A stretch of 64,000 nucleotides of DNA from Olsenella profusa DSM 13989 (GTDB taxonomy: Bacteria > Actinomycetota > Coriobacteriia > Coriobacteriales > Atopobiaceae): positions 124,001-188,000 of the forward strand of contig NZ_JAUSQK010000001.1 of the NCBI RefSeq assembly GCF_030811115.1. The letters run 5' to 3'. Below the pieces are notes generated by a model, which was not told the origin of the DNA, made no database searches, and saw nothing but the letters and a program-made list of their open reading frames with translations. Below, piece after piece: positions 1 through 64,000 of the stretch (its first letter is position 1; each line of letters opens with the position of its first letter). Position numbers and translations under genes: made by a program.

Positions 1-547
1 CCATGCTCGGCTGGTTGGTGGCCCGGAAGGGCAGGTCCTCGCCCTCGACGTGCTCCACCACCGCCGCGCCGGCGCCATCGCCAAAGAGCACGCAGGTGGA
101 GCGATCCGTCCAGTCCACCAGGCGCGTGACCTTCTCGGCCGCCACGATGAGGGCGTGCCTGGCACGCCCGCGGGCAAAGTAGCCGTCGGCCACATCCAGT
201 GCCGCGACAAAGCCCGAACAGCCCACATAGACATCGAAGCTCATGCAGTCTGCCCCAAGGGCGCCCTGTACAATGGACGCCATGGCGGGAACCATGTGGT
301 CGGACGAGGACGTCGAGCCCACGATGAGGTCGATGTCGCCCACCGTGAGGCCGCTCATCTCGAGGGCTCGCTCGGCCGCCAGGGATGCAAGGTCGTCGAG
401 GGTCTCGGTCGTGCACACATGACGGCGCCTGATGCCCGTGCGCGTATGGATCCACTCGTCGGACGTGTCGAGAAACTCGGCGAGGTCATCGTTGGTGACG
501 ACCTTCCTGGGAAGGGCGCTGCCAGTGCCGATGATGCGATAGCTCAT
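1..547 (-). CDS. fabH: 3-oxoacyl-ACP synthase III (FabH), N-terminal part; gene runs off the window
   Basis: Cytoplasmic condensing enzyme that starts type II fatty-acid synthesis by joining acetyl-CoA (or a branched primer) to malonyl-ACP. Read from 547 it begins MSYRIIGTGSALP and has the FabH N-terminal signature (DEWIHTRTGI, residues about 30-39), then GSTSSSDHMVP, and the nucleophile region VGCSGF with the active Cys near residue 110. About 182 codons are visible; the catalytic His and Asn lie outside the window. The ATG overlaps the stop of the upstream MarR-type gene as ATGA, so the two are translationally coupled. The pairing resembles fabT-fabH of Firmicutes and suggests control by that regulator. 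Identification is firm. Confidence 0.93.
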   Translation of the reverse strand, partial: MSYRIIGTGSALPRKVVTNDDLAEFLDTSDEWIHTRTGIRRRHVCTTETLDDLASLAAERALEMSGLTVGDIDLIVGSTSSSDHMVPAMASIVQGALGADCMSFDVYVGCSGFVAALDVADGYFARGRARHALIVAAEKVTRLVDWTDRSTCVLFGDGAGAAVVEHVEGEDLPFRATNQPSM

Positions 548-1059
548 GCGTGTCCCACCTCAATGCCATGATAGTAGCCTGCCATGCGACGTACGCCCGT
601 GAGCAACGCGGCACGCTCGACGGAGTTCATGCCTTGAGCGATGCGCCTCACCATGTTCATACGGAAAGGCACATGAACACGATAAACCCTTTCGCCCCTG
701 CGTGTGAGGTGGAGATTGACGCGCCATGCGTCAAGGACATCCTGCTCGCGTACGAGCAGGCCCTTGTCAACGAGGCGACGTGCCATGCACGTAGCGGACG
801 GTGCGCTCACCTCGCATGCCTCGGCAAGCTCGGAGATTCCCAGGGTACGATGCTCTCGGATGGTCGCCCCGCCCACGATGGCGATGGCGCGTGCGTCCCT
901 CGTGGAGAGGGAGAGGTCGCTCCTCTCGCTGAGCAGGGAGCCCTCAAGCGACCCGACCGCATGGCAGAGCTCCATGAGCAGGTCGCCCAGCTCATGTGCC
1001 AGCATGGCGGTATCAGCACCGTTCTTGTGGCATGCCGTGCGCTTTGGGCCCTGTGCCAT
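544..1059 (-). CDS. MarR-family regulator, probably FabT-like controller of fatty-acid synthesis
   Basis: A 171-residue winged-helix protein. The DNA-binding part is visible around residues 55-110: LGISELAEACEVSAPSATCMARRLVDKGLL is followed by the wing segment ending RRGERVY, an arrangement typical of MarR proteins. The start at 1059 is chosen because GGAAGAG precedes it at good spacing; an in-frame upstream start at 1107 would lie closer to the palindrome at 1113-1131. The stop overlaps the fabH start (ATGA). Position directly before fabH and a perfect 19-bp palindrome upstream suggest an autoregulated repressor of lipid synthesis similar in role to FabT. The family is clear; the effector and regulon are inferred. 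Confidence 0.82.
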   Translation of the reverse strand: MAQGPKRTACHKNGADTAMLAHELGDLLMELCHAVGSLEGSLLSERSDLSLSTRDARAIAIVGGATIREHRTLGISELAEACEVSAPSATCMARRLVDKGLLVREQDVLDAWRVNLHLTRRGERVYRVHVPFRMNMVRRIAQGMNSVERAALLTGVRRMAGYYHGIEVGHA

Positions 1060-1112
1060 GTCTACTCTTCCACGGGACGTGACGCAAAGGCGTCGGGAAC
1101 GTGTCACAACTA

Positions 1113-1131
1113 CTTAGTTAGCCTAACTAAG
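1113..1131. promoter_or_regulatory. Perfect 19-bp palindrome, candidate operator of the MarR-fabH operon
   Basis: CTTAGTTAG and CTAACTAAG flank a single central C, a perfect inverted repeat 53 bp upstream of the chosen start of the MarR-type gene. Length and symmetry fit a MarR-dimer site. It is AT-rich in an otherwise GC-rich region. Binding is inferred. Confidence 0.65.
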
Positions 1132-1269
1132 CGAGTGGGCCATGGGAATCTCGTTGTTTTCACACCATTGAGTCTACAAGACTCTGCAACATCTTACACG
1201 CCTGACGGGCGCAGGGCCACAGGGAGGAGAGCGGACACCCCCAGGGCCTGGGCGGATGCGTGCCGCCCC

Positions 1270-2019
1270 CTATGTCAGGTGCGCCTGGCCAAGGAAGCGC
1301 CGCGCCTCCTTGGTCCTGGGATGGTTGAAGACCTGATCGGGCGTACCGTCCTCCAAGACCTTGCCCTCATCGAGATAGACCACGCGCGTGGCGATGGAGC
1401 GCACGAAGCGCATCTCGTGGGAGACCACCATCATCGTCATGCCATCCTCGGCGATGGAGTGCATCACCTGCAGCACCTCGCCCACCCACTCGGGGTCGAG
1501 CGCGCTCGTGGGCTCGTCGAACAGGATGACCGAGGGGCGCACGGCCAGTGCCCGCGCAATGCCCACGCGCTGCTGCTGGCCGCCGGAGAGCATCGCCGGA
1601 TACTCCCCGGCCTTGTCCGCCAGCCCCACGCGATCCAGCAGCTCCCTGCCCCGACGCTCCGCCTCGGCCCTGTCGACATGCTGCACGTAGCGCAGCGCGG
1701 CCGTGACGTTGTCGAGCGCACTCTTGTTCCTGAAGAGGTTGTAATGTTGAAACACCATGGCGGTCTTCGACCTGAGCGCCGCTATGTCACGCTTCGAGGC
1801 GGATCGCGCGTCCGCCCGGACGCCGTCTATCTCGATCGTGCCCGCATCGGGCCTGTCAAGCCAGTTGAGCGTGCGCAGGAACGTGGTCTTGCCCGTACCG
1901 GAGGGGCCGATGATGGTTACCACCTCCCCCTGGCACACATCGAGGTCGATGTCACGCAGCACGTGGTTGTCCTTGAAGGACTTCTCGATGCCCCGCGCCG
2001 AGAGGATGGGCCCGCTCAT
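1270..2019 (-). CDS. Amino-acid ABC transporter ATP-binding protein (GlnQ type)
   Basis: Cytoplasmic ATPase of a polar amino-acid importer, 249 residues, the usual family length. Walker A is GPSGTGKTT (about residues 38-46), the Q-loop is MVFQHYNLF, the signature is LSGGQQQR, Walker B is [12 protein letters not shown], and the H-loop is VVSHEM. The start overlaps the stop of the permease gene by 4 bases (ATGA). It is third in a binding protein-permease-ATPase operon on the minus strand. The substrate cannot be read from the ATPase. A gap of about 210 bp separates it from the MarR-fabH operon. Confidence 0.93.
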
Positions 2020-2729
2020 GAGAAGCTCACCTCCCGCTCATGCCGCCGTGCCCGCCTCTCCGCGACCACGATGAGGCGCTCCAGCACGAAGCAGCAGACC
2101 CAGTAGATGGCCGAGACCACCACGTAGGTCTCGAAGAAGCGGAAGGCGCTCGCGCCCACGATCCGCGCCTGCGCCATCATCTCGACGACGGAGATGTTGA
2201 ACACGAGGCTCGTGTCCTTGAGCATGCTGATGGCCGTGTTGCCGAGCGGGGCCAGCGCCGTCGAGAAGGCCTGGGGCAGCACCACATGCCACACGGCCTG
2301 CCACTTTGTCATGTTGACGCTGAGGCAGGCCTCGACCTGGCCCTCGTCCACCGACAGCATGGCCGATCGGATGGTCTCGCTCATGAAGCCGGCACCGTTG
2401 AGCCCCAGGGCAATGATGGCGAAGGTGACGGGCGAGATGGAGGTGACCGTGAAGCTGGCGTCGCCTGCCCTCAGTAGAAGCGGGACGCCATAGTAGACCA
2501 GCAGCAGCTGGCACATGGCAGGCGTCCCGCGCACGATGGAGACGAAGACCTGGCACACCTGTGAGAGCACGCGCACGTCAAAGTAGCGCGCCAGGGCGAT
2601 GAGGAATCCCAGGGCGAGGCCAAGGACGATCGCCCAGAACGCAAGCCGCAGGGTCACGGGCAGGTAGGCCATGATCTTTGGCACCGACTCCAGCATGAAC
2701 TCAAGGCTGAACGAGCTTCCACCGTTCAT
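2016..2729 (-). CDS. Amino-acid ABC transporter permease (HisM/GlnP family)
   Basis: Inner-membrane permease of about 237 residues with multiple hydrophobic segments. The EAA loop (QVEACLSVNMTKWQAVWHVVLPQA, split here as EACLSVNMTKW then HVVLPQA) that contacts the ATPase is present near residues 135-160. The start at 2729 is preferred because GGGGGAT lies just upstream; GTG/ATG codons at 2744 and 2741 are in frame but have poorer sites. The 3' end overlaps the ATPase start. A single permease implies a homodimeric channel. It works with the lipoprotein encoded at 2817-3707. Confidence 0.9.
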   Translation of the reverse strand: MNGGSSFSLEFMLESVPKIMAYLPVTLRLAFWAIVLGLALGFLIALARYFDVRVLSQVCQVFVSIVRGTPAMCQLLLVYYGVPLLLRAGDASFTVTSISPVTFAIIALGLNGAGFMSETIRSAMLSVDEGQVEACLSVNMTKWQAVWHVVLPQAFSTALAPLGNTAISMLKDTSLVFNISVVEMMAQARIVGASAFRFFETYVVVSAIYWVCCFVLERLIVVAERRARRHEREVSFS

Positions 2730-2816
2730 GGTATCCCCCATCACATCGACCGACCTGAGGCAGCCATAGGCCTAGCCACCCCTGCTGGACAGTCCCACAT
2801 CGGCACCGCCAACGTC

Positions 2817-3707
2817 TCAGCCCTGCTGCTTCTCGGCAAGCGCCACGATGGAGTCCTCGGTGGTGTAGTCGGCCCCGAGGTACTGCTCGGAGATGCGCGC
2901 CAGCGTCCCATCGGCGATGAGCTCCTCTATGATGGGGTCGATGGCGGATTTGAGCGCCTGGCCCAGGTCGTCCTTGCGGAAGGGGAAGTAGATGGGGACG
3001 TTGCCGGCATCGGTGAAGATGACCATGTCGAGGGCGAGTCCCTGCTCCTCTATGATGCTCTTGCCAGTGATGTAGCTGTCGATGGCGGCGTCGGCGCGAT
3101 CGTCGAGGACGTCCTGGAACATCTTGTTCACGTCACCGTCGGTGTGGTTGACCGTGATGGGGTTGCCGTTCTCCTCGTTGTACTCGTCGAGCCAGACGGT
3201 GTAGGAGGCGGCGATGCCGCTGTCGACGGTCTTGCCCCAGAGATCCCTGATGCCTCGGATGTCGGTGCGCCCCTTCTTGAAGACGAGGGCGTTGGCAGAC
3301 CAGCTGTAGGGTGTCTCCGTGAAGAGGTACTTCTCCGCCCGCTCGTCGGTCTCGGTGACCTCGTTTGCGATGGTGTCGATCTGACCGGCGTCGAGCGCCG
3401 CGAAGATGCCGTCCCACTGGGTCTGGACGAAGTCGAACGCATAGCCGTCGAGCCTCTCGTCCACGGCCTTGGCGACGGCGACGTCGAAGCCATCGAGCTC
3501 CCCATCGTCGTTCTGATAGCTGTAGGGCGGGAAGATGCCCTCGGTGCCCACGTTGATGGCAGTCGTGGGGGCCGCCGACCCACCGGTGCCGCCGGAGGAG
3601 CCACACCCCGCGAGGGCGGCCAGTGCGGCCACGGAGAGAGTGCCTGCGACAAAGGAGCGACGACTGACGCCCCCATGACGTTCCTCATGATGTGTTGTGG
3701 TGGCCAT
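2817..3707 (-). CDS. Amino-acid ABC transporter substrate-binding lipoprotein
   Basis: Extracellular solute-binding protein of family 3, 296 residues. The N-terminus has a twin-arginine-like SRRSFVAG, a hydrophobic stretch and the lipobox LAGC (Cys near residue 34), so it should be lipid-anchored. The mature part begins with the family phrase TEGIFPPYSYQNDDGELDGFDVAVA (shown in pieces: PPYSY, GFDVAVA) and ends near IAD-GTLARISEQYLG. It is first in the operon and follows a long leader that can fold strongly. The ligand is unknown; family 3 covers polar and charged amino acids. Confidence 0.92.
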   Translation of the reverse strand: MATTTHHEERHGGVSRRSFVAGTLSVAALAALAGCGSSGGTGGSAAPTTAINVGTEGIFPPYSYQNDDGELDGFDVAVAKAVDERLDGYAFDFVQTQWDGIFAALDAGQIDTIANEVTETDERAEKYLFTETPYSWSANALVFKKGRTDIRGIRDLWGKTVDSGIAASYTVWLDEYNEENGNPITVNHTDGDVNKMFQDVLDDRADAAIDSYITGKSIIEEQGLALDMVIFTDAGNVPIYFPFRKDDLGQALKSAIDPIIEELIADGTLARISEQYLGADYTTEDSIVALAEKQQG

Positions 3708-4214
3708 GTCAAATCCTTTCTCCCCGTGTCCCGACGGCGTGACCCAGCGCCGCGGTGCCCTCAGGCGCCGGCGCGCTGGCCCTGGACGACGCCCGGGTGC
3801 TCCCGGCTGGCCTCGGCAGGCCCGGCTCCCGGGCAGGCGGGGTCATCGAAAACGAAAGGCCCGGGAGCGCTCCAGCCCCCGAAGGCCAAGGAGCGACCGG
3901 GCGACCTGTCGGCACGAGCGTGCTCGAACACCGTTTTCTCCCTTTACGTACCCCCTCTCCCGTCCTCGTTTCCGCTAAATATGTCCAAAGGTATCGATTT
4001 CGCTGCCAAACGTCCCGCGCCCGGCCCCCGGGGCGGGCCTAGGTCCCGGGAAGGGCACGTCCTCTGGCCCACCCGTGAGCCTGCGCTCCGGCGCACCCGC
4101 GCCCTCGGACGTGGCCTTGGGTCACGGCACGTGGTTGACGATGATGATGCCGAGCGCCAATCTGTCCGCTTGGGCCACACGACGGAATCGGTAGACGGAA
4201 TCGGTAATGACCGT
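3708..4214 (-). promoter_or_regulatory. 507-bp structured leader and promoter region of the amino-acid ABC operon
   Basis: No gene is seen here. Read on the minus strand, about 250 nt upstream of the binding-protein gene can form several GC-rich hairpins, including 3745-3778 (CAGCGC pairing GCGCTG around GAGGGCACCGCGG). That inner stretch resembles the T-box antiterminator consensus (GGGTGGNACCGCG) but lacks a clean TGGN. AGAAAGGATTTGAC before the start is the ribosome site. A T-box or another amino-acid-sensing leader would suit the operon, but I cannot trace a Stem I or specifier codon, so this stays tentative. 3960-4214 shows nothing recognisable. Confidence 0.3.
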
Positions 4215-5102
4215 CTACCAGCTGAGCAGCTCGTAGCCATCGTCGGTGACCACAAGCTGCACCTCCCATTGCGCAGAGGGCTTGCCATCCCTGGTGCGCA
4301 CGACCCATCCGTTGGACCTATCCGTCTTGATGCTATGCGTACCCATGTTGACCATGGGCTCGATGGTGAAGCACAGCCCCGGTACCAGGATGGGGCCCGT
4401 GCCCGCCTTGGTGGTGAAGCCCACGAAGGGCTCCTCGTGGAACTCCTTGCCAATGCCGTGGCCCCCGTACTCCTCCACCACGGAGAAGCCCGCATCCGTC
4501 GCCACCTTGTTGACGGCGGCGCCCACGTCACCCAGGTGGCCCCAGGGCCTGATGGCGGCGAGACCCGCCTGCACCGACGCGTGACACACGTCCACCAGGC
4601 GCCTCCACTCGGGATCGACGCTGCCGATGCAGTACATGCGACTGGAATCGGAGAAGTAGCTGCCCTTGATGGTAGACATATCCACGTTGATGATGTCGCC
4701 GTCGCTGAGGACGTCCCCCTCGTCGGGAAAGCCGTGACAGACGACATCGTTGATGGAGGTGCACACGCTGTAGGGGTAGCCCTCGAAGTTGAGGTCGGCC
4801 GAGACGGCATCGTGCGCGGCAAGGTAGTCGTTCACCCAGCCGTTGATGTCCATGGTGGAGACGCCGGCCTCGATATGCTCCCCCACGTAGTCCAGGATGC
4901 CCGTGTTGACCGCGGCGGACACCTTGATGCCCTCGATGTCGTCCGCGTTCTTATAGAGCCTGCGGGGCAGGACCTCCTCGCCCTGCCGCCAGAGCTGCTC
5001 GAGCCGATCGTCAAAGGCGCTGTGGCACCTCTTGTACTTCCTGCCGCTGCCGCACCAGCACTCCTCGTTGCGTCCCGGCGTCCTCATGCCGTCATAGCTC
5101 AT
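4215..5102 (-). CDS. map: Type I methionine aminopeptidase with N-terminal SEC-C zinc motif
   Basis: Removes the initiator Met from nascent proteins in the cytoplasm. Residues about 8-28 form a SEC-C motif (NEECWCGSGRKYKRCH), which usually binds zinc and helps ribosome association. The pita-bread domain follows: VVCHGFPDEG, the metal ligands in IINVDMS and FSDSSR, GGHGIGKEFHEEP, FTIEPM, and the last Glu in AQWEVQLVVT are all present, so it should be active. The start at 5102 has GTGAGGT upstream; the reading frame stays open to 5315 but that extension looks non-coding. Length of 295 residues suits SEC-C-tailed MetAPs of Gram-positive anaerobes. Confidence 0.94.
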   Translation of the reverse strand: MSYDGMRTPGRNEECWCGSGRKYKRCHSAFDDRLEQLWRQGEEVLPRRLYKNADDIEGIKVSAAVNTGILDYVGEHIEAGVSTMDINGWVNDYLAAHDAVSADLNFEGYPYSVCTSINDVVCHGFPDEGDVLSDGDIINVDMSTIKGSYFSDSSRMYCIGSVDPEWRRLVDVCHASVQAGLAAIRPWGHLGDVGAAVNKVATDAGFSVVEEYGGHGIGKEFHEEPFVGFTTKAGTGPILVPGLCFTIEPMVNMGTHSIKTDRSNGWVVRTRDGKPSAQWEVQLVVTDDGYELLSW

Positions 5103-5488
5103 CGCATACCTCACGTCTTCCACTTGCGCAGCCGCTGGCTGCAGTCGCTCGCCCATCGGCCATGGTACCCCAGATGGCGCAAGCGTCAGCCTACACGGTC
5201 GCCACAGTCGTGTCACGGCCGAGCGAGATCTGCAAGAGGCAGCCGCCCGACTTCCCCAACGGTCGTGCGAGGTTTTCTCGCCAAAAATGTCTCGCGTGCT
5301 GACTGGAGTCCGCACGCGAGACAGAATCGGCCGAAAAACCCAGCACGACCGGAGGAGAACCCAGCACGATCAAAGCGGGACCAGCCAAGCCCGAAATAGG
5401 CCCCAAGCGCCTCGTCCCAGCGCAGTGGGACTCACCCACAGGTTCGTCTTCTGCCCCATAGCTGCAGGTACCAGCGGTCGGCCGCACG
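5103..5488. repeat. Intergenic region with nested inverted repeats and short direct repeats
   Basis: No gene is seen. TCTCGCGTGC (5290-5299) pairs perfectly with GCACGCGAGA (5312-5321), and an outer pair GGTCGTGC (5261-5268) / GCACGACC (5343-5350) encloses it. GCGAG/CTCGC makes a small hairpin at about 5267-5280. AACCCAGCACGA occurs at 5337 and again at 5358, 21 bp apart. The region could be a dispersed intergenic element or a structured transcript end of ppc on the minus strand. Nothing here identifies a known element. Confidence 0.45.
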
Positions 5489-8248
5489 TCACCCCGTGTT
5501 CTGCAGGCCGGCGGAGACGCCGGAGACGGTGCAGAGGATGAGGTAGATGAAGCGCTCGCGCTCCTCGGGCGTCAGCTTGTCACCCCGCTCGCGCAGCACC
5601 GAGAGCGCCAGCACCTGCGTGAGCGAGAGCACGTTCACGAACGGCAGGCGCAGGCGGATAACGGGACCCAGGATGCGACGGTGCTGCAGCGGCCACTCGT
5701 TGCCCGTGATGGCGAGCACCCATCTGCGCGTGAGGTCCATCTCGCCCAGGACCTTCTGCGCGAGATCCTCGCGATCGCCCAGGTCGAGGTACATCCTGCC
5801 CAGGTTGCGATCGGTCTTGGACAGTGACATCTCGATGTTGTCAATGAACGTGGTGAAGAGCGGCCACTCGGCATAGGCCTCCTTGAGGCGGTCGAGGTCG
5901 CCGAACTTCTCGCAGGCAAAGCCCAGGCCGTACCAGGCGGCAAGGTTGATGCGCGCCTGCGACCACGAGAAGATCCACGGGATGGTGCGCAGGTCGTCCA
6001 GGGACGTGGCGCCCAGGCCCCGCTTGGCGGGACGGCTGCCGATGGGCATGAGGCCGATCTCGGAGAGTGGCGTGACCGTGGAGAACCACTCCACGAAGCC
6101 CTCCGTGTTGAGCAGGTCGAGGTAGCGCTCGCGCGAGGCCCTGTCCAAGGCGGACGCGAGGTCGGCGTACTTGGCCGTGGACTCGGTGTTCACATACTCG
6201 ATGGAGGGGGCGCTCTGGAGCAGCGTGGCCCCGGCGACGGACTCCACGTGGCGCGAGGCCAGCACGGGATTGCCATAGCGCGCGAAGATGACCTCGCCCT
6301 GCTCCGTGAGCTTGAAGTGGCAGTTGACCGAGCCCTTGGGCTGCGAGAGGACCGCACGGTTGGCCGGCCCGCCACCTCGGCCCACGGCGCCGCCACGGCC
6401 GTGCATGAGCACGAGGTTGATGTTGTTATCCTCAGCCCACTGGGCGATGCGCGCCTGTGTGGTGTGCAGCACGAGCGTGGCGGCCGTGGGGCCCTCGTCC
6501 TTGGAGGAGTCGGAGTAGCCCAGCATGACCTCGAGCCTGCGGCCCGTCTCCTGCAGGCGACGCTGCACCGGGTCGAGCTGGATGATCTGGTCGAGCGTGT
6601 CGACGGCGCCCTCGAGGTCCTCTATCTGCTCGAAGAGCGGGATGACGTCGAGGGTGGGCACGTCCCTCTCGTGCGCGAACGCCAGGCGCGCGAGCTCGTA
6701 GACGTCCGCCACGTTCTGGGCGCTCTGCGTGAACGAGATGATGTAGCGACGCGCGGCGTTGACGCCGTTGCGCCTCTGGATGGAGCCGATGGCACGGAAG
6801 GTGTCGAGCACCTCGCGCGTCATGGGCGCGAGCTCGCCGCACTCGCCCCAGCGGCCATGCTCGCGGATGTCGGCCAGCGCGCGGCTGTGCACGACGGAGT
6901 GCTGGCGGAACTCCATCTCCACCAGGTGGAAGCCGAAGGTCTGCGCCTGCCAGATGAGCTTCTGGAGCGGGCCGTAGGCCGTGCGCACGGCACCGGCGCG
7001 CACGAGCGAGCGTTGGACCACCATGAGGTCGTCGATGTAGGCCTCGGCGTCCTCGTACATGAGGTCGGCCGTGCGGTCGATGGTGGCGCGCAGGCGGGCG
7101 GCGATGACGATCATGGTGGCACGGTGCAGCTCGGAGGCGGAGATGGCCTGGGCGCGCTGGGTGAGGGCCTCGCTCATCTCCACCTGGTGGCTCCACAGGT
7201 TGAGCAGCTCGTCCGAGCCCTTGGTGGACGCGGTGTCCAGCGTGAGGTTGCGACCGGTGGCCTGCGTCGCCTCCGCGAGCTTCTCCAGCACGTGGACACG
7301 GTACTTCTCGGCCACACGGCGCGAGACCTTGGCCGTCACGTTGGGGTTGCCGTCGCGGTCGGTGCCGATCCAGCTGCCGGGGCGGAAGAACGCCGGGCAG
7401 ATGGGGGCCACGGTGCCCGCCTTGTCGCCCAGCTCCCAATCGTCGAAGCGGCGATAGACGTCCGGCACCATGTCGAACAGGGTGTTGTCGAAGATGTCGA
7501 TGACGGTGTCGGCCTCCTCCACGGGGGTCGGCTTCTGGATGGCGATGGGGGACGTGCGCAGCAGGGCGTCGATCTCCTGCAGCATCCGGCGCTCGTTCTC
7601 GAGCAGGGCCACGCCACCCAGGCTGCCCCGCTCCTCGAGCAGGCCCGCGATGCGGCGTATCTTGCCCTCGACGGCCTTGCGGCGCGCCTCGGTGGGATGC
7701 GCGGTGAAGACGGGGTGGAACTCCAGGCGGTTCAGGAGCGCGATGGCCTTGCCCCGCCCGCATTCGTCCACCAGCTGGCGATAGGCCACCGTGATGTCGT
7801 TGATGGGGTCGGACGCCTCCGTGATGGGCACGTCGCGCTCGCGGTTGCGCAGGGCATGGACGCGGTAGCTCTCCTCGCAGATGTTGGCCAGATGGAAGTA
7901 CGCGGCAAACGCGCGCGTGAGCATGGTCGCCGCATCGAGGTCCATGGCCTTGATGACGTCGATGGCGTCGTGGAAGGCGACCTCGTCCTTGCTCTGGTCG
8001 ACCTTTGATGCCGAGGCGATGGAGTCGGCCAGAAGCCGATCGAAGGTCTTGCGCACCCCGTCATCATACTCCGAGAGCACGGTGCGCACGAGGCGCAGGA
8101 AGAGCGCCATGTTCTCGAGCAGCTCGCTGGGGATGTTCGCCAGGGAGAGCGTGGAGCGCGCCTGTGCCTGCTCCAGCTCCCGCCTGTCCCGCTCGTCCCC
8201 CTTGGCAAGCGCTTCCATCTCGTCTACCTGCTTCTGCACTTCTGGCAC
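5489..8248 (-). CDS. ppc: Phosphoenolpyruvate carboxylase
   Basis: Carboxylates PEP with bicarbonate to oxaloacetate, an anaplerotic step. At 919 residues it has the usual length. Catalytic signatures are present: the His loop VFTAHPTEARRK (near residue 190), GYSDSSKDEGP, the Arg-rich loop MHGRGGAVGRGGGP, and the C-terminus ending GLQNTG typical of the family. A GTG start at 8248 is preferred because GGGGGACCCA lies before it; the in-frame GTG at 8263 has its purine stretch too close. The gene is transcribed alone and divergently from the flippase at 8480, sharing a roughly 230-bp promoter region. Confidence 0.96.
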   Translation of the reverse strand: MPEVQKQVDEMEALAKGDERDRRELEQAQARSTLSLANIPSELLENMALFLRLVRTVLSEYDDGVRKTFDRLLADSIASASKVDQSKDEVAFHDAIDVIKAMDLDAATMLTRAFAAYFHLANICEESYRVHALRNRERDVPITEASDPINDITVAYRQLVDECGRGKAIALLNRLEFHPVFTAHPTEARRKAVEGKIRRIAGLLEERGSLGGVALLENERRMLQEIDALLRTSPIAIQKPTPVEEADTVIDIFDNTLFDMVPDVYRRFDDWELGDKAGTVAPICPAFFRPGSWIGTDRDGNPNVTAKVSRRVAEKYRVHVLEKLAEATQATGRNLTLDTASTKGSDELLNLWSHQVEMSEALTQRAQAISASELHRATMIVIAARLRATIDRTADLMYEDAEAYIDDLMVVQRSLVRAGAVRTAYGPLQKLIWQAQTFGFHLVEMEFRQHSVVHSRALADIREHGRWGECGELAPMTREVLDTFRAIGSIQRRNGVNAARRYIISFTQSAQNVADVYELARLAFAHERDVPTLDVIPLFEQIEDLEGAVDTLDQIIQLDPVQRRLQETGRRLEVMLGYSDSSKDEGPTAATLVLHTTQARIAQWAEDNNINLVLMHGRGGAVGRGGGPANRAVLSQPKGSVNCHFKLTEQGEVIFARYGNPVLASRHVESVAGATLLQSAPSIEYVNTESTAKYADLASALDRASRERYLDLLNTEGFVEWFSTVTPLSEIGLMPIGSRPAKRGLGATSLDDLRTIPWIFSWSQARINLAAWYGLGFACEKFGDLDRLKEAYAEWPLFTTFIDNIEMSLSKTDRNLGRMYLDLGDREDLAQKVLGEMDLTRRWVLAITGNEWPLQHRRILGPVIRLRLPFVNVLSLTQVLALSVLRERGDKLTPEERERFIYLILCTVSGVSAGLQNTG

Positions 8249-8479
8249 TGGGTCCCCCTTCACTCCCCTGCCTGCGCACGGGAGTCATGGACGGTCACAT
8301 GGACTTGGCATTGCCAAGCAGTGCCTAGCTTAGGGGCACGTGACGCGGCACACGTCGTTGCCACGGGCGTGAAACCATATCTTCACGTGTGCGCACGGTG
8401 CAGACGGGAAAGCGGCGGTAAGATACTCTGCCGTACGGCACAGGGACGATACGGCTCAGGTCGAAGGGGCAACGCGGAC

Positions 8480-9871
8480 ATGTTCAGACCCGTGGGGAGA
8501 CGAGAGGGGCGCACCGCCGCCAGGACGTCCGGCTCGCACGTGCGCGAGCGGCAGGAGGCACCGTTTGTGGTCCGCCTCGTCGAGCAGTGGTGGGATCGCC
8601 TCATCTCCGCCGTGTTCTCCGGTACCCTGGCCGACCAGACGGCCCGCTACGCCGCCCACCGCACGAAGCGCGACTATCTCTTCAACAGCATCGGACTGGG
8701 ACTCTGGGGCGCGCTCTTCCCCCTACTCACGATGATTGCCTCGCAGCTCGTGGGCACCGAGCAGGCCGGCATGTTCTCCATGGCCTTCGTCTACGCCAAC
8801 CTCATACAGTTCGTGGGCATGTACGGCGTGCGCACCTATCAGGTCTCCGACGTGGACGAGATGGACTCCTTTGGCGCCTATCAGCTGCAGCGCCTGCTCT
8901 CCTGCCTGCTCATGATGGGTGTTGGGTACCTCTTCTGCCGGGTGCGTGGCTATTCGGGTGAGATGCTGAGCATCTGCATCGGCACGTTCGCCTTCCGCAC
9001 GTTCGACGCCTTTGCCGACGTCTACGAGGGGCGCCTGCAGCAGATGGACAAGCTCTGGCTCGCGGGCATCTCGCAGGGCCTGCGCTGCACCCTGGGCGTC
9101 GCAAGCTTCACGCTTGCGCTGGTCATCACGCGTGACGTGGCCATCGCAAGCATCGTCATGGCCGTGGTGGCGCTGGCGTCGCTCCTGATGGTGAGCATCC
9201 CGCTCACCTACTTCGAGACGCCCCGCTCGCGCAGCTGGGAGTTTCTGGAGATCAGGGAGATCTTTGCGGAATGCTTCCCCACCTTCCTGGCGACGTTCCT
9301 CTTCTCGCTCATCGAGACGGTCCCCAAGTTTGCCATGGAGGGCACGCTCCCCTACGACGACCAGCTGTTCTTCAACGCCATCTACTTTCCTGCCCAGGCC
9401 ATCGCCATGGCGCTGGGGCTGGTGTACAAGCCCCAGCTGGTGAGACTGGCCAACATCTGGGCCGACCCCAACCATCGCAGGCGCTTCGACCTGGTGGTCA
9501 TCGCCATAGTCGGCGTGGGTGTGGGCATCTGCGCCATCGTGTTCGCCTTCAACTCGCTCTTTGGGGTGCCCATCCTCAGCGTGCTCTATGGCACCGACTT
9601 TGCCTCCTACAAGACGGACCTGCTGATGATGGTGGTTGCCGGGGGGATGACCGCCGTCGTGGACTTCCTGTACCAGATCATCACGGTGCTCCGCCGCCAG
9701 GAGGTGGCGACGCGCATCTACCTGCTCACATTTGGCATAGCCACCGTCTTGGCCCTCGTGCTTGTGAACACCATCGGGTTCGCCGGGGCCGTGTGGACGT
9801 ACCTGCTCTCCATGGCAACCCTGTTCGTCCTGCTCATCGCCCAGTACGTGGTCCTGCGCGTCAAGGGATAG
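8480..9871 (+). CDS. Polytopic membrane protein, Wzx/MATE-like polysaccharide flippase family
   Basis: A 463-residue integral membrane protein with about 12 hydrophobic segments; a cytoplasmic N-terminal stretch of about 65 residues precedes the first one (near ALFPLLTMIASQLV). The pattern, with substrate-exporter-like loops such as FRTFDAFADVYEGRLQQMDKLW and YFPAQAIAMALGLVYKPQL, resembles lipopolysaccharide or teichoic-acid flippases. No glycosyltransferases lie next to it, so it may export a glycan or lipid made elsewhere. The start at 8480 has AAGGGG about 10 bases upstream; frames open further upstream lack protein character. Family assignment is moderate, substrate unknown. Confidence 0.72.
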   Translation: MFRPVGRREGRTAARTSGSHVRERQEAPFVVRLVEQWWDRLISAVFSGTLADQTARYAAHRTKRDYLFNSIGLGLWGALFPLLTMIASQLVGTEQAGMFSMAFVYANLIQFVGMYGVRTYQVSDVDEMDSFGAYQLQRLLSCLLMMGVGYLFCRVRGYSGEMLSICIGTFAFRTFDAFADVYEGRLQQMDKLWLAGISQGLRCTLGVASFTLALVITRDVAIASIVMAVVALASLLMVSIPLTYFETPRSRSWEFLEIREIFAECFPTFLATFLFSLIETVPKFAMEGTLPYDDQLFFNAIYFPAQAIAMALGLVYKPQLVRLANIWADPNHRRRFDLVVIAIVGVGVGICAIVFAFNSLFGVPILSVLYGTDFASYKTDLLMMVVAGGMTAVVDFLYQIITVLRRQEVATRIYLLTFGIATVLALVLVNTIGFAGAVWTYLLSMATLFVLLIAQYVVLRVKG

Positions 9872-9891
9872 GGCGGCGCGGTCGCACCGCC

Positions 9892-9931
9892 GCACGCGAG
9901 GGGCCCCACCAGCATGGGACCCCTCGCGTGC
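9892..9931. terminator. Bidirectional terminator-like hairpin between flippase and glutaredoxin genes
   Basis: GCACGCGAGGGG (9892-9903) and CCCCTCGCGTGC (9920-9931) form a perfect 12-bp stem with a 16-nt loop, lying between two convergent genes. There is no clear U-run, as is common for GC-rich actinobacteria. Confidence 0.65.
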
Positions 9932-9955
9932 CGTGCCGGTTGTCCGTCGTACGAC

Positions 9956-10270
9956 CTAGAAGCTGCAGCCCGTGCCATCGAGGCGGCAGGAGCCTCCGGT
10001 GGATGCGGACCCGTCAGCCTGCTCGGTGGCATGGAACTCCTTCGCGAGGAAGTCGACGATGTCATCGGACTCATAGAGCGCCGTGCCGTCCACGAACAGG
10101 CACGGTACCTGACGCTTGCCGCCCCTCTCCACGAGGAAGGAGCGATCATCCTCGCTCTCGTCGATGTTGTGCAGGGGGAGGTCGATGCCATTCTTGCTCA
10201 TGAAGCCCTCCACCTTCGCGCAGAAGGGACAGTTGTTCTTGACATAGAGTTGCAGGTCCTTGGTGGCCAT
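9956..10270 (-). CDS. Glutaredoxin-like thiol redox protein
   Basis: Small cytoplasmic thioredoxin-fold protein of 104 residues. The N-terminus LQLYVKNNCPFCAKVEGFM carries the dithiol CPFC motif; RQVPCLFVDGTALYESDDIVDFL contains the cis-proline (VP) and the GTALYESDDI glutathione-contact region of glutaredoxins. The C-terminal tail has two further cysteines near GGSCRLDGTGC. The ATG at 10270 is chosen because the protein fold begins there. It likely reduces protein disulfides or mixed thiols. It is monocistronic and convergent with the flippase gene. Confidence 0.85.
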   Translation of the reverse strand: MATKDLQLYVKNNCPFCAKVEGFMSKNGIDLPLHNIDESEDDRSFLVERGGKRQVPCLFVDGTALYESDDIVDFLAKEFHATEQADGSASTGGSCRLDGTGCSF

Positions 10271-10378
10271 GTCAGCCTCGCTTTCCCAATGTGGTCGCTT
10301 GTCACTGAGGGTCGTATACCCCAAATGTGCCACGGCTTGCATCGCGGCTCGCGTGGTGATCCACCCCATATGAGGGGT

Positions 10379-10490
10379 GTGTGGGTGCGATTCTCCTCCT
10401 CTGACTCCGTGCGACCTGGGGTTTTGTCGCCCCTCTTCGGGAGAAAAGCACCTGCACGCGATAAAAGGAGGCGCACCACCCGGGTGCGCC
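10379..10490. repeat. Degenerate copy of the TGTGGGTGC intergenic element
   Basis: GTGTGGGTGC (10379-10388) is followed by a hairpin-rich core (GCGAC...GTCGC) and then CGGGAGAAAAGCACC and TGCACGCGATAAAAGG. The order matches the elements near 51.1, 56.0 and 57.3 kb, but with only one direct unit and a diverged inverted unit (GCACCTGCAC, 10448-10457). It overlaps the aspS terminator. Confidence 0.5.
10460..10490 (-). terminator. Rho-independent terminator of aspS
   Basis: On the minus strand GGCGCACC and GGTGCGCC (plus-strand 10470-10477 and 10483-10490) form an 8-bp stem, followed by CTCCTTTTAT. It lies about 30 bp past the aspS stop. Confidence 0.75.
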
Positions 10491-10520
10491 CATCACTCAC
10501 GAAACCGACGCTCCTTCCAC

Positions 10521-12290
10521 CTACAGCAGCCTCAGCGAGACCTCCTTGAGCTGCCTGCCCGAGACCTCGCTCGGCGCATCGCTCATGAGGTCGGAACCGG
10601 AGCTCGTCTTGGGGAATGCCATGACCTCGCGAATGGAGTCCGAGCCCGTGAGCAGCATGCACACGCGGTCGAGGCCCAGGGCGAAGCCGCCCATCGGGGG
10701 CGCACCAAACTTGAGCGCCTCCATCAGGAAGCCGAACTGCTCCTTGGCGCGCTCCTCGGTGAATCCCAGGAGCTTGAGGATGCGCATCTGCAGCTCGGCA
10801 TCGTGGATGCGCATGCCGCCACCGCCGGCCTCGAAGCCGTCCATGACGAGGTCGTAGGTGTGCGAGCCCACGGAGAGCGGGTCTGCGTCCAGACGCTCGA
10901 CATCCTCCTCGACCGGCTGGGTGAAGGGCTGGTGCTCGGCCGCATAGGCCTTGCGATCCTCGTCCCAGTGGAAGAGTGGGAAGTCCACGACCCACAGGAA
11001 GTCGTGACCCTCGCGCGGGAGCTCCAGCGCATCGGCCATGTGGTTGCGCATGCCACCTAGGATCTCGTCGGCCTCGAGACGCGGGGCGGCGGCAAACATC
11101 ACGAGGTCGCCCGGCTGCACATCGGCAGCCTGCCTGAGGCCCTCCAGCTCCTCCTCGGAGAAGAACTTGGTGATGGGCGAGTTCATGGAGCCGTCCTCGC
11201 GGAAGGCGATCCAGGCGAGGCCCTTGGCGCCCAGCTCGCGCGCGACGGGCTCGAGCTTGTCGATGCGCGAGCGTGCCCACGTGCCCGCACCCTTGGCATT
11301 GATGCACTTGACGACGGAGCCCTCGGCGTTGGCCGCGGAGGAGAACACCTTGAACCTGGACTCCTTGAAGTAGTCGGTGACGTCCACGAGGTGCATGCCG
11401 AAGCGCGTGTCGGGCTTGTCCGTGCCGTAGGTATCCATGGCCTCCCAGTACGGGATCTGCCGGAGCGGCAGGGGCATGTCCACGCCCACCTCGGCGAAGG
11501 CGTCATGGAGCGCCTCCTCGAGCTCGGCCATGACGTCCGCCTGCTCGACGAAGCTCATCTCGACGTCCACCTGCGTGAACTCGGGCTGGCGGTCGGCGCG
11601 CAGGTCCTCGTCGCGGAAGCACTTGGCCACCTGGTAGTAGCGCTCGATGCCGCCCACCATGAGCAGCTCCTTGAGCAGCTGCGGGGACTGTGGGAGCGCA
11701 TAGAAGTGGCCGGGCTGGGTGCGGCTGGGCACCAGGAAGTCACGGGCGCCCTCGGGCGTGGACTTGAAGAGCGCGGGCGTCTCGACCTCCATGAAGGAAC
11801 GCTTGTGGAACGCCTCGCGTATGGCGAAGGTGAGATCGGAGCGCAGCCGCATGTTGGCCATCATCTGGGGGCGGCGCAGGTCGAGATAGCGGTAGCGCAG
11901 GCGCACGTCCTCGGCGGTATCGAGGTTGTCCTCGATCTGGAAGGCCGGCGTCTCGGAGGTGTTGAGCACCGTGAGCGCGTCGACCAGGACCTCGATCTCG
12001 CCGGTGGAGCGCTTGGCGTTCTCCATGCCCTCGGGACGGCGGCGCACCGTGCCATGGACCTTGAGGGGCCACTCTAAGCGCACGCCCTCGGCCGCGTGGA
12101 ACGCGGTGCCACCGGAGTGCTCGGGGTCGAAGGAGACCTGCGTCATGCCGCTGCGATCACGCAGATCGATGAAGATGAGGCCGCCATGGTCACGGCGGTG
12201 CCAGACCCAGCCGGTGAGCGTGACCTCCTCGCCGATGTTCTCGACGCGCAGCTCGCCGCAGGTGTGGGTATGCATGGTATGGAAATCCAT
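10521..12290 (-). CDS. aspS: Aspartyl-tRNA synthetase
   Basis: Charges tRNA-Asp; class II synthetase of 589 residues, the size of the bacterial type with the extra GAD domain inserted in the catalytic core. The N-terminal OB fold (GELRVENIGEEVTLTGWVWHRRDHGG in part: LTGWVWHRRDHGG) binds the anticodon. Class II motif 2 lies around KCFRDEDLRADRQPEFTQVD and motif 3 around GGFALGLDRVCMLLTG. The start at 12290 has GAAAGG at good spacing. AsnRS is also encoded (24310-25713), so the direct route to Asn-tRNA exists. It lies downstream of hisS with 470 bp between them. Confidence 0.97.
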   Translation of the reverse strand: MDFHTMHTHTCGELRVENIGEEVTLTGWVWHRRDHGGLIFIDLRDRSGMTQVSFDPEHSGGTAFHAAEGVRLEWPLKVHGTVRRRPEGMENAKRSTGEIEVLVDALTVLNTSETPAFQIEDNLDTAEDVRLRYRYLDLRRPQMMANMRLRSDLTFAIREAFHKRSFMEVETPALFKSTPEGARDFLVPSRTQPGHFYALPQSPQLLKELLMVGGIERYYQVAKCFRDEDLRADRQPEFTQVDVEMSFVEQADVMAELEEALHDAFAEVGVDMPLPLRQIPYWEAMDTYGTDKPDTRFGMHLVDVTDYFKESRFKVFSSAANAEGSVVKCINAKGAGTWARSRIDKLEPVARELGAKGLAWIAFREDGSMNSPITKFFSEEELEGLRQAADVQPGDLVMFAAAPRLEADEILGGMRNHMADALELPREGHDFLWVVDFPLFHWDEDRKAYAAEHQPFTQPVEEDVERLDADPLSVGSHTYDLVMDGFEAGGGGMRIHDAELQMRILKLLGFTEERAKEQFGFLMEALKFGAPPMGGFALGLDRVCMLLTGSDSIREVMAFPKTSSGSDLMSDAPSEVSGRQLKEVSLRLL

Positions 12291-12760
12291 AGCTGCCTTT
12301 CGTCTCTTGCGCCCCGTGCCGTACGGGCGCCTACCAGCAGACCGGTGTGTCTACGTAAACGGCGCAGCCACACGCGATCACTCATGATAGCAGCGCCGTA
12401 GGGCGCGGCCATACTCGCGGGCGGGCTCCATGACGAAACGAAACGCAGTTGTCATGTTGGAAGGAAAACCCGCCGGTCGCCTCGGGAAGGCGCAGCGAAG
12501 CACACCAGACAAGGCCCACGAGCGGCGCCGCTCGGCTCAGGCGGGCACGTTTGGGCCCCAAGTGCGTGATGGAATCCGGCTGTCACCGTGCCAAGCGAAG
12601 TGATGGTCCTGGAAATCCTGCGGTTTTATGCGTATTGGACGTCCCCGAACCACCCGCAAGCCGTCCAGGCGCACGCGAACCCACGCTAAGGTGCCCAGTG
12701 AGCACGCACTTGGGGCCCTAACGCACCCTCGCGCTCACGAGAGCGCCAATGGGGAGGCGA
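12291..12760. repeat. 470-bp hisS-aspS spacer with a long-range inverted repeat
   Basis: No gene is supported. GGGCCCCAAGTGCGTG (about 12553-12568) and its perfect reverse complement (about 12703-12718) bound a segment of about 165 bp. Terminal inverted repeats with no coding content suggest a MITE-like or structured intergenic element. A separate hairpin, GCGCTC-ACGA-GAGCGC at 12731-12746, lies just after the hisS stop on the minus strand and could terminate hisS. The aspS promoter should be in 12291-12450. Confidence 0.5.
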
Positions 12761-14077
12761 CTATGCCCCCAGGCGCTCTCGCACCTGGGTGACGAGCTCC
12801 GCCCGCGGTACCTGAACCTGCTCGTGGGTCCGCATGTCGCGCAGGGTCACCGTACCGGCCGCCACCTCGTCGGCACCCAGGACCGCACAGATGCGCGCGC
12901 CGAGCCTGTCGGCCTGCTTGAACTGGCTCTTGAGCGAGCGACCCTGGTAGTCTGCCTCGGTGCGGATGCCTGCCTGGCGCAGCGCCAGCGTGACAGAGAA
13001 TACGGCCTGACGCTGCCCGGACGCCGCACAGGCCACATAGACGCAGCTCGGGGCGGCCGTCTCGAGCGAGCCACCCTGTGCCGCAAGGGCCAGCGCGATG
13101 CGCTCGAAGCCCACGGCAAAGCCGATGCCCGGTGTGGGCTTGCCGCCCTCGAGCTCCGCGAGGCCGTCGTAGCGGCCCCCGCCACCGATGGCCCCGACGT
13201 CCGTGCCCAGGGCATCCACCTCGAAGACCGTGCGGACGTAGTAGTCAAGGCCCCGCACGAGCGTGGGGTCCTCCTCATAGGCGACCCCGGCCTCCTCGAG
13301 GTAGCGCTTGACCTGCCCGTAGTGGGCACGACAGTCGTCACAGAGGTTGTCCGTCACGAGGGGCGCTGCAGCCATGACCTCACGGTCATGGTCCACCTTG
13401 CAGTCGAAGGCGCGCAGCGGGTTGACGTCCGCACGCTCGAGACAGTCCTCGCACATCTCGTCCTTGTGGTCCAGGATGAAGGCGCGGACCTTCTCGCGGT
13501 AGGCGGGGCGGCAGGCTGCATCGCCCATGGAGTTGATGCGCAGCTTGAGGCGGGCGACATCAAAGCCCAGACGCGTGAAGTACTCCATGAGCATGATGAT
13601 GCATTCGGCGTCGGCCACGGCATCGGAAGCGCCAAGCCACTCGACACCCACCTGGTGGAACTGGCGGAGGCGTCCCCTCTGCGGGCGCTCGCCACGGAAC
13701 ATGGCCTCGGCATACCAGAGCTTGGTCGGTGCCCCGCCCTGCGGCACGAGGTTGTTCTGCACGGCGGCGCGCACGATGCCCGCCGTGCCCTCGGGGCGCA
13801 GGGCCATGCGTTGCCTGGCCTTGAGGCCGCCCTCGCTGCCAGCGTCCAGGAGCCGCTCCATGAGGGCGCCGGAGAACACGCGGAACATCTCCTTGCGCAC
13901 GACGTCCGTGGACTCGCCGATGCCATGGACGAAGGTGTCCACCTGCTCGATGGCCGGGGTCTCCATGAGGTCGAAGCCGTACGCGCCAAAGAGCTCGCGC
14001 GCGACGTCCTGCATGCGCTGCCAGGCGCGCATGTAGCCGCCGAACAGATCCTCGGTCCCCTGGATTCTCTGTGCCAT
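12761..14077 (-). CDS. hisS: Histidyl-tRNA synthetase
   Basis: Charges tRNA-His; 438 residues, normal length for the dimeric bacterial enzyme. Start MAQRIQGTEDLFGG is the typical HisRS beginning. Class II motif 2 is present (YAEAMFRGERPQRGRLRQFHQVGVE), the HisRS A signature LVRGLDYYVRTVFEV lies near residues 265-280, motif 3 is GIGFAVGFERIALAL, and the C-terminal anticodon-binding fold follows. GAGAGGGGC precedes the ATG at 14077. It and aspS run the same way and are commonly neighbours in Gram-positive bacteria. Confidence 0.97.
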   Translation of the reverse strand: MAQRIQGTEDLFGGYMRAWQRMQDVARELFGAYGFDLMETPAIEQVDTFVHGIGESTDVVRKEMFRVFSGALMERLLDAGSEGGLKARQRMALRPEGTAGIVRAAVQNNLVPQGGAPTKLWYAEAMFRGERPQRGRLRQFHQVGVEWLGASDAVADAECIIMLMEYFTRLGFDVARLKLRINSMGDAACRPAYREKVRAFILDHKDEMCEDCLERADVNPLRAFDCKVDHDREVMAAAPLVTDNLCDDCRAHYGQVKRYLEEAGVAYEEDPTLVRGLDYYVRTVFEVDALGTDVGAIGGGGRYDGLAELEGGKPTPGIGFAVGFERIALALAAQGGSLETAAPSCVYVACAASGQRQAVFSVTLALRQAGIRTEADYQGRSLKSQFKQADRLGARICAVLGADEVAAGTVTLRDMRTHEQVQVPRAELVTQVRERLGA

Positions 14078-14308
14078 GGGTGGTGCCCCTCTCGCCGCAT
14101 GTCCAACGGTCTGAGTATAGGGCACTTGACCAGGAAGCCGATGCAGCGGCAAGGCACATCCTGTTCCGTGCCGGGTGTCATTTGAACGCTGTGCACATCA
14201 ATGGGCGCGTCGAATCGGCAGGAGACCAGCCCGGCATACGTAGCAGGGCACCTCGCGATCGACCGCCACAGGCATGGCATCCCCTACGCAACGGCAGACA
14301 ATGCCCGC

Positions 14309-15490
14309 CTATACGGGCAGCTCCTCCCCCTTCTCCGCCGCCTCATCAGGCGTGTCGGGATCTGATGAGATGGGGTCGGCGTTGGCGTCGGTCCCGCCCA
14401 TGCCGTAGGTCGGGCGCGCCGCCTCGTACTGAATCCTGCGTGCGACAGCCCGCACGTCATCCGCGGCCATGTTCTCATACCTATGGCAGGCGCACAGATG
14501 TCCGGGCGCCACCTCACGCAGCTCCGGTGCCGCCACGTCGCAGGCACCAACCTTGGCGAAGCAGCGGCTCGCGAAGCGACAGCCCTCGGGTGGGTCGATC
14601 GGGGAGGGCACGTCACCCGACAGGATGATGCGCTTGCGCGACAGCCTGGGGTCGGGCGACGGGATGGCCGACAGCAGCGCCTGCGTGTAGGGGCAGAGCG
14701 GCTCGTGGTACAGGTCGTTCTTCTGCGCCACCTCCATGAGCCTGCCCAGGTACATGACGCCCACGCGGTCGGAGACGTGCTTCACGACGTTGAGGCCGTG
14801 CGCGATGAACAGGTACGTGAGACCGAGCTCATCCTTGAGGTCGTCCAGGAGGTTGAGCACCTGCGCCTGGATGGACACGTCGAGCGCCGAGACGGGCTCG
14901 TCGCAGACGATGAGCTTGGGGCTCACCGCCAGGGCCCGGGCGATGCCCACGCGCTGGCGCTGGCCACCGGAGAACTCGTGCGGGTAGCGGCGCTTGAGGT
15001 CGGGACGGATGCCCACGCGCTCCAGGAGCTCATCCACGCGCCCGCCCATCTGGTCGGCCGGGAGGATGTGGTTGGTGGTGATGGGCTCGGCGACGATCTG
15101 CTCCACCGTCATGCGTGGGTTGAGCGAGGCATAGGGGTCCTGGAAGATGAGTTGTATGTCGCGGCACAGCTCGCGACGGCGGCGCGGGGAGGCGTCGGTG
15201 ACGTCCTCGCCCTCGAAGTAGAGTCGACCACTCGTGGGCTTGAGCAGTCCCACGAGCATCTTGCCGATGGTCGTCTTGCCACATCCCGACTCCCCCACCA
15301 GGCCAAAGGCCTCCCCACGCCCGATGGTGAACGAGACGTCATCCACGGCGCGCACGAACGAGGTGGGGCGACCGAAGAAGTTGGTGGCGGCCACGAAGCT
15401 CTTGGAGAGGTGGCTGACCCGGATGAGCGCATCGCCGCTGGGCCCCTGTGCCGTGGCCTGTGCCTGGGCCGTGGTCATGTCGTCTGCCAT
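14309..15490 (-). CDS. oppF: Oligopeptide ABC transporter ATPase (OppF/DppF type)
   Basis: Second ATPase of the peptide importer, 393 residues. Walker A GESGCGKTT lies near residue 75, preceded by an insertion (FFGRPTSFVRAVDD) common in OppF; signature [15 protein letters not shown], Walker B LIVCDEPVSALD, and the C-terminal oligopeptide domain with clustered cysteines (CRFASRCFAKVGACD) follow. A C-terminal extension of about 50 residues is acidic and low-complexity. The ATG at 15490 starts 1 base after the oppD stop with GAGGGGG upstream. It completes the operon oppABCDF on the minus strand. Confidence 0.92.
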   Translation of the reverse strand: MADDMTTAQAQATAQGPSGDALIRVSHLSKSFVAATNFFGRPTSFVRAVDDVSFTIGRGEAFGLVGESGCGKTTIGKMLVGLLKPTSGRLYFEGEDVTDASPRRRRELCRDIQLIFQDPYASLNPRMTVEQIVAEPITTNHILPADQMGGRVDELLERVGIRPDLKRRYPHEFSGGQRQRVGIARALAVSPKLIVCDEPVSALDVSIQAQVLNLLDDLKDELGLTYLFIAHGLNVVKHVSDRVGVMYLGRLMEVAQKNDLYHEPLCPYTQALLSAIPSPDPRLSRKRIILSGDVPSPIDPPEGCRFASRCFAKVGACDVAAPELREVAPGHLCACHRYENMAADDVRAVARRIQYEAARPTYGMGGTDANADPISSDPDTPDEAAEKGEELPV

Positions 15491-15491
15491 G

Positions 15492-16469
15492 TTACTCATC
15501 CCCCTCGTACAGGAAGCAGCGCACGCTGCGATCGGGCGAGCCGGGCACCGGCAGGAGCTGCGGGCGCTCCATGCGGCAGCGTTCGTGGCAGCGGTCGCAG
15601 CGATCGGAGAACGGGCAGCCCCGGGGCATGTCCAGTGGGCTGGGAACCGTGCCCTTGATGGTGTACAGGCGCTTGGCGTCATCATCCTCAAGGCGTGGGA
15701 TGGAGTTCAGGAGCCCCAGGGTATAGGGATGCAGGGGCCGCTCGAAGAGGGCGACCTTCTGCGCCTCCTCCACCACCTGACCGCAGTACATGACCACCAC
15801 GCGGTCGGCGACCTCGCTCACCACGCCCAGGTCGTGCGTGATGAAGAGCACCGCCATGTCGAACTCGTCGCGCAGCTGGTAGATGAGGTCCAGGATCTGC
15901 GCCTGGATCGTGACGTCGAGCGCCGTGGTGGGTTCGTCGGCGATGAGCAGCTGGGGATTGCACGAGAGCGCCATGGCGATCATGACGCGCTGGCGCATGC
16001 CACCCGACATCTGATGCGGATAGTCGCGCGCCCGGTCCTCGGGGGACGGGATGCCCACCACGTGCAGCATCTCGACGGCACGCTCCCATGCCTCGTTCCG
16101 CCTCATGTCGGTGTGCGTCTGGATGGCCTCCACGATCTGGTCGCCCACGCGATACACCGGGTTGAGCGAGGTCATGGGCTCCTGGAAGATCATGGAGATC
16201 CTCTGCCCACGCACGGCCTCCATCTGCCTCTCGGAGAGGGAGAGTAGGTCGGTGCCATCGAAGGTGATGCTGCCTGCGGCAACGTGACCTGGCCTCTGGA
16301 GCAGGCCCATGATGGAGAGCGAGGTCACGCTCTTGCCCGAGCCCGACTCGCCCACGACCGCGAGGATCTCGCCCCTGTCGATGGAGAAGGACACACCATC
16401 CACGGCACGCACCACGCCCTTGCGGGTGGGAAACTCCGTCACGAGGTCCCTGACTTCTAGCAGGGCCAT
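15492..16469 (-). CDS. oppD: Oligopeptide ABC transporter ATPase (OppD/DppD type)
   Basis: First ATPase of the importer, 325 residues. It shows Walker [11 protein letters not shown], the Q-loop [13 protein letters not shown], signature [15 protein letters not shown], Walker [15 protein letters not shown], the H-loop FITHDLGVV, and a C-terminal oligopeptide domain ([15 protein letters not shown]) that can bind an iron-sulfur or zinc centre in relatives. The start at 16469 has GGAGGCGG upstream and sits 1 base beyond the oppC stop, so translation is coupled. It pairs with OppF as a heterodimer under the OppB/OppC pore. Confidence 0.93.
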
Positions 16470-16470
16470 G

Positions 16471-17391
16471 CTACCGCCTCCTGCTCTTGGGATCGAAGGC
16501 GTCACGGATGCCATCCCCCAGCAGGTTGAACGCGAGCACCGTGAGGGTGATTGCGAGGCCCGGGAAGATCATGGCAAACGGTGCCTGGAAGATGTAGTCG
16601 CGGCCGCGGCCGAGCATGTCACCCCACTCCGCCTGGGGTGGCTGGACGCCCAGGCCCAGGAAGCCCAGGGCTGCGGCGTCGAGGATGGCGCTCGAGATGC
16701 CCAGGGTCGCACGCACGATGATGGAGGGAGCCACGTTCGGGAGGATGTGCCTAAAGATGATCGTGGCGTCCGAGTCACCGATGACGTGCGCCGCCGCGAC
16801 ATAGTCGTTGGCCTTCACGGACAGGATCTGGCTGCGCACGATGCGCGCATACTCTGGGATGGACACCAGGCCGATGGCGATGACGGCCTTGTCGATGCCC
16901 TTGCCCAGCGCCGCCATGAACGTGATGGCCAACAGGATGGACGGGACGGCCAGCATGATGTCCATGAGGCGCATGATGACGGTGTCGACCTTGCCGCCCT
17001 TGTAGCCGGCAATGGCGCCCAGCGTGACGCCCACCGTGAGCGAGATGGCCACGGAGAGCAGGCCAACCGAAAGCGACACCTGGGACCCCACCAGGATGCG
17101 CGCGAACACGTCACGCCCCTGCTGGTCGCAGCCGAACCAATGCATGCCGCTGGGGGCGGCAAAGGACTGCGTGAGGTCCTGCTGGTAGGGATCGTACGGC
17201 AGCACCTGGGGCACGATGGCCGTCACGATCGCGACGAGCACGACCAGGCCGATGAACGCCAGGCTGGCCACGGCCGCGCCGTTGTGCGAGAGGGAGTACC
17301 ACACATCGAACCAGAGCGACTCGCCCTTGTCGGCCGAGCGCCCCTGCGGGGGCGTGGTGGTGGGAGCCTCCCCCATTGCCTTGGTTGCCAT
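16471..17391 (-). CDS. oppC: Oligopeptide ABC transporter permease (OppC/DppC type)
   Basis: Inner-membrane subunit of about 306 residues. A cytoplasmic N-tail of about 35 residues precedes the first membrane segment, as usual for OppC. The periplasmic/outer loop [17 protein letters not shown] is the OppC signature, and the EAA loop is [20 protein letters not shown]. Five or six hydrophobic segments are seen. The ATG at 17391 follows GAGGGGTGAGG; an in-frame GTG at 17400 overlaps the oppB stop. The C-terminus ends basic (DPKSRRR). Confidence 0.93.
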
Positions 17392-17396
17392 GTGCC

Positions 17397-18413
17397 TCAC
17401 CCCTCTTCCTGCGAGTACTTGATGCGCGGATCAAGATAGGCGTAGATGATGTCGACCACCAGGTTGATGACCACGAAGATGATGCCAATGAGCAGCACGA
17501 CGCCCTGGACCACGGGGAAGTCGGACTTGAGGATGCAGTCCACGACGTACTTGCCGATGCCCGGCCAGGCGAAGACCGTCTCGGTGAGCAGGGCACCGCC
17601 CAGAAGGCTGCCCAGCTGCAGGCCGATGACCGTGGTGACCGGCAGCATGGCGTTGCGCAGGGCATGGTGGCGGTTGACGCGGCCGACGGGCAGCCCCTTG
17701 GCGCGGGCCGTGCGCACGTAGTCCTCGTCCAGCGTCTCGAGCATGCTGGAGCGGGTCATGCGCGTGATGATGGCCATGGAGTAGAGCGAGAGGGCCAGCG
17801 CCGGCATGATGATGTGCTGCAGGGCATTGCCAAAGGCCTCGAAGTCACCGGAGAGCAGGGTGTCCAGCAGGAAGAGGCCCGTGCCCCCCACGGGAGTGAA
17901 CAAGGGGTCGATGCGCCCGCCCGAGGGCAGGACGTGCAGCGTCCCAGAGAACAGGATGATCATGAGCATGCCGGACCAGAAGATGGGCATGGACACGCCC
18001 ACCAGGGCGAGCACCATGGAGAGGGCGTCGACCGCGGTGCCCTTGTGCACGGCCGACACCACACCCAGGGCGATGCCGATGACCGCGGCCAGGATGATGG
18101 CCACGATGGCGAGCTCGGCCGTGGCGGGAAAGCGATTGGCGAGCTCCGCCGTCACGGGCACGTGCGTATAGTACGAGGTGCCCAGGTCCCCGGTGAGGAC
18201 GCCGCCGAGGAAGCCCAGGTACTGCGCGACGAGCGGACGGTTGAGCCCGTTGGCCTCCCGCCATGCGTCCATCGCCTGCTGTGTGGCATGCTCCCCCAGC
18301 ACGACCGGTGCCGGGTCGGGAGAGAAGACGCGCATGATCAAGAACACTACGATCGACAGCCCCAGCAGCACCGGAATGGCCTGCAGGACGCGCTTCACGA
18401 TGTACTTCAGCAT
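17397..18413 (-). CDS. oppB: Oligopeptide ABC transporter permease (OppB/DppB type)
   Basis: Inner-membrane subunit of 338 residues. It begins MLKYIVKRVLQAIPVLLGLSIVVF, the typical OppB first helix, and carries the EAA loop YVRTARAKGLPVGRVNRHHALRNAMLP near residues 220-246. Six hydrophobic segments are visible. GGAGGGAG precedes the ATG at 18413. The gap of 127 bp to oppA is the largest inside the operon and may hold a processing or attenuation site, though no strong hairpin stands out. Confidence 0.93.
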   Translation of the reverse strand: MLKYIVKRVLQAIPVLLGLSIVVFLIMRVFSPDPAPVVLGEHATQQAMDAWREANGLNRPLVAQYLGFLGGVLTGDLGTSYYTHVPVTAELANRFPATAELAIVAIILAAVIGIALGVVSAVHKGTAVDALSMVLALVGVSMPIFWSGMLMIILFSGTLHVLPSGGRIDPLFTPVGGTGLFLLDTLLSGDFEAFGNALQHIIMPALALSLYSMAIITRMTRSSMLETLDEDYVRTARAKGLPVGRVNRHHALRNAMLPVTTVIGLQLGSLLGGALLTETVFAWPGIGKYVVDCILKSDFPVVQGVVLLIGIIFVVINLVVDIIYAYLDPRIKYSQEEG

Positions 18414-18540
18414 GCTCGACTCCCTCCTCCCAAGATCTCTGACATGAATTTCCCTTTCCAACGAAGGGGTCCAGGTCGTCTCGATCGACCCGGACCCCAG
18501 ACTCGACTTCCTGAGAGAAGCGCTGCCAGGAGAGGCGCCG

Positions 18541-20145
18541 CTAGGACGTCTTGGTGCAGTTGCGCAGGAAGGTGACGGCCGTGGGATGGAACACGAAGCC
18601 GTCCACGCCCTCCTTGTAGCCCAGGATGTTGGTGGAGTGCGAGATGGGCAGCCACACCTGCTCGCGGGCGACGAGCTGCTCGCACTGGTGGTAGATGTCG
18701 TCGCGCTCGGGGCCCTCGGGGGTCTTGAGGCCCTGGGCGATGAGGTCCTTGTACTCCTGGTTGCTGTAGCGGGCGACGTTCATGGTGACGTCGTCGGCCG
18801 CGAGGAGGTTCATGAAGTTGTCCGGATCGCCGTTGTCGCCGTTCCAGCCATAGAAGCACACGTCGTAGTTGCCGGCCTGGACGGCGTCCTTGTAGCTCGT
18901 CCAGTCGTACTGGTCGATCGTCATGTCCACGCCGGCGTCACGCAGGTAGCCCTGGATGGACTCGGCCAGGGCCGTGCCGCCCTTGCCGTTGTAGGGGCGC
19001 GGGTTTGAGTAGGTGATGCACTTGACGGTGGTGATGCCGAGGTCAGCGAGCTCCTGCTTGGCAGCCTCCGGATCATAGGCCGTCTGCTTGACGTCCTCGT
19101 CGTAGGGGGCCATCCACAGGGGAAGGATGGAGTTGGCATAGGTGGCATAGCCGTTGTAGAGGGTGTCCACGATCGTCTGGACGTCGACCGCCTTGGCGAA
19201 GGCCTGGCGGGCGGTTGCGTCCTTGAAGGTGGCCGACTGCGTGTTGAAGGCCAGGTAGTTTATGTTCATACCATCGATCTTGTAGATCTTGTCGCCGTTC
19301 TTCTCCACCTGGTCGACGACGGCCTCGTCGATGCCGTCGATGATGTCGGCCTCGCCGTTGGCGAGCGCCGTGACGCGCGAGGCGTTCTCGGCGATGAAGC
19401 GGAAGACGATGTTCTTGGGCTTGCCGGCGTTGTCCTTGTCCCAGTAGTCGTCAAAGCGGGTGAGCTGGATGTCGGAGTTCTTGGTCCAGCTCACGAACTG
19501 GTAGGGGCCCGTGCCGACGGGATGCTCGTTGAGGTCGCCCTTCTCGGCGGCCGTGGGGCTCACGATGGGCGACGCCATGCACATGGCCAGGTTGGCAAGG
19601 AAGGCCGAGGAGGCGGCACGCAGGGTGATGACGAGGGTGGTGTCGTCGGGGGCATCGATCCTCTCGATGCCGTCGCCCGTCTCGGCGGAGCCGAAGGTGA
19701 ACTCGGCGTAGGGCATGTCCTCGGTGCGGTTGGGCTCCAGCTGCCGCTCGATCGAGGCCTTGGCGGTCGCGGCGTTGAAGTCGGTACCATCGTGGTACTT
19801 GATGCCCTCGTGCAGCTTGAAGGTGTAGGTCAGGCCGTCGTCGGAGACCTCGTAGCTCTCGGCGAGACCGGGACGGATGGCACAGGAGTCGTCCTCGTAC
19901 TGGAGGAGGTTCTCGTACACCTGCACCATGAGCTTCGCGGACTCGCCGTCGTCGATCATGGCGGGGTCGAGGCCACGGGGGTCGGCGCCCTGGGCAAAGG
20001 TGATGGTGTAGTCGCCACTGGCGGCACCGGAGCCACCGACACGCTGGCTGCCGCAACCGGCGAGGGCAAAGGCGGAGGTGGCGCTCACGGCTGCCATGGC
20101 CTTGACGAAGCCTCTTCTCGAAAGCTGTGCCCTGGTGGATTCCAT
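18541..20145 (-). CDS. oppA: Peptide ABC transporter substrate-binding lipoprotein (OppA/DppA type)
   Basis: Extracellular solute-binding protein of family 5, 534 residues. The N-terminus LSRRGFVKAMAAVSATSAFALAGC combines a twin-arginine-like pattern with a lipobox (LAGC, Cys near residue 31). Mature sequence has the family core: GLAESYEVSDDGLTYTFKLHEGIKYHDGTDF in pieces, then VGTGPYQFVSW. It captures peptides for OppBCDF. The start at 20145 has AAGGGAGACATAGT upstream. It is the first gene of the operon and a perfect 18-bp palindrome lies 56 bp upstream of it. Ligand preference cannot be told. Confidence 0.93.
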   Translation of the reverse strand: MESTRAQLSRRGFVKAMAAVSATSAFALAGCGSQRVGGSGAASGDYTITFAQGADPRGLDPAMIDDGESAKLMVQVYENLLQYEDDSCAIRPGLAESYEVSDDGLTYTFKLHEGIKYHDGTDFNAATAKASIERQLEPNRTEDMPYAEFTFGSAETGDGIERIDAPDDTTLVITLRAASSAFLANLAMCMASPIVSPTAAEKGDLNEHPVGTGPYQFVSWTKNSDIQLTRFDDYWDKDNAGKPKNIVFRFIAENASRVTALANGEADIIDGIDEAVVDQVEKNGDKIYKIDGMNINYLAFNTQSATFKDATARQAFAKAVDVQTIVDTLYNGYATYANSILPLWMAPYDEDVKQTAYDPEAAKQELADLGITTVKCITYSNPRPYNGKGGTALAESIQGYLRDAGVDMTIDQYDWTSYKDAVQAGNYDVCFYGWNGDNGDPDNFMNLLAADDVTMNVARYSNQEYKDLIAQGLKTPEGPERDDIYHQCEQLVAREQVWLPISHSTNILGYKEGVDGFVFHPTAVTFLRNCTKTS

Positions 20146-20200
20146 ACTATGTCTCCCTTGCTGCAGTTGGATATGCCCTCGAAAATATGCATCCATAGAG

Positions 20201-20218
20201 CATAATTCAGGAATTATG
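20201..20218. promoter_or_regulatory. 18-bp palindrome upstream of oppA, candidate operator
   Basis: CATAATTC-AG-GAATTATG is a perfect inverted repeat 56 bp before the oppA start, AT-rich against a GC-rich background. Position suits repression or activation of the peptide-uptake operon. The regulator is unknown. Confidence 0.5.
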
Positions 20219-20847
20219 TTTCAGGTTCAATAACGGAACGCTCTGTTATCCGAGCCGTAACAGTCCGCGCCACTGAGCGGGGATGAGCGGCCACCCACCC
20301 GATGGGTGGCCCCAGGGGGCATACGCGCATGCCTCCAACAGTTCCCCGGGCTGGCGGCCTCCCCTCTGACCTGCGTGGCAGACATGCTCTGAACTACCTG
20401 CTCACAATCCTCTGAAGTGCTCATACCGGATTCTCTGAAATCTTCGCTGACTCGTCCTTGGCGGCAAGCCCAGAGGGTGTCCTATGACAAAAGAGGTCGC
20501 ACGACATGCCCAGAATTTGACCAAAGCGGTCGCAAAGTCGATAGGTTTTTGAGTAAAATTGGTCGCAACACCAGGAAGACCATACCATGCCCCGGAGGCT
20601 GACATGTCGTTGTGGAGAAGCTGCGCATGACGCAACCGTATCTGACCTGTAGGGAATGCCCACAGCGGTGAGCCAGTTTATCACCATGCAGGAGTATGGA
20701 GCGCTAGACGGCGGACTTCATGTAGCTGGTCGATACGGGCGTGATATTGCCTTGTTACAACGTCCATGCATCACAGGTGTCTCTGGCCCTCAACGAGCAG
20801 CACAGTGATACCTTTTACCACGCCAGCAGGGCAAAGCGGTCGCGTCC
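20219..20847. repeat. Gene-free spacer with a strong hairpin and three 33-bp periodic repeats
   Basis: GGCCACCCA/TGGGTGGCC (20289-20297/20303-20311) forms a 9-bp stem. Further on, GGTCGC occurs at 20495, 20528 and 20561, exactly 33 bp apart, each preceded by a related AT-richer string (TGACAAAAGA, TGACCAAAGC, GAGTAAAATT). On the minus strand this reads GCGACC-N2-TTT repeats. Short open frames here have no convincing start site or family. A fourth GGTCGC lies at about 20838. Function is unknown; the repeats are too degenerate for CRISPR. Confidence 0.45.
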
Positions 20848-22233
20848 CTACCCTCGATCGAGGAACCACTGCCAGGCAGGCACTACCCGCACGGTTCCGT
20901 GGGGCATGTTCACCGTGTCGCTTGCGCGCAGCGTGATGAGCGTTCCCTCGTCCAGACCCGTTCTCGCCATGGCGGCATCGAGGGAATCGAGTTCCCGCCT
21001 CCTGGTCCTTTCGGCCTCGAGTGACAGGGGCACCTGGTAGAGCGCATAGGGCGTTGTCGTCGCCTCTCCCGCGAACGCCTCGCCCACGATGAAGTCGACC
21101 TTCTGGCGCTGAGGGCCAGGGTCGGTATACGAGGAGACGGCGTCGGTGCGCCTGCCTGCCATCCTGCGTCGCAGCTCTAGGTACACTGCCGTTTCGAGCC
21201 GAAGTCCGATGTCCTCCTGACTTGCGCGCGATACGGCATAGGCAAGTCCAGGGTCCACGGCATAGCCTTTTGGTGGATTGGTGCTGTTCGAGAGGGGCTG
21301 GCGCGTGTACTCCCAAAGTTCGAAGTAGAGGTAGGCCTGCCGAAAGAGCCTGCAGAGCTCTTGCGCGCGCTCCCATCCGACCTTGTAGCCCGCGTCGCGT
21401 AGCGTCGTGCAGATGCCGTTGACCGAGAGCTCCCGCGCCGTGGTGCGCAGGATGAGCAGTGCCATCTGATAGGCGAGGGGAACGGGCGCACGCGGGAGGC
21501 GCTCGGCAACGTCACGAGCGACCACATCCCTGACGTATCCCTGCAGGACCTCGATACGCGCAGATGGCGTATCGTCTTGCACGGCGGGGAACCCACCCAT
21601 CGTAAGGTAGCGGTCGAAGAGGGCTTCGAGTGCCGTGCGCTTGGCGGGTGAGTATGCGCCGGGAGCGGCGCCAACGAACGCGCTCGTATGGAAGGAAGCT
21701 GGGAGCTGCTCCTCGTGAAAGCGGAGGAACTCGGAAAAGGACAGGGGAAGCATCTCATGCGTATGGGATCTCCCGCGGAACGCGGTCGCAATTTCGCTAG
21801 AGGACACCTTTGACGATGAGCCCGTTACCACGAGGGTGACCTTCTCGTCTTCGGCTACCCTCCTACAGAACCCCTGCCATCCCTCACAGTCCTGCACCTC
21901 ATCCAGAAACAGGTACGCCCCATCCGTTCGTGCGGTGGGCACCTGACGCCAGTACTCGTCGAGCACCTCATCCATCACGTGCCCACCTTGGGGAAGTCGG
22001 TCGTCCGAAAAGTCAAAGTAGAACAGGCTGCTCCGCGGCGCGCCCTGCGCTATGAGCCTGCCCATGTGCTGAAACAGGTAAAACGTCTTTCCGCTCCGCC
22101 GCATTCCCGTGATGATGTGCACGCGATTGAAGCGCGCAGGCGGCATGAGCGCCTCCATGATGTCATCGCGCTCGACAACGGTGGGAAGCTGCTCAGCAAG
22201 GCGTGCACGGACCAGCTCTGGGATAACACCCAT
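20848..22233 (-). CDS. AAA-family ATPase with DUF4143 C-terminal domain
   Basis: 461-residue protein of the DUF4143 ATPase group. Walker A is GMRRSGKT (near residue 45), Walker B is GAYLFLDEVQ, followed by VVTGSSSKVSSSEIATAFRGRSHTHEMLPLSFSEFL (a sensor-like GSSS and the typical FRGR.....L.PLSF.E pattern). The C-terminal half has the DUF4143 layout with KVDFIVGE, a nuclease-like KVDF motif. Such genes are widespread, often mobile or near toxin-antitoxin genes; their role is poorly defined. The ORF starts at 22233 under a promoter overlapping a perfect palindrome, suggesting autoregulation. It stands alone, with GC content a little lower than its neighbours at the 5' end. Confidence 0.85.
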   Translation of the reverse strand: MGVIPELVRARLAEQLPTVVERDDIMEALMPPARFNRVHIITGMRRSGKTFYLFQHMGRLIAQGAPRSSLFYFDFSDDRLPQGGHVMDEVLDEYWRQVPTARTDGAYLFLDEVQDCEGWQGFCRRVAEDEKVTLVVTGSSSKVSSSEIATAFRGRSHTHEMLPLSFSEFLRFHEEQLPASFHTSAFVGAAPGAYSPAKRTALEALFDRYLTMGGFPAVQDDTPSARIEVLQGYVRDVVARDVAERLPRAPVPLAYQMALLILRTTARELSVNGICTTLRDAGYKVGWERAQELCRLFRQAYLYFELWEYTRQPLSNSTNPPKGYAVDPGLAYAVSRASQEDIGLRLETAVYLELRRRMAGRRTDAVSSYTDPGPQRQKVDFIVGEAFAGEATTTPYALYQVPLSLEAERTRRRELDSLDAAMARTGLDEGTLITLRASDTVNMPHGTVRVVPAWQWFLDRG

Positions 22234-22244
22234 ATAATGCTCCT

Positions 22245-22293
22245 ACTTCTCCTATACTAGGAGAAGTATATTCTCTCGCTTCTTATTAAACAA
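22245..22293 (-). promoter_or_regulatory. Promoter with overlapping palindromic operator for the DUF4143 ATPase
   Basis: On the minus strand TTGTTT (plus 22288-22293) and TATACT (22265-22270) are separated by 17 bp, a good sigma-70 type promoter. ACTTCTCCTA-TAC-TAGGAGAAGT (22245-22267) is a perfect 10-bp-arm palindrome overlapping the -10 region and start point; a half site AGAGAAGT lies upstream near 22293. This arrangement suits a repressor. Confidence 0.6.
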
Positions 22294-22573
22294 GAGAAGT
22301 TAGGGTACAGGGAGCATGACACTGACGGCAGGAGCAATCGGAAGCGTGCCACCCGCTGTCGCCGCCGTTGACCTTGAGGCCGTTGGCGTCGTCCTCGTCC
22401 ACGGTGGCGGGCAGACCGATGGAATCGATGGCGTCCATCTGGTACGCGTCACCGCCGAAGATGCGGATGATGCCCGCCCTGTCCGCATCCCAGTCGATCT
22501 GGTCAAGGAGCTAGGTGTTGCATGTCAACAGGTTGTTGCCGCTGACCGTGACAGGCGACAGGGTCTGCGTCAT
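22286..22573 (-). pseudogene. Possible gene remnant with an internal amber codon
   Basis: Read from the ATG at 22573, an open frame of protein-like composition (MTQTLSPVTVSGNNLLTCNT) hits TAG at 22511-22513, then continues in the same frame as LLDQIDWDADRAGIIRIFGG and onwards to TAA at 22286. Acidic, Asp/Gly-rich content with normal codon choice on both sides of the stop suggests a decayed coding region. I do not recognise the family. It sits between the broken epimerase gene and the DUF4143 ATPase. Confidence 0.3.
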
Positions 22574-22624
22574 GCATCGGCCGTGACAGAGGGCCCGTTC
22601 CCCTTGTCACGACCTTCCGTCACG

Positions 22625-24151
22625 TCACACGTCGAGCTCGCTCACGACCTTGGGGTACTCGCGCATCTCGTCGGGCGCATGCAGCGGATCCCACACCTGG
22701 GCGAAGAAGGGGTCCACCTTGGCGCGGGCGCCGTAGTTCCAGCTTGTGCGCTCGCATATGGGACACCAGTGCCCACCCTCCAGCACCAGGCGCGGGCTCG
22801 CCTCGAACTCGTGGCCAAAGGCGCAGCGGAAGCGCAGCCTGCCACTCCAGTCGCCCTTCTCCATTACCTCGGAAAGGCAGGCGCCCCCACGGAATTTCGC
22901 AGCTCCACGCATATCCTCGAGCGCGAGCTCGCCCTCGGGCTTGTTCTCGTCGTAGCCATGGTCAATGTGCACGACCGTACCCCAGTCCGTGAAGTGGTCC
23001 ATCTCGCTGACCTTGTGGGGAAGCGTCTCCCAGGCGGCTCGACTGCCCCAGAAGGCGTCGATGTGGTCCTCCATGTTGTGGTTGATGAAGTGGCGGGTGC
23101 CATGGTCGGAGCCGAGGAGCCTCCCAAAGCTGTCCTTGATGAGGGCGCCCATGAGTCTCTGACCGCCTGGAAGCCCGCAGAGCGCCCTGGAAAGGCCCTT
23201 GCCCGCACCCAGTCTGGCAAGGTAGGCATCATAGAAGTACCGCATGCTGTCGGAGCGAAAGTGCAGATAGCCCTCGAGGCTGTTGGAGTCCAGGTAGTAC
23301 TGGCCGTGGAAGTTGCGGATGGCGTAGTGCTTGGGGTTGACCACGAAATCGAGGCTTCCGAAGCCCATCTCCCCGTATATCGCCTGGTACATCTGGCAAG
23401 TGCTCACGCGGCATGGCTCGCCGCCGCCAACGTTGTAGACGTGACACCAGAACGCGCCGGGTAGGCTCCCCGCAGCGTCATAGGAGGCCAGGTGGGCCAT
23501 CATCGTGCCCGAGTCGCGGTCTGAGACGTACTCGAGCACGTTGTCGAGGCAGTTGTGAAACTGGATGGCGTCGCGGACCCTGGCCATGGCGGGACCGATG
23601 ATGCCCGTTTGGCGCAGGCTGACCCAGCGCCGGAGGCCCGACTCGATCACGTACCGCTCCGCGGCGACCTTCGAGACGGCGTAGTAGTCAAACATGCTCG
23701 GCTTGATGGGATCGCCCACGCGCCCCCAGTGGATGGGCGGCATGCGGTCGCCCATCTCGGCCACCGTGCCAATATAGACAAGGGCGGTGGCGTCCGCCTG
23801 CCCGAGCTCCCTCACGGTCTCCACGAGGTTGCGCGTGCCGCCAAAGTTGACCTGCATGGCGGTTGCGGGATGGTAGTCCGCGGCCGGCGAGACGAACGCC
23901 GCCATGTGCAGCACGAGGTCGCAGCCCTTAAGGCAGGCCACGAGCGCAGCGCGGTCGTCGAGGTCTCCCCAGACGATGCTGAGCCCGGCCCGCCCCTAGA
24001 ACGGGGACATCGCCGCACGGTTCTTCTTGGAGTCGCGCACGAGAAGGACGAGGTCGTACTCCTTGCCCACACTGGGCAGCATCGCCTTGAGCGAGGCCAT
24101 GCCCATGCCGCCCGAGGCACCCGTCATGAGAACCCGTGGGATATGGCTCAC
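22625..24151 (-). pseudogene. NAD-dependent epimerase/dehydratase-like gene interrupted by an in-frame TAG
   Basis: From a GTG at 24151 (GGGAG upstream) the frame encodes a Rossmann start, RVLMTGASGGMGMASLKAML, then stops at TAG 23996-23998 after RAAMSPF. The same frame resumes (GLSIVWGDLDDRAALVACLKGCDLVLHMAAFVSP) and runs to 22625. The rest holds YYAVSKVAAERYV (SDR Tyr-x3-Lys), a substrate domain, and a C-terminal cysteine-containing module (FRCAFGHEFE ... WCPICERTSW) that looks like a zinc ribbon. The full product would be about 508 residues. A single nonsense change at a poorly conserved loop broke it, so decay is recent or this is a base-call error. An internal GTG at 23941 could give a truncated protein lacking the NAD-binding glycine motif. 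Confidence 0.75.
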
Positions 24152-24309
24152 GCTATTACTCCCCTCCCCATGCCCACGACGTCGGCCCTGTGCTCGGCGA
24201 CCGCCCGAGAGAGCGGGATGGTGTGCGACGCGCGTCCGATGCACGGCGTGGGCGTCCGGCTTCATGCCGCGTCTCGCGGTGCCGTATGCAGGACGCTGGC
24301 GTCAGTGCC

Positions 24310-25713
24310 CTAGAATTCCGCATTGCCCACGGTGCGCGGGTGCGGGATGACATCGCGGATGTTGTCCATGCCCGTGAGGTACATCACGAGGCGCTCGAAA
24401 CCCAATCCGAAGCCCGCATGGCGACATGTGCCGTAGCGACGCAGGTCGAGGTAGTACCTGTACTGGCGGGAGTCCATGCCCAGCTCCGCGATGCGCCGCT
24501 CGAGCATGTCGAAGCGCTCCTCGCGCTGGGAGCCGCCGATGATCTCGCCGATACCCGGCACCAGGCAGTCCGCGGCGGCCACGGTCCTGCCGTCGTCGTT
24601 CATGCGCATGTAGAAGGCCTTGATGGCCGCAGGATAGTCCGTCACGAACGTGGGCCTCTTGAAATGCCGCTCGGTGAGGTAGCGCTCGTGCTCGGTCTGC
24701 AGGTCCACACCCCAGCTCACGGGGTACTCGAACGTCTGGCCAGCCACCTGGGCGTCCTCCAGGATCCTGATGGCATCCGTGTAGCTCACGCGCGCGAAGT
24801 CGCTCGTCGCCACGTGCCCCAGGCGCTCAAGCAGCCCCTTGTCCACGAACCTGTTGAGCATGGCCAGCTCGTCGGGACAGGCTTCCATCACGCGGGCGAT
24901 GACATCCTTGAGCATCTCCTCGGCCACGTCCATGTCCTGGGCGAGGTCGCAGAAGGCCATCTCGGGCTCCAACATCCAGAACTCGGCGGCATGACGGCGG
25001 GTGTTGGAGTCCTCCGCACGGAAGGTGGGGCCAAAGGTGTAGACGTCGCCAAAGCTCAGGGCAAAGCTTTCGGCCTGGAGCTGGCCAGAGACCGTGAGGT
25101 TGGTCGCCCTGCCAAAGAAGTCCTGGCTCCAGTCGACGCCGCCCTCGTCCGTGCGGGGCGGATCGTCCACGTCGAGCGTGGTCACACGGAACATCTCGCC
25201 CGCACCCTCGGCGTCGGATGCCGTGATGATGGGCGTGTTGACGTAGACGAAGCCGCGCTCCTGGAAGAACCGGTGGATGGCGAGGGCCGCCACGCTGCGC
25301 ACGCGGAACACCGCCCGGAAGAGGTTGGTGCGACTGCGCAGGTGCTGCTGGGTGCGCAGGAACTCGCGGCTCTGACGCTTCTTCTGCATGGGATAGCTGG
25401 GATCGGCCGCACCCTCCACCTCGATGGACATGGCCTGCAGCTCGAAGGGCTGGGGCCGTTCGGGGGTGAGGGCGAGGGCGCCGCGCACGACGAGGGCGGA
25501 GCCCACGGTGAGGGCGGCCACCTCGTCGTAGTTGGCGACCGTCTCGCGGTTCATGACCACCTGCAGGTCCTTGAAGCAGCTTCCGTCGTTGAGCATGACG
25601 AAGCCGAAGTTCTTCATGTCGCGGACGGAACGGACCCAGCCCGCCACCGTGACGGTGGCGTCACCCAGCTCGTCCGCGTCCGCAAAGAGCGTCGCTATCC
25701 TCGTGCGGTCCAT
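24310..25713 (-). CDS. asnS: Asparaginyl-tRNA synthetase
   Basis: Charges tRNA-Asn; class II enzyme of 467 residues. The N-terminal OB fold has [23 protein letters not shown]; the catalytic domain has motif 2 ([25 protein letters not shown]) and motif 3 ([28 protein letters not shown], the AsnRS type ending). The start at 25713 follows AAAGAGGCACC. It reads divergently from the Fur-type regulator with about 150 bp between the starts. With AspRS encoded too, no amidotransferase route would be needed for Asn-tRNA. Confidence 0.97.
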
Positions 25714-25860
25714 GGTGCCTCTTTCGTCCGTGATGCCCCGCTGCAACGCCCCCCACCATAGCGCAATGGCCCGCATCGCCAAAGGGGGGGCACGCCGAGG
25801 CATGGGGTATCATGGTTGGGCGACATCGGGAGGCGAGGTGACAGGACGAGGGAAGGCGCC

Positions 25861-26259
25861 ATGGCCAAGGCGATTCGACATTCGCGCCAGCGCGACATGA
25901 TCTATGAGTACCTCTGCGGCACCCGGGAGCATCCCAGCGTCGAGACCATCTACTCCGACCTCAAGAAGTCCTGCGAGAGCCTGAGCCTCGCCACGGTCTA
26001 CCGCAACCTCAGGATCCTCCAGGGGCTTGGACAGGTGCGTGCCGTCGCAATCGTCAACGGCACCGAGCGCTTCGAGTCCATCTACCGCGAGGAGCACGCG
26101 CACTTTGCCTGCGCCGAGTGTGGGCGCGTGTTTGACATACCGGACGTCCTGCCCGACACGACACGCATCGCCACACGGTGCCCAGACATCGGCCGCATCG
26201 ACCACACCACCCTCACGCTGCGTGGCGTCTGCGCGGACTGCCTTGCCAAGCAAGGCTAG
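25861..26259 (+). CDS. Fur-family metalloregulator (PerR/Fur type)
   Basis: 132-residue DNA-binding repressor. The winged helix has the family recognition helix SLATVYRNLRILQGLGQV (residues about 42-59), the dimer/metal region has HAHFACAECGRVFDIP (first CxxC of the structural zinc site) and CADCL near the C-terminus (second CxxC). The regulatory-site residues expected for PerR (His, Asp) cannot be distinguished from Fur by eye, so the metal is open. GAGGGAAGG precedes the ATG. The next gene, a methionine-sulfoxide reductase, is co-oriented, which favours a peroxide-response role. Confidence 0.88.
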   Translation: MAKAIRHSRQRDMIYEYLCGTREHPSVETIYSDLKKSCESLSLATVYRNLRILQGLGQVRAVAIVNGTERFESIYREEHAHFACAECGRVFDIPDVLPDTTRIATRCPDIGRIDHTTLTLRGVCADCLAKQG

Positions 26260-26379
26260 GTGGCACGAGGCGCCGGGCATGGCGCTCCCCCGGTCCGTAA
26301 GGGGTCCTCTCGAAGAGATTGCCCCGCCGACCGGCGCCCGCGTACGATCGAGGATGGGACCAGGAAGGGGACAGGAGGC

Positions 26380-26871
26380 ATGGCAGAGGTGGACTACGGG
26401 CTGCTGGCCAGACAGGTGGAGGCCCTCGCCGAGGGTGAGGGCCACTGGCTGCCCCTGCTCGCAAACACGGCCGCACTCCTGTGGGACGCGCTCCCCGACA
26501 TCAACTGGGTAGGGTTCTACCTGCATGCATGCAACGGCCCGACAGACGAGCTGGTGCTGGGCCCCTTCCAGGGACGGATCGCCTGCACGCACATCGCCCT
26601 GGGCGCAGGCGTCTGTGGCACCGCGGCCGCGCGGGACGTCACCCAGCTCGTACCCAACGTGCACGAGTTTCCCGGTCACATAGCCTGTGACAGCGCCTCA
26701 AGCGCCGAGGTCGTCGTACCCCTGCACGACGCGCACGGCCAGGTGGCGGCCGTGCTCGACCTCGACTCCCCCACTAGGGAACGCTTCGACGAGGAGGACG
26801 CCCAGGGCCTCGAGCTTGTGGGTCACGCCATCGAGCGCGCCGTCGACCTCGCGGGGCCGGCGTTGGCATAG
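26380..26871 (+). CDS. msrC: Free methionine-(R)-sulfoxide reductase, GAF-fold
   Basis: Cytoplasmic repair enzyme that reduces free Met-R-sulfoxide. The 163-residue protein is a single GAF domain. It carries NWVGFYL, then cysteines at about 69, 79 and 103 (GRIACTHI, GVCGTAA, HIACDSAS); the spacing of 10 and 24 residues equals that of the catalytic trio in E. coli fRMsr (84, 94, 118). VVPLHD....GVLDLDSP-type ending is present (VVVPLHDAHGQVAAVLDLDSP). AGGAAGGGGACAGGAGGC precedes the ATG. It follows the Fur-type regulator by 120 bp and may belong to the same oxidative-stress unit. Confidence 0.9.
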   Translation: MAEVDYGLLARQVEALAEGEGHWLPLLANTAALLWDALPDINWVGFYLHACNGPTDELVLGPFQGRIACTHIALGAGVCGTAAARDVTQLVPNVHEFPGHIACDSASSAEVVVPLHDAHGQVAAVLDLDSPTRERFDEEDAQGLELVGHAIERAVDLAGPALA

Positions 26872-26882
26872 CGACCCCCCGG

Positions 26883-27551
26883 CTACCTGCCATCCGTCGC
26901 ACGGACGGCAGCGACCACATCGCGAATCTTGTCCGGGTCGTTGAGCCGGTCCGACTCGATGCCGGAATCGATGTTGACGCCCCAGGGATGCAGGCGTGCT
27001 ATCGCGGCACCCACGTTCCGCTCGTTCAGGCCGCCCGAAAGGATGTAGGGACGCGCCAGGCCTCCGACAAGCAACCAGTCGAAGGGCCGCGAGCTGCCCC
27101 AGGAGCTGTTGAGCATCACGATGTCGGCGCGGCTGTCGTTGGCACGCTCTATGTCGGAGGCATCGTGCACGTGGATGGTCTGGATGATGGGCACGTCCGC
27201 CAGCTCGGTGAGGAACGTGATGTAGGCGTTGTCCTCATCGCCCTGCAGCTCCACCACATCAAGCACCTCGTCCGCCAGCTCGGCCACCATGCCTAGGGGC
27301 TGGTTACAGAAGACCCCCACGGCAGGGATGGTGGGATCGAGCCTGTGAACGAGGCCCCGCAGCTTGCCGAGGCCCACATGCCTGTGCGAGCTGGGCCAGT
27401 CGACCACAAAGCCACAGAGGTCGGGACGCGCCTCGTTGACGGCACGGACATCCTCCTCGCAGAACAGGCCACTCAGCTTGACGCGCGTGAACGGCTCCCC
27501 GCTGTAGAGGATATCGTGCGTGATGATGGAGGTGGCCCTACGTCCCAGCAT
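26883..27551 (-). CDS. TrpF-like (phosphoribosylanthranilate isomerase) homologue lacking both usual catalytic residues
   Basis: 222-residue TIM-barrel protein. The TrpF frame is clear: VKLSGLFCEEDV, CGFVVDWPSSHRHV, VGVFCNQP, VELQGDED, FDWLLVGGLARPYILSGGLNERNV and NIDSGIES. However, the catalytic Cys of the KICG motif is Ser here (KLSG), and the general-acid Asp of the LLD strand is Asn (VMLNSSWGSSRPFDW). No other trp genes are near. It may be a repurposed or inactive isomerase, or carry out a related sugar-phosphate reaction. GGAAGGAAAG precedes the ATG. It follows the NudC-like gene by 37 bp on the minus strand, so the two are probably cotranscribed. Confidence 0.8.
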   Translation of the reverse strand: MLGRRATSIITHDILYSGEPFTRVKLSGLFCEEDVRAVNEARPDLCGFVVDWPSSHRHVGLGKLRGLVHRLDPTIPAVGVFCNQPLGMVAELADEVLDVVELQGDEDNAYITFLTELADVPIIQTIHVHDASDIERANDSRADIVMLNSSWGSSRPFDWLLVGGLARPYILSGGLNERNVGAAIARLHPWGVNIDSGIESDRLNDPDKIRDVVAAVRATDGR

Positions 27552-27588
27552 ATGCGCTTTCCTTCCCCGACGTCCATCCGAATGGCTC

Positions 27589-28440
27589 CTACGCCCTGGG
27601 CTCCTTGCCCCGGGCGAACAGCACGATCATCTCGTTGGTGAGGCTGGACGTATCATAGCGCCCGCCCAGCTCGGCGAGCAGGTCGCCACGATGCACCCAC
27701 TCCCCCCAGGAGAGCTCGTCATGGTCGACGTGGATGGTGGGGTCACCTGTCACATCGCAGAAGAAGCCCGAGAGCAGGGTGTTCGTGAACGACCAGGGTT
27801 GGCTCTTGTAGTAACGCAGGTTGGTGACGGTAAGACCGACCTCCTCCCCCACCTCCCGGTGGACGGTGCCCTCCAGCGTCTCGCCGAACTCCGCGAAGCC
27901 CGCCACGAGGGCAGGCTTGCGGCGACCCTGCGCATAGCGCGTGAGCAGGATGGCATCACCGTTGGTCACGCCCACGATGACGGCGGGGTTTATGCGGGGG
28001 TAGACGACGTTGCCGCAGGAGGCGCAGGCGAGCTCGCGGCTCGTGGGCACATGGCCCAGCTCGGCGCCGCAGCGCCCACAGTAGCGGTTATCGCGATACC
28101 AGCCATGGAGCTGATAGGCCGTCTCACCGGCGAAGGCCAGCCAGCGCGGCTCCGCCTGACGGAGCGCGTAGATGGGCTCAAAGGAGAACCCCTCGCACGC
28201 TGGGGCAGGCTCGCGCTCCACCAGAAAGAAGGGTTGGTCGTCTATGGCAAGGAGGTAGCGACACAAAAGGTCGTGCGGAGGCGTCCCCCAGTCGGCAAGC
28301 CGCGGCAGCGCGAGCGTGCCATCCTCGTCAAGGCGCATGAGCGCCTCGTTGCCACGGAAGGCAAGCACGTAGCTACGTGCCGTGGGTGTGGTCACGCGAA
28401 ACGAGTTGTCAAAGCGATGGAAGCCGATGTCTTGAATCAC
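27589..28440 (-). CDS. nudC: NudC-like NUDIX hydrolase (NADH pyrophosphatase / RNA deNADding family)
   Basis: 283-residue enzyme expected to hydrolyse NAD(H) or NAD-capped RNA. It has an N-terminal domain, a four-cysteine zinc ribbon (CGRCGAELG ... CASCGNVVYPRINPAVIV), and the NUDIX box GFAEFGETLEGTVHREVGEEVGL just after, the order typical of NudC. The SQPW motif that follows the NUDIX box in NudC proteins is present (YYKSQPWSF). The start is a GTG at 28440 that overlaps the stop of a 30-codon remnant as GTGA, so translation may be coupled to that remnant. Confidence 0.88.
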   Translation of the reverse strand: MIQDIGFHRFDNSFRVTTPTARSYVLAFRGNEALMRLDEDGTLALPRLADWGTPPHDLLCRYLLAIDDQPFFLVEREPAPACEGFSFEPIYALRQAEPRWLAFAGETAYQLHGWYRDNRYCGRCGAELGHVPTSRELACASCGNVVYPRINPAVIVGVTNGDAILLTRYAQGRRKPALVAGFAEFGETLEGTVHREVGEEVGLTVTNLRYYKSQPWSFTNTLLSGFFCDVTGDPTIHVDHDELSWGEWVHRGDLLAELGGRYDTSSLTNEMIVLFARGKEPRA

Positions 28441-28529
28441 TGGGCATCCTCACGGTACGAGGCCACAGGGGGCATCCCGAACGTCTCCTGCGAGGGCGCC
28501 CCCACGTTCGATGCGACAGGCCCGCTCAT
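28437..28529 (-). pseudogene. 30-codon remnant of a TIGR04197-type helical protein gene
   Basis: The frame from ATG 28529 reads MSGPVASNVGAPSQETFGMP and then ends with a TGA overlapping the NudC start. Its first 13 residues match the start of the small helical protein at 30184-30468 (MSGIIASNMGVASQ). In both places the sequence lies directly downstream of a related immunity-like gene, so this is the broken counterpart within an older, larger duplication. A short peptide may still be made because it is coupled to nudC. Confidence 0.55.
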
Positions 28530-28584
28530 GTCTCACATCCTCCTGTAATCGGGGTTTCCATGCTGGTTCAGCATAGCGCTGTGC

Positions 28585-29070
28585 CTAGGGTTTGGTCTCG
28601 ATCTTGTAGACCACCCAGTCGGACCCCTCCTTCCGCACGTGCCACCTGTCGGCTGAATACGATGACTGAGTGTCTACCTCGCCGTCCGCGCGGTAGCCGG
28701 TCATCGAGAAGCTGACCGTGAGCACTGCTTCGTCGTCGCCTTCGAGCTCCACGTCCAGCAGCTTAATGGGCGTGACCTCGACCCTTGTCACATCGGGATA
28801 CGCCTCATGGGGGAATGCCCAGTAGTACAGCTCCCCGTCCCGCTCCTCGGATGGCGCGGGGTCCGCCGTGCCGTCCATGATGGCCCGGGCACGCTCGAGC
28901 AGCGGCTGGAACTCGTCGCCATACCGCTCCACACGAGCTTGCCGCTCGACCTCCTGACGCTTCTGGCCGCGCTTGGCGTGGCCTTGCCACGCCCACACGA
29001 CGAGAAGCCCGACTGCCATGGCCATTGCGCCGGCAACAACAAGGATCACGAGACGCCTCCTCGCGGCCAT
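28585..29070 (-). CDS. Membrane-anchored putative immunity protein, paralogue D
   Basis: 161-residue protein: basic start (MAARRRLVIL), one membrane segment (about residues 8-30), then a soluble outward-facing domain of about 120 residues with the family pattern FQPLLERARAIMDGTADPAPSEERDGELYYW, YPDVTR, VLTVSFSMTGYRADG and a Trp-rich end (WHVRKEGSDWVVYKI), each given in part. It is closely related to the product of 30523-31014; the first 84 or so residues are encoded by the perfectly duplicated 560-bp segment, and the rest has diverged. AAGGGAG precedes the ATG at 29070. No characterised family is recognised; an immunity role is inferred from position after an LXG-RHS toxin. Confidence 0.7.
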   Translation of the reverse strand: MAARRRLVILVVAGAMAMAVGLLVVWAWQGHAKRGQKRQEVERQARVERYGDEFQPLLERARAIMDGTADPAPSEERDGELYYWAFPHEAYPDVTRVEVTPIKLLDVELEGDDEAVLTVSFSMTGYRADGEVDTQSSYSADRWHVRKEGSDWVVYKIETKP

Positions 29071-29376
29071 GCGATGCTCCCTTCCCCTCATCTCTTATCG
29101 TCAGTCTCGAGACACTCGTCCTCGAGCTTTATAATGCGAATTGATTCCCCCACTGTTTCCCTGGCCGTGCTTCTATTGGTATCCGCCTTAACGTCGGTAG
29201 GACATACCAAGGTCATCCTTCAAGTCTGTCCTCGACTCTATATACCATCCAATGCCTATCCTCCAGCCGCAGATACCATCTGGACTTAGAGTGGGACGCG
29301 GCATTGGCCACACAACCATCTGCGCGATAGTATGCCCGAGAGAACCTGACCGTGAGCACGACCTCGTCGTCGCCGT
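28817..29376. repeat. 560-bp perfect direct repeat, copy 1
   Basis: By eye this segment is identical to 30761-31320, 1,944 bp away in the same orientation. It covers the 5' part of immunity paralogue D, the 140-bp spacer and the 3' end of paralogue C. Sequence beyond both ends diverges. Confidence 0.9.
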
Positions 29377-29668
29377 CGTACTCCGCGCCGACGACCATGA
29401 TGGGAGTGACCTCGGCCCTCGTCGCATCGGGGTAGTACGTCTGCCGCCGGAAGTCGAAGGACCTCTCATACAGCGCCCCGTCGAGCTCCTCAGACGCCGG
29501 AGGCTCCGCCGTGCCCGCCATGACCGCACGGGCACGCTCCAATGTTGGCCAGAACGTTACCTCGGCGCGGGTTGCCCGGAGCGCCCTCAGGGCGACGGGG
29601 GCAAGGAGCGCCACCAACACAATGAGCAGCCCGGCCGCCAGCAGCCGAGGCATCCTTCCCTTCCCCAT
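29213..29668 (-). CDS. Membrane-anchored putative immunity protein, paralogue C
   Basis: 151-residue relative of paralogues A, B and D: one N-terminal membrane segment (LLAAGLLIVLVALLAPVAL), then the shared soluble domain with LERARAVMAGTAEPPASEELDG, YYPDATRAEVTP, VVLTVRFSRAYYRADG and a closing aromatic motif (RWYLRLEDRHWMVYRV). GGAGGGAGG precedes the ATG. Its last 54 codons lie in the duplicated 560-bp segment and are repeated as a relic at 31157-31320. Function is inferred from genomic position; the domain is not recognised. Confidence 0.68.
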   Translation of the reverse strand: MGKGRMPRLLAAGLLIVLVALLAPVALRALRATRAEVTFWPTLERARAVMAGTAEPPASEELDGALYERSFDFRRQTYYPDATRAEVTPIMVVGAEYDGDDEVVLTVRFSRAYYRADGCVANAASHSKSRWYLRLEDRHWMVYRVEDRLEG

Positions 29669-29856
29669 GCGGCAGCCTCCCTCCGCTTGTTGCGGCGTTC
29701 ATCCCCCTGATGATAGGTCGCAACCAACCACCGACCAATCCGCGCGATGTGCCAGAGGCACAGCACGCTGCGGCGCATGAGCGAAGACCCCTGCACCCGC
29801 CCCACTCGAGAACCATTGGAACCGACGGCGTGCCTGGGTCTCCCATGGCGCCCGCG

Positions 29857-30159
29857 TCACATGGGAGAGGGGCCATCCCCCTCAGGTACCTCGCGCCTCG
29901 ACCTGGCCAGGGCCTCGCCCAACACATCCTCGCTGCGTCGCAATTGTCTGCGCATCTCATCGACGTGGTCATCGCATGCCGACAGGGCCTGGCTCATGGA
30001 CCAGCGCAGCGCCTCCACGACCTGGGAGTCGCCATAACGAACGCTGGCAGCGAAGAGATCGTTGAGCTCGTCTCGGGACGCAACCGCCGCACGCACCGCG
30101 TCCTCACGCCTCTCACACTCCGTGCGCAGGGAGCGTGTCCCATCGTACTGCGCGCTCAT
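29857..30159 (-). CDS. Small helical protein, YwqH/DUF5082-like partner of LXG effectors
   Basis: 100-residue protein without membrane segment, almost entirely predicted helix with heptad-like charge spacing (LRTECERREDAVRAAVASRDELNDLFAASV ... DEMRRQLRRSEDVLGEAL in part). Size, helical content and position directly after a TIGR04197-type gene match the two small helical proteins that accompany LXG toxins and guide them to type VII secretion. The start could also be a GTG at 30180. The family call rests on context and general pattern; no invariant motif proves it. Confidence 0.5.
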   Translation of the reverse strand: MSAQYDGTRSLRTECERREDAVRAAVASRDELNDLFAASVRYGDSQVVEALRWSMSQALSACDDHVDEMRRQLRRSEDVLGEALARSRREVPEGDGPSPM

Positions 30160-30183
30160 GCTCGCTTCTGCGGGAGCCACCGG

Positions 30184-30468
30184 CTACCCACCAATCCCCA
30201 TCAGCGACTGTGCGATGAGCTCGTCGCCCTCCTGGAAGGTGACGCCGATGCGCTCCAACGCGTCGGCATCACGGGTGAGGGACGACGCGTACTTGGAGAG
30301 AGTCTCCTCGTATCGCTGTGCGCGCTCGTCATGGTCGGCGGGAGGCACCCCGTCGGACATGCCGGACGCGCTCTGTGTCGTGAACGACACGTACTCATCG
30401 AGCGCAGAGAGCATCTCGGCCTTCTTCTGCGAGGCCACCCCCATGTTTGATGCAATGATTCCGCTCAT
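30184..30468 (-). CDS. Small helical protein, TIGR04197-like type VII secretion partner
   Basis: 94-residue protein beginning MSGIIASNMGVASQKKAEML, the characteristic start of TIGR04197 proteins (SN.......A), followed by two long helices (RAQRYEETLSKYASSLTRDADALERIG). Such WXG100-sized proteins bind the N-terminal LXG domain of type VII effectors. AGGGACAGGGAC precedes the ATG at 30468. It lies downstream of the immunity paralogue B and overlaps nothing; the YwqH-like gene follows 24 bp later. In canonical loci these genes precede the toxin; here they follow one, so they may belong to a lost second toxin. Confidence 0.62.
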   Translation of the reverse strand: MSGIIASNMGVASQKKAEMLSALDEYVSFTTQSASGMSDGVPPADHDERAQRYEETLSKYASSLTRDADALERIGVTFQEGDELIAQSLMGIGG

Positions 30469-30522
30469 GTCCCTGTCCCTTCTGCAGCCACACCTCATTG
30501 CCCGTCCACACGGCAGGTCCCC

Positions 30523-31014
30523 TTACGGTTTGGTCTCGATCTTGTAGACCACCCAGTCGGACCCTTCCTTCCTCACGTGCCACTTGTCGGACGAGTGCGA
30601 GGACCGCATGTCCACCGCGCCGTCCGCGCGGTAGCCGGTCCTCGAGAAGCTGACCGTGAGGGTCGCCTCGCCGTCACCCTCGAGCTCCACGTCCAGCAGC
30701 TCGATGGGCGAGATGTCAAACCGCACCACGTCAGGATAGTATTCCCTCCGTCGCGCAAACGCCCAGTAGTACAGCTCCCCGTCCCGCTCCTCGGATGGCG
30801 CGGGGTCCGCCGTGCCGTCCATGATGGCCCGGGCACGCTCGAGCAGCGGCTGGAACTCGTCGCCATACCGCTCCACACGAGCTTGCCGCTCGACCTCCTG
30901 ACGCTTCTGGCCGCGCTTGGCGTGGCCTTGCCACGCCCACACGACGAGAAGCCCGACTGCCATGGCCATTGCGCCGGCAACAACAAGGATCACGAGACGC
31001 CTCCTCGCGGCCAT
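30523..31014 (-). CDS. Membrane-anchored putative immunity protein, paralogue B
   Basis: 163-residue protein with basic N-terminus, one membrane segment and the soluble domain shared with paralogue D (ELLDVELEGDGEATLTVSFSRTGYRADG in part; end WVVYKIETKP). The 5' 254 bp are identical to paralogue D through the 560-bp duplication; the remainder differs at scattered positions and by a short insertion (ARRREYYPDV versus PHEAYPDV). The duplicated start context includes AAGGGAG. It probably protects against a toxin tip or is an orphan immunity gene kept after tip exchange. Confidence 0.7.
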   Translation of the reverse strand: MAARRRLVILVVAGAMAMAVGLLVVWAWQGHAKRGQKRQEVERQARVERYGDEFQPLLERARAIMDGTADPAPSEERDGELYYWAFARRREYYPDVVRFDISPIELLDVELEGDGEATLTVSFSRTGYRADGAVDMRSSHSSDKWHVRKEGSDWVVYKIETKP

Positions 31015-31320
31015 GCGATGCTCCCTTCCCCTCATCTCTTATCGTCAGTCTCGAGACACTCGTCCTCGAGCTTTATAATGCGAATTGATTCCCCCACTGT
31101 TTCCCTGGCCGTGCTTCTATTGGTATCCGCCTTAACGTCGGTAGGACATACCAAGGTCATCCTTCAAGTCTGTCCTCGACTCTATATACCATCCAATGCC
31201 TATCCTCCAGCCGCAGATACCATCTGGACTTAGAGTGGGACGCGGCATTGGCCACACAACCATCTGCGCGATAGTATGCCCGAGAGAACCTGACCGTGAG
31301 CACGACCTCGTCGTCGCCGT
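30761..31320. repeat. 560-bp perfect direct repeat, copy 2
   Basis: Identical by eye to 28817-29376. The right boundary at 31320/31321 is a clean recombination joint: duplicated GC-rich sequence meets the AT-rich 3' end of immunity paralogue A 4 bp before its stop codon triplet. Confidence 0.9.
31157..31320 (-). pseudogene. 3' fragment of a second copy of immunity paralogue C
   Basis: The last 54 codons of the paralogue C gene (29213-29376) are repeated here without a 5' end. The fragment abuts the stop of paralogue A, showing that the duplication joint fell inside the gene. It has no start site and is a relic. Confidence 0.75.
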
Positions 31321-31324
31321 TTTC

Positions 31325-31762
31325 CTAGCCGATATAGCGTGGCACGACTCGATACACCTTCCAACCAGCATTAGTCCTCTTTGCATACCATTTCTCTCCT
31401 TGTATCGATGCGGTGCCAAATACCGATCCATCTGCACGATATTGACTGTAGGCATAATCAACGGTAAGAACTGCTTCGTCCCCATGTATCTCTGCATCAG
31501 TAATATCAAGCTTAGAAACGTCTATGCGAACTATGTCAGGATAAAGATCCTGACGAAACCTAAGGTCATCATACAAGGATCCATCCTGCTCCTCAGACGG
31601 AGCTGGAGTGGCAGTGCCCATCATAAGAGACCTGGCTCTATCAAGGAGGGGTGCGAATTCCTGACGATATTGTTGCAAACGCACACAGTGCCATCCCACC
31701 AGTACGCAGGGAACCAGTATCACCAAGCAAACCAGTAGCATGGTTCTCCTTTCCCTTCTCAT
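31325..31762 (-). CDS. Putative cognate immunity protein for the amidase-tipped toxin, paralogue A
   Basis: 145-residue protein with an N-terminal membrane segment (MLLVCLVILVPCVLVGWHCV) and the soluble domain of the paralogue family: FAPLLDRARSLMMGTATPAPSEEQDGSLYDD, YPDIVRIDVS, VLTVDYAYSQYRADG, GWKVYRVVP (in part). Its DNA is much more AT-rich than that of paralogues B-D and matches the composition of the toxin tip just upstream. It starts 24 bp after the toxin stop with AGGAGGAAGGGAC before the ATG. Matching composition and adjacency make it the best candidate for the cognate antitoxin of the amidase-like tip, acting at the outer membrane face. Confidence 0.72.
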   Translation of the reverse strand: MRRERRTMLLVCLVILVPCVLVGWHCVRLQQYRQEFAPLLDRARSLMMGTATPAPSEEQDGSLYDDLRFRQDLYPDIVRIDVSKLDITDAEIHGDEAVLTVDYAYSQYRADGSVFGTASIQGEKWYAKRTNAGWKVYRVVPRYIG

Positions 31763-31786
31763 GTCCCTTCCTCCTAAGGCTATAAA

Positions 31787-34700
31787 CTAGTTAAAGCATT
31801 CATCCTTAAGGTGAACAATGTGAATACTTTCCTTTTTATTCTCATCGTTCTTTCCCATGCGTGATGATAAAGGCTCATCCGCATACGCTGATGTATTGCT
31901 CGCGATATAAATTTCCCCATCATGAACAGCTGTCACGATTGTCGCGTGGTTAACTTTTACCTTCTTACCATTTTCACTAGTTTCTTCACACCAGTACACA
32001 ATGTCTCCAGGCTCAACCCTCGAAGAAACTCTCGAAATATTTGATTTTGTAGCGTTGCTTCCCCCTGCCGTATTATATGAAGGGATACTCATGTCATCTG
32101 CCTTACTAGCAACATATCCGTTTTTAGGGTCACTGAAGTAATCGTACTGATTCTGCGCCGCACTCCAAGTCGCGCTGTGTAGAAACACCTTTCCACTTAC
32201 CAGATTAATTCCAGCATATGCGTCTTTCCCCTGATTACGCTGCTGTCTTGCAACCTCTCTTGTACCAATGAATGCACCGATGAGACCGCCATAGGTACCA
32301 ACCCCCAAGAAAGGAATAAGGAAAGGCGGGACTGCATATGTTGTGGTGCAATACCAATCATCAGTCATTTGCATGCCACCTGCAGCAAGGCATTGCGAGA
32401 CAAAGTTGGCACAGTTCGTTCCAAACGACGGATAGTCGGGATTGCGCTCGAAAGGATTATCCGTCGCATATCGACGCGCATAGTTCACCGCATCCTGGCG
32501 GCTCAGGCCCAAAAGATCCACGAAGTCCAGTGGCTGCTGGCAGCAGTAGGAGTACCTGTTGGTCGTGGCCGGCCGCTGGGCATACCCACGCAGGGGGTCC
32601 GCCGACATGAACTGGCCCGTGTTCGGCAGATACTGGCGTGCCTGTGCATAGAGACCCTGCGTCACGCCATCCTTAAGGTATCCGGTGTAGGAGAACGGGA
32701 CGTTCAGTACGTCGCTCTCGAACGCGTTGTTGCCAAACTCGTCGTACCCAAAGCTCGACAGCACGTCACCCTTCTCGCCAAGGATGCGGGAGACGCTCCC
32801 CAGAGGATCCTGCGTGACGGACGCCATCTTTCCCTCACCCGCGTCCACGGCAACGAGGCTGCCGCCACCCCACAGGTAGCTCTGATCCAGCTTCCCATCG
32901 ACGATGGTCTGCGCCAGGTTGTTGCAGGGCCGCGTTGGATCGAGGACGTATTCGACGGTGTCTGCCGACCCTCCGGCCATCTGCCGCCGTGTCGTGCATC
33001 TGCGCAGCATGCCGTCATACGCGTAGCAAGCCGTACGACCATCCGCCCTGCGCGCGCATGCAAGACGGTTGAGGGCGTCGTACTCGTACGTCGCGTCAGA
33101 CTCCCCGTTGACCACGTCTGCGACCAGGTTGCCGCGGCCATCGTAGCGATAGTCGCGCTCGCCCTGGGCATCCGTGGAATGCACAAGCTGGTCGAGCGCA
33201 TTGTAGCTGTAGTCGGTCGTGCCCTTCCGCGCATCCTTCAGCCTCGTCCTGTTGCCAAAGGAGTCGTACTCGTAGGAACGCACGGCCTGGCCATCCCGCG
33301 TCACGCCCACCAGGCGGTTGAGCTCGTCGTAGTCATAGGCATACGTACCCGAGAGGTCGGGCATGCCACGACGATGGGCACGCACGGCACTCTTGTTGTC
33401 GCACAGGTCGTATGCATACGAGAACTCGTCCAAGGGACCTGCGGCATCATAGCTGGAGAGGCGCGTGATGCGCCCACGTGCGTCATAGCCCAGGCGCATG
33501 CCGGTGCCGTTGGAGTAGGTGCGTGCGGCCAGGTTGCCATCCACATCGTACTCATACGCAACATCAAGGCCGCCCGCATGCACGCCGCTCAGGCGCAGGG
33601 CCTCGTCATAGTCGTAGGACGTCCGCACCCCACCGGGATAGGAGACGCTGCGAAGCTCGTCTCCCCTGCCCCAACCGTAGTGCATCTCACGACCCGCATG
33701 GTCACGCGTGCGCGTCATGTTGCCCACCGCATCGTAGGCAAAGCTCGTCGTGCCCAGCCAGTCGTGCAGCTCGACGAGGCGTGAGAGGGAGTCGTACGTC
33801 ATGTGCGCGGTGCGTCCATCCGCGAAGGTGGTGGTGCTCATCCTTCCCGCATCGTCAAAGCCAAACGACGTGACGTATCCATCTGCGTCGGTATGGGTCC
33901 TCATGCGCCCCATGGCGTCGTACGTTGCCCGCTCCTGGTTGCCCACGGCATCGGTGATGCAGGTCACGCGACCGAGCGTGTCGTGCTCATACGAGGTCGT
34001 GCGAGCATGTGCCATGCCATCCGAGCCCAGGCGCTCGACGCGGGTCAGGTTGCCGAGCGCATCGTGCTGGTAGCGCGTCACGGCACCGGAGGCCTCCACG
34101 ACCTCCCGCAGCCTGCCGGAGGGCGTATAGGCATACGAGGTGACGTTGCCCTTCCCATCCGTCTTGGACACCCGATTGCCCATCGCATCGTAGCCATATG
34201 ATTTTGACTGCCCCTGGTTGTTGGCGATCCTCGTGATGCGATTCATGGCATCGTAGGCGTAGCTCAGCTCATAGCCGTTCTGGCTCGTCTTGCTGGTGAT
34301 GTTGCGTGCCGCATCGTAGCCGAAGGTGAGGGACGTCCCATCCGGATTGACGATCTGGCGCAGCAGGCCATCGGGCAGGTAGTCGTAGCTCGTGACCCGT
34401 GCGGCCGCATCCGTCATGCGAGAGAGGTCGCCGAGCGCGGTGTACTCATAGCTGGTCGTACGGCCCAGGGCATCGGTGCGGGACGTGAGCCTGCAGGCGG
34501 CGTCATACTCCCTCTGCAGATGGTTGCCCAAGGGATCCACCTCAAGCACGAGGTTGCCCATGACGTCATAGCGGTAGTACGTCGTGTTGTCCAGGCCATC
34601 GCTCACGGAGCGCACGCGGTCGATCTGGTCGTACGTGGCCCGCGTGTTCGTGCCGTCGGGCAGGAGCGTCTTCGTCCGGTTGTCGTTGAGGTCATACTCA

Positions 34701-35386
34701 AAGCCCACAGAGATGCCAAGCGCGTTGGTCACCTTGGTCATGTTGCCTCGGGCGTCGTACTGGAACGTGGTCGCGGCACCCGTGGCGTCCACGTCCCGTG
34801 TCAGGTGTCCCATGGCGTCGTACTCGCGCCGGCTCTCGTTGCCGTCCTTGTCCACAAAGCGGATGGGACGCCCCATGGCGTCGTACTCATAGGAGACGGA
34901 CGTGCCATCGTAGTCGACCATGCGCACGAGCAGGCCACAGGCATCGTACTCGTAGCTCCGGTGGTTGCCCTCCGCGTTGACCATGCGCTTGACGTTACCG
35001 AGCGCGTCACGCTCGAACGACATCCTGTTGCCGTTGGCATCCACCCGCGCAACGAGCAGGCCCCGCTCGTCGTACTCGTAGCGCTCCACGGCACCTTGCG
35101 GGCCCACGGCAGCAGTCATCATGCCGAGCACATTGTGCTCAAAGGACGCAACGGAGCCATCGGCGCGCGTGATGCTCGTGACATCGCCCTCCTCGTCATG
35201 CGAGAAGTGCGTCTCATTGCCCACCGCGTCGACGGTCCTGAGGATCTGGCCCCGCTCGTCATACTCGTTGCGAAAGACCGTCGTGCCATCCACGGCACCA
35301 CGGGTGGGCTCGTTGAGGGCATTGTACTCATACGTCGTGCGCTCACCCAGCGGGTTCTCGGCACAGGTGAGGTTGCCTCTCGTCAA
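31787..35386 (-). CDS. LXG-RHS polymorphic toxin, C-terminal part: YD repeats, RHS core and amidase-like tip (frame-shifted from 35343-37004)
   Basis: About 1,199 codons in the frame one base off the N-terminal part. It contains dozens of YD repeats (YDA.G....), then the RHS-associated core (FSYTGYLKDGVTQGLYAQARQYLPNTGQFMSADPLRGYAQ), ending DFVDLLGL. The last 230 or so residues are a variable tip: SRQDAVNYARRYATDNPFERNPDYPSFGTNCANFVSQCLAAGG and later HATIVTAV match the putative amidase domain (Amidase_6), with its Cys and His in place. The tip-coding DNA (about 31.79-32.5 kb) is clearly more AT-rich than the repeat region, the mark of tip exchange. A papain-like cell-wall or protein hydrolase is the likely activity. 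The first codon of this frame is not a real start. Confidence 0.8.
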   Translation of the reverse strand: MTRGNLTCAENPLGERTTYEYNALNEPTRGAVDGTTVFRNEYDERGQILRTVDAVGNETHFSHDEEGDVTSITRADGSVASFEHNVLGMMTAAVGPQGAVERYEYDERGLLVARVDANGNRMSFERDALGNVKRMVNAEGNHRSYEYDACGLLVRMVDYDGTSVSYEYDAMGRPIRFVDKDGNESRREYDAMGHLTRDVDATGAATTFQYDARGNMTKVTNALGISVGFEYDLNDNRTKTLLPDGTNTRATYDQIDRVRSVSDGLDNTTYYRYDVMGNLVLEVDPLGNHLQREYDAACRLTSRTDALGRTTSYEYTALGDLSRMTDAAARVTSYDYLPDGLLRQIVNPDGTSLTFGYDAARNITSKTSQNGYELSYAYDAMNRITRIANNQGQSKSYGYDAMGNRVSKTDGKGNVTSYAYTPSGRLREVVEASGAVTRYQHDALGNLTRVERLGSDGMAHARTTSYEHDTLGRVTCITDAVGNQERATYDAMGRMRTHTDADGYVTSFGFDDAGRMSTTTFADGRTAHMTYDSLSRLVELHDWLGTTSFAYDAVGNMTRTRDHAGREMHYGWGRGDELRSVSYPGGVRTSYDYDEALRLSGVHAGGLDVAYEYDVDGNLAARTYSNGTGMRLGYDARGRITRLSSYDAAGPLDEFSYAYDLCDNKSAVRAHRRGMPDLSGTYAYDYDELNRLVGVTRDGQAVRSYEYDSFGNRTRLKDARKGTTDYSYNALDQLVHSTDAQGERDYRYDGRGNLVADVVNGESDATYEYDALNRLACARRADGRTACYAYDGMLRRCTTRRQMAGGSADTVEYVLDPTRPCNNLAQTIVDGKLDQSYLWGGGSLVAVDAGEGKMASVTQDPLGSVSRILGEKGDVLSSFGYDEFGNNAFESDVLNVPFSYTGYLKDGVTQGLYAQARQYLPNTGQFMSADPLRGYAQRPATTNRYSYCCQQPLDFVDLLGLSRQDAVNYARRYATDNPFERNPDYPSFGTNCANFVSQCLAAGGMQMTDDWYCTTTYAVPPFLIPFLGVGTYGGLIGAFIGTREVARQQRNQGKDAYAGINLVSGKVFLHSATWSAAQNQYDYFSDPKNGYVASKADDMSIPSYNTAGGSNATKSNISRVSSRVEPGDIVYWCEETSENGKKVKVNHATIVTAVHDGEIYIASNTSAYADEPLSSRMGKNDENKKESIHIVHLKDECFN

Positions 35387-37004
35387 ACTGGTACCTGCTC
35401 GTCAGGCCACGAGGGTTGGTGACACGGGTCTTGAGGTTCTTCTCGCTGTAGCTCGACCGCTCCACGGCATCGCCCGCATGGACCTCAACCGTGCGATACA
35501 GCCCATCGTGGACGTACGCCGACTCATTGCCCAGCTGGTCGGTCATCACGACCCGCATGTGGTCGTCATCGTAGGCATACGAGATCACGCCACCGTCGGC
35601 AAACTCCTGACGCACGACACGCCCCTCGGCGTCAAACGCGTTGCGCAGCTCGGTGATGCCCCGTGCGTTCGTCACCGAGGAAAGGTAGCCACGGGCGTCG
35701 TACGAGAATGACGTCCTGGCACCAGACTCCGTCTCCAGGTTGGACACCTGCCCCGCATGGAAGGAGAAGGCAAGGGAACGTCCCGTGTCATCGGAGGCGC
35801 GCACCATCCGTCCCCTCGCGTCGTAGGCAAAGCGGATGACGGGGCCACGCGTGCTGCGGACACGAGTGAGCAGACCCTCCTCGTCGTGGTCGAGGATGGC
35901 GCCGCGCCCCAGCCGGTCGAGGATGGAGCGGCACCTGCCCTCGGCATCGAAGCGATAGCTGATGCCCGCCGCCGAGACATAGCGGTAGCCCTCGCCCTCG
36001 CGCGCCAGGGTGTCCGCCCGACCCAGCAGATGGGTGAAGCCCTCCTCCGGCGTGCCAAGGAAGATCTCGCCATGGCCGTCCTCCCTGGTGACGACCGCCC
36101 GGTTGAGCCCCACGGAGAGCGAGACGGCAAAGGGATGGGTCCAGCCTCGCCCCAGCGGCGACTCGTGGGTGTTGTGGGAGTTGTAGAACAGGCGCAGCGA
36201 GATGCGGGGCCTGCAGTCGAACGCGAGGTAGTCATAGGCATAGAGGAAGTTGCCCGTGGCGAGGTTGACCGGGTCGCCCCCATAGGCGCAGCAGTCGCCG
36301 CCCTCGCCCATGAGCGCCATGACGACGGACCTCATCAGATCGCTGGACAGCATGCCGGCGCCCAGCCTCTGTGCCGCGTCCGCATACTTGCCGATGAGGT
36401 CCATCGTCGCCCAGGAGAGGTCGGCACCCGACAGGTCGTAGGTACCGGCCGCAGGATCGTAGCGCATGGCCGCCGTGGCCTGGTCGAGGACATCCATCTC
36501 GGACGACGAGGAGGCATAGATCGACGAGTCCGCCGCATACGCGAGCGCCTTCTCAAGCTGCTGGCGCAGACGGCCCATGGAGTCCTGGTTTCCCTGCATG
36601 ACCTGCCGCGCATGGCCGCACGCATCGGGATTCCGGTCGCTGTTGTCGCTGACCCAGCGTCCCAGGTCGTCGTTCACGTGCTGGAGGCTGCTGATGCGAT
36701 TGACCAGATCGTCGGTGTCTATCACGCCCGATCCGTCGGCCTCGAGCTCGGACAGGCGGTCGAGGTCCGTCCGCATGTCCGAGCCATACGCCTCGAGGAA
36801 GACGGCCTGCTGCATGAGGGCGGGCACCTTCACGCGGCGCAGGTAGTCGAACATGCTGCGATAGGCCTCGCCGTCGCACACGTTCGCATCCGTGGACAGG
36901 CCGTTGAGCCGCTCGATCTGGGATTGGCATGCCTGAGCCTGGCGGCTCACCAGCTGGCTGTTCTCGCTCACGGTTCCCTTGAGAGCCGTAACGTTGATAA
37001 GCAT
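35343..37004 (-). CDS. LXG-RHS polymorphic toxin, N-terminal part with LXG domain
   Basis: About 553 codons. Residues 1-220 are a helical LXG-type domain: INVTALKGTVSENSQLVSRQ, then CDGEAYRSMFDYLRRVKVPALMQQAVFLEAYGSDMRTDLDRL, which targets effectors to type VII secretion. A DUF6531-like entry region follows (DPVNLATGNFLYAYDYL, SPLGRGWTHPF), then the first YD repeats. The frame ends at a TGA after FDERQPHLCREPAG, while the neighbouring frame continues as RGNLTCAENPLGE; loss of one base in a run of G near 35380 would explain this. The start at 37004 has GGAG 8 bp upstream. No secretion machinery is in the window, so export would depend on genes elsewhere. Confidence 0.8.
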   Translation of the reverse strand: MLINVTALKGTVSENSQLVSRQAQACQSQIERLNGLSTDANVCDGEAYRSMFDYLRRVKVPALMQQAVFLEAYGSDMRTDLDRLSELEADGSGVIDTDDLVNRISSLQHVNDDLGRWVSDNSDRNPDACGHARQVMQGNQDSMGRLRQQLEKALAYAADSSIYASSSSEMDVLDQATAAMRYDPAAGTYDLSGADLSWATMDLIGKYADAAQRLGAGMLSSDLMRSVVMALMGEGGDCCAYGGDPVNLATGNFLYAYDYLAFDCRPRISLRLFYNSHNTHESPLGRGWTHPFAVSLSVGLNRAVVTREDGHGEIFLGTPEEGFTHLLGRADTLAREGEGYRYVSAAGISYRFDAEGRCRSILDRLGRGAILDHDEEGLLTRVRSTRGPVIRFAYDARGRMVRASDDTGRSLAFSFHAGQVSNLETESGARTSFSYDARGYLSSVTNARGITELRNAFDAEGRVVRQEFADGGVISYAYDDDHMRVVMTDQLGNESAYVHDGLYRTVEVHAGDAVERSSYSEKNLKTRVTNPRGLTSRYQFDERQPHLCREPAG

Positions 37005-37159
37005 GTGCATCGCTCCAGCGGTGGTGGGCTACCATACGATTGGCTTTAAGACTATGGGCAAGTCATTAATGATCACCCATCAACGTTACCCATCGGCATA
37101 ATAACGCCATATGCCTTGAGCAAAGGCGAAACCAAGCTGATGACCCCCCGGTCGCTGTC

Positions 37160-37987
37160 TCAGACGAGCCCAAAGTGGACGAAGCCGTTCCAGAGGCCGT
37201 CCACGTCCACGCCCGTGGTCACGAAGTCGGCCGCGGCCTTGGCCTCCTCCCCTCCCGAGCCCATGCAGCAGCTGGCCCCACAGGCCTCAAAGAGCGGGAT
37301 GTCTATCTTGGTGTCCCCAAAGGCGATGGCGTCGGCGGACGTGGCACCCAGGTGCTCCAGCAGCAGGCGCACGGAGGCGGCCTTGTCGATGCCGCCCACA
37401 CCGAGGTCGCCGAAGAGCGCCCGCTCCCCCACACCGCCCCAGGTATGTGCCTCAAGCTCGGGAAACGCTCGGGCACTGTCCAGATGGTCCTGGTAGCTCC
37501 CCAGCACGAAGCTCACCTTGTTGACGTCATCGCGGTAGAGCTCGCCGCCGAACACGAGGCCGCACATGATCTGGTCGACCTCGAGCTCGTCGGCGTGGGG
37601 AGTCCCCTGGCCATGCACATAGGCCTGGAGCGCCGCGCGGGCTCCCTCCCGGAAGTCCTCGCTGACGTAGAGGCCACTGTTGGACTCCAGGTAGAAGGGC
37701 AGATGACGATCGTGCAGCCAATCGACGACCCGCCGTTCCACCTCGATGGGGATGCCCCTGTGGAAGATGACCGCGCCATCGCTCTCCACGTAGCCTCCGT
37801 TGGCCCCGATGAGGCCATCCAGTGCGAGCTCGGCATCGATGGCCGCCATCTCCGCCTTGCTGCGCCCCGTGCAGGCATACACCCTATGCCCGTTGGCGCG
37901 CGCCCGCCCCACGGCGCGGCGCGCGCTTTCGGGCAGCCGATTGCCGTAGTCCACGAGGGTCCCGTCCACGTCCACAAGGACAACCAT
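37160..37987 (-). CDS. HAD-superfamily sugar-phosphatase, Cof type
   Basis: 275-residue cytoplasmic hydrolase. Motif I is VDVDGTLVD at the N-terminus, motif II is CTGRS, a Cof-type (C2B) cap follows, and motif IV is IAFGDTKIDIPLFEACG, with a conserved Lys in GIDKAASV. Such enzymes dephosphorylate hexose phosphates or related compounds. GAGGGGGGGG lies before the ATG at 37987. It follows the EIIA gene by 31 bp in the same direction, so it may relieve sugar-phosphate stress linked to PTS uptake. Substrate unknown. Confidence 0.85.
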   Translation of the reverse strand: MVVLVDVDGTLVDYGNRLPESARRAVGRARANGHRVYACTGRSKAEMAAIDAELALDGLIGANGGYVESDGAVIFHRGIPIEVERRVVDWLHDRHLPFYLESNSGLYVSEDFREGARAALQAYVHGQGTPHADELEVDQIMCGLVFGGELYRDDVNKVSFVLGSYQDHLDSARAFPELEAHTWGGVGERALFGDLGVGGIDKAASVRLLLEHLGATSADAIAFGDTKIDIPLFEACGASCCMGSGGEEAKAAADFVTTGVDVDGLWNGFVHFGLV

Positions 37988-38018
37988 CACAACACGCCCC
38001 CCCCTCGAACGATACGAG

Positions 38019-38543
38019 CTACGTCGCAAACGTCACCACGACATCGCCGGCATCGACGTCTCCCTCATGCGCCAGATCGACCGAGGCGAGGTCATCGGTG
38101 TTCGTGAGCGCCATGATGACCACGGTGTCATGACCCGCGGCGGCGATCCTCTGCTTGGAGAACGAGAGCAGGGGCTCACCGGCGCTCACATGGGCGCCCT
38201 GCTCGGCAAAGACCGTGAAGCCATCGCCATGCATCTCCACCGTGTCCACGCCCACGTGGATGAGGACCTCGGCGCCAGCGTCACCCGTGATGCCGATGGC
38301 ATGGAAGTTGGGTGCGCCGGCGGCGGTGAGGGTGCCGGAGACCGGGGCGTACACCGTCTCGTCCGTGGGTTCGATGCCACAGCCCCTGCCCATGGCCCCA
38401 CAGCTGAAGACCTCGTCGCTCACGTCCTCCAGCTTGATGACCCTGCCCGTGACGGGCGCGAGCACCTGCCCCGCCCGTGCGGTGACACCCAAGGCCTCGG
38501 GCCGTGTGGGTCCCACCTTCCTGAATCTGTCAAAGAAACCCAT
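38019..38543 (-). CDS. PTS glucose-type EIIA protein
   Basis: 174-residue single-domain EIIA of the glucose family. It shows VLAPVTGRVIKLEDVSDEVFS, GCGIEPTDETVYAPVSGTL, and the active region AEVLIHVGVDTVEMHGDGF with the phosphorylated His in IHVGVD. It accepts phosphate from HPr and passes it to an EIIB of the glucose/beta-glucoside/sucrose type; no such EIICB lies in the window, so the partner is elsewhere. AGAGGGGAGC precedes the ATG at 38543. An additional regulatory role like that of Crr is possible. The lactose-type EIIA at 41769 is unrelated in fold. Confidence 0.9.
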   Translation of the reverse strand: MGFFDRFRKVGPTRPEALGVTARAGQVLAPVTGRVIKLEDVSDEVFSCGAMGRGCGIEPTDETVYAPVSGTLTAAGAPNFHAIGITGDAGAEVLIHVGVDTVEMHGDGFTVFAEQGAHVSAGEPLLSFSKQRIAAAGHDTVVIMALTNTDDLASVDLAHEGDVDAGDVVVTFAT

Positions 38544-39164
38544 GGTCTTGCTCCCCTCTGCGCGTTCGCGCATCGTGTGATGACGCCTCCTGGCGTCGCT
38601 TGCGCCCATGCATCCGCCGGGACGCTAGGCTCGTAGGCCCCGAGTGGCCTGCGCGGACAGCGCGTCTGCGCAGGCATGCCCGGCGACTCGAGTGCGGAGA
38701 GGTCGGGGTCGATGATCTCCACGCACACGAAGCGTCCCTCCTCGAAGCGGTAGTGGAAGGTCTGGCAGTTGCAGAATGTCTGGCAGTCCACCTCGAAGAG
38801 GGCGAGCCACCGGCGGTAGAAGTCGAGCATGGCACCGGCATGGCTCACCATTGCTTGCGATGATCCTCTTATACCACCAGAAGCTGTCCTTACGCGAGCG
38901 AGCATGCCGTTGCCGTCGTTGTCCTTGTCTAGTTGGTGAGCGGCAGCACCACAAGCCGGGAGGGACTAGGACGCGACCACGCTTCTCTACCGTATGGCCG
39001 CGCTTGTGCCCTGGAGGTATGGAACCGTTCCCCTTTTGCGCTACCGTATGCCAATGTCTTCGGTTACAGCCCCTACACTACAACACCAGGGCATTGTCCC
39101 GTTCCCGGAACACCGGGATGACCACGTTGGCGGGCGATGTCCTGCACGAGGATGGTGATACGAC
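38544..39164. other. 620-bp region without an intact gene
   Basis: It holds a bgl relic (38844-38933), a doubtful minus-strand frame starting at 38830 (MLDFYRRWLALFEVDCQTFC, protein-like for about 60 codons, then non-coding in character and running into the EIIA gene), and the promoter region of the RpiR gene. CCCGGAACACCGGG near 39105 is a short imperfect operator-like palindrome. Nothing else is recognised. Confidence 0.5.
38844..38933 (-). pseudogene. 3' relic of a GH1 6-phospho-beta-glucosidase gene
   Basis: On the minus strand LDKDNDGNG in one frame is followed, after a shift, by RKDSFWWYKRIIASNGE. These align with the C-termini of the two intact GH1 enzymes here (DRNDDGTG...[26 protein letters not shown]...[17 protein letters not shown]). 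Only the last 30 codons remain, so a third bgl gene once lay upstream of the EIIA gene. Confidence 0.7.
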
Positions 39165-40055
39165 ATGAGCACCATTGATGCGCTACAAAGGACGGGCAGC
39201 CTTACGACCAGCGAGCGGGTGGTCACATCGTACATCCTGGACCATCCCGAGGAGACCTCGCGCATCTCGGCCCGCGAGCTTGCCCGGCGCACGTACACCA
39301 GCCCCACGACGGTGTTGCGCCTCTCGAAGAAGCTGGGCTTTGCCAGCTTCAACGACCTCAAGGTCAACATCGTGTCAGACCTCAAGCGTCTGCCCGTGCA
39401 TGACACGAGCATCCATGCCTCGGACAACGCCCTTGCCGTCATGAACAAGATCGCCCAGCTCAAGAAGAGCGTTGTGGAGCGCATGCGGGAAAAGACCTCG
39501 CCCGAGCTGCTCCAACAGGCCGCCGACCTCATCGTCAGCGCCACCTACGTGGACATCTTTGCGCGAGACACCCCCGCCTCCGCGGCGGACTATGCGTCGC
39601 ACCAGTTCCTCACCGAGGGACACATAGCCAACGTGTACGAGGACCTCGACCGCATGGTCTACCTCTCCATGGTCATGCCGCCCGACCACATATGCCTCGT
39701 CATGAGCCGCAGCGGAACAGACCAGACGCTGATGCACGTCGTCCAGAACATCCAGCAGCGCGGGGCGAAGACCATCGCCCTGACGGCAAACCGCACGTCT
39801 CCCTTGGCGCGCATGTGTGACATCTCGTTCGAGCTGCTCTTCAGCCAGGACTCCCATCGCCTGGGCAACATCCTGTTCGCAACGGCCGCAGGCTACCTCT
39901 TTGACATGCTCTTCGCGCTGGTCCTCTCGGCCTCGTACGATGACGTCGTCGGCCTCGTGGACAGCTATAACAGGCTCTACTACGACAAGCTCGACCGTGC
40001 CAGGGACAGGGGCAAGCGTACCTCCGACGCCCCCTATGCAGTCGATGACCTCTAG
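39165..40055 (+). CDS. RpiR-family transcriptional regulator (HTH plus SIS)
   Basis: 296-residue sugar-phosphate-sensing regulator. The N-terminal HTH_6 spans about residues 1-75 (LTTSERVVTSYILDHPEETSRISARELARRTYTSPTTVLRLSKKLGF in pieces), and the SIS domain occupies about 110-245 (YVDIFARDTPASAADY, LVMSRSGTDQTLMHVVQNI, IALTANRTSPLA). The SIS part probably binds a phosphorylated beta-glucoside. It is followed by the GH1-PTS operon in the same direction with about 200 bp between, and probably controls that operon. Confidence 0.9.
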   Translation: MSTIDALQRTGSLTTSERVVTSYILDHPEETSRISARELARRTYTSPTTVLRLSKKLGFASFNDLKVNIVSDLKRLPVHDTSIHASDNALAVMNKIAQLKKSVVERMREKTSPELLQQAADLIVSATYVDIFARDTPASAADYASHQFLTEGHIANVYEDLDRMVYLSMVMPPDHICLVMSRSGTDQTLMHVVQNIQQRGAKTIALTANRTSPLARMCDISFELLFSQDSHRLGNILFATAAGYLFDMLFALVLSASYDDVVGLVDSYNRLYYDKLDRARDRGKRTSDAPYAVDDL

Positions 40056-40088
40056 CGGCGATGCGGCGGCCTCGTCGTTTGCCCATGA

Positions 40089-41690
<1,602 letters not shown>

Positions 41691-41768
41691 GCTCACGCGC
41701 TCCTGCCGCATCCGCGGCACCACTGCACCCCATGGTCCCCGACATCACGAGCGCAAGGAGGTGATTTC

Positions 41769-42101
41769 ATGTCAGACAACATTGCACAGGACAACGAGGA
41801 GCTCTCGTTCGGTCTCATCGCAGCGTCCGGTGCCGCTCGCAGCCTTTCCTTCGAGGCGCTCAAGGAGGCCCGCAACGGCAACTTCGACAAGGCGGACGAG
41901 CTCATGAGACAGTCCCAGGAGACGTTCGTCTCCGCGCATGACACACAGACGCAGCTGCTCACGCGCGAGGCGCAGGGCAATCACATCCAGCTCGACGTGA
42001 TTCTCGTGCACGCCCAGGACCATCTCATGACATCGATGCTCGCCCAGGAACTCATCGTTGAGCTCATCAACCTGTACAGGACCAAGCAGGACAAGCAGTG
42101 A
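41769..42101 (+). CDS. PTS lactose/cellobiose-family EIIA
   Basis: 110-residue helical EIIA that forms trimers. LIAASGAARSLSFEALKEARNGNFDKADELM and the active region ILVHAQDHLMTSMLAQELIVELINLY match the family; the phosphorylated His is in VHAQDHLM (near residue 80). It takes phosphate from HPr and hands it to the EIIB encoded 41 bp downstream. GCAAGGAGGTGATTTC before the ATG is a strong ribosome site. Confidence 0.94.
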   Translation: MSDNIAQDNEELSFGLIAASGAARSLSFEALKEARNGNFDKADELMRQSQETFVSAHDTQTQLLTREAQGNHIQLDVILVHAQDHLMTSMLAQELIVELINLYRTKQDKQ

Positions 42102-42142
42102 CAACGCGTAAATGATGGATGACAACCGAGGAGGTCAGAACG

Positions 42143-42439
42143 ATGAAGGTGCTGCTCGTATGCGCCGCAGGCATGTCAACGAGCATGCTCGTCAAGAAGA
42201 TGAGGGACTACGCCAAGGACAAGGGCGTCGACCTTGACATCGATGCGCGCCCCGTGGGCGAGCTCAAGGATGGCGAGGGTCTCGATGCGGTCCTCCTGGG
42301 ACCCCAGGTCTCCTATCAGAAGGACAACGTGGTCAAGAAGGTGGGCGACACGCCCGTGGGCGTCATCCCCATGCTTGACTATGGCCGGCAGAACTGCCCG
42401 AACATCTTCAAGCTGATTGACGAGCTCACGTCCAAGTAG
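42143..42439 (+). CDS. PTS lactose/cellobiose-family EIIB
   Basis: 98-residue phosphotransfer protein. It begins MKVLLVCAAGMSTSMLVKKM, with the phosphorylated Cys in the P-loop-like CAAGMSTS, and continues LLGPQVSYQKDNV, all typical of cellobiose EIIB. It accepts phosphate from EIIA and phosphorylates the incoming disaccharide at EIIC. The ATG at 42143 follows GAGGTCAGAACG. It lies between EIIA and the small membrane protein gene. Confidence 0.94.
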   Translation: MKVLLVCAAGMSTSMLVKKMRDYAKDKGVDLDIDARPVGELKDGEGLDAVLLGPQVSYQKDNVVKKVGDTPVGVIPMLDYGRQNCPNIFKLIDELTSK

Positions 42440-42469
42440 CAGATGCGACAGCGCATGCAGGAGGATTCG

Positions 42470-42946
42470 ATGGCACGGAAACTGAACGGGAAGGTAGAGC
42501 GGTATGCACGAGAGCGTCAGCGGATGGGTGCACGCAGCAGTCGCTACCTGCTGATACGCTATGGCGGTGCCGTCCTCTTCTTCCTTGACCTCTTCTGGGC
42601 CATGCTTCTGGGCTTCTATCGGACCCCCCTGCTGCTGCTTCCTGTGGCGGGCGTTGCTGGCAACATAGTGTCCGCCATGGAGGTGACCGCGGCCTTGGAT
42701 GGCACGCGGGAACGCCTCCCCAAGACCAAGGTCGTCCTTGAGGCATCCGGCGTCTGCATGCTGCTCGTCGCGCTCCTCATCCCACTCGTGGGCAAGGAGC
42801 CGCTCTTCCCCTTCCTGTCGTCCTCCCTCGTTGCGGAAGTCCCCTGCATTGGCGCCTTGCTGCTTCGTGTCCTCCTCTTACATAGGGCGAACCAGATCAG
42901 CGCCAGAAGCGACAGGAAGTATCAGACCTATCGCAAGATGCTCTGA
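42470..42946 (+). CDS. Small polytopic membrane protein of unknown function inside the PTS operon
   Basis: 158 residues. A basic N-terminal stretch (about 25 residues: KLNGKVERYARERQRMGARS) leads to about four membrane segments (near 27-46, 50-68, 88-106 and 113-133), then a charged tail (RANQISARSDRKYQTYRKML). GCAGGAGGATTCG precedes the ATG at 42470. I do not recognise the family. Its place between EIIB and EIIC, with tight spacing on both sides, points to a role with the cellobiose permease, such as stability, assembly or regulation. Confidence 0.7.
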   Translation: MARKLNGKVERYARERQRMGARSSRYLLIRYGGAVLFFLDLFWAMLLGFYRTPLLLLPVAGVAGNIVSAMEVTAALDGTRERLPKTKVVLEASGVCMLLVALLIPLVGKEPLFPFLSSSLVAEVPCIGALLLRVLLLHRANQISARSDRKYQTYRKML

Positions 42947-42976
42947 CACGGTTCTGCCCCTCGAAAGGAGGTAGCT

Positions 42977-44356
42977 ATGTTCAAGCTCCTGGAAAAGTAT
43001 CTCATGGGTCCCATGCAGAAGTTCTCGATGTACAAGCTCGTGCGCGCCATCACGACGGCGGGCATGGCGTCCATCTCCTTCACCGTCGTGGGCTCCATCT
43101 TCCTGATCCTGTCCATCATCCCGCAGGTCTTCCCCGCGCTTGCAGGGGTCTTTGCCGCATCGTTTGACAAGATCACCGACCTCTATATGCTCGGCTACTA
43201 CGCCTCCGTCTCCACCATCGCCATCTACTTCCTCATCGCGACGACCCATGAGTACGCCAGGATATTCGCAGATGAGGACGACGTGGACGTCAAGCCACTC
43301 AATGCCGTGCTGCTGAGCGTCTTCATGCTCTTCATGCTCATGCCTCAGCTGCATTTTGCCGATGGCATCATTGCCTGTGTGACGACCGTCGCACAGGATG
43401 AGTCGGGCAGCTATGCGGGCAGCATCATCAATGGTTGGTCCATTGCCGGCAGCGGCATCGAGAGGCTGGGCGCCATCGGCATCTTCGAGGCCATCATCGT
43501 TTCGTGGGCGTCCGTGCGCCTCTATGTGCTGTGCGTCACCGAGCACATCGTCATCAAGCTGCCCGACGTCGTGCCCGAGGGCGTTGCCCGCTCGTTCACC
43601 GCGCTGATTCCCGCCCTGTTCATCGCGCTGGTCTCCATGCTCGTCCAAGGCCTGCTCGCTGTTCTGGGCACCGACTTCTACCAGCTTATCTCCATTCCAT
43701 TCGGCTTCGTCGTCAACCTCACGAACACCTGGTTGGGCATCCTGGTCATCTACTTCCTGATCCATGCCCTCTGGCTGGTGGGCATCCACGGCGCCACCAT
43801 CGTCACGTCCTTCCTGCAACCCATTGCCCTGGCAAACTTCGCCTCCAACGCCACGGGTGCCACCAACTACGTCTGGGCCGGCGAGTTCAACAACTCGTTC
43901 GTCACGGTCGGTGGCTCCGGCGGCACGCTGCTCCTGACGTTCATGCTGCTCTTCCTGGCCAAGTCCGAGCAGCTCAAGGCCATCGGCACGGCCGAGGTCG
44001 TTCCCGCCATCTTCAACATCAACGAACCGCTGCTCTTTGGTCTGCCCATCGTGTATAATCCCGACCTGGCCCTCCCCTTCTTCCTCGCCCCCATGGCCGA
44101 GGCGACGATCGCCTACTGGGCCATCACGCTCAAGATGATCCGCCCGGTCATGGCGAACATGCCGTGGCCCACTCCCATCGGGATCGGCGCCTTCATATCG
44201 ACCGGCGGGGACTGGCGTGCCATCATCGTCGCCATCCTCTGCGTGCTGGCCGCAGGCGCCGTGTACCTCCCGTTCTTCAAGCGCTACGATGCCAAGCTAT
44301 ACAAGGAGGAGCAGGAGAAGCTTGCAGGGAACGAGGCCACCGAGGCCGCTGCCTAG
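42977..44356 (+). CDS. PTS cellobiose-family EIIC permease
   Basis: 459-residue inner-membrane transporter with about ten hydrophobic segments. The start FKLLEKYLMGPMQKFSMYKLVRAI, the loop GIHGATIVTSFLQPIALAN, and NEPLLFGLPIVYNPDLALPFFLAP (the conserved NEP..FG.P...N substrate-gating region) are diagnostic. It transports and phosphorylates cellobiose-like sugars with EIIA and EIIB. AAAGGAGGTAGCT is a strong ribosome site. It closes the operon and is followed by a bidirectional hairpin terminator. Confidence 0.95.
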   Translation: MFKLLEKYLMGPMQKFSMYKLVRAITTAGMASISFTVVGSIFLILSIIPQVFPALAGVFAASFDKITDLYMLGYYASVSTIAIYFLIATTHEYARIFADEDDVDVKPLNAVLLSVFMLFMLMPQLHFADGIIACVTTVAQDESGSYAGSIINGWSIAGSGIERLGAIGIFEAIIVSWASVRLYVLCVTEHIVIKLPDVVPEGVARSFTALIPALFIALVSMLVQGLLAVLGTDFYQLISIPFGFVVNLTNTWLGILVIYFLIHALWLVGIHGATIVTSFLQPIALANFASNATGATNYVWAGEFNNSFVTVGGSGGTLLLTFMLLFLAKSEQLKAIGTAEVVPAIFNINEPLLFGLPIVYNPDLALPFFLAPMAEATIAYWAITLKMIRPVMANMPWPTPIGIGAFISTGGDWRAIIVAILCVLAAGAVYLPFFKRYDAKLYKEEQEKLAGNEATEAAA

Positions 44357-44400
44357 CACGACTTGAGCCCACGCCCCCCCATCCTCCGGCACCTGTGGCA

Positions 44401-44440
44401 AGCATCGCCGCCCCGTCCTTACGGCCTGGGCGGCGATGCT
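44401..44440. terminator. Bidirectional terminator between EIIC and the second GH1 gene
   Basis: AGCATCGCCGCC (44401-44412) and GGCGGCGATGCT (44429-44440) form a perfect 12-bp stem with a 16-nt loop between convergent genes. No U-run is evident. Confidence 0.7.
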
Positions 44441-44507
44441 GCATGACATGTCCTTGGCGATGCGAGGTCAGGTCCTTCCCGTGGGAGACGGCGCGAGGCC
44501 GTCCGCA

Positions 44508-46058
<1,551 letters not shown>

Positions 46059-46103
46059 CTATGATGGAACAGGATGAAACGCTCCGAGGAAAGGGGTCGC
46101 GGG

Positions 46104-47003
46104 ATGATGGACGCCAACCTGCTCCAACGCGTCAGGCTGCTCGCACAGGGTCCCACGGGATCGAGGCACGCCATCGCACGGCTGCTCATGAGCGAGGGCT
46201 CGGGCCTCGGCGGGCTCACGATGGGCGAGGTGGCCCAGCTGAGCTACACCTCCAAGCCCTCGCTCGTGCGCTTTGCCCAGGAACTTGGCTTTACGGGATG
46301 GCGCGCGTTCGCGGACGCGTTCGTCGGCGCTGCACTTGCCCACGAGGAGCGCTCGCTCACTGGGCACAGCGTGGATCCCAACTTTCCGTTTGACGAGGAC
46401 ACGCCCATAGGGCGGCTCGCCACCAGCATCGCGCACCTGGAGGGGCATGCCCGGGGCTGCGTGCTGGATGCCTTGAATGAGGATGCCCTCACGGAAGCCG
46501 GGAGACGCATGACGGGGGCGCGCCAGCTGGTGTACTTCGGTGTCGCCCAGAACCGCTTCTTCGGGCAGAACCTCTCCTATCGCCTGCGGCAGATCGGCAT
46601 GGACTGCCTGGTGCCCGAGCAGCATGACGCAGATCTGGTGGCGCATGGCATGGGTCCGGGGCACTGCGCGGTGCTCGTCTCGTACTCCGGGTCGGGCGAG
46701 CACAGGGCGCCGGCGGTCTTTCTACCCTGCCTCACGAGGCGCGGCGTTCCCTGCGTGGTCGTCACCAACTCAGGTGACAACTACCTGCGTCATCACTGCG
46801 ACTGCTGCCTCACCTTCCCGCCCGAGGAGCACCTCTATAGCAAGATCGCGGGCTACTACAGCGAGACGGCGACGAGCTTCCTGCTCGACCTGCTCTTCTC
46901 GATGTGCTTCCGACAGCACTACGCCGAGAACGCCCAACGCAAGCTGGATGCCGTCATCGCGAACGAACGTCGCATGCAGGCGACCGACATACTGCCTGAG
47001 TGA
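46104..47003 (+). CDS. RpiR/MurR-family transcriptional regulator, second copy
   Basis: 299-residue protein with an N-terminal HTH (LTMGEVAQLSYTSKPSLVRFAQELGFTGWRAFADAF in part) and a SIS domain (VYFGVAQNRFFGQNLSYRLRQIG, VLVSYSGSGEH, VVTNSGDNYLRHHCD). The SIS part has an unusual Cys/His cluster (HHCDCC) near residue 240. It is divergent from the second GH1 gene and its stop is followed immediately by ogt. ATG ATG at 46104/46107 follow AAAGGGGTCGC. Confidence 0.86.
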   Translation: MMDANLLQRVRLLAQGPTGSRHAIARLLMSEGSGLGGLTMGEVAQLSYTSKPSLVRFAQELGFTGWRAFADAFVGAALAHEERSLTGHSVDPNFPFDEDTPIGRLATSIAHLEGHARGCVLDALNEDALTEAGRRMTGARQLVYFGVAQNRFFGQNLSYRLRQIGMDCLVPEQHDADLVAHGMGPGHCAVLVSYSGSGEHRAPAVFLPCLTRRGVPCVVVTNSGDNYLRHHCDCCLTFPPEEHLYSKIAGYYSETATSFLLDLLFSMCFRQHYAENAQRKLDAVIANERRMQATDILPE

Positions 47004-47014
47004 GGGTGATGGGC

Positions 47015-47536
47015 ATGACATGCTTCCATACGTGGTACGACTCGCCCCTCGGCAGGCTCTGCCTGTACAGCGACGGCACGAGCCTCATTGGCGTGGAGTT
47101 CGAGCAGAGCCGCCACCCCGGTCCCGCCACGCGCATGGCGACCGAGCGGCGCGCTGACGCCCCACCCTTTGGCAGCACACGCCGCTGGCTTGACGCCTAC
47201 TTCGCAGGCGGGCGGCCGCGGCCGGCGGACATGCCCGTACGACTGCTGGGCACACCGTTCCAACGGCGCGTATGGCGACGCATTGCCTCCATCCCCTACG
47301 GGACGACCGTGACGTATGGCGAGATAGCCCGCGCGGTGGGCAGTGCCCCGCGCGCCGTGGGAGGGGCGACGGGACGCAACCCCCTGCCCCTGGTCATCCC
47401 CTGCCACAGGGTGGTCGGGGCCGATGGCAGCCTCGTCGGCTTTGGCGGTGGCATGCGGCGCAAGGCGTGGCTGCTCGGGCATGAGGGCCGCACCATGACG
47501 CGCCTCTCGGCCCCCGCGCGGGGGCCGGCACTCTAG
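47015..47536 (+). CDS. ogt: Methylated-DNA--protein-cysteine methyltransferase
   Basis: Suicide repair protein that removes O6-alkyl groups from guanine. 173 residues with the N-terminal ribonuclease-like part and the DNA-binding/active domain: GTPFQRRVWRRIASIPYGTTVTYGEIARAVG, the Arg/Asn finger (ATGRNPLPLV) and the acceptor Cys in IPCHRVVGADGSLVGFGGG. The start at 47015 has GAGGGTG upstream; ATG at 47009 and GTG at 47000 are in frame. It nearly overlaps the RpiR stop, so the two may share a transcript. Confidence 0.92.
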   Translation: MTCFHTWYDSPLGRLCLYSDGTSLIGVEFEQSRHPGPATRMATERRADAPPFGSTRRWLDAYFAGGRPRPADMPVRLLGTPFQRRVWRRIASIPYGTTVTYGEIARAVGSAPRAVGGATGRNPLPLVIPCHRVVGADGSLVGFGGGMRRKAWLLGHEGRTMTRLSAPARGPAL

Positions 47537-47580
47537 ACGGCAGGACCCGCCCGTCCGGATGCCCTGAGGTTCGTCCCCCC

Positions 47581-48195
47581 CTAGTACTTCGCCGCGATCC
47601 CCTTGGGATAGAGCGCCTGATAGCGACTGTAGGCGTCGTTGACACGTGCGAGATAGGAGGCCGTCTCGGCATACTGGATGTTGTCGGATATGTCTCCCCC
47701 GCCCTTCTGCCAGCCACTCACCTTGCCAAGCCCTGCGTTGTACGCCGCGACCGCCTCGTCGCGCGACCCCAGCGTGCGCTGAAGATAGCCCAGATATGCG
47801 ACGCCATACTCGATGTTCACGATGGGATCCGTGAGCTTGTTGGGGTCATAGGTAGCCCTGTTCACCAAGCCCAGGCGCGCCACCTCGGCCGAAGTGGCCG
47901 GCATGAGCTGCATGAGCCCAACCGCCCCAGCACCCGAGCGGGCATTGGCATCCCAGCCGCTCTCGCACTTGATGACCGCACAGGCCAGATAGGGATCGAC
48001 CCCCTGCTCCTTGCACGCCTGCTCGATGGTGTCCGCATACTTGACCGGGTAGACGAACGTGCGCGCCAACTGTGATGGCGCAACCGAAACGAAGGCATCG
48101 ATTCCCAACGAGACAGCTCCGATGATGACCATGATGAGTATGGGAAGGGTGCGGTACCACCGAAGGAAGTGGGCGTCCCTGCTATCCATGCACAT
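47581..48195 (-). CDS. Membrane-anchored lytic transglycosylase (SLT domain)
   Basis: Cleaves peptidoglycan between MurNAc and GlcNAc outside the cell. 204 residues: short cytoplasmic start, one membrane segment (LPILIMVIIGAVSLGIDAFV), then an SLT (GH23) domain with the catalytic Glu in IKCESGW, GAVGLMQLMPATSAEVA, NIEYGVAYLGYL and AVAAYNAGLG. GCAGGGGAGCA precedes the ATG at 48195. It lies 72 bp from coaE in the same direction, an arrangement found in related anaerobic actinobacteria. Confidence 0.92.
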   Translation of the reverse strand: MCMDSRDAHFLRWYRTLPILIMVIIGAVSLGIDAFVSVAPSQLARTFVYPVKYADTIEQACKEQGVDPYLACAVIKCESGWDANARSGAGAVGLMQLMPATSAEVARLGLVNRATYDPNKLTDPIVNIEYGVAYLGYLQRTLGSRDEAVAAYNAGLGKVSGWQKGGGDISDNIQYAETASYLARVNDAYSRYQALYPKGIAAKY

Positions 48196-48267
48196 TGCTC
48201 CCCTGCTGTGTTTTGGCTGCGTTTGCGTCGTCTGCACGGCGTAGGCGACACGTGGGAGCCCAGGCGC

Positions 48268-48864
48268 TCAGCGTCCCACATGCGTGTCCCACCATAGTTG
48301 AACCTGTCTCAAAAGGCTATCGAGACTTCCTGCGTTTTCGATGATGGACGTGGCGTGACCCCTCAGATAGGCGTCGCTTGGCTGGTGGGCCCTACGCGCC
48401 AGGAAGTCCTCCTCGGTCATGCCGCGATCCAGGGCATGTGCCAGCCGCACGCCGGGCGGGCTCACCACACAGAGCACCTCATCGGCACGATCGAGCTGAT
48501 CCTCCATGCGGTCGAGCAGGGGGACCTCCACCACGCACACGCGGGCCCCTGCTGCCCTCAGCTCCTGCAGGCGTCCGTCAAGCAGGCGCTTGATGTACGG
48601 CAGCTCGATGACCTCGAGCCTGTGGACGGCCTCTCCACTGGCGAAGGCGCGCGCTGCGAGCAGGGTGCGGTCGAGCGTCCCGTCAGGCAGAAGGAGGTCG
48701 CCCCCAAACACACGGACGACCTCCTTGAGACACGCGCTCTGGGGTGTCAGCACCTCACGTGAGAGCGCGTCCAGGTCTATACGCGCCGCCCCCAGGCGCT
48801 CGAGCTCACGAGCGACCGTCGACTTGCCCGAGGCGACGCCACCCGCAAGAAAGACTACGTACAT
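48268..48864 (-). CDS. coaE: Dephospho-CoA kinase
   Basis: Last step of coenzyme A synthesis. 198 residues, standard length: P-loop FLAGGVASGKSTVA at the N-terminus, RIDLDALSREVL with the substrate Asp, VEVPLLDRMEDQLDRADEVLCVVSPPGVRLAHALDRG covering the lid region. The usual Gly-x-Ile-Gly-Ser-Gly becomes GGVASG. Start at 48864 with GAAGGGATGCAGGC upstream. It is followed by the transglycosylase and preceded by the zinc-ribbon gene, all on the minus strand. Confidence 0.92.
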   Translation of the reverse strand: MYVVFLAGGVASGKSTVARELERLGAARIDLDALSREVLTPQSACLKEVVRVFGGDLLLPDGTLDRTLLAARAFASGEAVHRLEVIELPYIKRLLDGRLQELRAAGARVCVVEVPLLDRMEDQLDRADEVLCVVSPPGVRLAHALDRGMTEEDFLARRAHQPSDAYLRGHATSIIENAGSLDSLLRQVQLWWDTHVGR

Positions 48865-48917
48865 GCCTGCATCCCTTCGCGGATGACCCGCTACGGCAGC
48901 GGCGCGCACCCCACTTG

Positions 48918-49334
48918 CTAGCTCTTGATCTCAAACTTCTGCTTGCACTGCGGGCAGGTGACGCGCAGCAGCCCCTTGCCCCGGGGAACGCGCACGCGCT
49001 GATGACAGTTGGGGCATATGCCATGCTTGTATGCGCGGGACTCCTGCCAGGCCACCACCGGGTCACGCAGCCAGGGACGCAGGGGGCCGACCGCAGAGCC
49101 AAAGGCATCGGCCTCCCTCTGGCGCGCGCCGCCATCGGTCGACAGCATGCGGAAGAGAGCGTAGGCCAACAGGAGCAGGACGATCACGCTCAGGAACATC
49201 CAGCGGCCGAACAGATTGATGATGAGCAGAATCACGGCCAGGCAGACCGCTGCATTGCTCAGCTCGTCCGCACCGTTGCGACCACGCATGAAGTCGCCCA
49301 TCCCGCTGCGTGCGTCGTTACCGTTGTCCGCCAT
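48918..49334 (-). CDS. Small membrane protein with C-terminal zinc ribbon
   Basis: 138 residues: soluble N-tail, one or two membrane segments (LSNAAVCLAVILLIINLFGRWMFLSVIVLLLLAYALF), linker, and a C-terminal zinc ribbon (CPNCHQRVRVPRGKG ... CPQCKQKFEIKS, four Cys). The ribbon resembles those that bind nucleic acid or protein partners, but no family role is established. GGAGAGACT precedes the ATG at 49334. Lies between rpsA and coaE on the same strand. Confidence 0.82.
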   Translation of the reverse strand: MADNGNDARSGMGDFMRGRNGADELSNAAVCLAVILLIINLFGRWMFLSVIVLLLLAYALFRMLSTDGGARQREADAFGSAVGPLRPWLRDPVVAWQESRAYKHGICPNCHQRVRVPRGKGLLRVTCPQCKQKFEIKS

Positions 49335-49554
49335 AGTCTCTCCTCCATTGGGGCGCCGCCCCACTCGCTCGGATGTGCTACTCCTGTTGTGGTACCCATT
49401 ATGACAGTGCGGTGCGCGTCGTGCGCCAGACGCCTATGCCTCAAGCCCCGTGACAACCCTAGGACACATGCGCAACGGCTGTCCCTCGTTCACGGCAGGA
49501 GCTGCCAGAGAGGTGAGGGATCCTCCCATGACGCATACGACACTGCGTATGCCA

Positions 49555-49582
49555 CAAGGACGGGCCGCCCGCAGGCGGCCCC
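49555..49582 (-). terminator. GC-rich hairpin after rpsA
   Basis: GGGCCGCC (49562-49569) and GGCGGCCC (49574-49581) form a perfect 8-bp stem with a 4-nt loop, followed on the minus strand by TCCTTGTG. It lies 30 bp past the rpsA stop and is the likely terminator. Confidence 0.65.
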
Positions 49583-49611
49583 GCTGGCGGTGCGCATGGC
49601 TGGGAAGAGGA

Positions 49612-50781
49612 CTACTCCTCGGTGGCCGCTGCGGCCTCGGGCTCCTCGCCCTCAAGGGGCCTGACCTCAACCTCGACGCCCAGCGTCTCGGCGGCGGACT
49701 TCATGGACAGGGAGATGCGACGACGGTCGAGATCGATCTCCATGACCTTCACCTGCACCTTGTCGCCCACGGAGCACACCTGGGAGGGCTGGTCGACGTG
49801 CTTGTTGGCCATCTCGGAAATGTGCACGAGACCCTCGACACCGTCGCCGAGATCCACGAAGGCACCAAAGGTGACGAGCTTGGTGACGGTGCCCTCGACG
49901 ATGGCGCCCACGGGGTACTTCTTGACGAGCGTGCGCCAGGGATCCTCGGTGGTCTGCTTGAGGCCGAGGGAGATGCGCTCGCGGTTGAGATCCACGTCGA
50001 GCACCTGCACCTCGACCTCCTGGCCGACCTTGACGACCTCGGAGGGGTGGTTGACGTGGTTCCAGGAGAGCTCGGAGATGTGGATCAGGCCGTCGATGCC
50101 ACCGAGGTCCACGAAGGCGCCGAAGTCCACGATGGACGAGACGGTGCCCTTGAGGCGCATGCCCGGCTGCAGCTTGGAGAGGATCTCGGAGCGCTCGGCC
50201 TTGCGGGCCTCCTCGAGCACCACGCGGCGGGAGAGGACGACGTTGTTGCGGTTGCGGTCCATCTCGATGACGCGTGCCTCGATGCGCGTGCCCAGATAGG
50301 CAGTGAGATCCTTGACGCGACGGAGGTCGACGAGGGAGGCGGGCAAAAAGCCGCGCAGGCCGATGTCGAGAATGAGACCGCCCTTGACGACCTCGATGAC
50401 CTCGCCCTCGACGTTCTCGCCCGCGTTGAACTTCTCCTCGACGCGGTTCCACGCACGCTCATACTCGGCACGCTTCTTGGAGAGGATCAGGCGACCCTCC
50501 TTGTCCTCCTTCTGGAGCACCAGGGCCTCGATGGTGTCGCCCAGGGAGACGATCTCGGACGGATCGACGTCCTTGCGGATGGAGAGCTCACGGACGGGAA
50601 TGACGCCCTCGGACTTGTAGCCGATGTCGAGCAGGACCTCATCGTGCTCGATCTTGACGACGGTGCCCGTCACCAGATCGCCCTCATCGAAGTCAGTGAT
50701 CGTACCGTCGATGAGACTGTTCATCTCCTCGTCGGACACATCATCCAGGGAGAAGATGGACGAGTTCTGAATCTCACTCAA
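49612..50781 (-). CDS. rpsA: Ribosomal protein S1
   Basis: Binds mRNA on the small subunit and assists initiation. 389 residues with four S1 repeats, e.g. GDLVTGTVVKIEHDEVLLDIGYKSEGVIP, GENVEGEVIEVVKGGLILDIGLRGFLPASL, GMRLKGTVSSIVDFGAFVDLGGIDGLIHISELSW and GAIVEGTVTKLVTFGAFVDLGDGVEGLVHISEM (each given in part by motif). The C-terminus is acidic and Ala/Glu-rich. The start is an unusual TTG at 50781: AAAGGGG lies 7 bases upstream, and the extended frame to 50922 has no S1 character. Confidence 0.94.
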   Translation of the reverse strand: MSEIQNSSIFSLDDVSDEEMNSLIDGTITDFDEGDLVTGTVVKIEHDEVLLDIGYKSEGVIPVRELSIRKDVDPSEIVSLGDTIEALVLQKEDKEGRLILSKKRAEYERAWNRVEEKFNAGENVEGEVIEVVKGGLILDIGLRGFLPASLVDLRRVKDLTAYLGTRIEARVIEMDRNRNNVVLSRRVVLEEARKAERSEILSKLQPGMRLKGTVSSIVDFGAFVDLGGIDGLIHISELSWNHVNHPSEVVKVGQEVEVQVLDVDLNRERISLGLKQTTEDPWRTLVKKYPVGAIVEGTVTKLVTFGAFVDLGDGVEGLVHISEMANKHVDQPSQVCSVGDKVQVKVMEIDLDRRRISLSMKSAAETLGVEVEVRPLEGEEPEAAAATEE

Positions 50782-51320
50782 AGGTGGACCCCTTTCGAAA
50801 AAACGGGGCCCCGGTCTACATGGTCGCTGCCTAGGGCGCTCGGCGATGGCGTTGCGCAATTGGAAACTTACATGCTCTCGGGGGCCAACAGAAACGGTTG
50901 TAGAGGCGCTTTGCCCATACATAGTGAATCATACCTTGTTGCATTTGCCCATTGCAAGGCCATGGGACGAAATTCCGTGACAGACGAATGCACGGCGGCA
51001 GCGAGTGCAGCCCTGCGCAGACGTGAGGCCTTGGGTCCTGTGGGTGCGATCTGCGGCGTGTGGGGCGTGTGGGTGCCATCTCCACCCGTGTGGGTGCCGA
51101 TCGGTCCGTGTGGGTGCCTTTCTCCCGGGAGAGGCCAACAAAGCCCCAGTTCGCGAGAAGCCAGAACGGTAGATTGGCACCCACATGCAGGGAATGACAC
51201 CCACACGCCGCGTCTGACAGCCACGGCTGATGCAATCGGACAGCCATGGCAGACGTGTCGTCATCACCGACGGCACGTTGTTGCGTTAGCATGGGACATC
51301 GTGCAGAGGAGGTGGAAGCC
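50782..51320. repeat. rpsA leader/promoter region and TGTGGGTGC element, copy at 51.04-51.21 kb
   Basis: No gene. Direct units TGTGGGTGC lie at 51039, 51068, 51089 and 51109 (the last three 20-21 bp apart), followed by a core with CTTTCTCCCGGGAGAGG, then inverted units GCACCCACA at 51177 and CACCCACAC at 51198. This is the same layout as the elements at 55.9 and 57.3 kb, with diverged spacers. The remaining part, 50.78-51.0 kb, should hold the rpsA promoter. Confidence 0.65.
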
Positions 51321-52076
51321 ATGATCAAGGCCGTGCTCTTTGACCTGGATGACACGTTGCTCGACATCAACCTTGCTGCCTTTGTCGCCCGCTATGCGTT
51401 GGGCCAGGCGCGCATCCTCGCGCGCGCGACACGCACGCCCCTTCCCATAGCCAGCTGGGCCCTTGCACGGGCCTACCTTTCCATCGACAGCCAAACGCGC
51501 AGGGACGGCCTCATGAACGCCCAGCTCTTCGAGCGTGTGCTGTCCGAGCGCCTCGATACGGACGTGTCTGTGCCCGAGCTGCAGGATGCCCTTGCCTTCT
51601 ACGACAGGCGGTGCGTGCCCCGCATGCGGGAGGGTCTCGTGTCGGCGCGCCCGCGCAAGGGTGGACAGGCCGTTCTCGATGCCGCCCAATCATTGGGCCT
51701 CACCGTGGCACTGGCAACGAACCCCTGCTTCACGCCGATGGTGGACAAGGTGCGCATCTCGTGGGCCGACCTCGACCCCACGCAGTTCGCTCGCATCTCA
51801 CACCTGGGGAACTCCTCCCGCACCAAGCCCTCCGCCCAGTACTACCAGGAGTTTGTCACCCACCTGGGACTCACGCCCCAGGAGTGCCTCATGGTGGGAA
51901 ACGACGCCTCGCGTGACTTCCCGCGACCAGCCTGCGGCCTTGCGACGGCCTACGTGGGCCACGGCTTCACGCGCAAGGGAGTGTACGCCGGCCACCTGCG
52001 CGAGCTGGCGCAACGTCTGCCCGAAGTCGTGGATCGACTCGATGCCGAGGCGACCCCTACGGACCCTTCCATATAA
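51321..52076 (+). CDS. HAD-superfamily hydrolase
   Basis: 251-residue phosphatase-like protein. Motif I is LFDLDDTLLD near the N-terminus; motif II is VALATNPC, the Lys region lies in SSRTKPSAQYYQEF, and motif IV is CLMVGNDASRDFPRP. A helical C1 cap is inserted after motif I. AGAGGAGGTGGAAGCC is a strong ribosome site. The substrate is unknown. It is oriented away from rpsA and converges on the HMA gene. Confidence 0.86.
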   Translation: MIKAVLFDLDDTLLDINLAAFVARYALGQARILARATRTPLPIASWALARAYLSIDSQTRRDGLMNAQLFERVLSERLDTDVSVPELQDALAFYDRRCVPRMREGLVSARPRKGGQAVLDAAQSLGLTVALATNPCFTPMVDKVRISWADLDPTQFARISHLGNSSRTKPSAQYYQEFVTHLGLTPQECLMVGNDASRDFPRPACGLATAYVGHGFTRKGVYAGHLRELAQRLPEVVDRLDAEATPTDPSI

Positions 52077-52101
52077 GGAGCCGGACGGTCGTCGCACCTA
52101 C

Positions 52102-52473
52102 CTAGACGACGACGCGATAGCCCGCCTCGCTCACGACGCTGCGATAGGCATCGAGGTCGATGGGGGTCTTGGAGCGCACGTGCGCCGTGCGGCTGGACAG
52201 GTCGACCGTGGCCCACGTACCCGCGACGGAATCAAGGGCCCGCGCGACACGTGTGGCGCAGCTCTCGCAGCTCATACCCGAGATCCGTAGGTCCGTCACG
52301 TACGGGTAATGGCTCTCGTCCCGGTCCCTGACCCGTGTGGCCCTGAAGGCCCTGCCACCCCTCCTGTCACCCGAACAGCAGTCGCGCGTACCGGTGGCCG
52401 TGCCCACGATGCGGCGAATGCCCAGGATGACGATGGCTATGACGGCGGCGATGATGATGGCGTTGGCAAGCAT
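52102..52473 (-). CDS. Membrane-anchored heavy-metal-associated (HMA) domain protein with a FeoB-associated-like N-terminus
   Basis: 123 residues. Residues 1-22 form a membrane segment (LANAIIIAAVIAIVILGIRRI), followed by GTRDCCSG, the short Cys-rich pattern of FeoB-associated membrane proteins. Residues about 55-123 are an HMA fold with the metal-binding MSCESC (GMSCESCATRVARALD), expected to bind copper or a similar ion. Fusing these two parts is unusual. It is monocistronic; no P-type ATPase or feo genes are in the window. It may pass metal at the inner membrane face. Confidence 0.78.
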   Translation of the reverse strand: MLANAIIIAAVIAIVILGIRRIVGTATGTRDCCSGDRRGGRAFRATRVRDRDESHYPYVTDLRISGMSCESCATRVARALDSVAGTWATVDLSSRTAHVRSKTPIDLDAYRSVVSEAGYRVVV

Positions 52474-52548
52474 GGTCTCTCCCTTGGCATAAGTTTGTCA
52501 AGGATTACTATACCCCTTCGGAAGGGAGTCCCCAACCCCTGTGACAGC

Positions 52549-53094
52549 CTATTCCGTGAAGCCGGCGTCCACGAGCAGTGGGCCGGCAAGGCCGTCTGCG
52601 GCACGCGTGGCCAGCTCGTCGCAGCGCTCGTTGAGCTCGGTGCCCACGTGCCCCTTGACCCATACCCACTCGACCCTGTGCGGCTTGATGGCGCGGAGCA
52701 TGCGCTTCCAGAGGTCGGGGTTCTTGACGGGCTGCTTGTTCGCGCCCTTCCAGCCCTTCTTGGCCCAGCCCCAGATCCATCCCCTACCCATGGCATTGAC
52801 CAGGTATTGCGAATCGGAGTGCAGCTCCACCGAGCAGGGTTTGAGCAGCGACTCCAAGGCCACGATGGCTGCCAGGATCTCCATGCGGTTATTGGTGGTG
52901 CGCGTGTAGCCGGCACTCAGCTCCTTGCGATGGAGGGCGCCCGTCGCATCGGTAAAGAGCAGCACGGCCCCATAGCCCCCAGGGCCGGGATTGCCGCGCG
53001 ACGAACCGTCCGTCCACACCACCACATGAGGCAGGTCGGACACGTCTGCCACGGCGTCGGGATGCGCTGCGGCGAAGTCGTCGAAGCTGGCCAC
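52549..53094 (-). CDS. rnhA: Ribonuclease HI
   Basis: Removes RNA from RNA-DNA hybrids. 181 residues. The four-acid site is intact: VVWTDGSSRGNPGPGGYGAV (Asp), NNRMEILAAIVAL (Glu), ELHSDSQYLV (Asp) and VKGHVGTELNERCDELA (His and Asp). An N-terminal stretch of about 25 residues precedes the fold. Translation starts at a GTG at 53094 overlapping the polA stop (TAGTG), so it is coupled to polA, sensible for joint primer removal. Confidence 0.95.
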   Translation of the reverse strand: MASFDDFAAAHPDAVADVSDLPHVVVWTDGSSRGNPGPGGYGAVLLFTDATGALHRKELSAGYTRTTNNRMEILAAIVALESLLKPCSVELHSDSQYLVNAMGRGWIWGWAKKGWKGANKQPVKNPDLWKRMLRAIKPHRVEWVWVKGHVGTELNERCDELATRAADGLAGPLLVDAGFTE

Positions 53095-55781
53095 TACTTT
53101 GCCTCCGCCCAGGTGGCCCCATATGAGACCTCGGAGATGAGCGGCACGCGCAGCTGCACGATGCCCTCCATGGTCTCCTTGACCAGCTGGGAGAGGGCCT
53201 CGATCTCGCCTTCGGGCACCTCGAAGTCCAGCTCGTCGTGAATCTGCAGCACGAGCTTGGACGCGAGACCCTCCTCGCGCAGACGCTCGGCCACCTGGTT
53301 CATGGCGATCTTGATGATGTCGGCGGCGCTCCCCTGCATGGGGTGGTTCATGGCCGTGCGTTCGGCAAAGCTGCGCAGCTGGAAGTTGCGGCTGTTGATG
53401 TCCTTCGTGTAGCGGCGACGCCCGTACATGGTGGTCGCATAGCCCAGCCTGCGGGCATCGGCGATGCTCTGGTCCAGATAGACGCGCACGCCAGGATAGG
53501 CCTCGAAGTAGCGGTCGATCATCTCCTGGGCCTCACCACGACCGATCTTGAGCGAGGTCGAGAGGCCATAGGCCTGCTGGCCATACACGATGCCAAAGTT
53601 GACGGCCTTGGCGCGGCTGCGCAGCTGGGGCGTGACCTCCTCCACCGGCACACCAAAGACGCGCGACGCCGTGGCGGCATGGAAGTCGGCCCCTGAGTTG
53701 AAGGCGGCCACCAGGTGCTCGTCCGCCGAGAGGTGCGCGAGCAGCCTAAGCTCGATCTGCGAGTAGTCGCAGGCGAGGAACACGGAGCCCTCGGGCACCG
53801 TGAACGCCGTGCGCACGCGATGGCCCAGTTCGGAGCGGGTGGGAATGTTCTGCAGGTTGGGATCGGAGCTCGAGAGGCGCCCCGTGGCGGCCACGGTCTG
53901 GTTGAGCGTCGTGTGGATGCGCCCGTCCCCCTTGATGTCTGCGGGCAGCGCGTCGAGGTAGGTGCTCTTGATCTTGGCACGCTCGCGGTAGTCCAGCACC
54001 ATCTGCACGCGCTCGTCGCGCGCCGCGAGGTCGTCGAGCGTCTTGGCGTTGGTGGAGTAGAAGCCCTTCTTGGTCTTCTTGAGACCAAAGGTGGGCAGCC
54101 GCCACACGTCGAAGAGGATGTGGGAGAGCTGCTGCGGGGAATCGAGGTTGAAGTCCTCCCCCGCCTGAGCCTTGATCTGGGCGACCATGGCGTCCATCTC
54201 GGCACCCAGCTCCTTGGACTGCCGACGCAGGATGGACGGGTCGACGGCAAGACCCGTGCGCTCCATGGCCAGAAGCACCAGCAAAAGCGGCATCTCGACC
54301 GTCGTGAAGAGTCCCAGGCAGCCCTCGGCTTCGAGGGCTTTGGCGAGCGGGGCGCACAGCTCACGGGCGAGCCAGGCGTCGATGGCGGCCTGGGGGATGT
54401 CGTCGGTGGCCTCCGGTGCCCGGATGCCCAGGAGCTCTTGGGCGAGCGCGGCCGGCCCATAGCTCGTACGGTCGCTCTCGCGCAGGTAGTCGGCCACACT
54501 CGTGTCAAAGATGCGCGCAGGGTCCACCTCCGTGGGAACGAGCGATGCCTCCTGGGAGGAGTCGAGCGGGCAGGCAACGTGCAGCACCGCCTTCACATCG
54601 GGAGAGGCCATGTGGCCCTCCCTGCCCAGACGGCAGATAACCGCGGTGGCCGCATCACCCACGAACGGGAGCAGGGCGTCTCCCGTGGCGATCCACACGC
54701 GCACCGGTGCCATGCCCTCGAAGAGCGAGGCCTGGCCCTGGCGACGCGCGGACTCCTCCACGGCAGCACCAATCCAGTCCCCACCGGTCACCGCCCTGTC
54801 AAGGGCCGCGGCACCGTCATCGCCCGCGAGCGCCCTCGGCAGGGCGGCGCCCTGTGGCACGGGGTCGCCGTCCTCGTCGGCGCCCCCCGCCAGCCTGGCA
54901 AGGCGGCGCGTGAGCCCCGTGAAGCCCAGCGCAGCGAAGGCCTGCGTGACCTCGGCGGGATCGAACGTGGGGAACTTGGCGTCCGCGAGCCTGACGTCGA
55001 GCGGCACGTCCGTGCGAATGGTGGCCACCGTGCGGGAGAGCAGGGCGTCGTCGACATGTGCGCGGAGGTTCTCGCCCATCTTGCCCTTGACCTCGTCCGC
55101 ATGGGCAATGACCTCGTCGAGGCTGCCATACTGCACGATGAGGGCCGCAGCCTTCTTGGGACCTATGCCCGGCACGCCGGGGATGTTGTCTGAGGAGTCC
55201 CCCTTGAGGCCATAGAAGTCCGGCACCAGCTCAGGCGTGATGCCATGGTAGAGGTCATCCACAGACTCTGGTGTCATGATGGACACGTCCGAGACGCCCT
55301 TCCGGGTGGAGACGATCTTCACGTGCTCGGTGGCCAGCTGGTACATGTCGCGGTCGCCAGTGAAGAGGTACATCTCATAGCCGGCCTCCTCGCCCTCGCG
55401 TGCGAGCGTGCCCAGGATGTCGTCGCCCTCCCAGCCCTCAAGCTCCACCACGGGGATGTCCAGCGTATGGAGCAGGTCCTTGACCATGGGGAACTGCTCG
55501 TGCAGGGCCGGATCCATGGGAGGGCGTTGCGCCTTGTATTGGGGCAGCATGTCGATGCGCACCTGGGGCTTGCCCTTGTCGAACGCGCAGATGACGCCGT
55601 TCGGCCGGAACGACTCCACCATCTTGACGAACATGTTGAAGAAGCCAAAGAGGGCGTTGGTGGCACGACCATCCGGCGCGCTCATGGGCTGGCGGATGGC
55701 ATGGAACGCGCGGTGCATGAGCGAGTTGCCGTCGATGATGGCGATGGTGCGACGCTGCTCGGTGGCAGGGGAATCTGACAT
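53094..55781 (-). CDS. polA: DNA polymerase I
   Basis: Repair and Okazaki-fragment polymerase, 895 residues. The N-terminal 5'-3' exonuclease is complete (IAIIDGNSLMHRAFHAI, VCAFDKGKPQVR-type loop, GWEGDDILGTLA, GLKGDSSDNIPGVPGIGPKKA). The middle domain lacks the acidic residues of an active proofreading exonuclease, as in many Gram-positive Pol I. The polymerase has motif A (LACDYSQIELRLLAHLS), motif B (RSRAKAVNFGIVYGQQAYGLS) and motif C (LVLQIHDELDFEVP). GAGGAGCGCCC precedes the ATG at 55781. Operon with rnhA. Confidence 0.97.
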   Translation of the reverse strand: MSDSPATEQRRTIAIIDGNSLMHRAFHAIRQPMSAPDGRATNALFGFFNMFVKMVESFRPNGVICAFDKGKPQVRIDMLPQYKAQRPPMDPALHEQFPMVKDLLHTLDIPVVELEGWEGDDILGTLAREGEEAGYEMYLFTGDRDMYQLATEHVKIVSTRKGVSDVSIMTPESVDDLYHGITPELVPDFYGLKGDSSDNIPGVPGIGPKKAAALIVQYGSLDEVIAHADEVKGKMGENLRAHVDDALLSRTVATIRTDVPLDVRLADAKFPTFDPAEVTQAFAALGFTGLTRRLARLAGGADEDGDPVPQGAALPRALAGDDGAAALDRAVTGGDWIGAAVEESARRQGQASLFEGMAPVRVWIATGDALLPFVGDAATAVICRLGREGHMASPDVKAVLHVACPLDSSQEASLVPTEVDPARIFDTSVADYLRESDRTSYGPAALAQELLGIRAPEATDDIPQAAIDAWLARELCAPLAKALEAEGCLGLFTTVEMPLLLVLLAMERTGLAVDPSILRRQSKELGAEMDAMVAQIKAQAGEDFNLDSPQQLSHILFDVWRLPTFGLKKTKKGFYSTNAKTLDDLAARDERVQMVLDYRERAKIKSTYLDALPADIKGDGRIHTTLNQTVAATGRLSSSDPNLQNIPTRSELGHRVRTAFTVPEGSVFLACDYSQIELRLLAHLSADEHLVAAFNSGADFHAATASRVFGVPVEEVTPQLRSRAKAVNFGIVYGQQAYGLSTSLKIGRGEAQEMIDRYFEAYPGVRVYLDQSIADARRLGYATTMYGRRRYTKDINSRNFQLRSFAERTAMNHPMQGSAADIIKIAMNQVAERLREEGLASKLVLQIHDELDFEVPEGEIEALSQLVKETMEGIVQLRVPLISEVSYGATWAEAK

Positions 55782-55900
55782 GGGCGCTCCTCGTGAGGTT
55801 GCATGTGGTCCCCTCACATTGTAGCGGGGTCAGGCGACGGGCCAGGGAGAGGGGCGGCCATCCACGGGAGCCATCCATGGCTGCGGGTGCGCATTCCCCG

Positions 55901-56060
55901 CCCTGTGGGTGCGAATCGGGCCGTGTGGGTGCGAATCGGGCCGTGTGGGTGCGAATCGGGCCGTGTGGGTGCTTTTCTCCTGCGGACGGCCCACAAAATG
56001 GCAGGTCGCGGGAGGACCGTCCGGGAAAAAAGCACCCACACGCAGCAAAAGGCACCCACA
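55901..56060. repeat. TGTGGGTGC element, left copy flanking the AbiEi-like gene
   Basis: Units of 20 bp (consensus CCGTGTGGGTGCGAATCGGG) start at 55901, 55921 and 55941; a last unit at 55961 runs into the core, and a degenerate one sits at 55881. GTGTGGGTGCTTTT (55963-55976) pairs perfectly with AAAAGCACCCACAC (56028-56041), with an inner stem CGGACGG/CCGTCCG (55983-55989/56017-56023). A second inverted unit lies 20 bp on, at 56052. The last 152 bp match 57294-57445 with one mismatch. Confidence 0.85.
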
Positions 56061-56227
56061 TGCAGCAGGTTGATCATCCCATCCCTCATCTGCAGGACGT
56101 TAAGGTGTCATTTGTCAAATCTGCCGGTGGTAGTAAAAAAGAAAGTCATCTGACGGTACCAGAATCGCACGTAGAGTGAACGGTACATCCCACGGGAGAG
56201 GTGGCACGGAACGGGGGCACATATGCC

Positions 56228-57217
56228 ATGGAGGACCTGATGAATCGCATGGGTATGGCTGAACGTGCTGGTCTGCTGTATGCACCCACCTGCAAGGCCG
56301 AGCAGAACGCGCTTAAGGGTATGACCAACGGTAGTGTCATCACGCGTCCCTACCCTGGGATGTTCGCCCGTGCCCCCAGCTGGGATGCCCTGACCGTCTC
56401 CGAGCGGCACCTGAGGATGATGCGCACGCTCGCGCGCATGCACCCGGATTGGGTGTTCTGCGGCCCCAGTGCCGCCCTTGTCCTCGGTTTCGACGTCTCG
56501 AACTCATGCATGCATCGGCTGCATCTCGTATGCTCCGGTGAGGCTTCGAGGCGGAATACCGCATCGGTCATGTGGCATCATCTGCGTGATATGAAGGTGA
56601 TGACCGTCGGGGGGATGAGAGTCTCCTCCGCCGAACGGACGATCGTCGATTGTATGCGTTGGCTCGACTTCTCGCGCGGCCTTGCCATTGCAGACTCCGC
56701 CCTGCGCGTATGCGCGAAGGATCAGGACTGGCTTCTGGCACGCTGCCACGCGGTTGACCGGCGGACGCATGGGCTCCGTCAGGCAAAGCTGGTGGCGGCA
56801 TATGCGGATGCGCGGGCGGAGAGCGGCGGCGAGTCCATTGCTCGCGCAGCGATGATCGAAGAGGGCTTCTCCCTGCCGATGCTGCAGGTTGAGATACCTG
56901 ATCCCCTCAGCAGCACGCCACATCGTGTTGACTTTCTGTGGACGCTCGCAGACGGGCGGTGGGTGCTTGGGGAGTTCGATGGGCGGGAGAAGTATCGCAA
57001 CCCGCGCATGACGCGGGGGAAGGATGCCGTGGACGTGCTTGCCGACGAGCGCCTGCGCGAGTCTCATCTGACACTTGGTGGCAGTGTGGTGCGCTTCTCC
57101 TGGCAGGACATGAGGAATCGGCGCCGCCTTGCGCACCTTCTCACGGCATATGGCATCCCACATGAGCGTGAGCCCCGGCGGCTCGACCTACGCCCTCTCG
57201 ATTGCCGGAAGATTTGA
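56228..57217 (+). CDS. AbiEi/DUF559-like protein with a nuclease-like C-terminal motif
   Basis: 329 residues, cytoplasmic. The N-terminal half (MHPDWVFCGPSAALVLGFDVS, HLRDMKVMTVGGMRVSSAERTIVDCMRWLD) resembles the AbiEi-type antitoxin/transcription-regulator proteins common in actinobacteria. The C-terminal part has a DUF559/Vsr-like pattern: HRVDFLWTLADGRWVLGEFDGREKY, with Asp and the ExDG-x-x-K acids of a PD-(D/E)XK-like fold. No AbiEii-like partner lies next to it. The start at 56228 is tentative; a GTG at 56201 is possible. It is bracketed by two nearly identical repeat elements, suggesting it moves or is exchanged as a cassette. A role in defence or DNA repair is plausible only. Confidence 0.65.
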   Translation: MEDLMNRMGMAERAGLLYAPTCKAEQNALKGMTNGSVITRPYPGMFARAPSWDALTVSERHLRMMRTLARMHPDWVFCGPSAALVLGFDVSNSCMHRLHLVCSGEASRRNTASVMWHHLRDMKVMTVGGMRVSSAERTIVDCMRWLDFSRGLAIADSALRVCAKDQDWLLARCHAVDRRTHGLRQAKLVAAYADARAESGGESIARAAMIEEGFSLPMLQVEIPDPLSSTPHRVDFLWTLADGRWVLGEFDGREKYRNPRMTRGKDAVDVLADERLRESHLTLGGSVVRFSWQDMRNRRRLAHLLTAYGIPHEREPRRLDLRPLDCRKI

Positions 57218-57265
57218 GCCACAGGAGACGAGGCCAGCCGTTCCCGTGGATGCTCTTCTCTCCAT

Positions 57266-57445
57266 CCGTGTGGGTGCGAATCGGGCCGTGTGGGTGCGAA
57301 TCGGGCCGTGTGGGTGCGAATCGGGCCGTGTGGGTGCGAATCGGGCCGTGTGGGTGCTTTTCTCCTGCGGACGGCCCACAAAATGGCAGGTCGCGGGAGG
57401 ACCGTCCGGGAAAAAAGCACCCACACGTAGCAAAAGGCACCCACA
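57266..57445. repeat. TGTGGGTGC element, right copy flanking the AbiEi-like gene
   Basis: Four perfect 20-bp units begin at 57266, 57286, 57306 and 57326, and a fifth runs into the core at 57346. The core and inverted units match the left copy with one difference (CACACGTAGC here, CACACGCAGC there). Unit number differs from the left copy by one, as expected for tandem-repeat length change. The rest of the 57218-57582 spacer (start of the zinc-ribbon gene upstream region) shows nothing else. Confidence 0.85.
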
Positions 57446-57582
57446 GGGCAGGAAATGCGTACCCGCAGAGGACTGGCATGAAGGAAGGGGACGTCACACC
57501 AATCGAGTGCGTGGCGGTTGCGCACGGTGCTACATTGATAGGCATGACAACGGCTCATGTCCGCATGGCGCGAGGAGTCCCC

Positions 57583-58659
57583 ATGTTCTGTCCCACCTGC
57601 AGTGTCGCCATCGAAAAGACGGCCCCGACACCGGAGGCGTCTGGCACGCCGAAGCGCATGCGTCCCCTCCGACCCCTCGTGGCGATCGCCATCATCCTCA
57701 GCATCACCGCCGTGGACATCGTCGGATATCTCGTCTGGAGCACGCTCGCCCAACCCAAGACGGTGCAGGTGAGCTTTCAGATTGACGCCCCTGGGTATGG
57801 CGCGACGACCGATCCCAAGATCCCATTGCACCTCTCGGGCACGACATTGGAGGGCACGTCCGTCGACGGGAACGTCTATCTCAGCGACATCTCGGACACC
57901 GTTGTCGTGCAGCCAGGCAGCCACACCGTCACGGCACCATAGGAGGCGACGAATACGACAGGCTGCTCGACGCATCCAGGCGCTATGCGCAAGGCGGTGG
58001 GACCAGCCAGGACAGCATAGACAGCCCTGTACAAAGGACGCAGGAGCAGCGCAGACAGATGACCCCCGCCACCTACACATGCTCGACCGAGTCGCTCGCC
58101 GTGGGGAGGACCACCTCCACCTACGTGCAACTGGAGAGCTCCAAGGACGACGCCTATGGAGCCTATGACGACAAGGTCACATACTTCCAGGATGGCATCA
58201 TCTGCATCCTGAACATAGCCTATCAGATCAACGGTGGGGCGCATGGCTGGCAACAGGTCACCACAACGATCGCGAACGTGGACGCGCGCGGTCGTCACTG
58301 TCGCAGAGGCCGTGGGTCTCTCCGATGGCAGCCTGAACTCCCTGTGCCGCAAGGTCCTGGCAGACGATCTCGCCAGAAATCCCTCCGACCTGTATGGAAC
58401 GGACCTCTCCCAACTGCTCGGCGGAAGGAGCAGGGCCGACCATGTGGGCTCGGACCTCGAGTACTGCCTGACGCCTAGCGGCATGCGCGTATGGACGGGA
58501 CCATACCTCGTGGGCAGCTTCGCCTCGGGCTATAGGAACATCCCGATCTGCGACCTCACGGGCACCCATGCGAGCGTGGGCGCGGCGCGCGAGGAGCCAC
58601 CCACCCTCGACGGCACGGGCACCATGACCGGCGCCAACCCCATGCGAGCTAGGGCCTGA
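57583..58659 (+). pseudogene. Zinc-ribbon membrane protein gene broken by at least two frameshifts
   Basis: From ATG 57583 (GCGAGGAG upstream): an N-terminal CPTC that looks like half of a zinc ribbon, a membrane segment (LVAIAIILSITAVDIVGYLVW) and a beta-rich domain (VQVSFQIDAPGYGATTDPKIPLHLSGTTLEG) ending at TAG 57940. The next frame continues EYDRLLDASRRYAQGGG... then TPATYTCSTESLAVGRTTSTYVQLESSKDDAYG to about 58270, and a third frame continues VVTVAEAVGLSDGSLNSLCRKVLADDLARNPSDLYGTDL to TGA at 58657-58659. Loss of the second Cys pair and both shifts point to decay or assembly indels. Surface-located protein of unknown function. Confidence 0.6.
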
Positions 58660-58888
58660 GCGCTGGCATGGCCAGCTCGTGGCCGTGCGCAGGGCACGCC
58701 GGGGACACGGTTTATTCGTGAGCGTTGACGAAATGCACGCGTCGGCTCGGCACGGAGGTTTTCGTGCTGTCACAATGGCGAGACAGGGCTACTGTAGCCT
58801 GCCTGGCAGCGGTTCGAAGGCACCATGTTGGCGGGCGCCCACACCAACCCTAGGTGGCTCCCATGCCACGGATGGAGAGGAAGCACGT

Positions 58889-60979
58889 ATGTCACACGAC
58901 AAGGTCACGGAAGAATACGGGAGTCTGCTCTTCACCGATGCGGACATGCAGGAGCGCCTGCCCAAGCCGACCTACAAGGAGCTCAGGCGCACCATCAAGG
59001 AGGGCAAGCCCCTCGACCTGCACGTTGCCAACGAGATTGCGCATGCCATGAAGGACTGGGCGCTCGAGCAGGGTGCCACGCATTTCACACACTGGTTCCA
59101 GCCCCTCACCGGCATCACCTCCGAGAAGCACGACTCCTTCATCACTCCCAAGGGCGATGGAACCATCCTCATGGCCTTCTCCGGCAAGGAGCTCGTCCAG
59201 GGCGAGCCCGACGCCTCCAGCTTCCCCTCCGGGGGTCTGCGCGCCACGTTCGAGGCCCGTGGCTACACCGTGTGGGATCCCATGAGCCCCGCGTTCATCA
59301 AGGACGAGGTCCTCTGCATCCCCACCGCCTTCATCTCCTACACCGGCGAGGCACTCGACAAGAAGACGCCGCTCATGCGCTCCGAGGTGGCCCTCGAGAA
59401 GCAGGCGAAGCGCATGCTCAGGCTCTTTGGCAAGCAGCCCCGACGCGTCTGCACCACCGTCGGCCCCGAGCAGGAGTACTTCCTCATCTCCGAGGAGGAC
59501 TACAAGGCCCGCCCCGACCTCATCCTCACCGGACGCACGCTCTTTGGCTGTGAGCCCGCCAAGGGACAGGAGCTCGAGGAGCATTACTTTGGCGCCATCC
59601 GCCCCTCCGTCAATGCCTTCATGAAGGAGGTCGACGACGAGCTCTGGAAGCTTGGCGTGCCCCTGAGGACCAAGCACAACGAGGTCGCCCCCTGTCAGCA
59701 CGAGTTTGCCCCCATCTTCGAGCAGGGGCCGCTCGCCATCGATGACAACCTGCTCACGATGGAGAAGCTCAAGCTCCTGGCCACGCACCACGACCTCGCT
59801 TGCCTCGAGCACGAGAAGCCCTTCGACTACGTCAACGGCTCCGGCAAGCACAACAACTGGTCCATCTCCGCCGACGGCGAGAACCTCCTCGAGCCAGGAG
59901 CCAGCCCCGAGGACAACCTGCAGTTCCTCGTCGTCCTCGCCTGCCTGGTCGCCGCCGTTGACGAGCACGCCGACCTGCTGCGCGCAAGCGTCGCCTCCGC
60001 GGGCAACGACCGTCGCCTCGGTGCCAACGAGGCGCCACCGGCCATCATCTCCGTGTTTTTGGGCGATGCCCTCACGCCCGTCGTCGAGGCGCTCATCAAG
60101 AAGGAGCATGCCGAGAGCCAGGATCGCGAGGAAATCGACCTCGGCGTCCCCGCGCTGCCCAACGTCCTGCGTGACAACACCGACCGCAACCGGACCTCGC
60201 CGTTCGCCTTCACGGGCAACAAGTTCGAGTTCCGCATGTGCGGCAGCCAACAGAACCTCTCCGATCCCAACGTCGTGCTCAACACCGCTGTCGCCGAGCA
60301 GTTCGACCGCTTCTGCGCGTACGTCTCCGAGCGCTCCGACGAGGCCTTCCCAACCGTGGCCATGCGCTTCGTGCGCCACACGTTCCGCGACCATGAGCGC
60401 ATCCTGTTCGACGGCAACGGCTACGCCAACGCATGGGAGGCCGAGGCCGAACGGCGCGGCCTGCCCAACCTCAAGAGCACCGCCGATGCCCTGCCCTGCC
60501 TCATCAAGCCCGAGAACATCGCTTTGTTCGACAGGTATGGCGTCCTCAACGAGAGCGAGTCGCACGCGCGTTATGTCGCGGCAGCCGAGCAGTATGCCAA
60601 GCTCATCAACATCGAGGCCAACACGATGAGCTACATGGTGCGCCACATGTACCTGCCTGCGCTCATCGACTACTCCGGCGAGCTGGCGACCGCCGTCGCA
60701 ACCAAGGCCGAAATCGGCATCACCGGCCGCTCCGAGAAGGAGCTGACACGGCGCATCACCGACGGTATCGATGCCATCTCAGATGCCGTCGCCACCCTGG
60801 AGGCCAAGAACAAGGAGGCCCGCTCCATCGAGGACTGCGGGAGACAGGATCGTGTGTACCACGACGAGGTGCTGCCCCTCATGGAGGAGCTGCGCACGCA
60901 CGTGGATGGCATGGAGCGCTTCTGTGGCCATGATTGGTGGCCCGTGCCCAGCTACAACAAGATGCTGTTCTACGTATAG
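58889..60979 (+). CDS. glnN: Glutamine synthetase, type III
   Basis: Assimilates ammonia into glutamine. 696 residues, matching the large GSIII class. Signatures: the ATP/Glu region [18 protein letters not shown] and [26 protein letters not shown], and [28 protein letters not shown] precedes the ATG at 58889. No GSI gene lies in the window. The upstream 230 bp hold its promoter; no known glutamine-responsive motif is recognised there. Confidence 0.95.
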
Positions 60980-61091
60980 GGCCTCGTATAGGGCATCGCG
61001 TCCGAGGTCATCGGGGCTGTCCGCGCCTCGGTGCGCCCATCTTCTTCCGCATCGTGCGAGGGGGATGGGTGAGGTTTTGGCTGCATGACGA

Positions 61092-61298
61092 TCAGAGTCC
61101 CAGAAATGCCCGCGTGCCAATGAAGATGAGCAGATGCCTCCAAGGGAGCTCGGCATCGTCACCGAGCAGGTGCCCCAGACGACGGCCGATGGCCAAGCCC
61201 ACGACGCAGCAGGCAGCTGTCATCACGCCGATCACGCTGGCGGCGAAGGCATCCATGGACAGTGCCAGTCCCAAGACAACGACCTCGACCGCCCCCAC
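61092..61298 (-). pseudogene. mntP (manganese efflux) gene with a large in-frame internal deletion
   Basis: The 68-codon frame joins the MntP N-terminus (VVVLGLALSMDAFAASV) directly to a segment like the MntP C-terminal part (IGVMTAACCVVGLAIGRRLGHLLGDDAELP ... LLIFIGTRAFLG). Full MntP is about 190 residues, so roughly 100 middle residues are gone. The joined frame is still open, but it lacks most membrane helices. Its stop is 113 bp past glnN, convergent with it. Confidence 0.65.
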
Positions 61299-61453
61299 GT
61301 GTCCCCTTCCTCGTCACGAACCTCCCTTGGCCCACCATGCAAAGTCCTACCATCATACCCAAGGCACACCCACCCCGACCATACCGTCCCCCGTCCCTCC
61401 GAAGCGTCACAAAGGAGCTACACTGCCGATAGTTGTCGAAACGAGGCCTCACC

Positions 61454-62395
61454 ATGCCCGCACTCATAGCGCACCATCTCTTTGGCGAGGAGGCCGCACG
61501 GCTCTTGCCCGAGGACATGCTCGCATGCGAGGAGGAGACGGTGGCATTCCTCCTTGGCAACCAGGGTTCCGACCCCCTCTACCTCCGCTTCCGCGCGCTT
61601 CCACAGATCAATGCCCATGTGCACCAACTGGCGCTGCGCATGCATGGCACACATGCGCTGGACGCCCTTCTCTCGTCGCGAGAGTCCGTACTCCATCTGC
61701 ATGAGGGGGACAGGAGGACCGCCCGTGCCTTCGTCCTGGGCCTCCTGGGCCACTACCTGCTCGACAGCCGCACACACCCCTTCGTCTATGCCCAGGAGAA
61801 CGCCCTCTGCGACATGGGCGTCGGCCTTCGGGACGCGCATCACGAGGTGCATGCCCTCATCGAGGGTGACATCGACAGCTGGCTACTCTGGAGCATGCGT
61901 GGCAGAACCACCGCGGAGATACCATCGGAGAGCTACCTCGCCTCCACGGCGCACATCGAGCGCATCGCCGGCACGCTTCTCTCGCAGGTGGCCTTCGAGG
62001 TGTATGGCCTCTCGATCGATGCCAGGCAGTATGGCGCCAGCGTACGTGACTATCGCACGGCCTATCGCCTGCTCGAGCCCGCTGGCTCGCCCACTCAGAG
62101 GGCGCTCGCGAGCCTGGAGCGCCTCGTCAGACCCCACTCCATGGCATGCGCCCTCGCCCACATGCCCAGCGCAAGCGACACATGCGCCGCTGCGAACCTC
62201 GAGCATCACGTGTGGCATGATCCCAGCACGAACGAACCCAGCACCGCAAGCTTCGCCGATCTGTTCCAAGACGCCCTCGCCGAATGGCCAGACCTCTGTG
62301 GGGCATTCGTCAGGGGCGACCTCAAGGCGCTCCAGGACCTGGTGGGTTCCCGCAACTATGACGGCGTCCCCACAGAGGGGGGTCGGGCCGTGTAG
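61454..62395 (+). CDS. Zinc-dependent phospholipase C-like protein
   Basis: 313-residue cytoplasmic-looking protein. The start PALIAHHLFGEEAARLL with HH, then LGNQGSDPLYLRF, FVLGLLGHYLLDSRTHPFVY and HHEVHALIEGDIDSWLL give the His/Asp pattern (N..SDP, GHYLLDS..HP, HE.H..IE.D) of the zinc-dependent PLC family. No signal peptide is seen, so its substrate and place are unclear. Two thirds onward are helical. The 3' end overlaps the convergent gene at 62322 by 74 bp. Confidence 0.72.
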   Translation: MPALIAHHLFGEEAARLLPEDMLACEEETVAFLLGNQGSDPLYLRFRALPQINAHVHQLALRMHGTHALDALLSSRESVLHLHEGDRRTARAFVLGLLGHYLLDSRTHPFVYAQENALCDMGVGLRDAHHEVHALIEGDIDSWLLWSMRGRTTAEIPSESYLASTAHIERIAGTLLSQVAFEVYGLSIDARQYGASVRDYRTAYRLLEPAGSPTQRALASLERLVRPHSMACALAHMPSASDTCAAANLEHHVWHDPSTNEPSTASFADLFQDALAEWPDLCGAFVRGDLKALQDLVGSRNYDGVPTEGGRAV

Positions 62396-62867
62396 CGTCC
62401 CCCGGATGCGTGGGTGGCCTCTCGGGCATGGCTGCGACATCGTCCTGCGCCGGCCGGAACTGGGTGACAAGGGCACGGTAGCCACCACGGGCCAGATACT
62501 CTGCGGCATCCATGCGCTCCCCGCGCTCATGCGCCTGGATGAGGCGCCTGCGGAACTGCTCCTGATGCTCCATGAAGGCAAGGCGATGCTCATGGAGGAT
62601 CGCACGGGGATCCTCGTGGCGCATCACGAGCTGCCCGAGGGCCTCTGCCGGCTCCGCCACGCGCACGACCGCCGTCACGATGGGAATGAACAGCACCGTG
62701 AGCGCCGAGTCCAAGAGCAAAAGGACGAGGATCGTAGCCACCAGACGAACCAGCGGGAACGACGACCCCTCGCTGCTCTCGTTCATGAAGTGCCAGACCA
62801 CCTCGGGTACCGCCCGACCTGGCACCAGGCTCGCCAGGAACGGCGCAAGCGTCGCCGTGAGCAGCAT
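62322..62867 (-). CDS. Two-helix membrane protein of unknown function
   Basis: About 181 residues with two hydrophobic segments (MLLTATLAPFLASLVPG and LVRLVATILVLLLLDSALTVLFIPIVTAVV) and a cytoplasmic basic C-terminal part (HEDPRAILHEHRLAFMEHQEQFRRRLIQAHERG). The last 40 residues are Pro/Gly-rich and overlap the convergent phospholipase-like gene. The exact start is uncertain because the frame is open to 62930 and no clear ribosome site is seen. I do not recognise the family. Confidence 0.5.
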   Translation of the reverse strand: MLLTATLAPFLASLVPGRAVPEVVWHFMNESSEGSSFPLVRLVATILVLLLLDSALTVLFIPIVTAVVRVAEPAEALGQLVMRHEDPRAILHEHRLAFMEHQEQFRRRLIQAHERGERMDAAEYLARGGYRALVTQFRPAQDDVAAMPERPPTHPGDATRPDPPLWGRRHSCGNPPGPGAP

Positions 62868-62992
62868 GACGGTGAGCGGAGAAGACTGCTGCCAAGGCTC
62901 CCCCTGATCGCTAGCCCAACAACGTCCCACACAACCGCAGGGGCACCCCAGAACGCATGTCGCGGCCGTCGTGGCATGTGTCTCGCCGCAGT

Positions 62993-64000
<1,008 letters not shown>

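Follow-up and report, generated by a model that had tools for sequence, protein, structure and literature searches.

Private palindromic repeats bracket genes for predicted AbiEi-Vsr nucleases in Actinomycetota: a possible second, unrelated origin of the REP/RAYT arrangement

Why is a solitary gene for an AbiEi-like protein enclosed by two nearly identical repeats? This question is raised by a locus of Olsenella profusa DSM 13989, the genome of which is a single contig of 2,616,809 bases; the window analyzed here is the stretch of 64,000 nucleotides at positions 124001-188000 of this contig, and positions are given in window coordinates unless a genome is named. Within the window, the segments 55909-56060 and 57294-57445 match in the direct orientation and in register over 152 bp with one mismatch, the two copies being 1385 nt apart. 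This match confirms the first part of an earlier sequence-only reading, which had noted direct repeats of about 152 bp around a lone AbiEi-like gene and proposed that recombination between them could insert or excise the gene as a possible defence cassette. Both elements extend beyond the 152-bp match; in each, GTGGGTGC boxes with a period of 20-24 bp are followed by a centre of 59 bp and then by inverted boxes. The upstream element (E1) covers approximately 55881-56061 on the plus strand, with boxes at 55883, 55905, 55925, 55945 and 55965, the 59-bp centre, and inverted boxes at 56032 and 56052. The downstream element (E2) covers approximately 57245-57468, also on the plus strand, with boxes at 57246, 57270, 57290, 57310, 57330 and 57350, the centre, and inverted boxes at 57417, 57437 and 57459. 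The gene for the predicted AbiEi-like protein with a Vsr-type (DUF559-like) nuclease domain occupies 56201-57217 on the plus strand and encodes 338 aa from GTG, or 329 aa if the ATG at 56228 is the start; the end of E1 is 140-167 nt away from the start of the reading frame, and the bracket leaves too little space for another gene. A third member of the repeat family lies in the window outside the gene bracket, at about 51038-51206 on the plus strand.

The neighbors of the bracketed gene, both named by eye, are polA on the minus strand upstream and a glnA-like gene downstream. Between the bracket and the glnA-like gene (57583-58659), short reading frames overlap in different frames, possibly representing a broken gene; three reading frames downstream of the bracket gave no Pfam match at E<=0.1. 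When the segment 55000-58500 was compared to Rfam at E 5, the best matches were far under the gathering score.

The repeat is not a product of chance because GTGTGGGTGC, with at most one mismatch, occurs 30 times in the window compared to a mean of 8.9 in shuffled sequences, none of which (0/100) reached 30. In the stretches fetched around genome-wide search matches, 35 arrays were identified in DSM 13989 and 37 in the other O. profusa genome (G002), which we take to be that of strain F0195. The box spacing within these elements is mostly 20-22 bp, and in 31 of the 35 arrays, 67 nt separate the last forward box from the first inverted one. E1 and E2 are the closest neighboring arrays in the genome and also the most similar pair among the 29 elements with a full centre: their 59-bp centres are identical, whereas the next pair shows 96.6% identity and the rest at most 86.4%. 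Neighboring elements in general are slightly more similar to each other (mean 0.676 vs 0.639, permutation p 0.004), with two pairs standing out. By eye, neither target duplications at the elements nor covariation in the inter-box spacers were seen. The bracketed gene is the only family member detected in the O. profusa genome. The possibility that the E1/E2 pair is a lone coincidence was discarded in view of the 35 arrays in the genome and the recurrent bracketing across the family that is described below.

The placement of the arrays, which was assessed using a home-made gene caller, bears on the main rival to a nuclease that spreads or maintains its repeat, namely, that the protein is a repressor of its own gene, with the scattered palindromes being further binding sites and the nuclease domain doing something else. 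Both the AbiEi antitoxin and Rv2827c are reported to bind 23-bp inverted repeats in their own promoters, two and four such repeats, respectively (PMC7319586), and E1 is located upstream of the gene, at the distance given above, as an operator would be. However, of the 32 arrays found beyond the window, 12 are flanked by converging genes, a setting in which a promoter would not be expected; two extend into the end of a called gene, and no called gene contains an array in full. Together with the position and length of the repeat copies in other genomes (see below), these observations render an operator or regulon unlikely as the explanation.

The centres of two O. profusa elements (G000:C1:1020828-1022585, L077, and G000:C1:1588470-1590229, L086) are interrupted at an identical position by an IS110-family element, and the two IS copies are 98.9% alike, indicating that the O. 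profusa palindromes attract mobile DNA. Some insertion sequences are known to target REPs, and IS621 is one that sits in such repeats. The same has been reported for ISPpu9 (PMC8450116). The insertions are thus compatible with a hitchhiking scenario in which the repeats are the product of a different enzyme, and insertion of the gene at or between repeats has occurred again and again. This scenario appears quite improbable given that the repeats vary from gene to gene and are common mainly to similar proteins, that within one genome bracketed paralogues have unrelated repeats (see below), and that both repeat copies are close to the gene.

Comparison of the two O. profusa strains and of the genus addresses the cassette proposal, under which homologous recombination between the direct copies leads to gain and loss of the gene. 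The gene and its flanks match strain F0195 at 97.5-97.8%, and both O. profusa genomes retain the gene along with E1 and E2. In another genome of the same genus (G001), the glnA-like gene directly follows polA and the bracketed gene is missing from the site. The gene is accessory at this locus, and the cassette proposal, with its putative excision or insertion by recombination, is supported in part. No movement of an array was seen between the strains: for 29 of the 35 DSM 13989 arrays, the matching flanks in G002 also enclose an array, but the sequence compared had been selected around arrays in either strain, so that an empty site could hardly show in this comparison. For five G002 arrays (C20:9358, C59:245, C69:7806, C69:18964 and C6:105231), a complete counterpart was not found within the stretches compared. 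For the first of these (G002:C20:9358-9516, L141), the flanks were not found in the DSM 13989 stretches compared, and the box pair is absent from the genome-wide list for DSM 13989; this array may represent an insertion polymorphism or strain-specific DNA.

A segment of approximately 5.4 kb in DSM 13989 (G000:C1:1264720-1270112, L073), which is bounded by elements and carries genes that by eye look transporter-like, is missing from G002; there, a single element (G002:C59:4301-4456, L133) is found between the outer flanks. The replacement of an element-bounded segment by one element lends some support to the cassette proposal, but the single element does not correspond to a simple chimera of the outer pair in DSM 13989. 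Breakpoints between the strains coincide with elements in some cases only, so the elements are not general breakpoints. As for concerted evolution of E1 and E2, it rests on one site, with GGGAAAAAAGC in both DSM 13989 copies and GGGAGAAAAGC in both F0195 copies; unlike this site, another one preserves the difference between E1 and E2 in both strains.

The relationship between the gene and its repeats becomes clearer when homologous loci are considered. The gene is present in 74 of 121 genomes in the family search and in 94 of 396 genomes of the phylum searched with an HMM. Relatives of the gene do not carry the O. profusa repeat: among L032-L069, it is found only in the F0195 locus (L032). Instead, in a repeat search of five relatives, the gene of four of them proved to be flanked on either side by a repeat of another sequence. 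In a scan of the genome contigs, 17 of 38 loci showed a direct match between the left and right flanks at 40 bits or more; when placements of equal length were taken from other parts of these loci as controls, 5 of 635 matched, all five in L034 and L044. Bracketing was also detected for 17 of the 29 loci in a further set from the HMM search and, with an earlier gene placement, for 19 of 43 additional loci. Pooling the distinct loci under a single placement method and the 40-bit threshold, with duplicates dropped (L204, L205 and L206 repeat L035, L033 and L034, respectively, and one locus at a contig edge was dropped as well), we found a direct bracket at 61 of 110 loci, an inverted one at 50, and a bracket in either orientation at 67; among mismatched pairs of left and right flanks, 28 of 11,990 match. 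The remaining 43 loci have no bracket at 40 bits in either orientation.

The orientation of the repeats differs between groups: in the named Actinomycetes loci (L039-L069), the inverted match is better in 14 of the 17 brackets, whereas in the other loci the direct match is better in 38 of 50. The prevalence of inverted copies in the former group adds to the evidence against a cassette excised through direct repeats, which we now regard as a highly improbable account of these loci; with some brackets inverted, 67 of the 110 loci bracketed, and the repeat dispersed in all four genomes tested, a protein with cognate repeats fits the frequent bracketing and dispersal better than a one-off cassette does. 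In the direct brackets, the like copy is located just downstream of the gene, at a median of 32 nt after the stop codon, which argues against an operator, and the match between bracket copies has a median length of 77 nt and a median identity of 85%, more than a short operator requires.

The repeats are private to their genes. The 61 directly bracketed loci fall into 56 repeat families. At 35 bits, none of the 1938 pairs of bracketed loci with protein identity under 60% share a repeat, in contrast to 7 of the 15 pairs above 60%, two of these seven being a single locus that is represented twice. Some weaker likeness extends below this level of identity: the repeats of L055 and L060 score 34.6 bits at 47.5% protein identity, and those of L063 and L066, and of L045 and L064, also resemble each other at 56-60%. 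Privacy is apparent even within a genome: the repeats of the three bracketed paralogues of G505 are unrelated to one another, as are those of the four in G034, which argues against hitchhiking. The O. profusa repeat itself is similarly restricted: the exact box pair is present in 3 of the 121 family genomes, namely its own, G002 and G109, and absent from the three other genomes of the genus. G109 contains two arrays of the O. profusa type in a region that aligns with O. profusa over several kilobases at 87%; its own homologue of the gene, which is outside the 110-locus count, is bracketed by a 110-bp repeat (92.7% identity) with a sequence unlike that of the O. profusa repeat.

The bracketing repeat is dispersed in all four genomes tested, with about 35 sites in O. 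profusa, 17 in Nocardioides acrostichi, 8 in G230 and 40 in G273, although this proportion overstates the general rate since the three genomes other than O. profusa were chosen for their clear brackets, and one of them also for an extra copy in its locus. The 17 sites in N. acrostichi differ by at most 3 mismatches from a 32-nt perfect palindrome that has no sites in five other genomes, that of L059 not being among those covered, and the reversed pattern yielded none. The repeats of G230 and of G273 (one contig; 40 of 42 candidates scored) likewise have no sites in five other genomes, and no two G273 sites except those of the bracket are less than 2 kb apart. Altogether, apart from the Olsenella type in G109, the tested repeats were not found outside their own species in the comparison genomes. 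Further copies can also be found near the genes: among 17 bracketed loci compared, four hold one within the roughly 12 kb at hand. Open-frame length does not tell whether the G273 copies are intergenic, as random spots are open as well; in this comparison, L251 and L252 are the same copy. In N. acrostichi, a second, different palindrome-like stretch precedes the 32-nt palindrome at three of the four sites inspected (L187, L189 and L190) and follows it at L188, so that the real element is probably a two-hairpin unit.

Palindromicity is a common property of the repeats: at 30 bits, self-complementarity was detected in 48 of the 61 direct brackets. In G273, the copies form a 24-bp stem in which 97.3% of the cells are paired; the stem alignment comprises 23 of 24 distinct sequences, from 30 of the 40 sites, with L254 left out due to an indel. 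In two pairs of this stem, both partners are changed: a C-G pair becomes T-A in 7 sequences, and a G-C pair becomes A-T or T-A in 9. The resulting 16 cells with changes on both sides compare to 5.3 in shuffles (0 of 500 as high), and the covariation score is 0.102 compared to 0.055 (0 of 500). Two of the five measures are not above the shuffles, namely the number of pairs changed on both sides (2 vs 2.5) and of further pair types (6 vs 7.7); the compensation is confined to two pairs. The palindromicity of the G273 repeat is kept, through selection or arm-to-arm copying.

What kind of protein accompanies these repeats? The window protein matches no Pfam or NCBIfam family at E<=1, and a profile search with PADLOC, of the kind proposed in the sequence-only reading, gave modest AbiEi matches, the best for the window protein at E 2.2e-6. 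Among the 18 aligned members, 7 match Pfam AbiEi_4; a few members match Pfam DUF559 weakly, with the best homologue at 17.8 bits compared to the cut-off of 20.6, and the window protein has no DUF559 match. An AlphaFold2 model built from 18 homologues has a mean pLDDT of 88.6 and a pTM of 0.85. Given that a Foldseek search against the PDB yielded no match at E 0.001 or better, the fold assignment comes from a second structural comparison, in which residues 199-311 superimpose on the homing endonuclease I-Bth0305I (3r3p; Z 10.5, rmsd 2.5, 93 aligned), NGO0050 (Z 8.7) and Vsr (1vsr; Z 7.7, rmsd 3.4), and residues 1-194 on the AbiEi antitoxin of Streptococcus agalactiae (6y8q; Z 8.5, rmsd 6.7, 176 aligned); according to the warning of the tool, a Z under about 8 may mean a common arrangement, and the I-Bth0305I match exceeds that level. 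E202, D235, E249, D251 and K255 are invariant in all 18 aligned members. The protein is accordingly predicted to combine an AbiEi-like part (residues 1-194) with a Vsr/homing-endonuclease-type domain (199-311), which bears out the AbiEi-like gene with a nuclease domain that had been recognized from the sequence. Proteins of this type are rare on the mobile replicons searched: at E 1e-5, the window protein matches 2 of 72,556 plasmid records and 1 of 50,697 phages.

Several likenesses and differences set this family apart from known systems. Its predicted C-terminal fold and conserved acidic residues resemble those of Vsr, I-Bth0305I and DUF559 proteins, but the nuclease is fused to an AbiEi-like part. 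The N-terminal two-thirds of the predicted model fits the S. agalactiae AbiEi of the AbiE type IV toxin-antitoxin system; in contrast to AbiE, no AbiEii-like gene was found beside the window gene, the predicted protein includes the additional C-terminal nuclease domain, and repeats are found both on the two sides of the gene and genome-wide. A homing gene interrupts its own target. Here, the gene has a full repeat on either side and is therefore not a plain interruption of a target; simple homing into one element is accordingly considered unlikely.

Taken together, the bracketing, the private repeat sequences, the dispersal in four genomes and the palindromicity kept in one of them establish an association between the gene and the repeat. 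The interpretation that we consider probable is that each AbiEi-Vsr nuclease recognizes its private palindrome and spreads or maintains it. Under this scenario, the AbiEi-like N-terminal part would recognize the palindrome, a role suggested by the binding of inverted repeats by known AbiEi antitoxins; the C-terminal nuclease would nick or cut at the palindrome; and repair would copy the repeat to new sites or make existing copies alike. The putative role of the protein would then be the one proposed for the RAYT transposases with respect to REP repeats, performed by an unrelated enzyme.

The arrangement indeed resembles that of REPtrons, in which palindromic repeats that are dispersed and private to the gene flank it, paralogues in one genome have different repeats, and some of the flanking repeats are inverted, as reported in PMC3116915 and PMC3733652; in the family described here, too, flanking repeats are present at 67 of the 110 loci, and dispersal includes the genome of O. 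profusa itself. Unlike RAYT, which is an HUH/Y1 tyrosine transposase, the window protein is predicted to be AbiEi plus Vsr-type; the O. profusa elements measure at least 115 bp and are composed of arrayed 20-bp boxes, whereas REPs are 20-40 bp long; and, unlike REPtrons, some genomes have several members of the AbiEi-Vsr family. Dispersed bacterial palindromes have a proposed maker where RAYT genes adjoin them, and a CGTC class of REPs is reported to lack a dedicated transposase (PMC3733652). A search of the literature outside bioRxiv, covering few subscription papers, found in the portions of text available nothing that links AbiEi, DUF559, Vsr or I-Bth0305I to flanking palindromic repeats. 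On balance, we lean slightly towards a second, unrelated origin of the REP/RAYT arrangement, in the form of phylum-wide AbiEi-Vsr nucleases each spreading and maintaining its own family of palindromic repeats. If so, the combination of repeat and enzyme arose more than once, with a non-homologous enzyme, and many actinobacterial genomes carry private repeats produced by AbiEi-Vsr nucleases. In that case, numerous lone genes labelled "AbiEi antitoxin" or DUF559 would serve to make repeats instead of providing defence; a large group of genes currently listed under these labels would thereby gain a function, and dozens of natural protein/repeat pairs would become available to test how nuclease and palindrome stay matched.

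Two minor features of the O. profusa elements may be mentioned. The number of perfect tandem boxes varies between the strains, with seven in F0195 and four in DSM 13989 in the upstream element, and two and five, respectively, in the downstream one; the 20-bp box number at 55905-55965 and 57270-57350 could therefore be a strain-typing marker. Elsewhere in DSM 13989 (G000:C1:91468-97970, L070), a gene is separated by three elements from a second copy that is similar to it but shorter; this gene pair resembles polymorphic-toxin modules (a label assigned by eye), and the centres of the first two elements are 96.6% alike.
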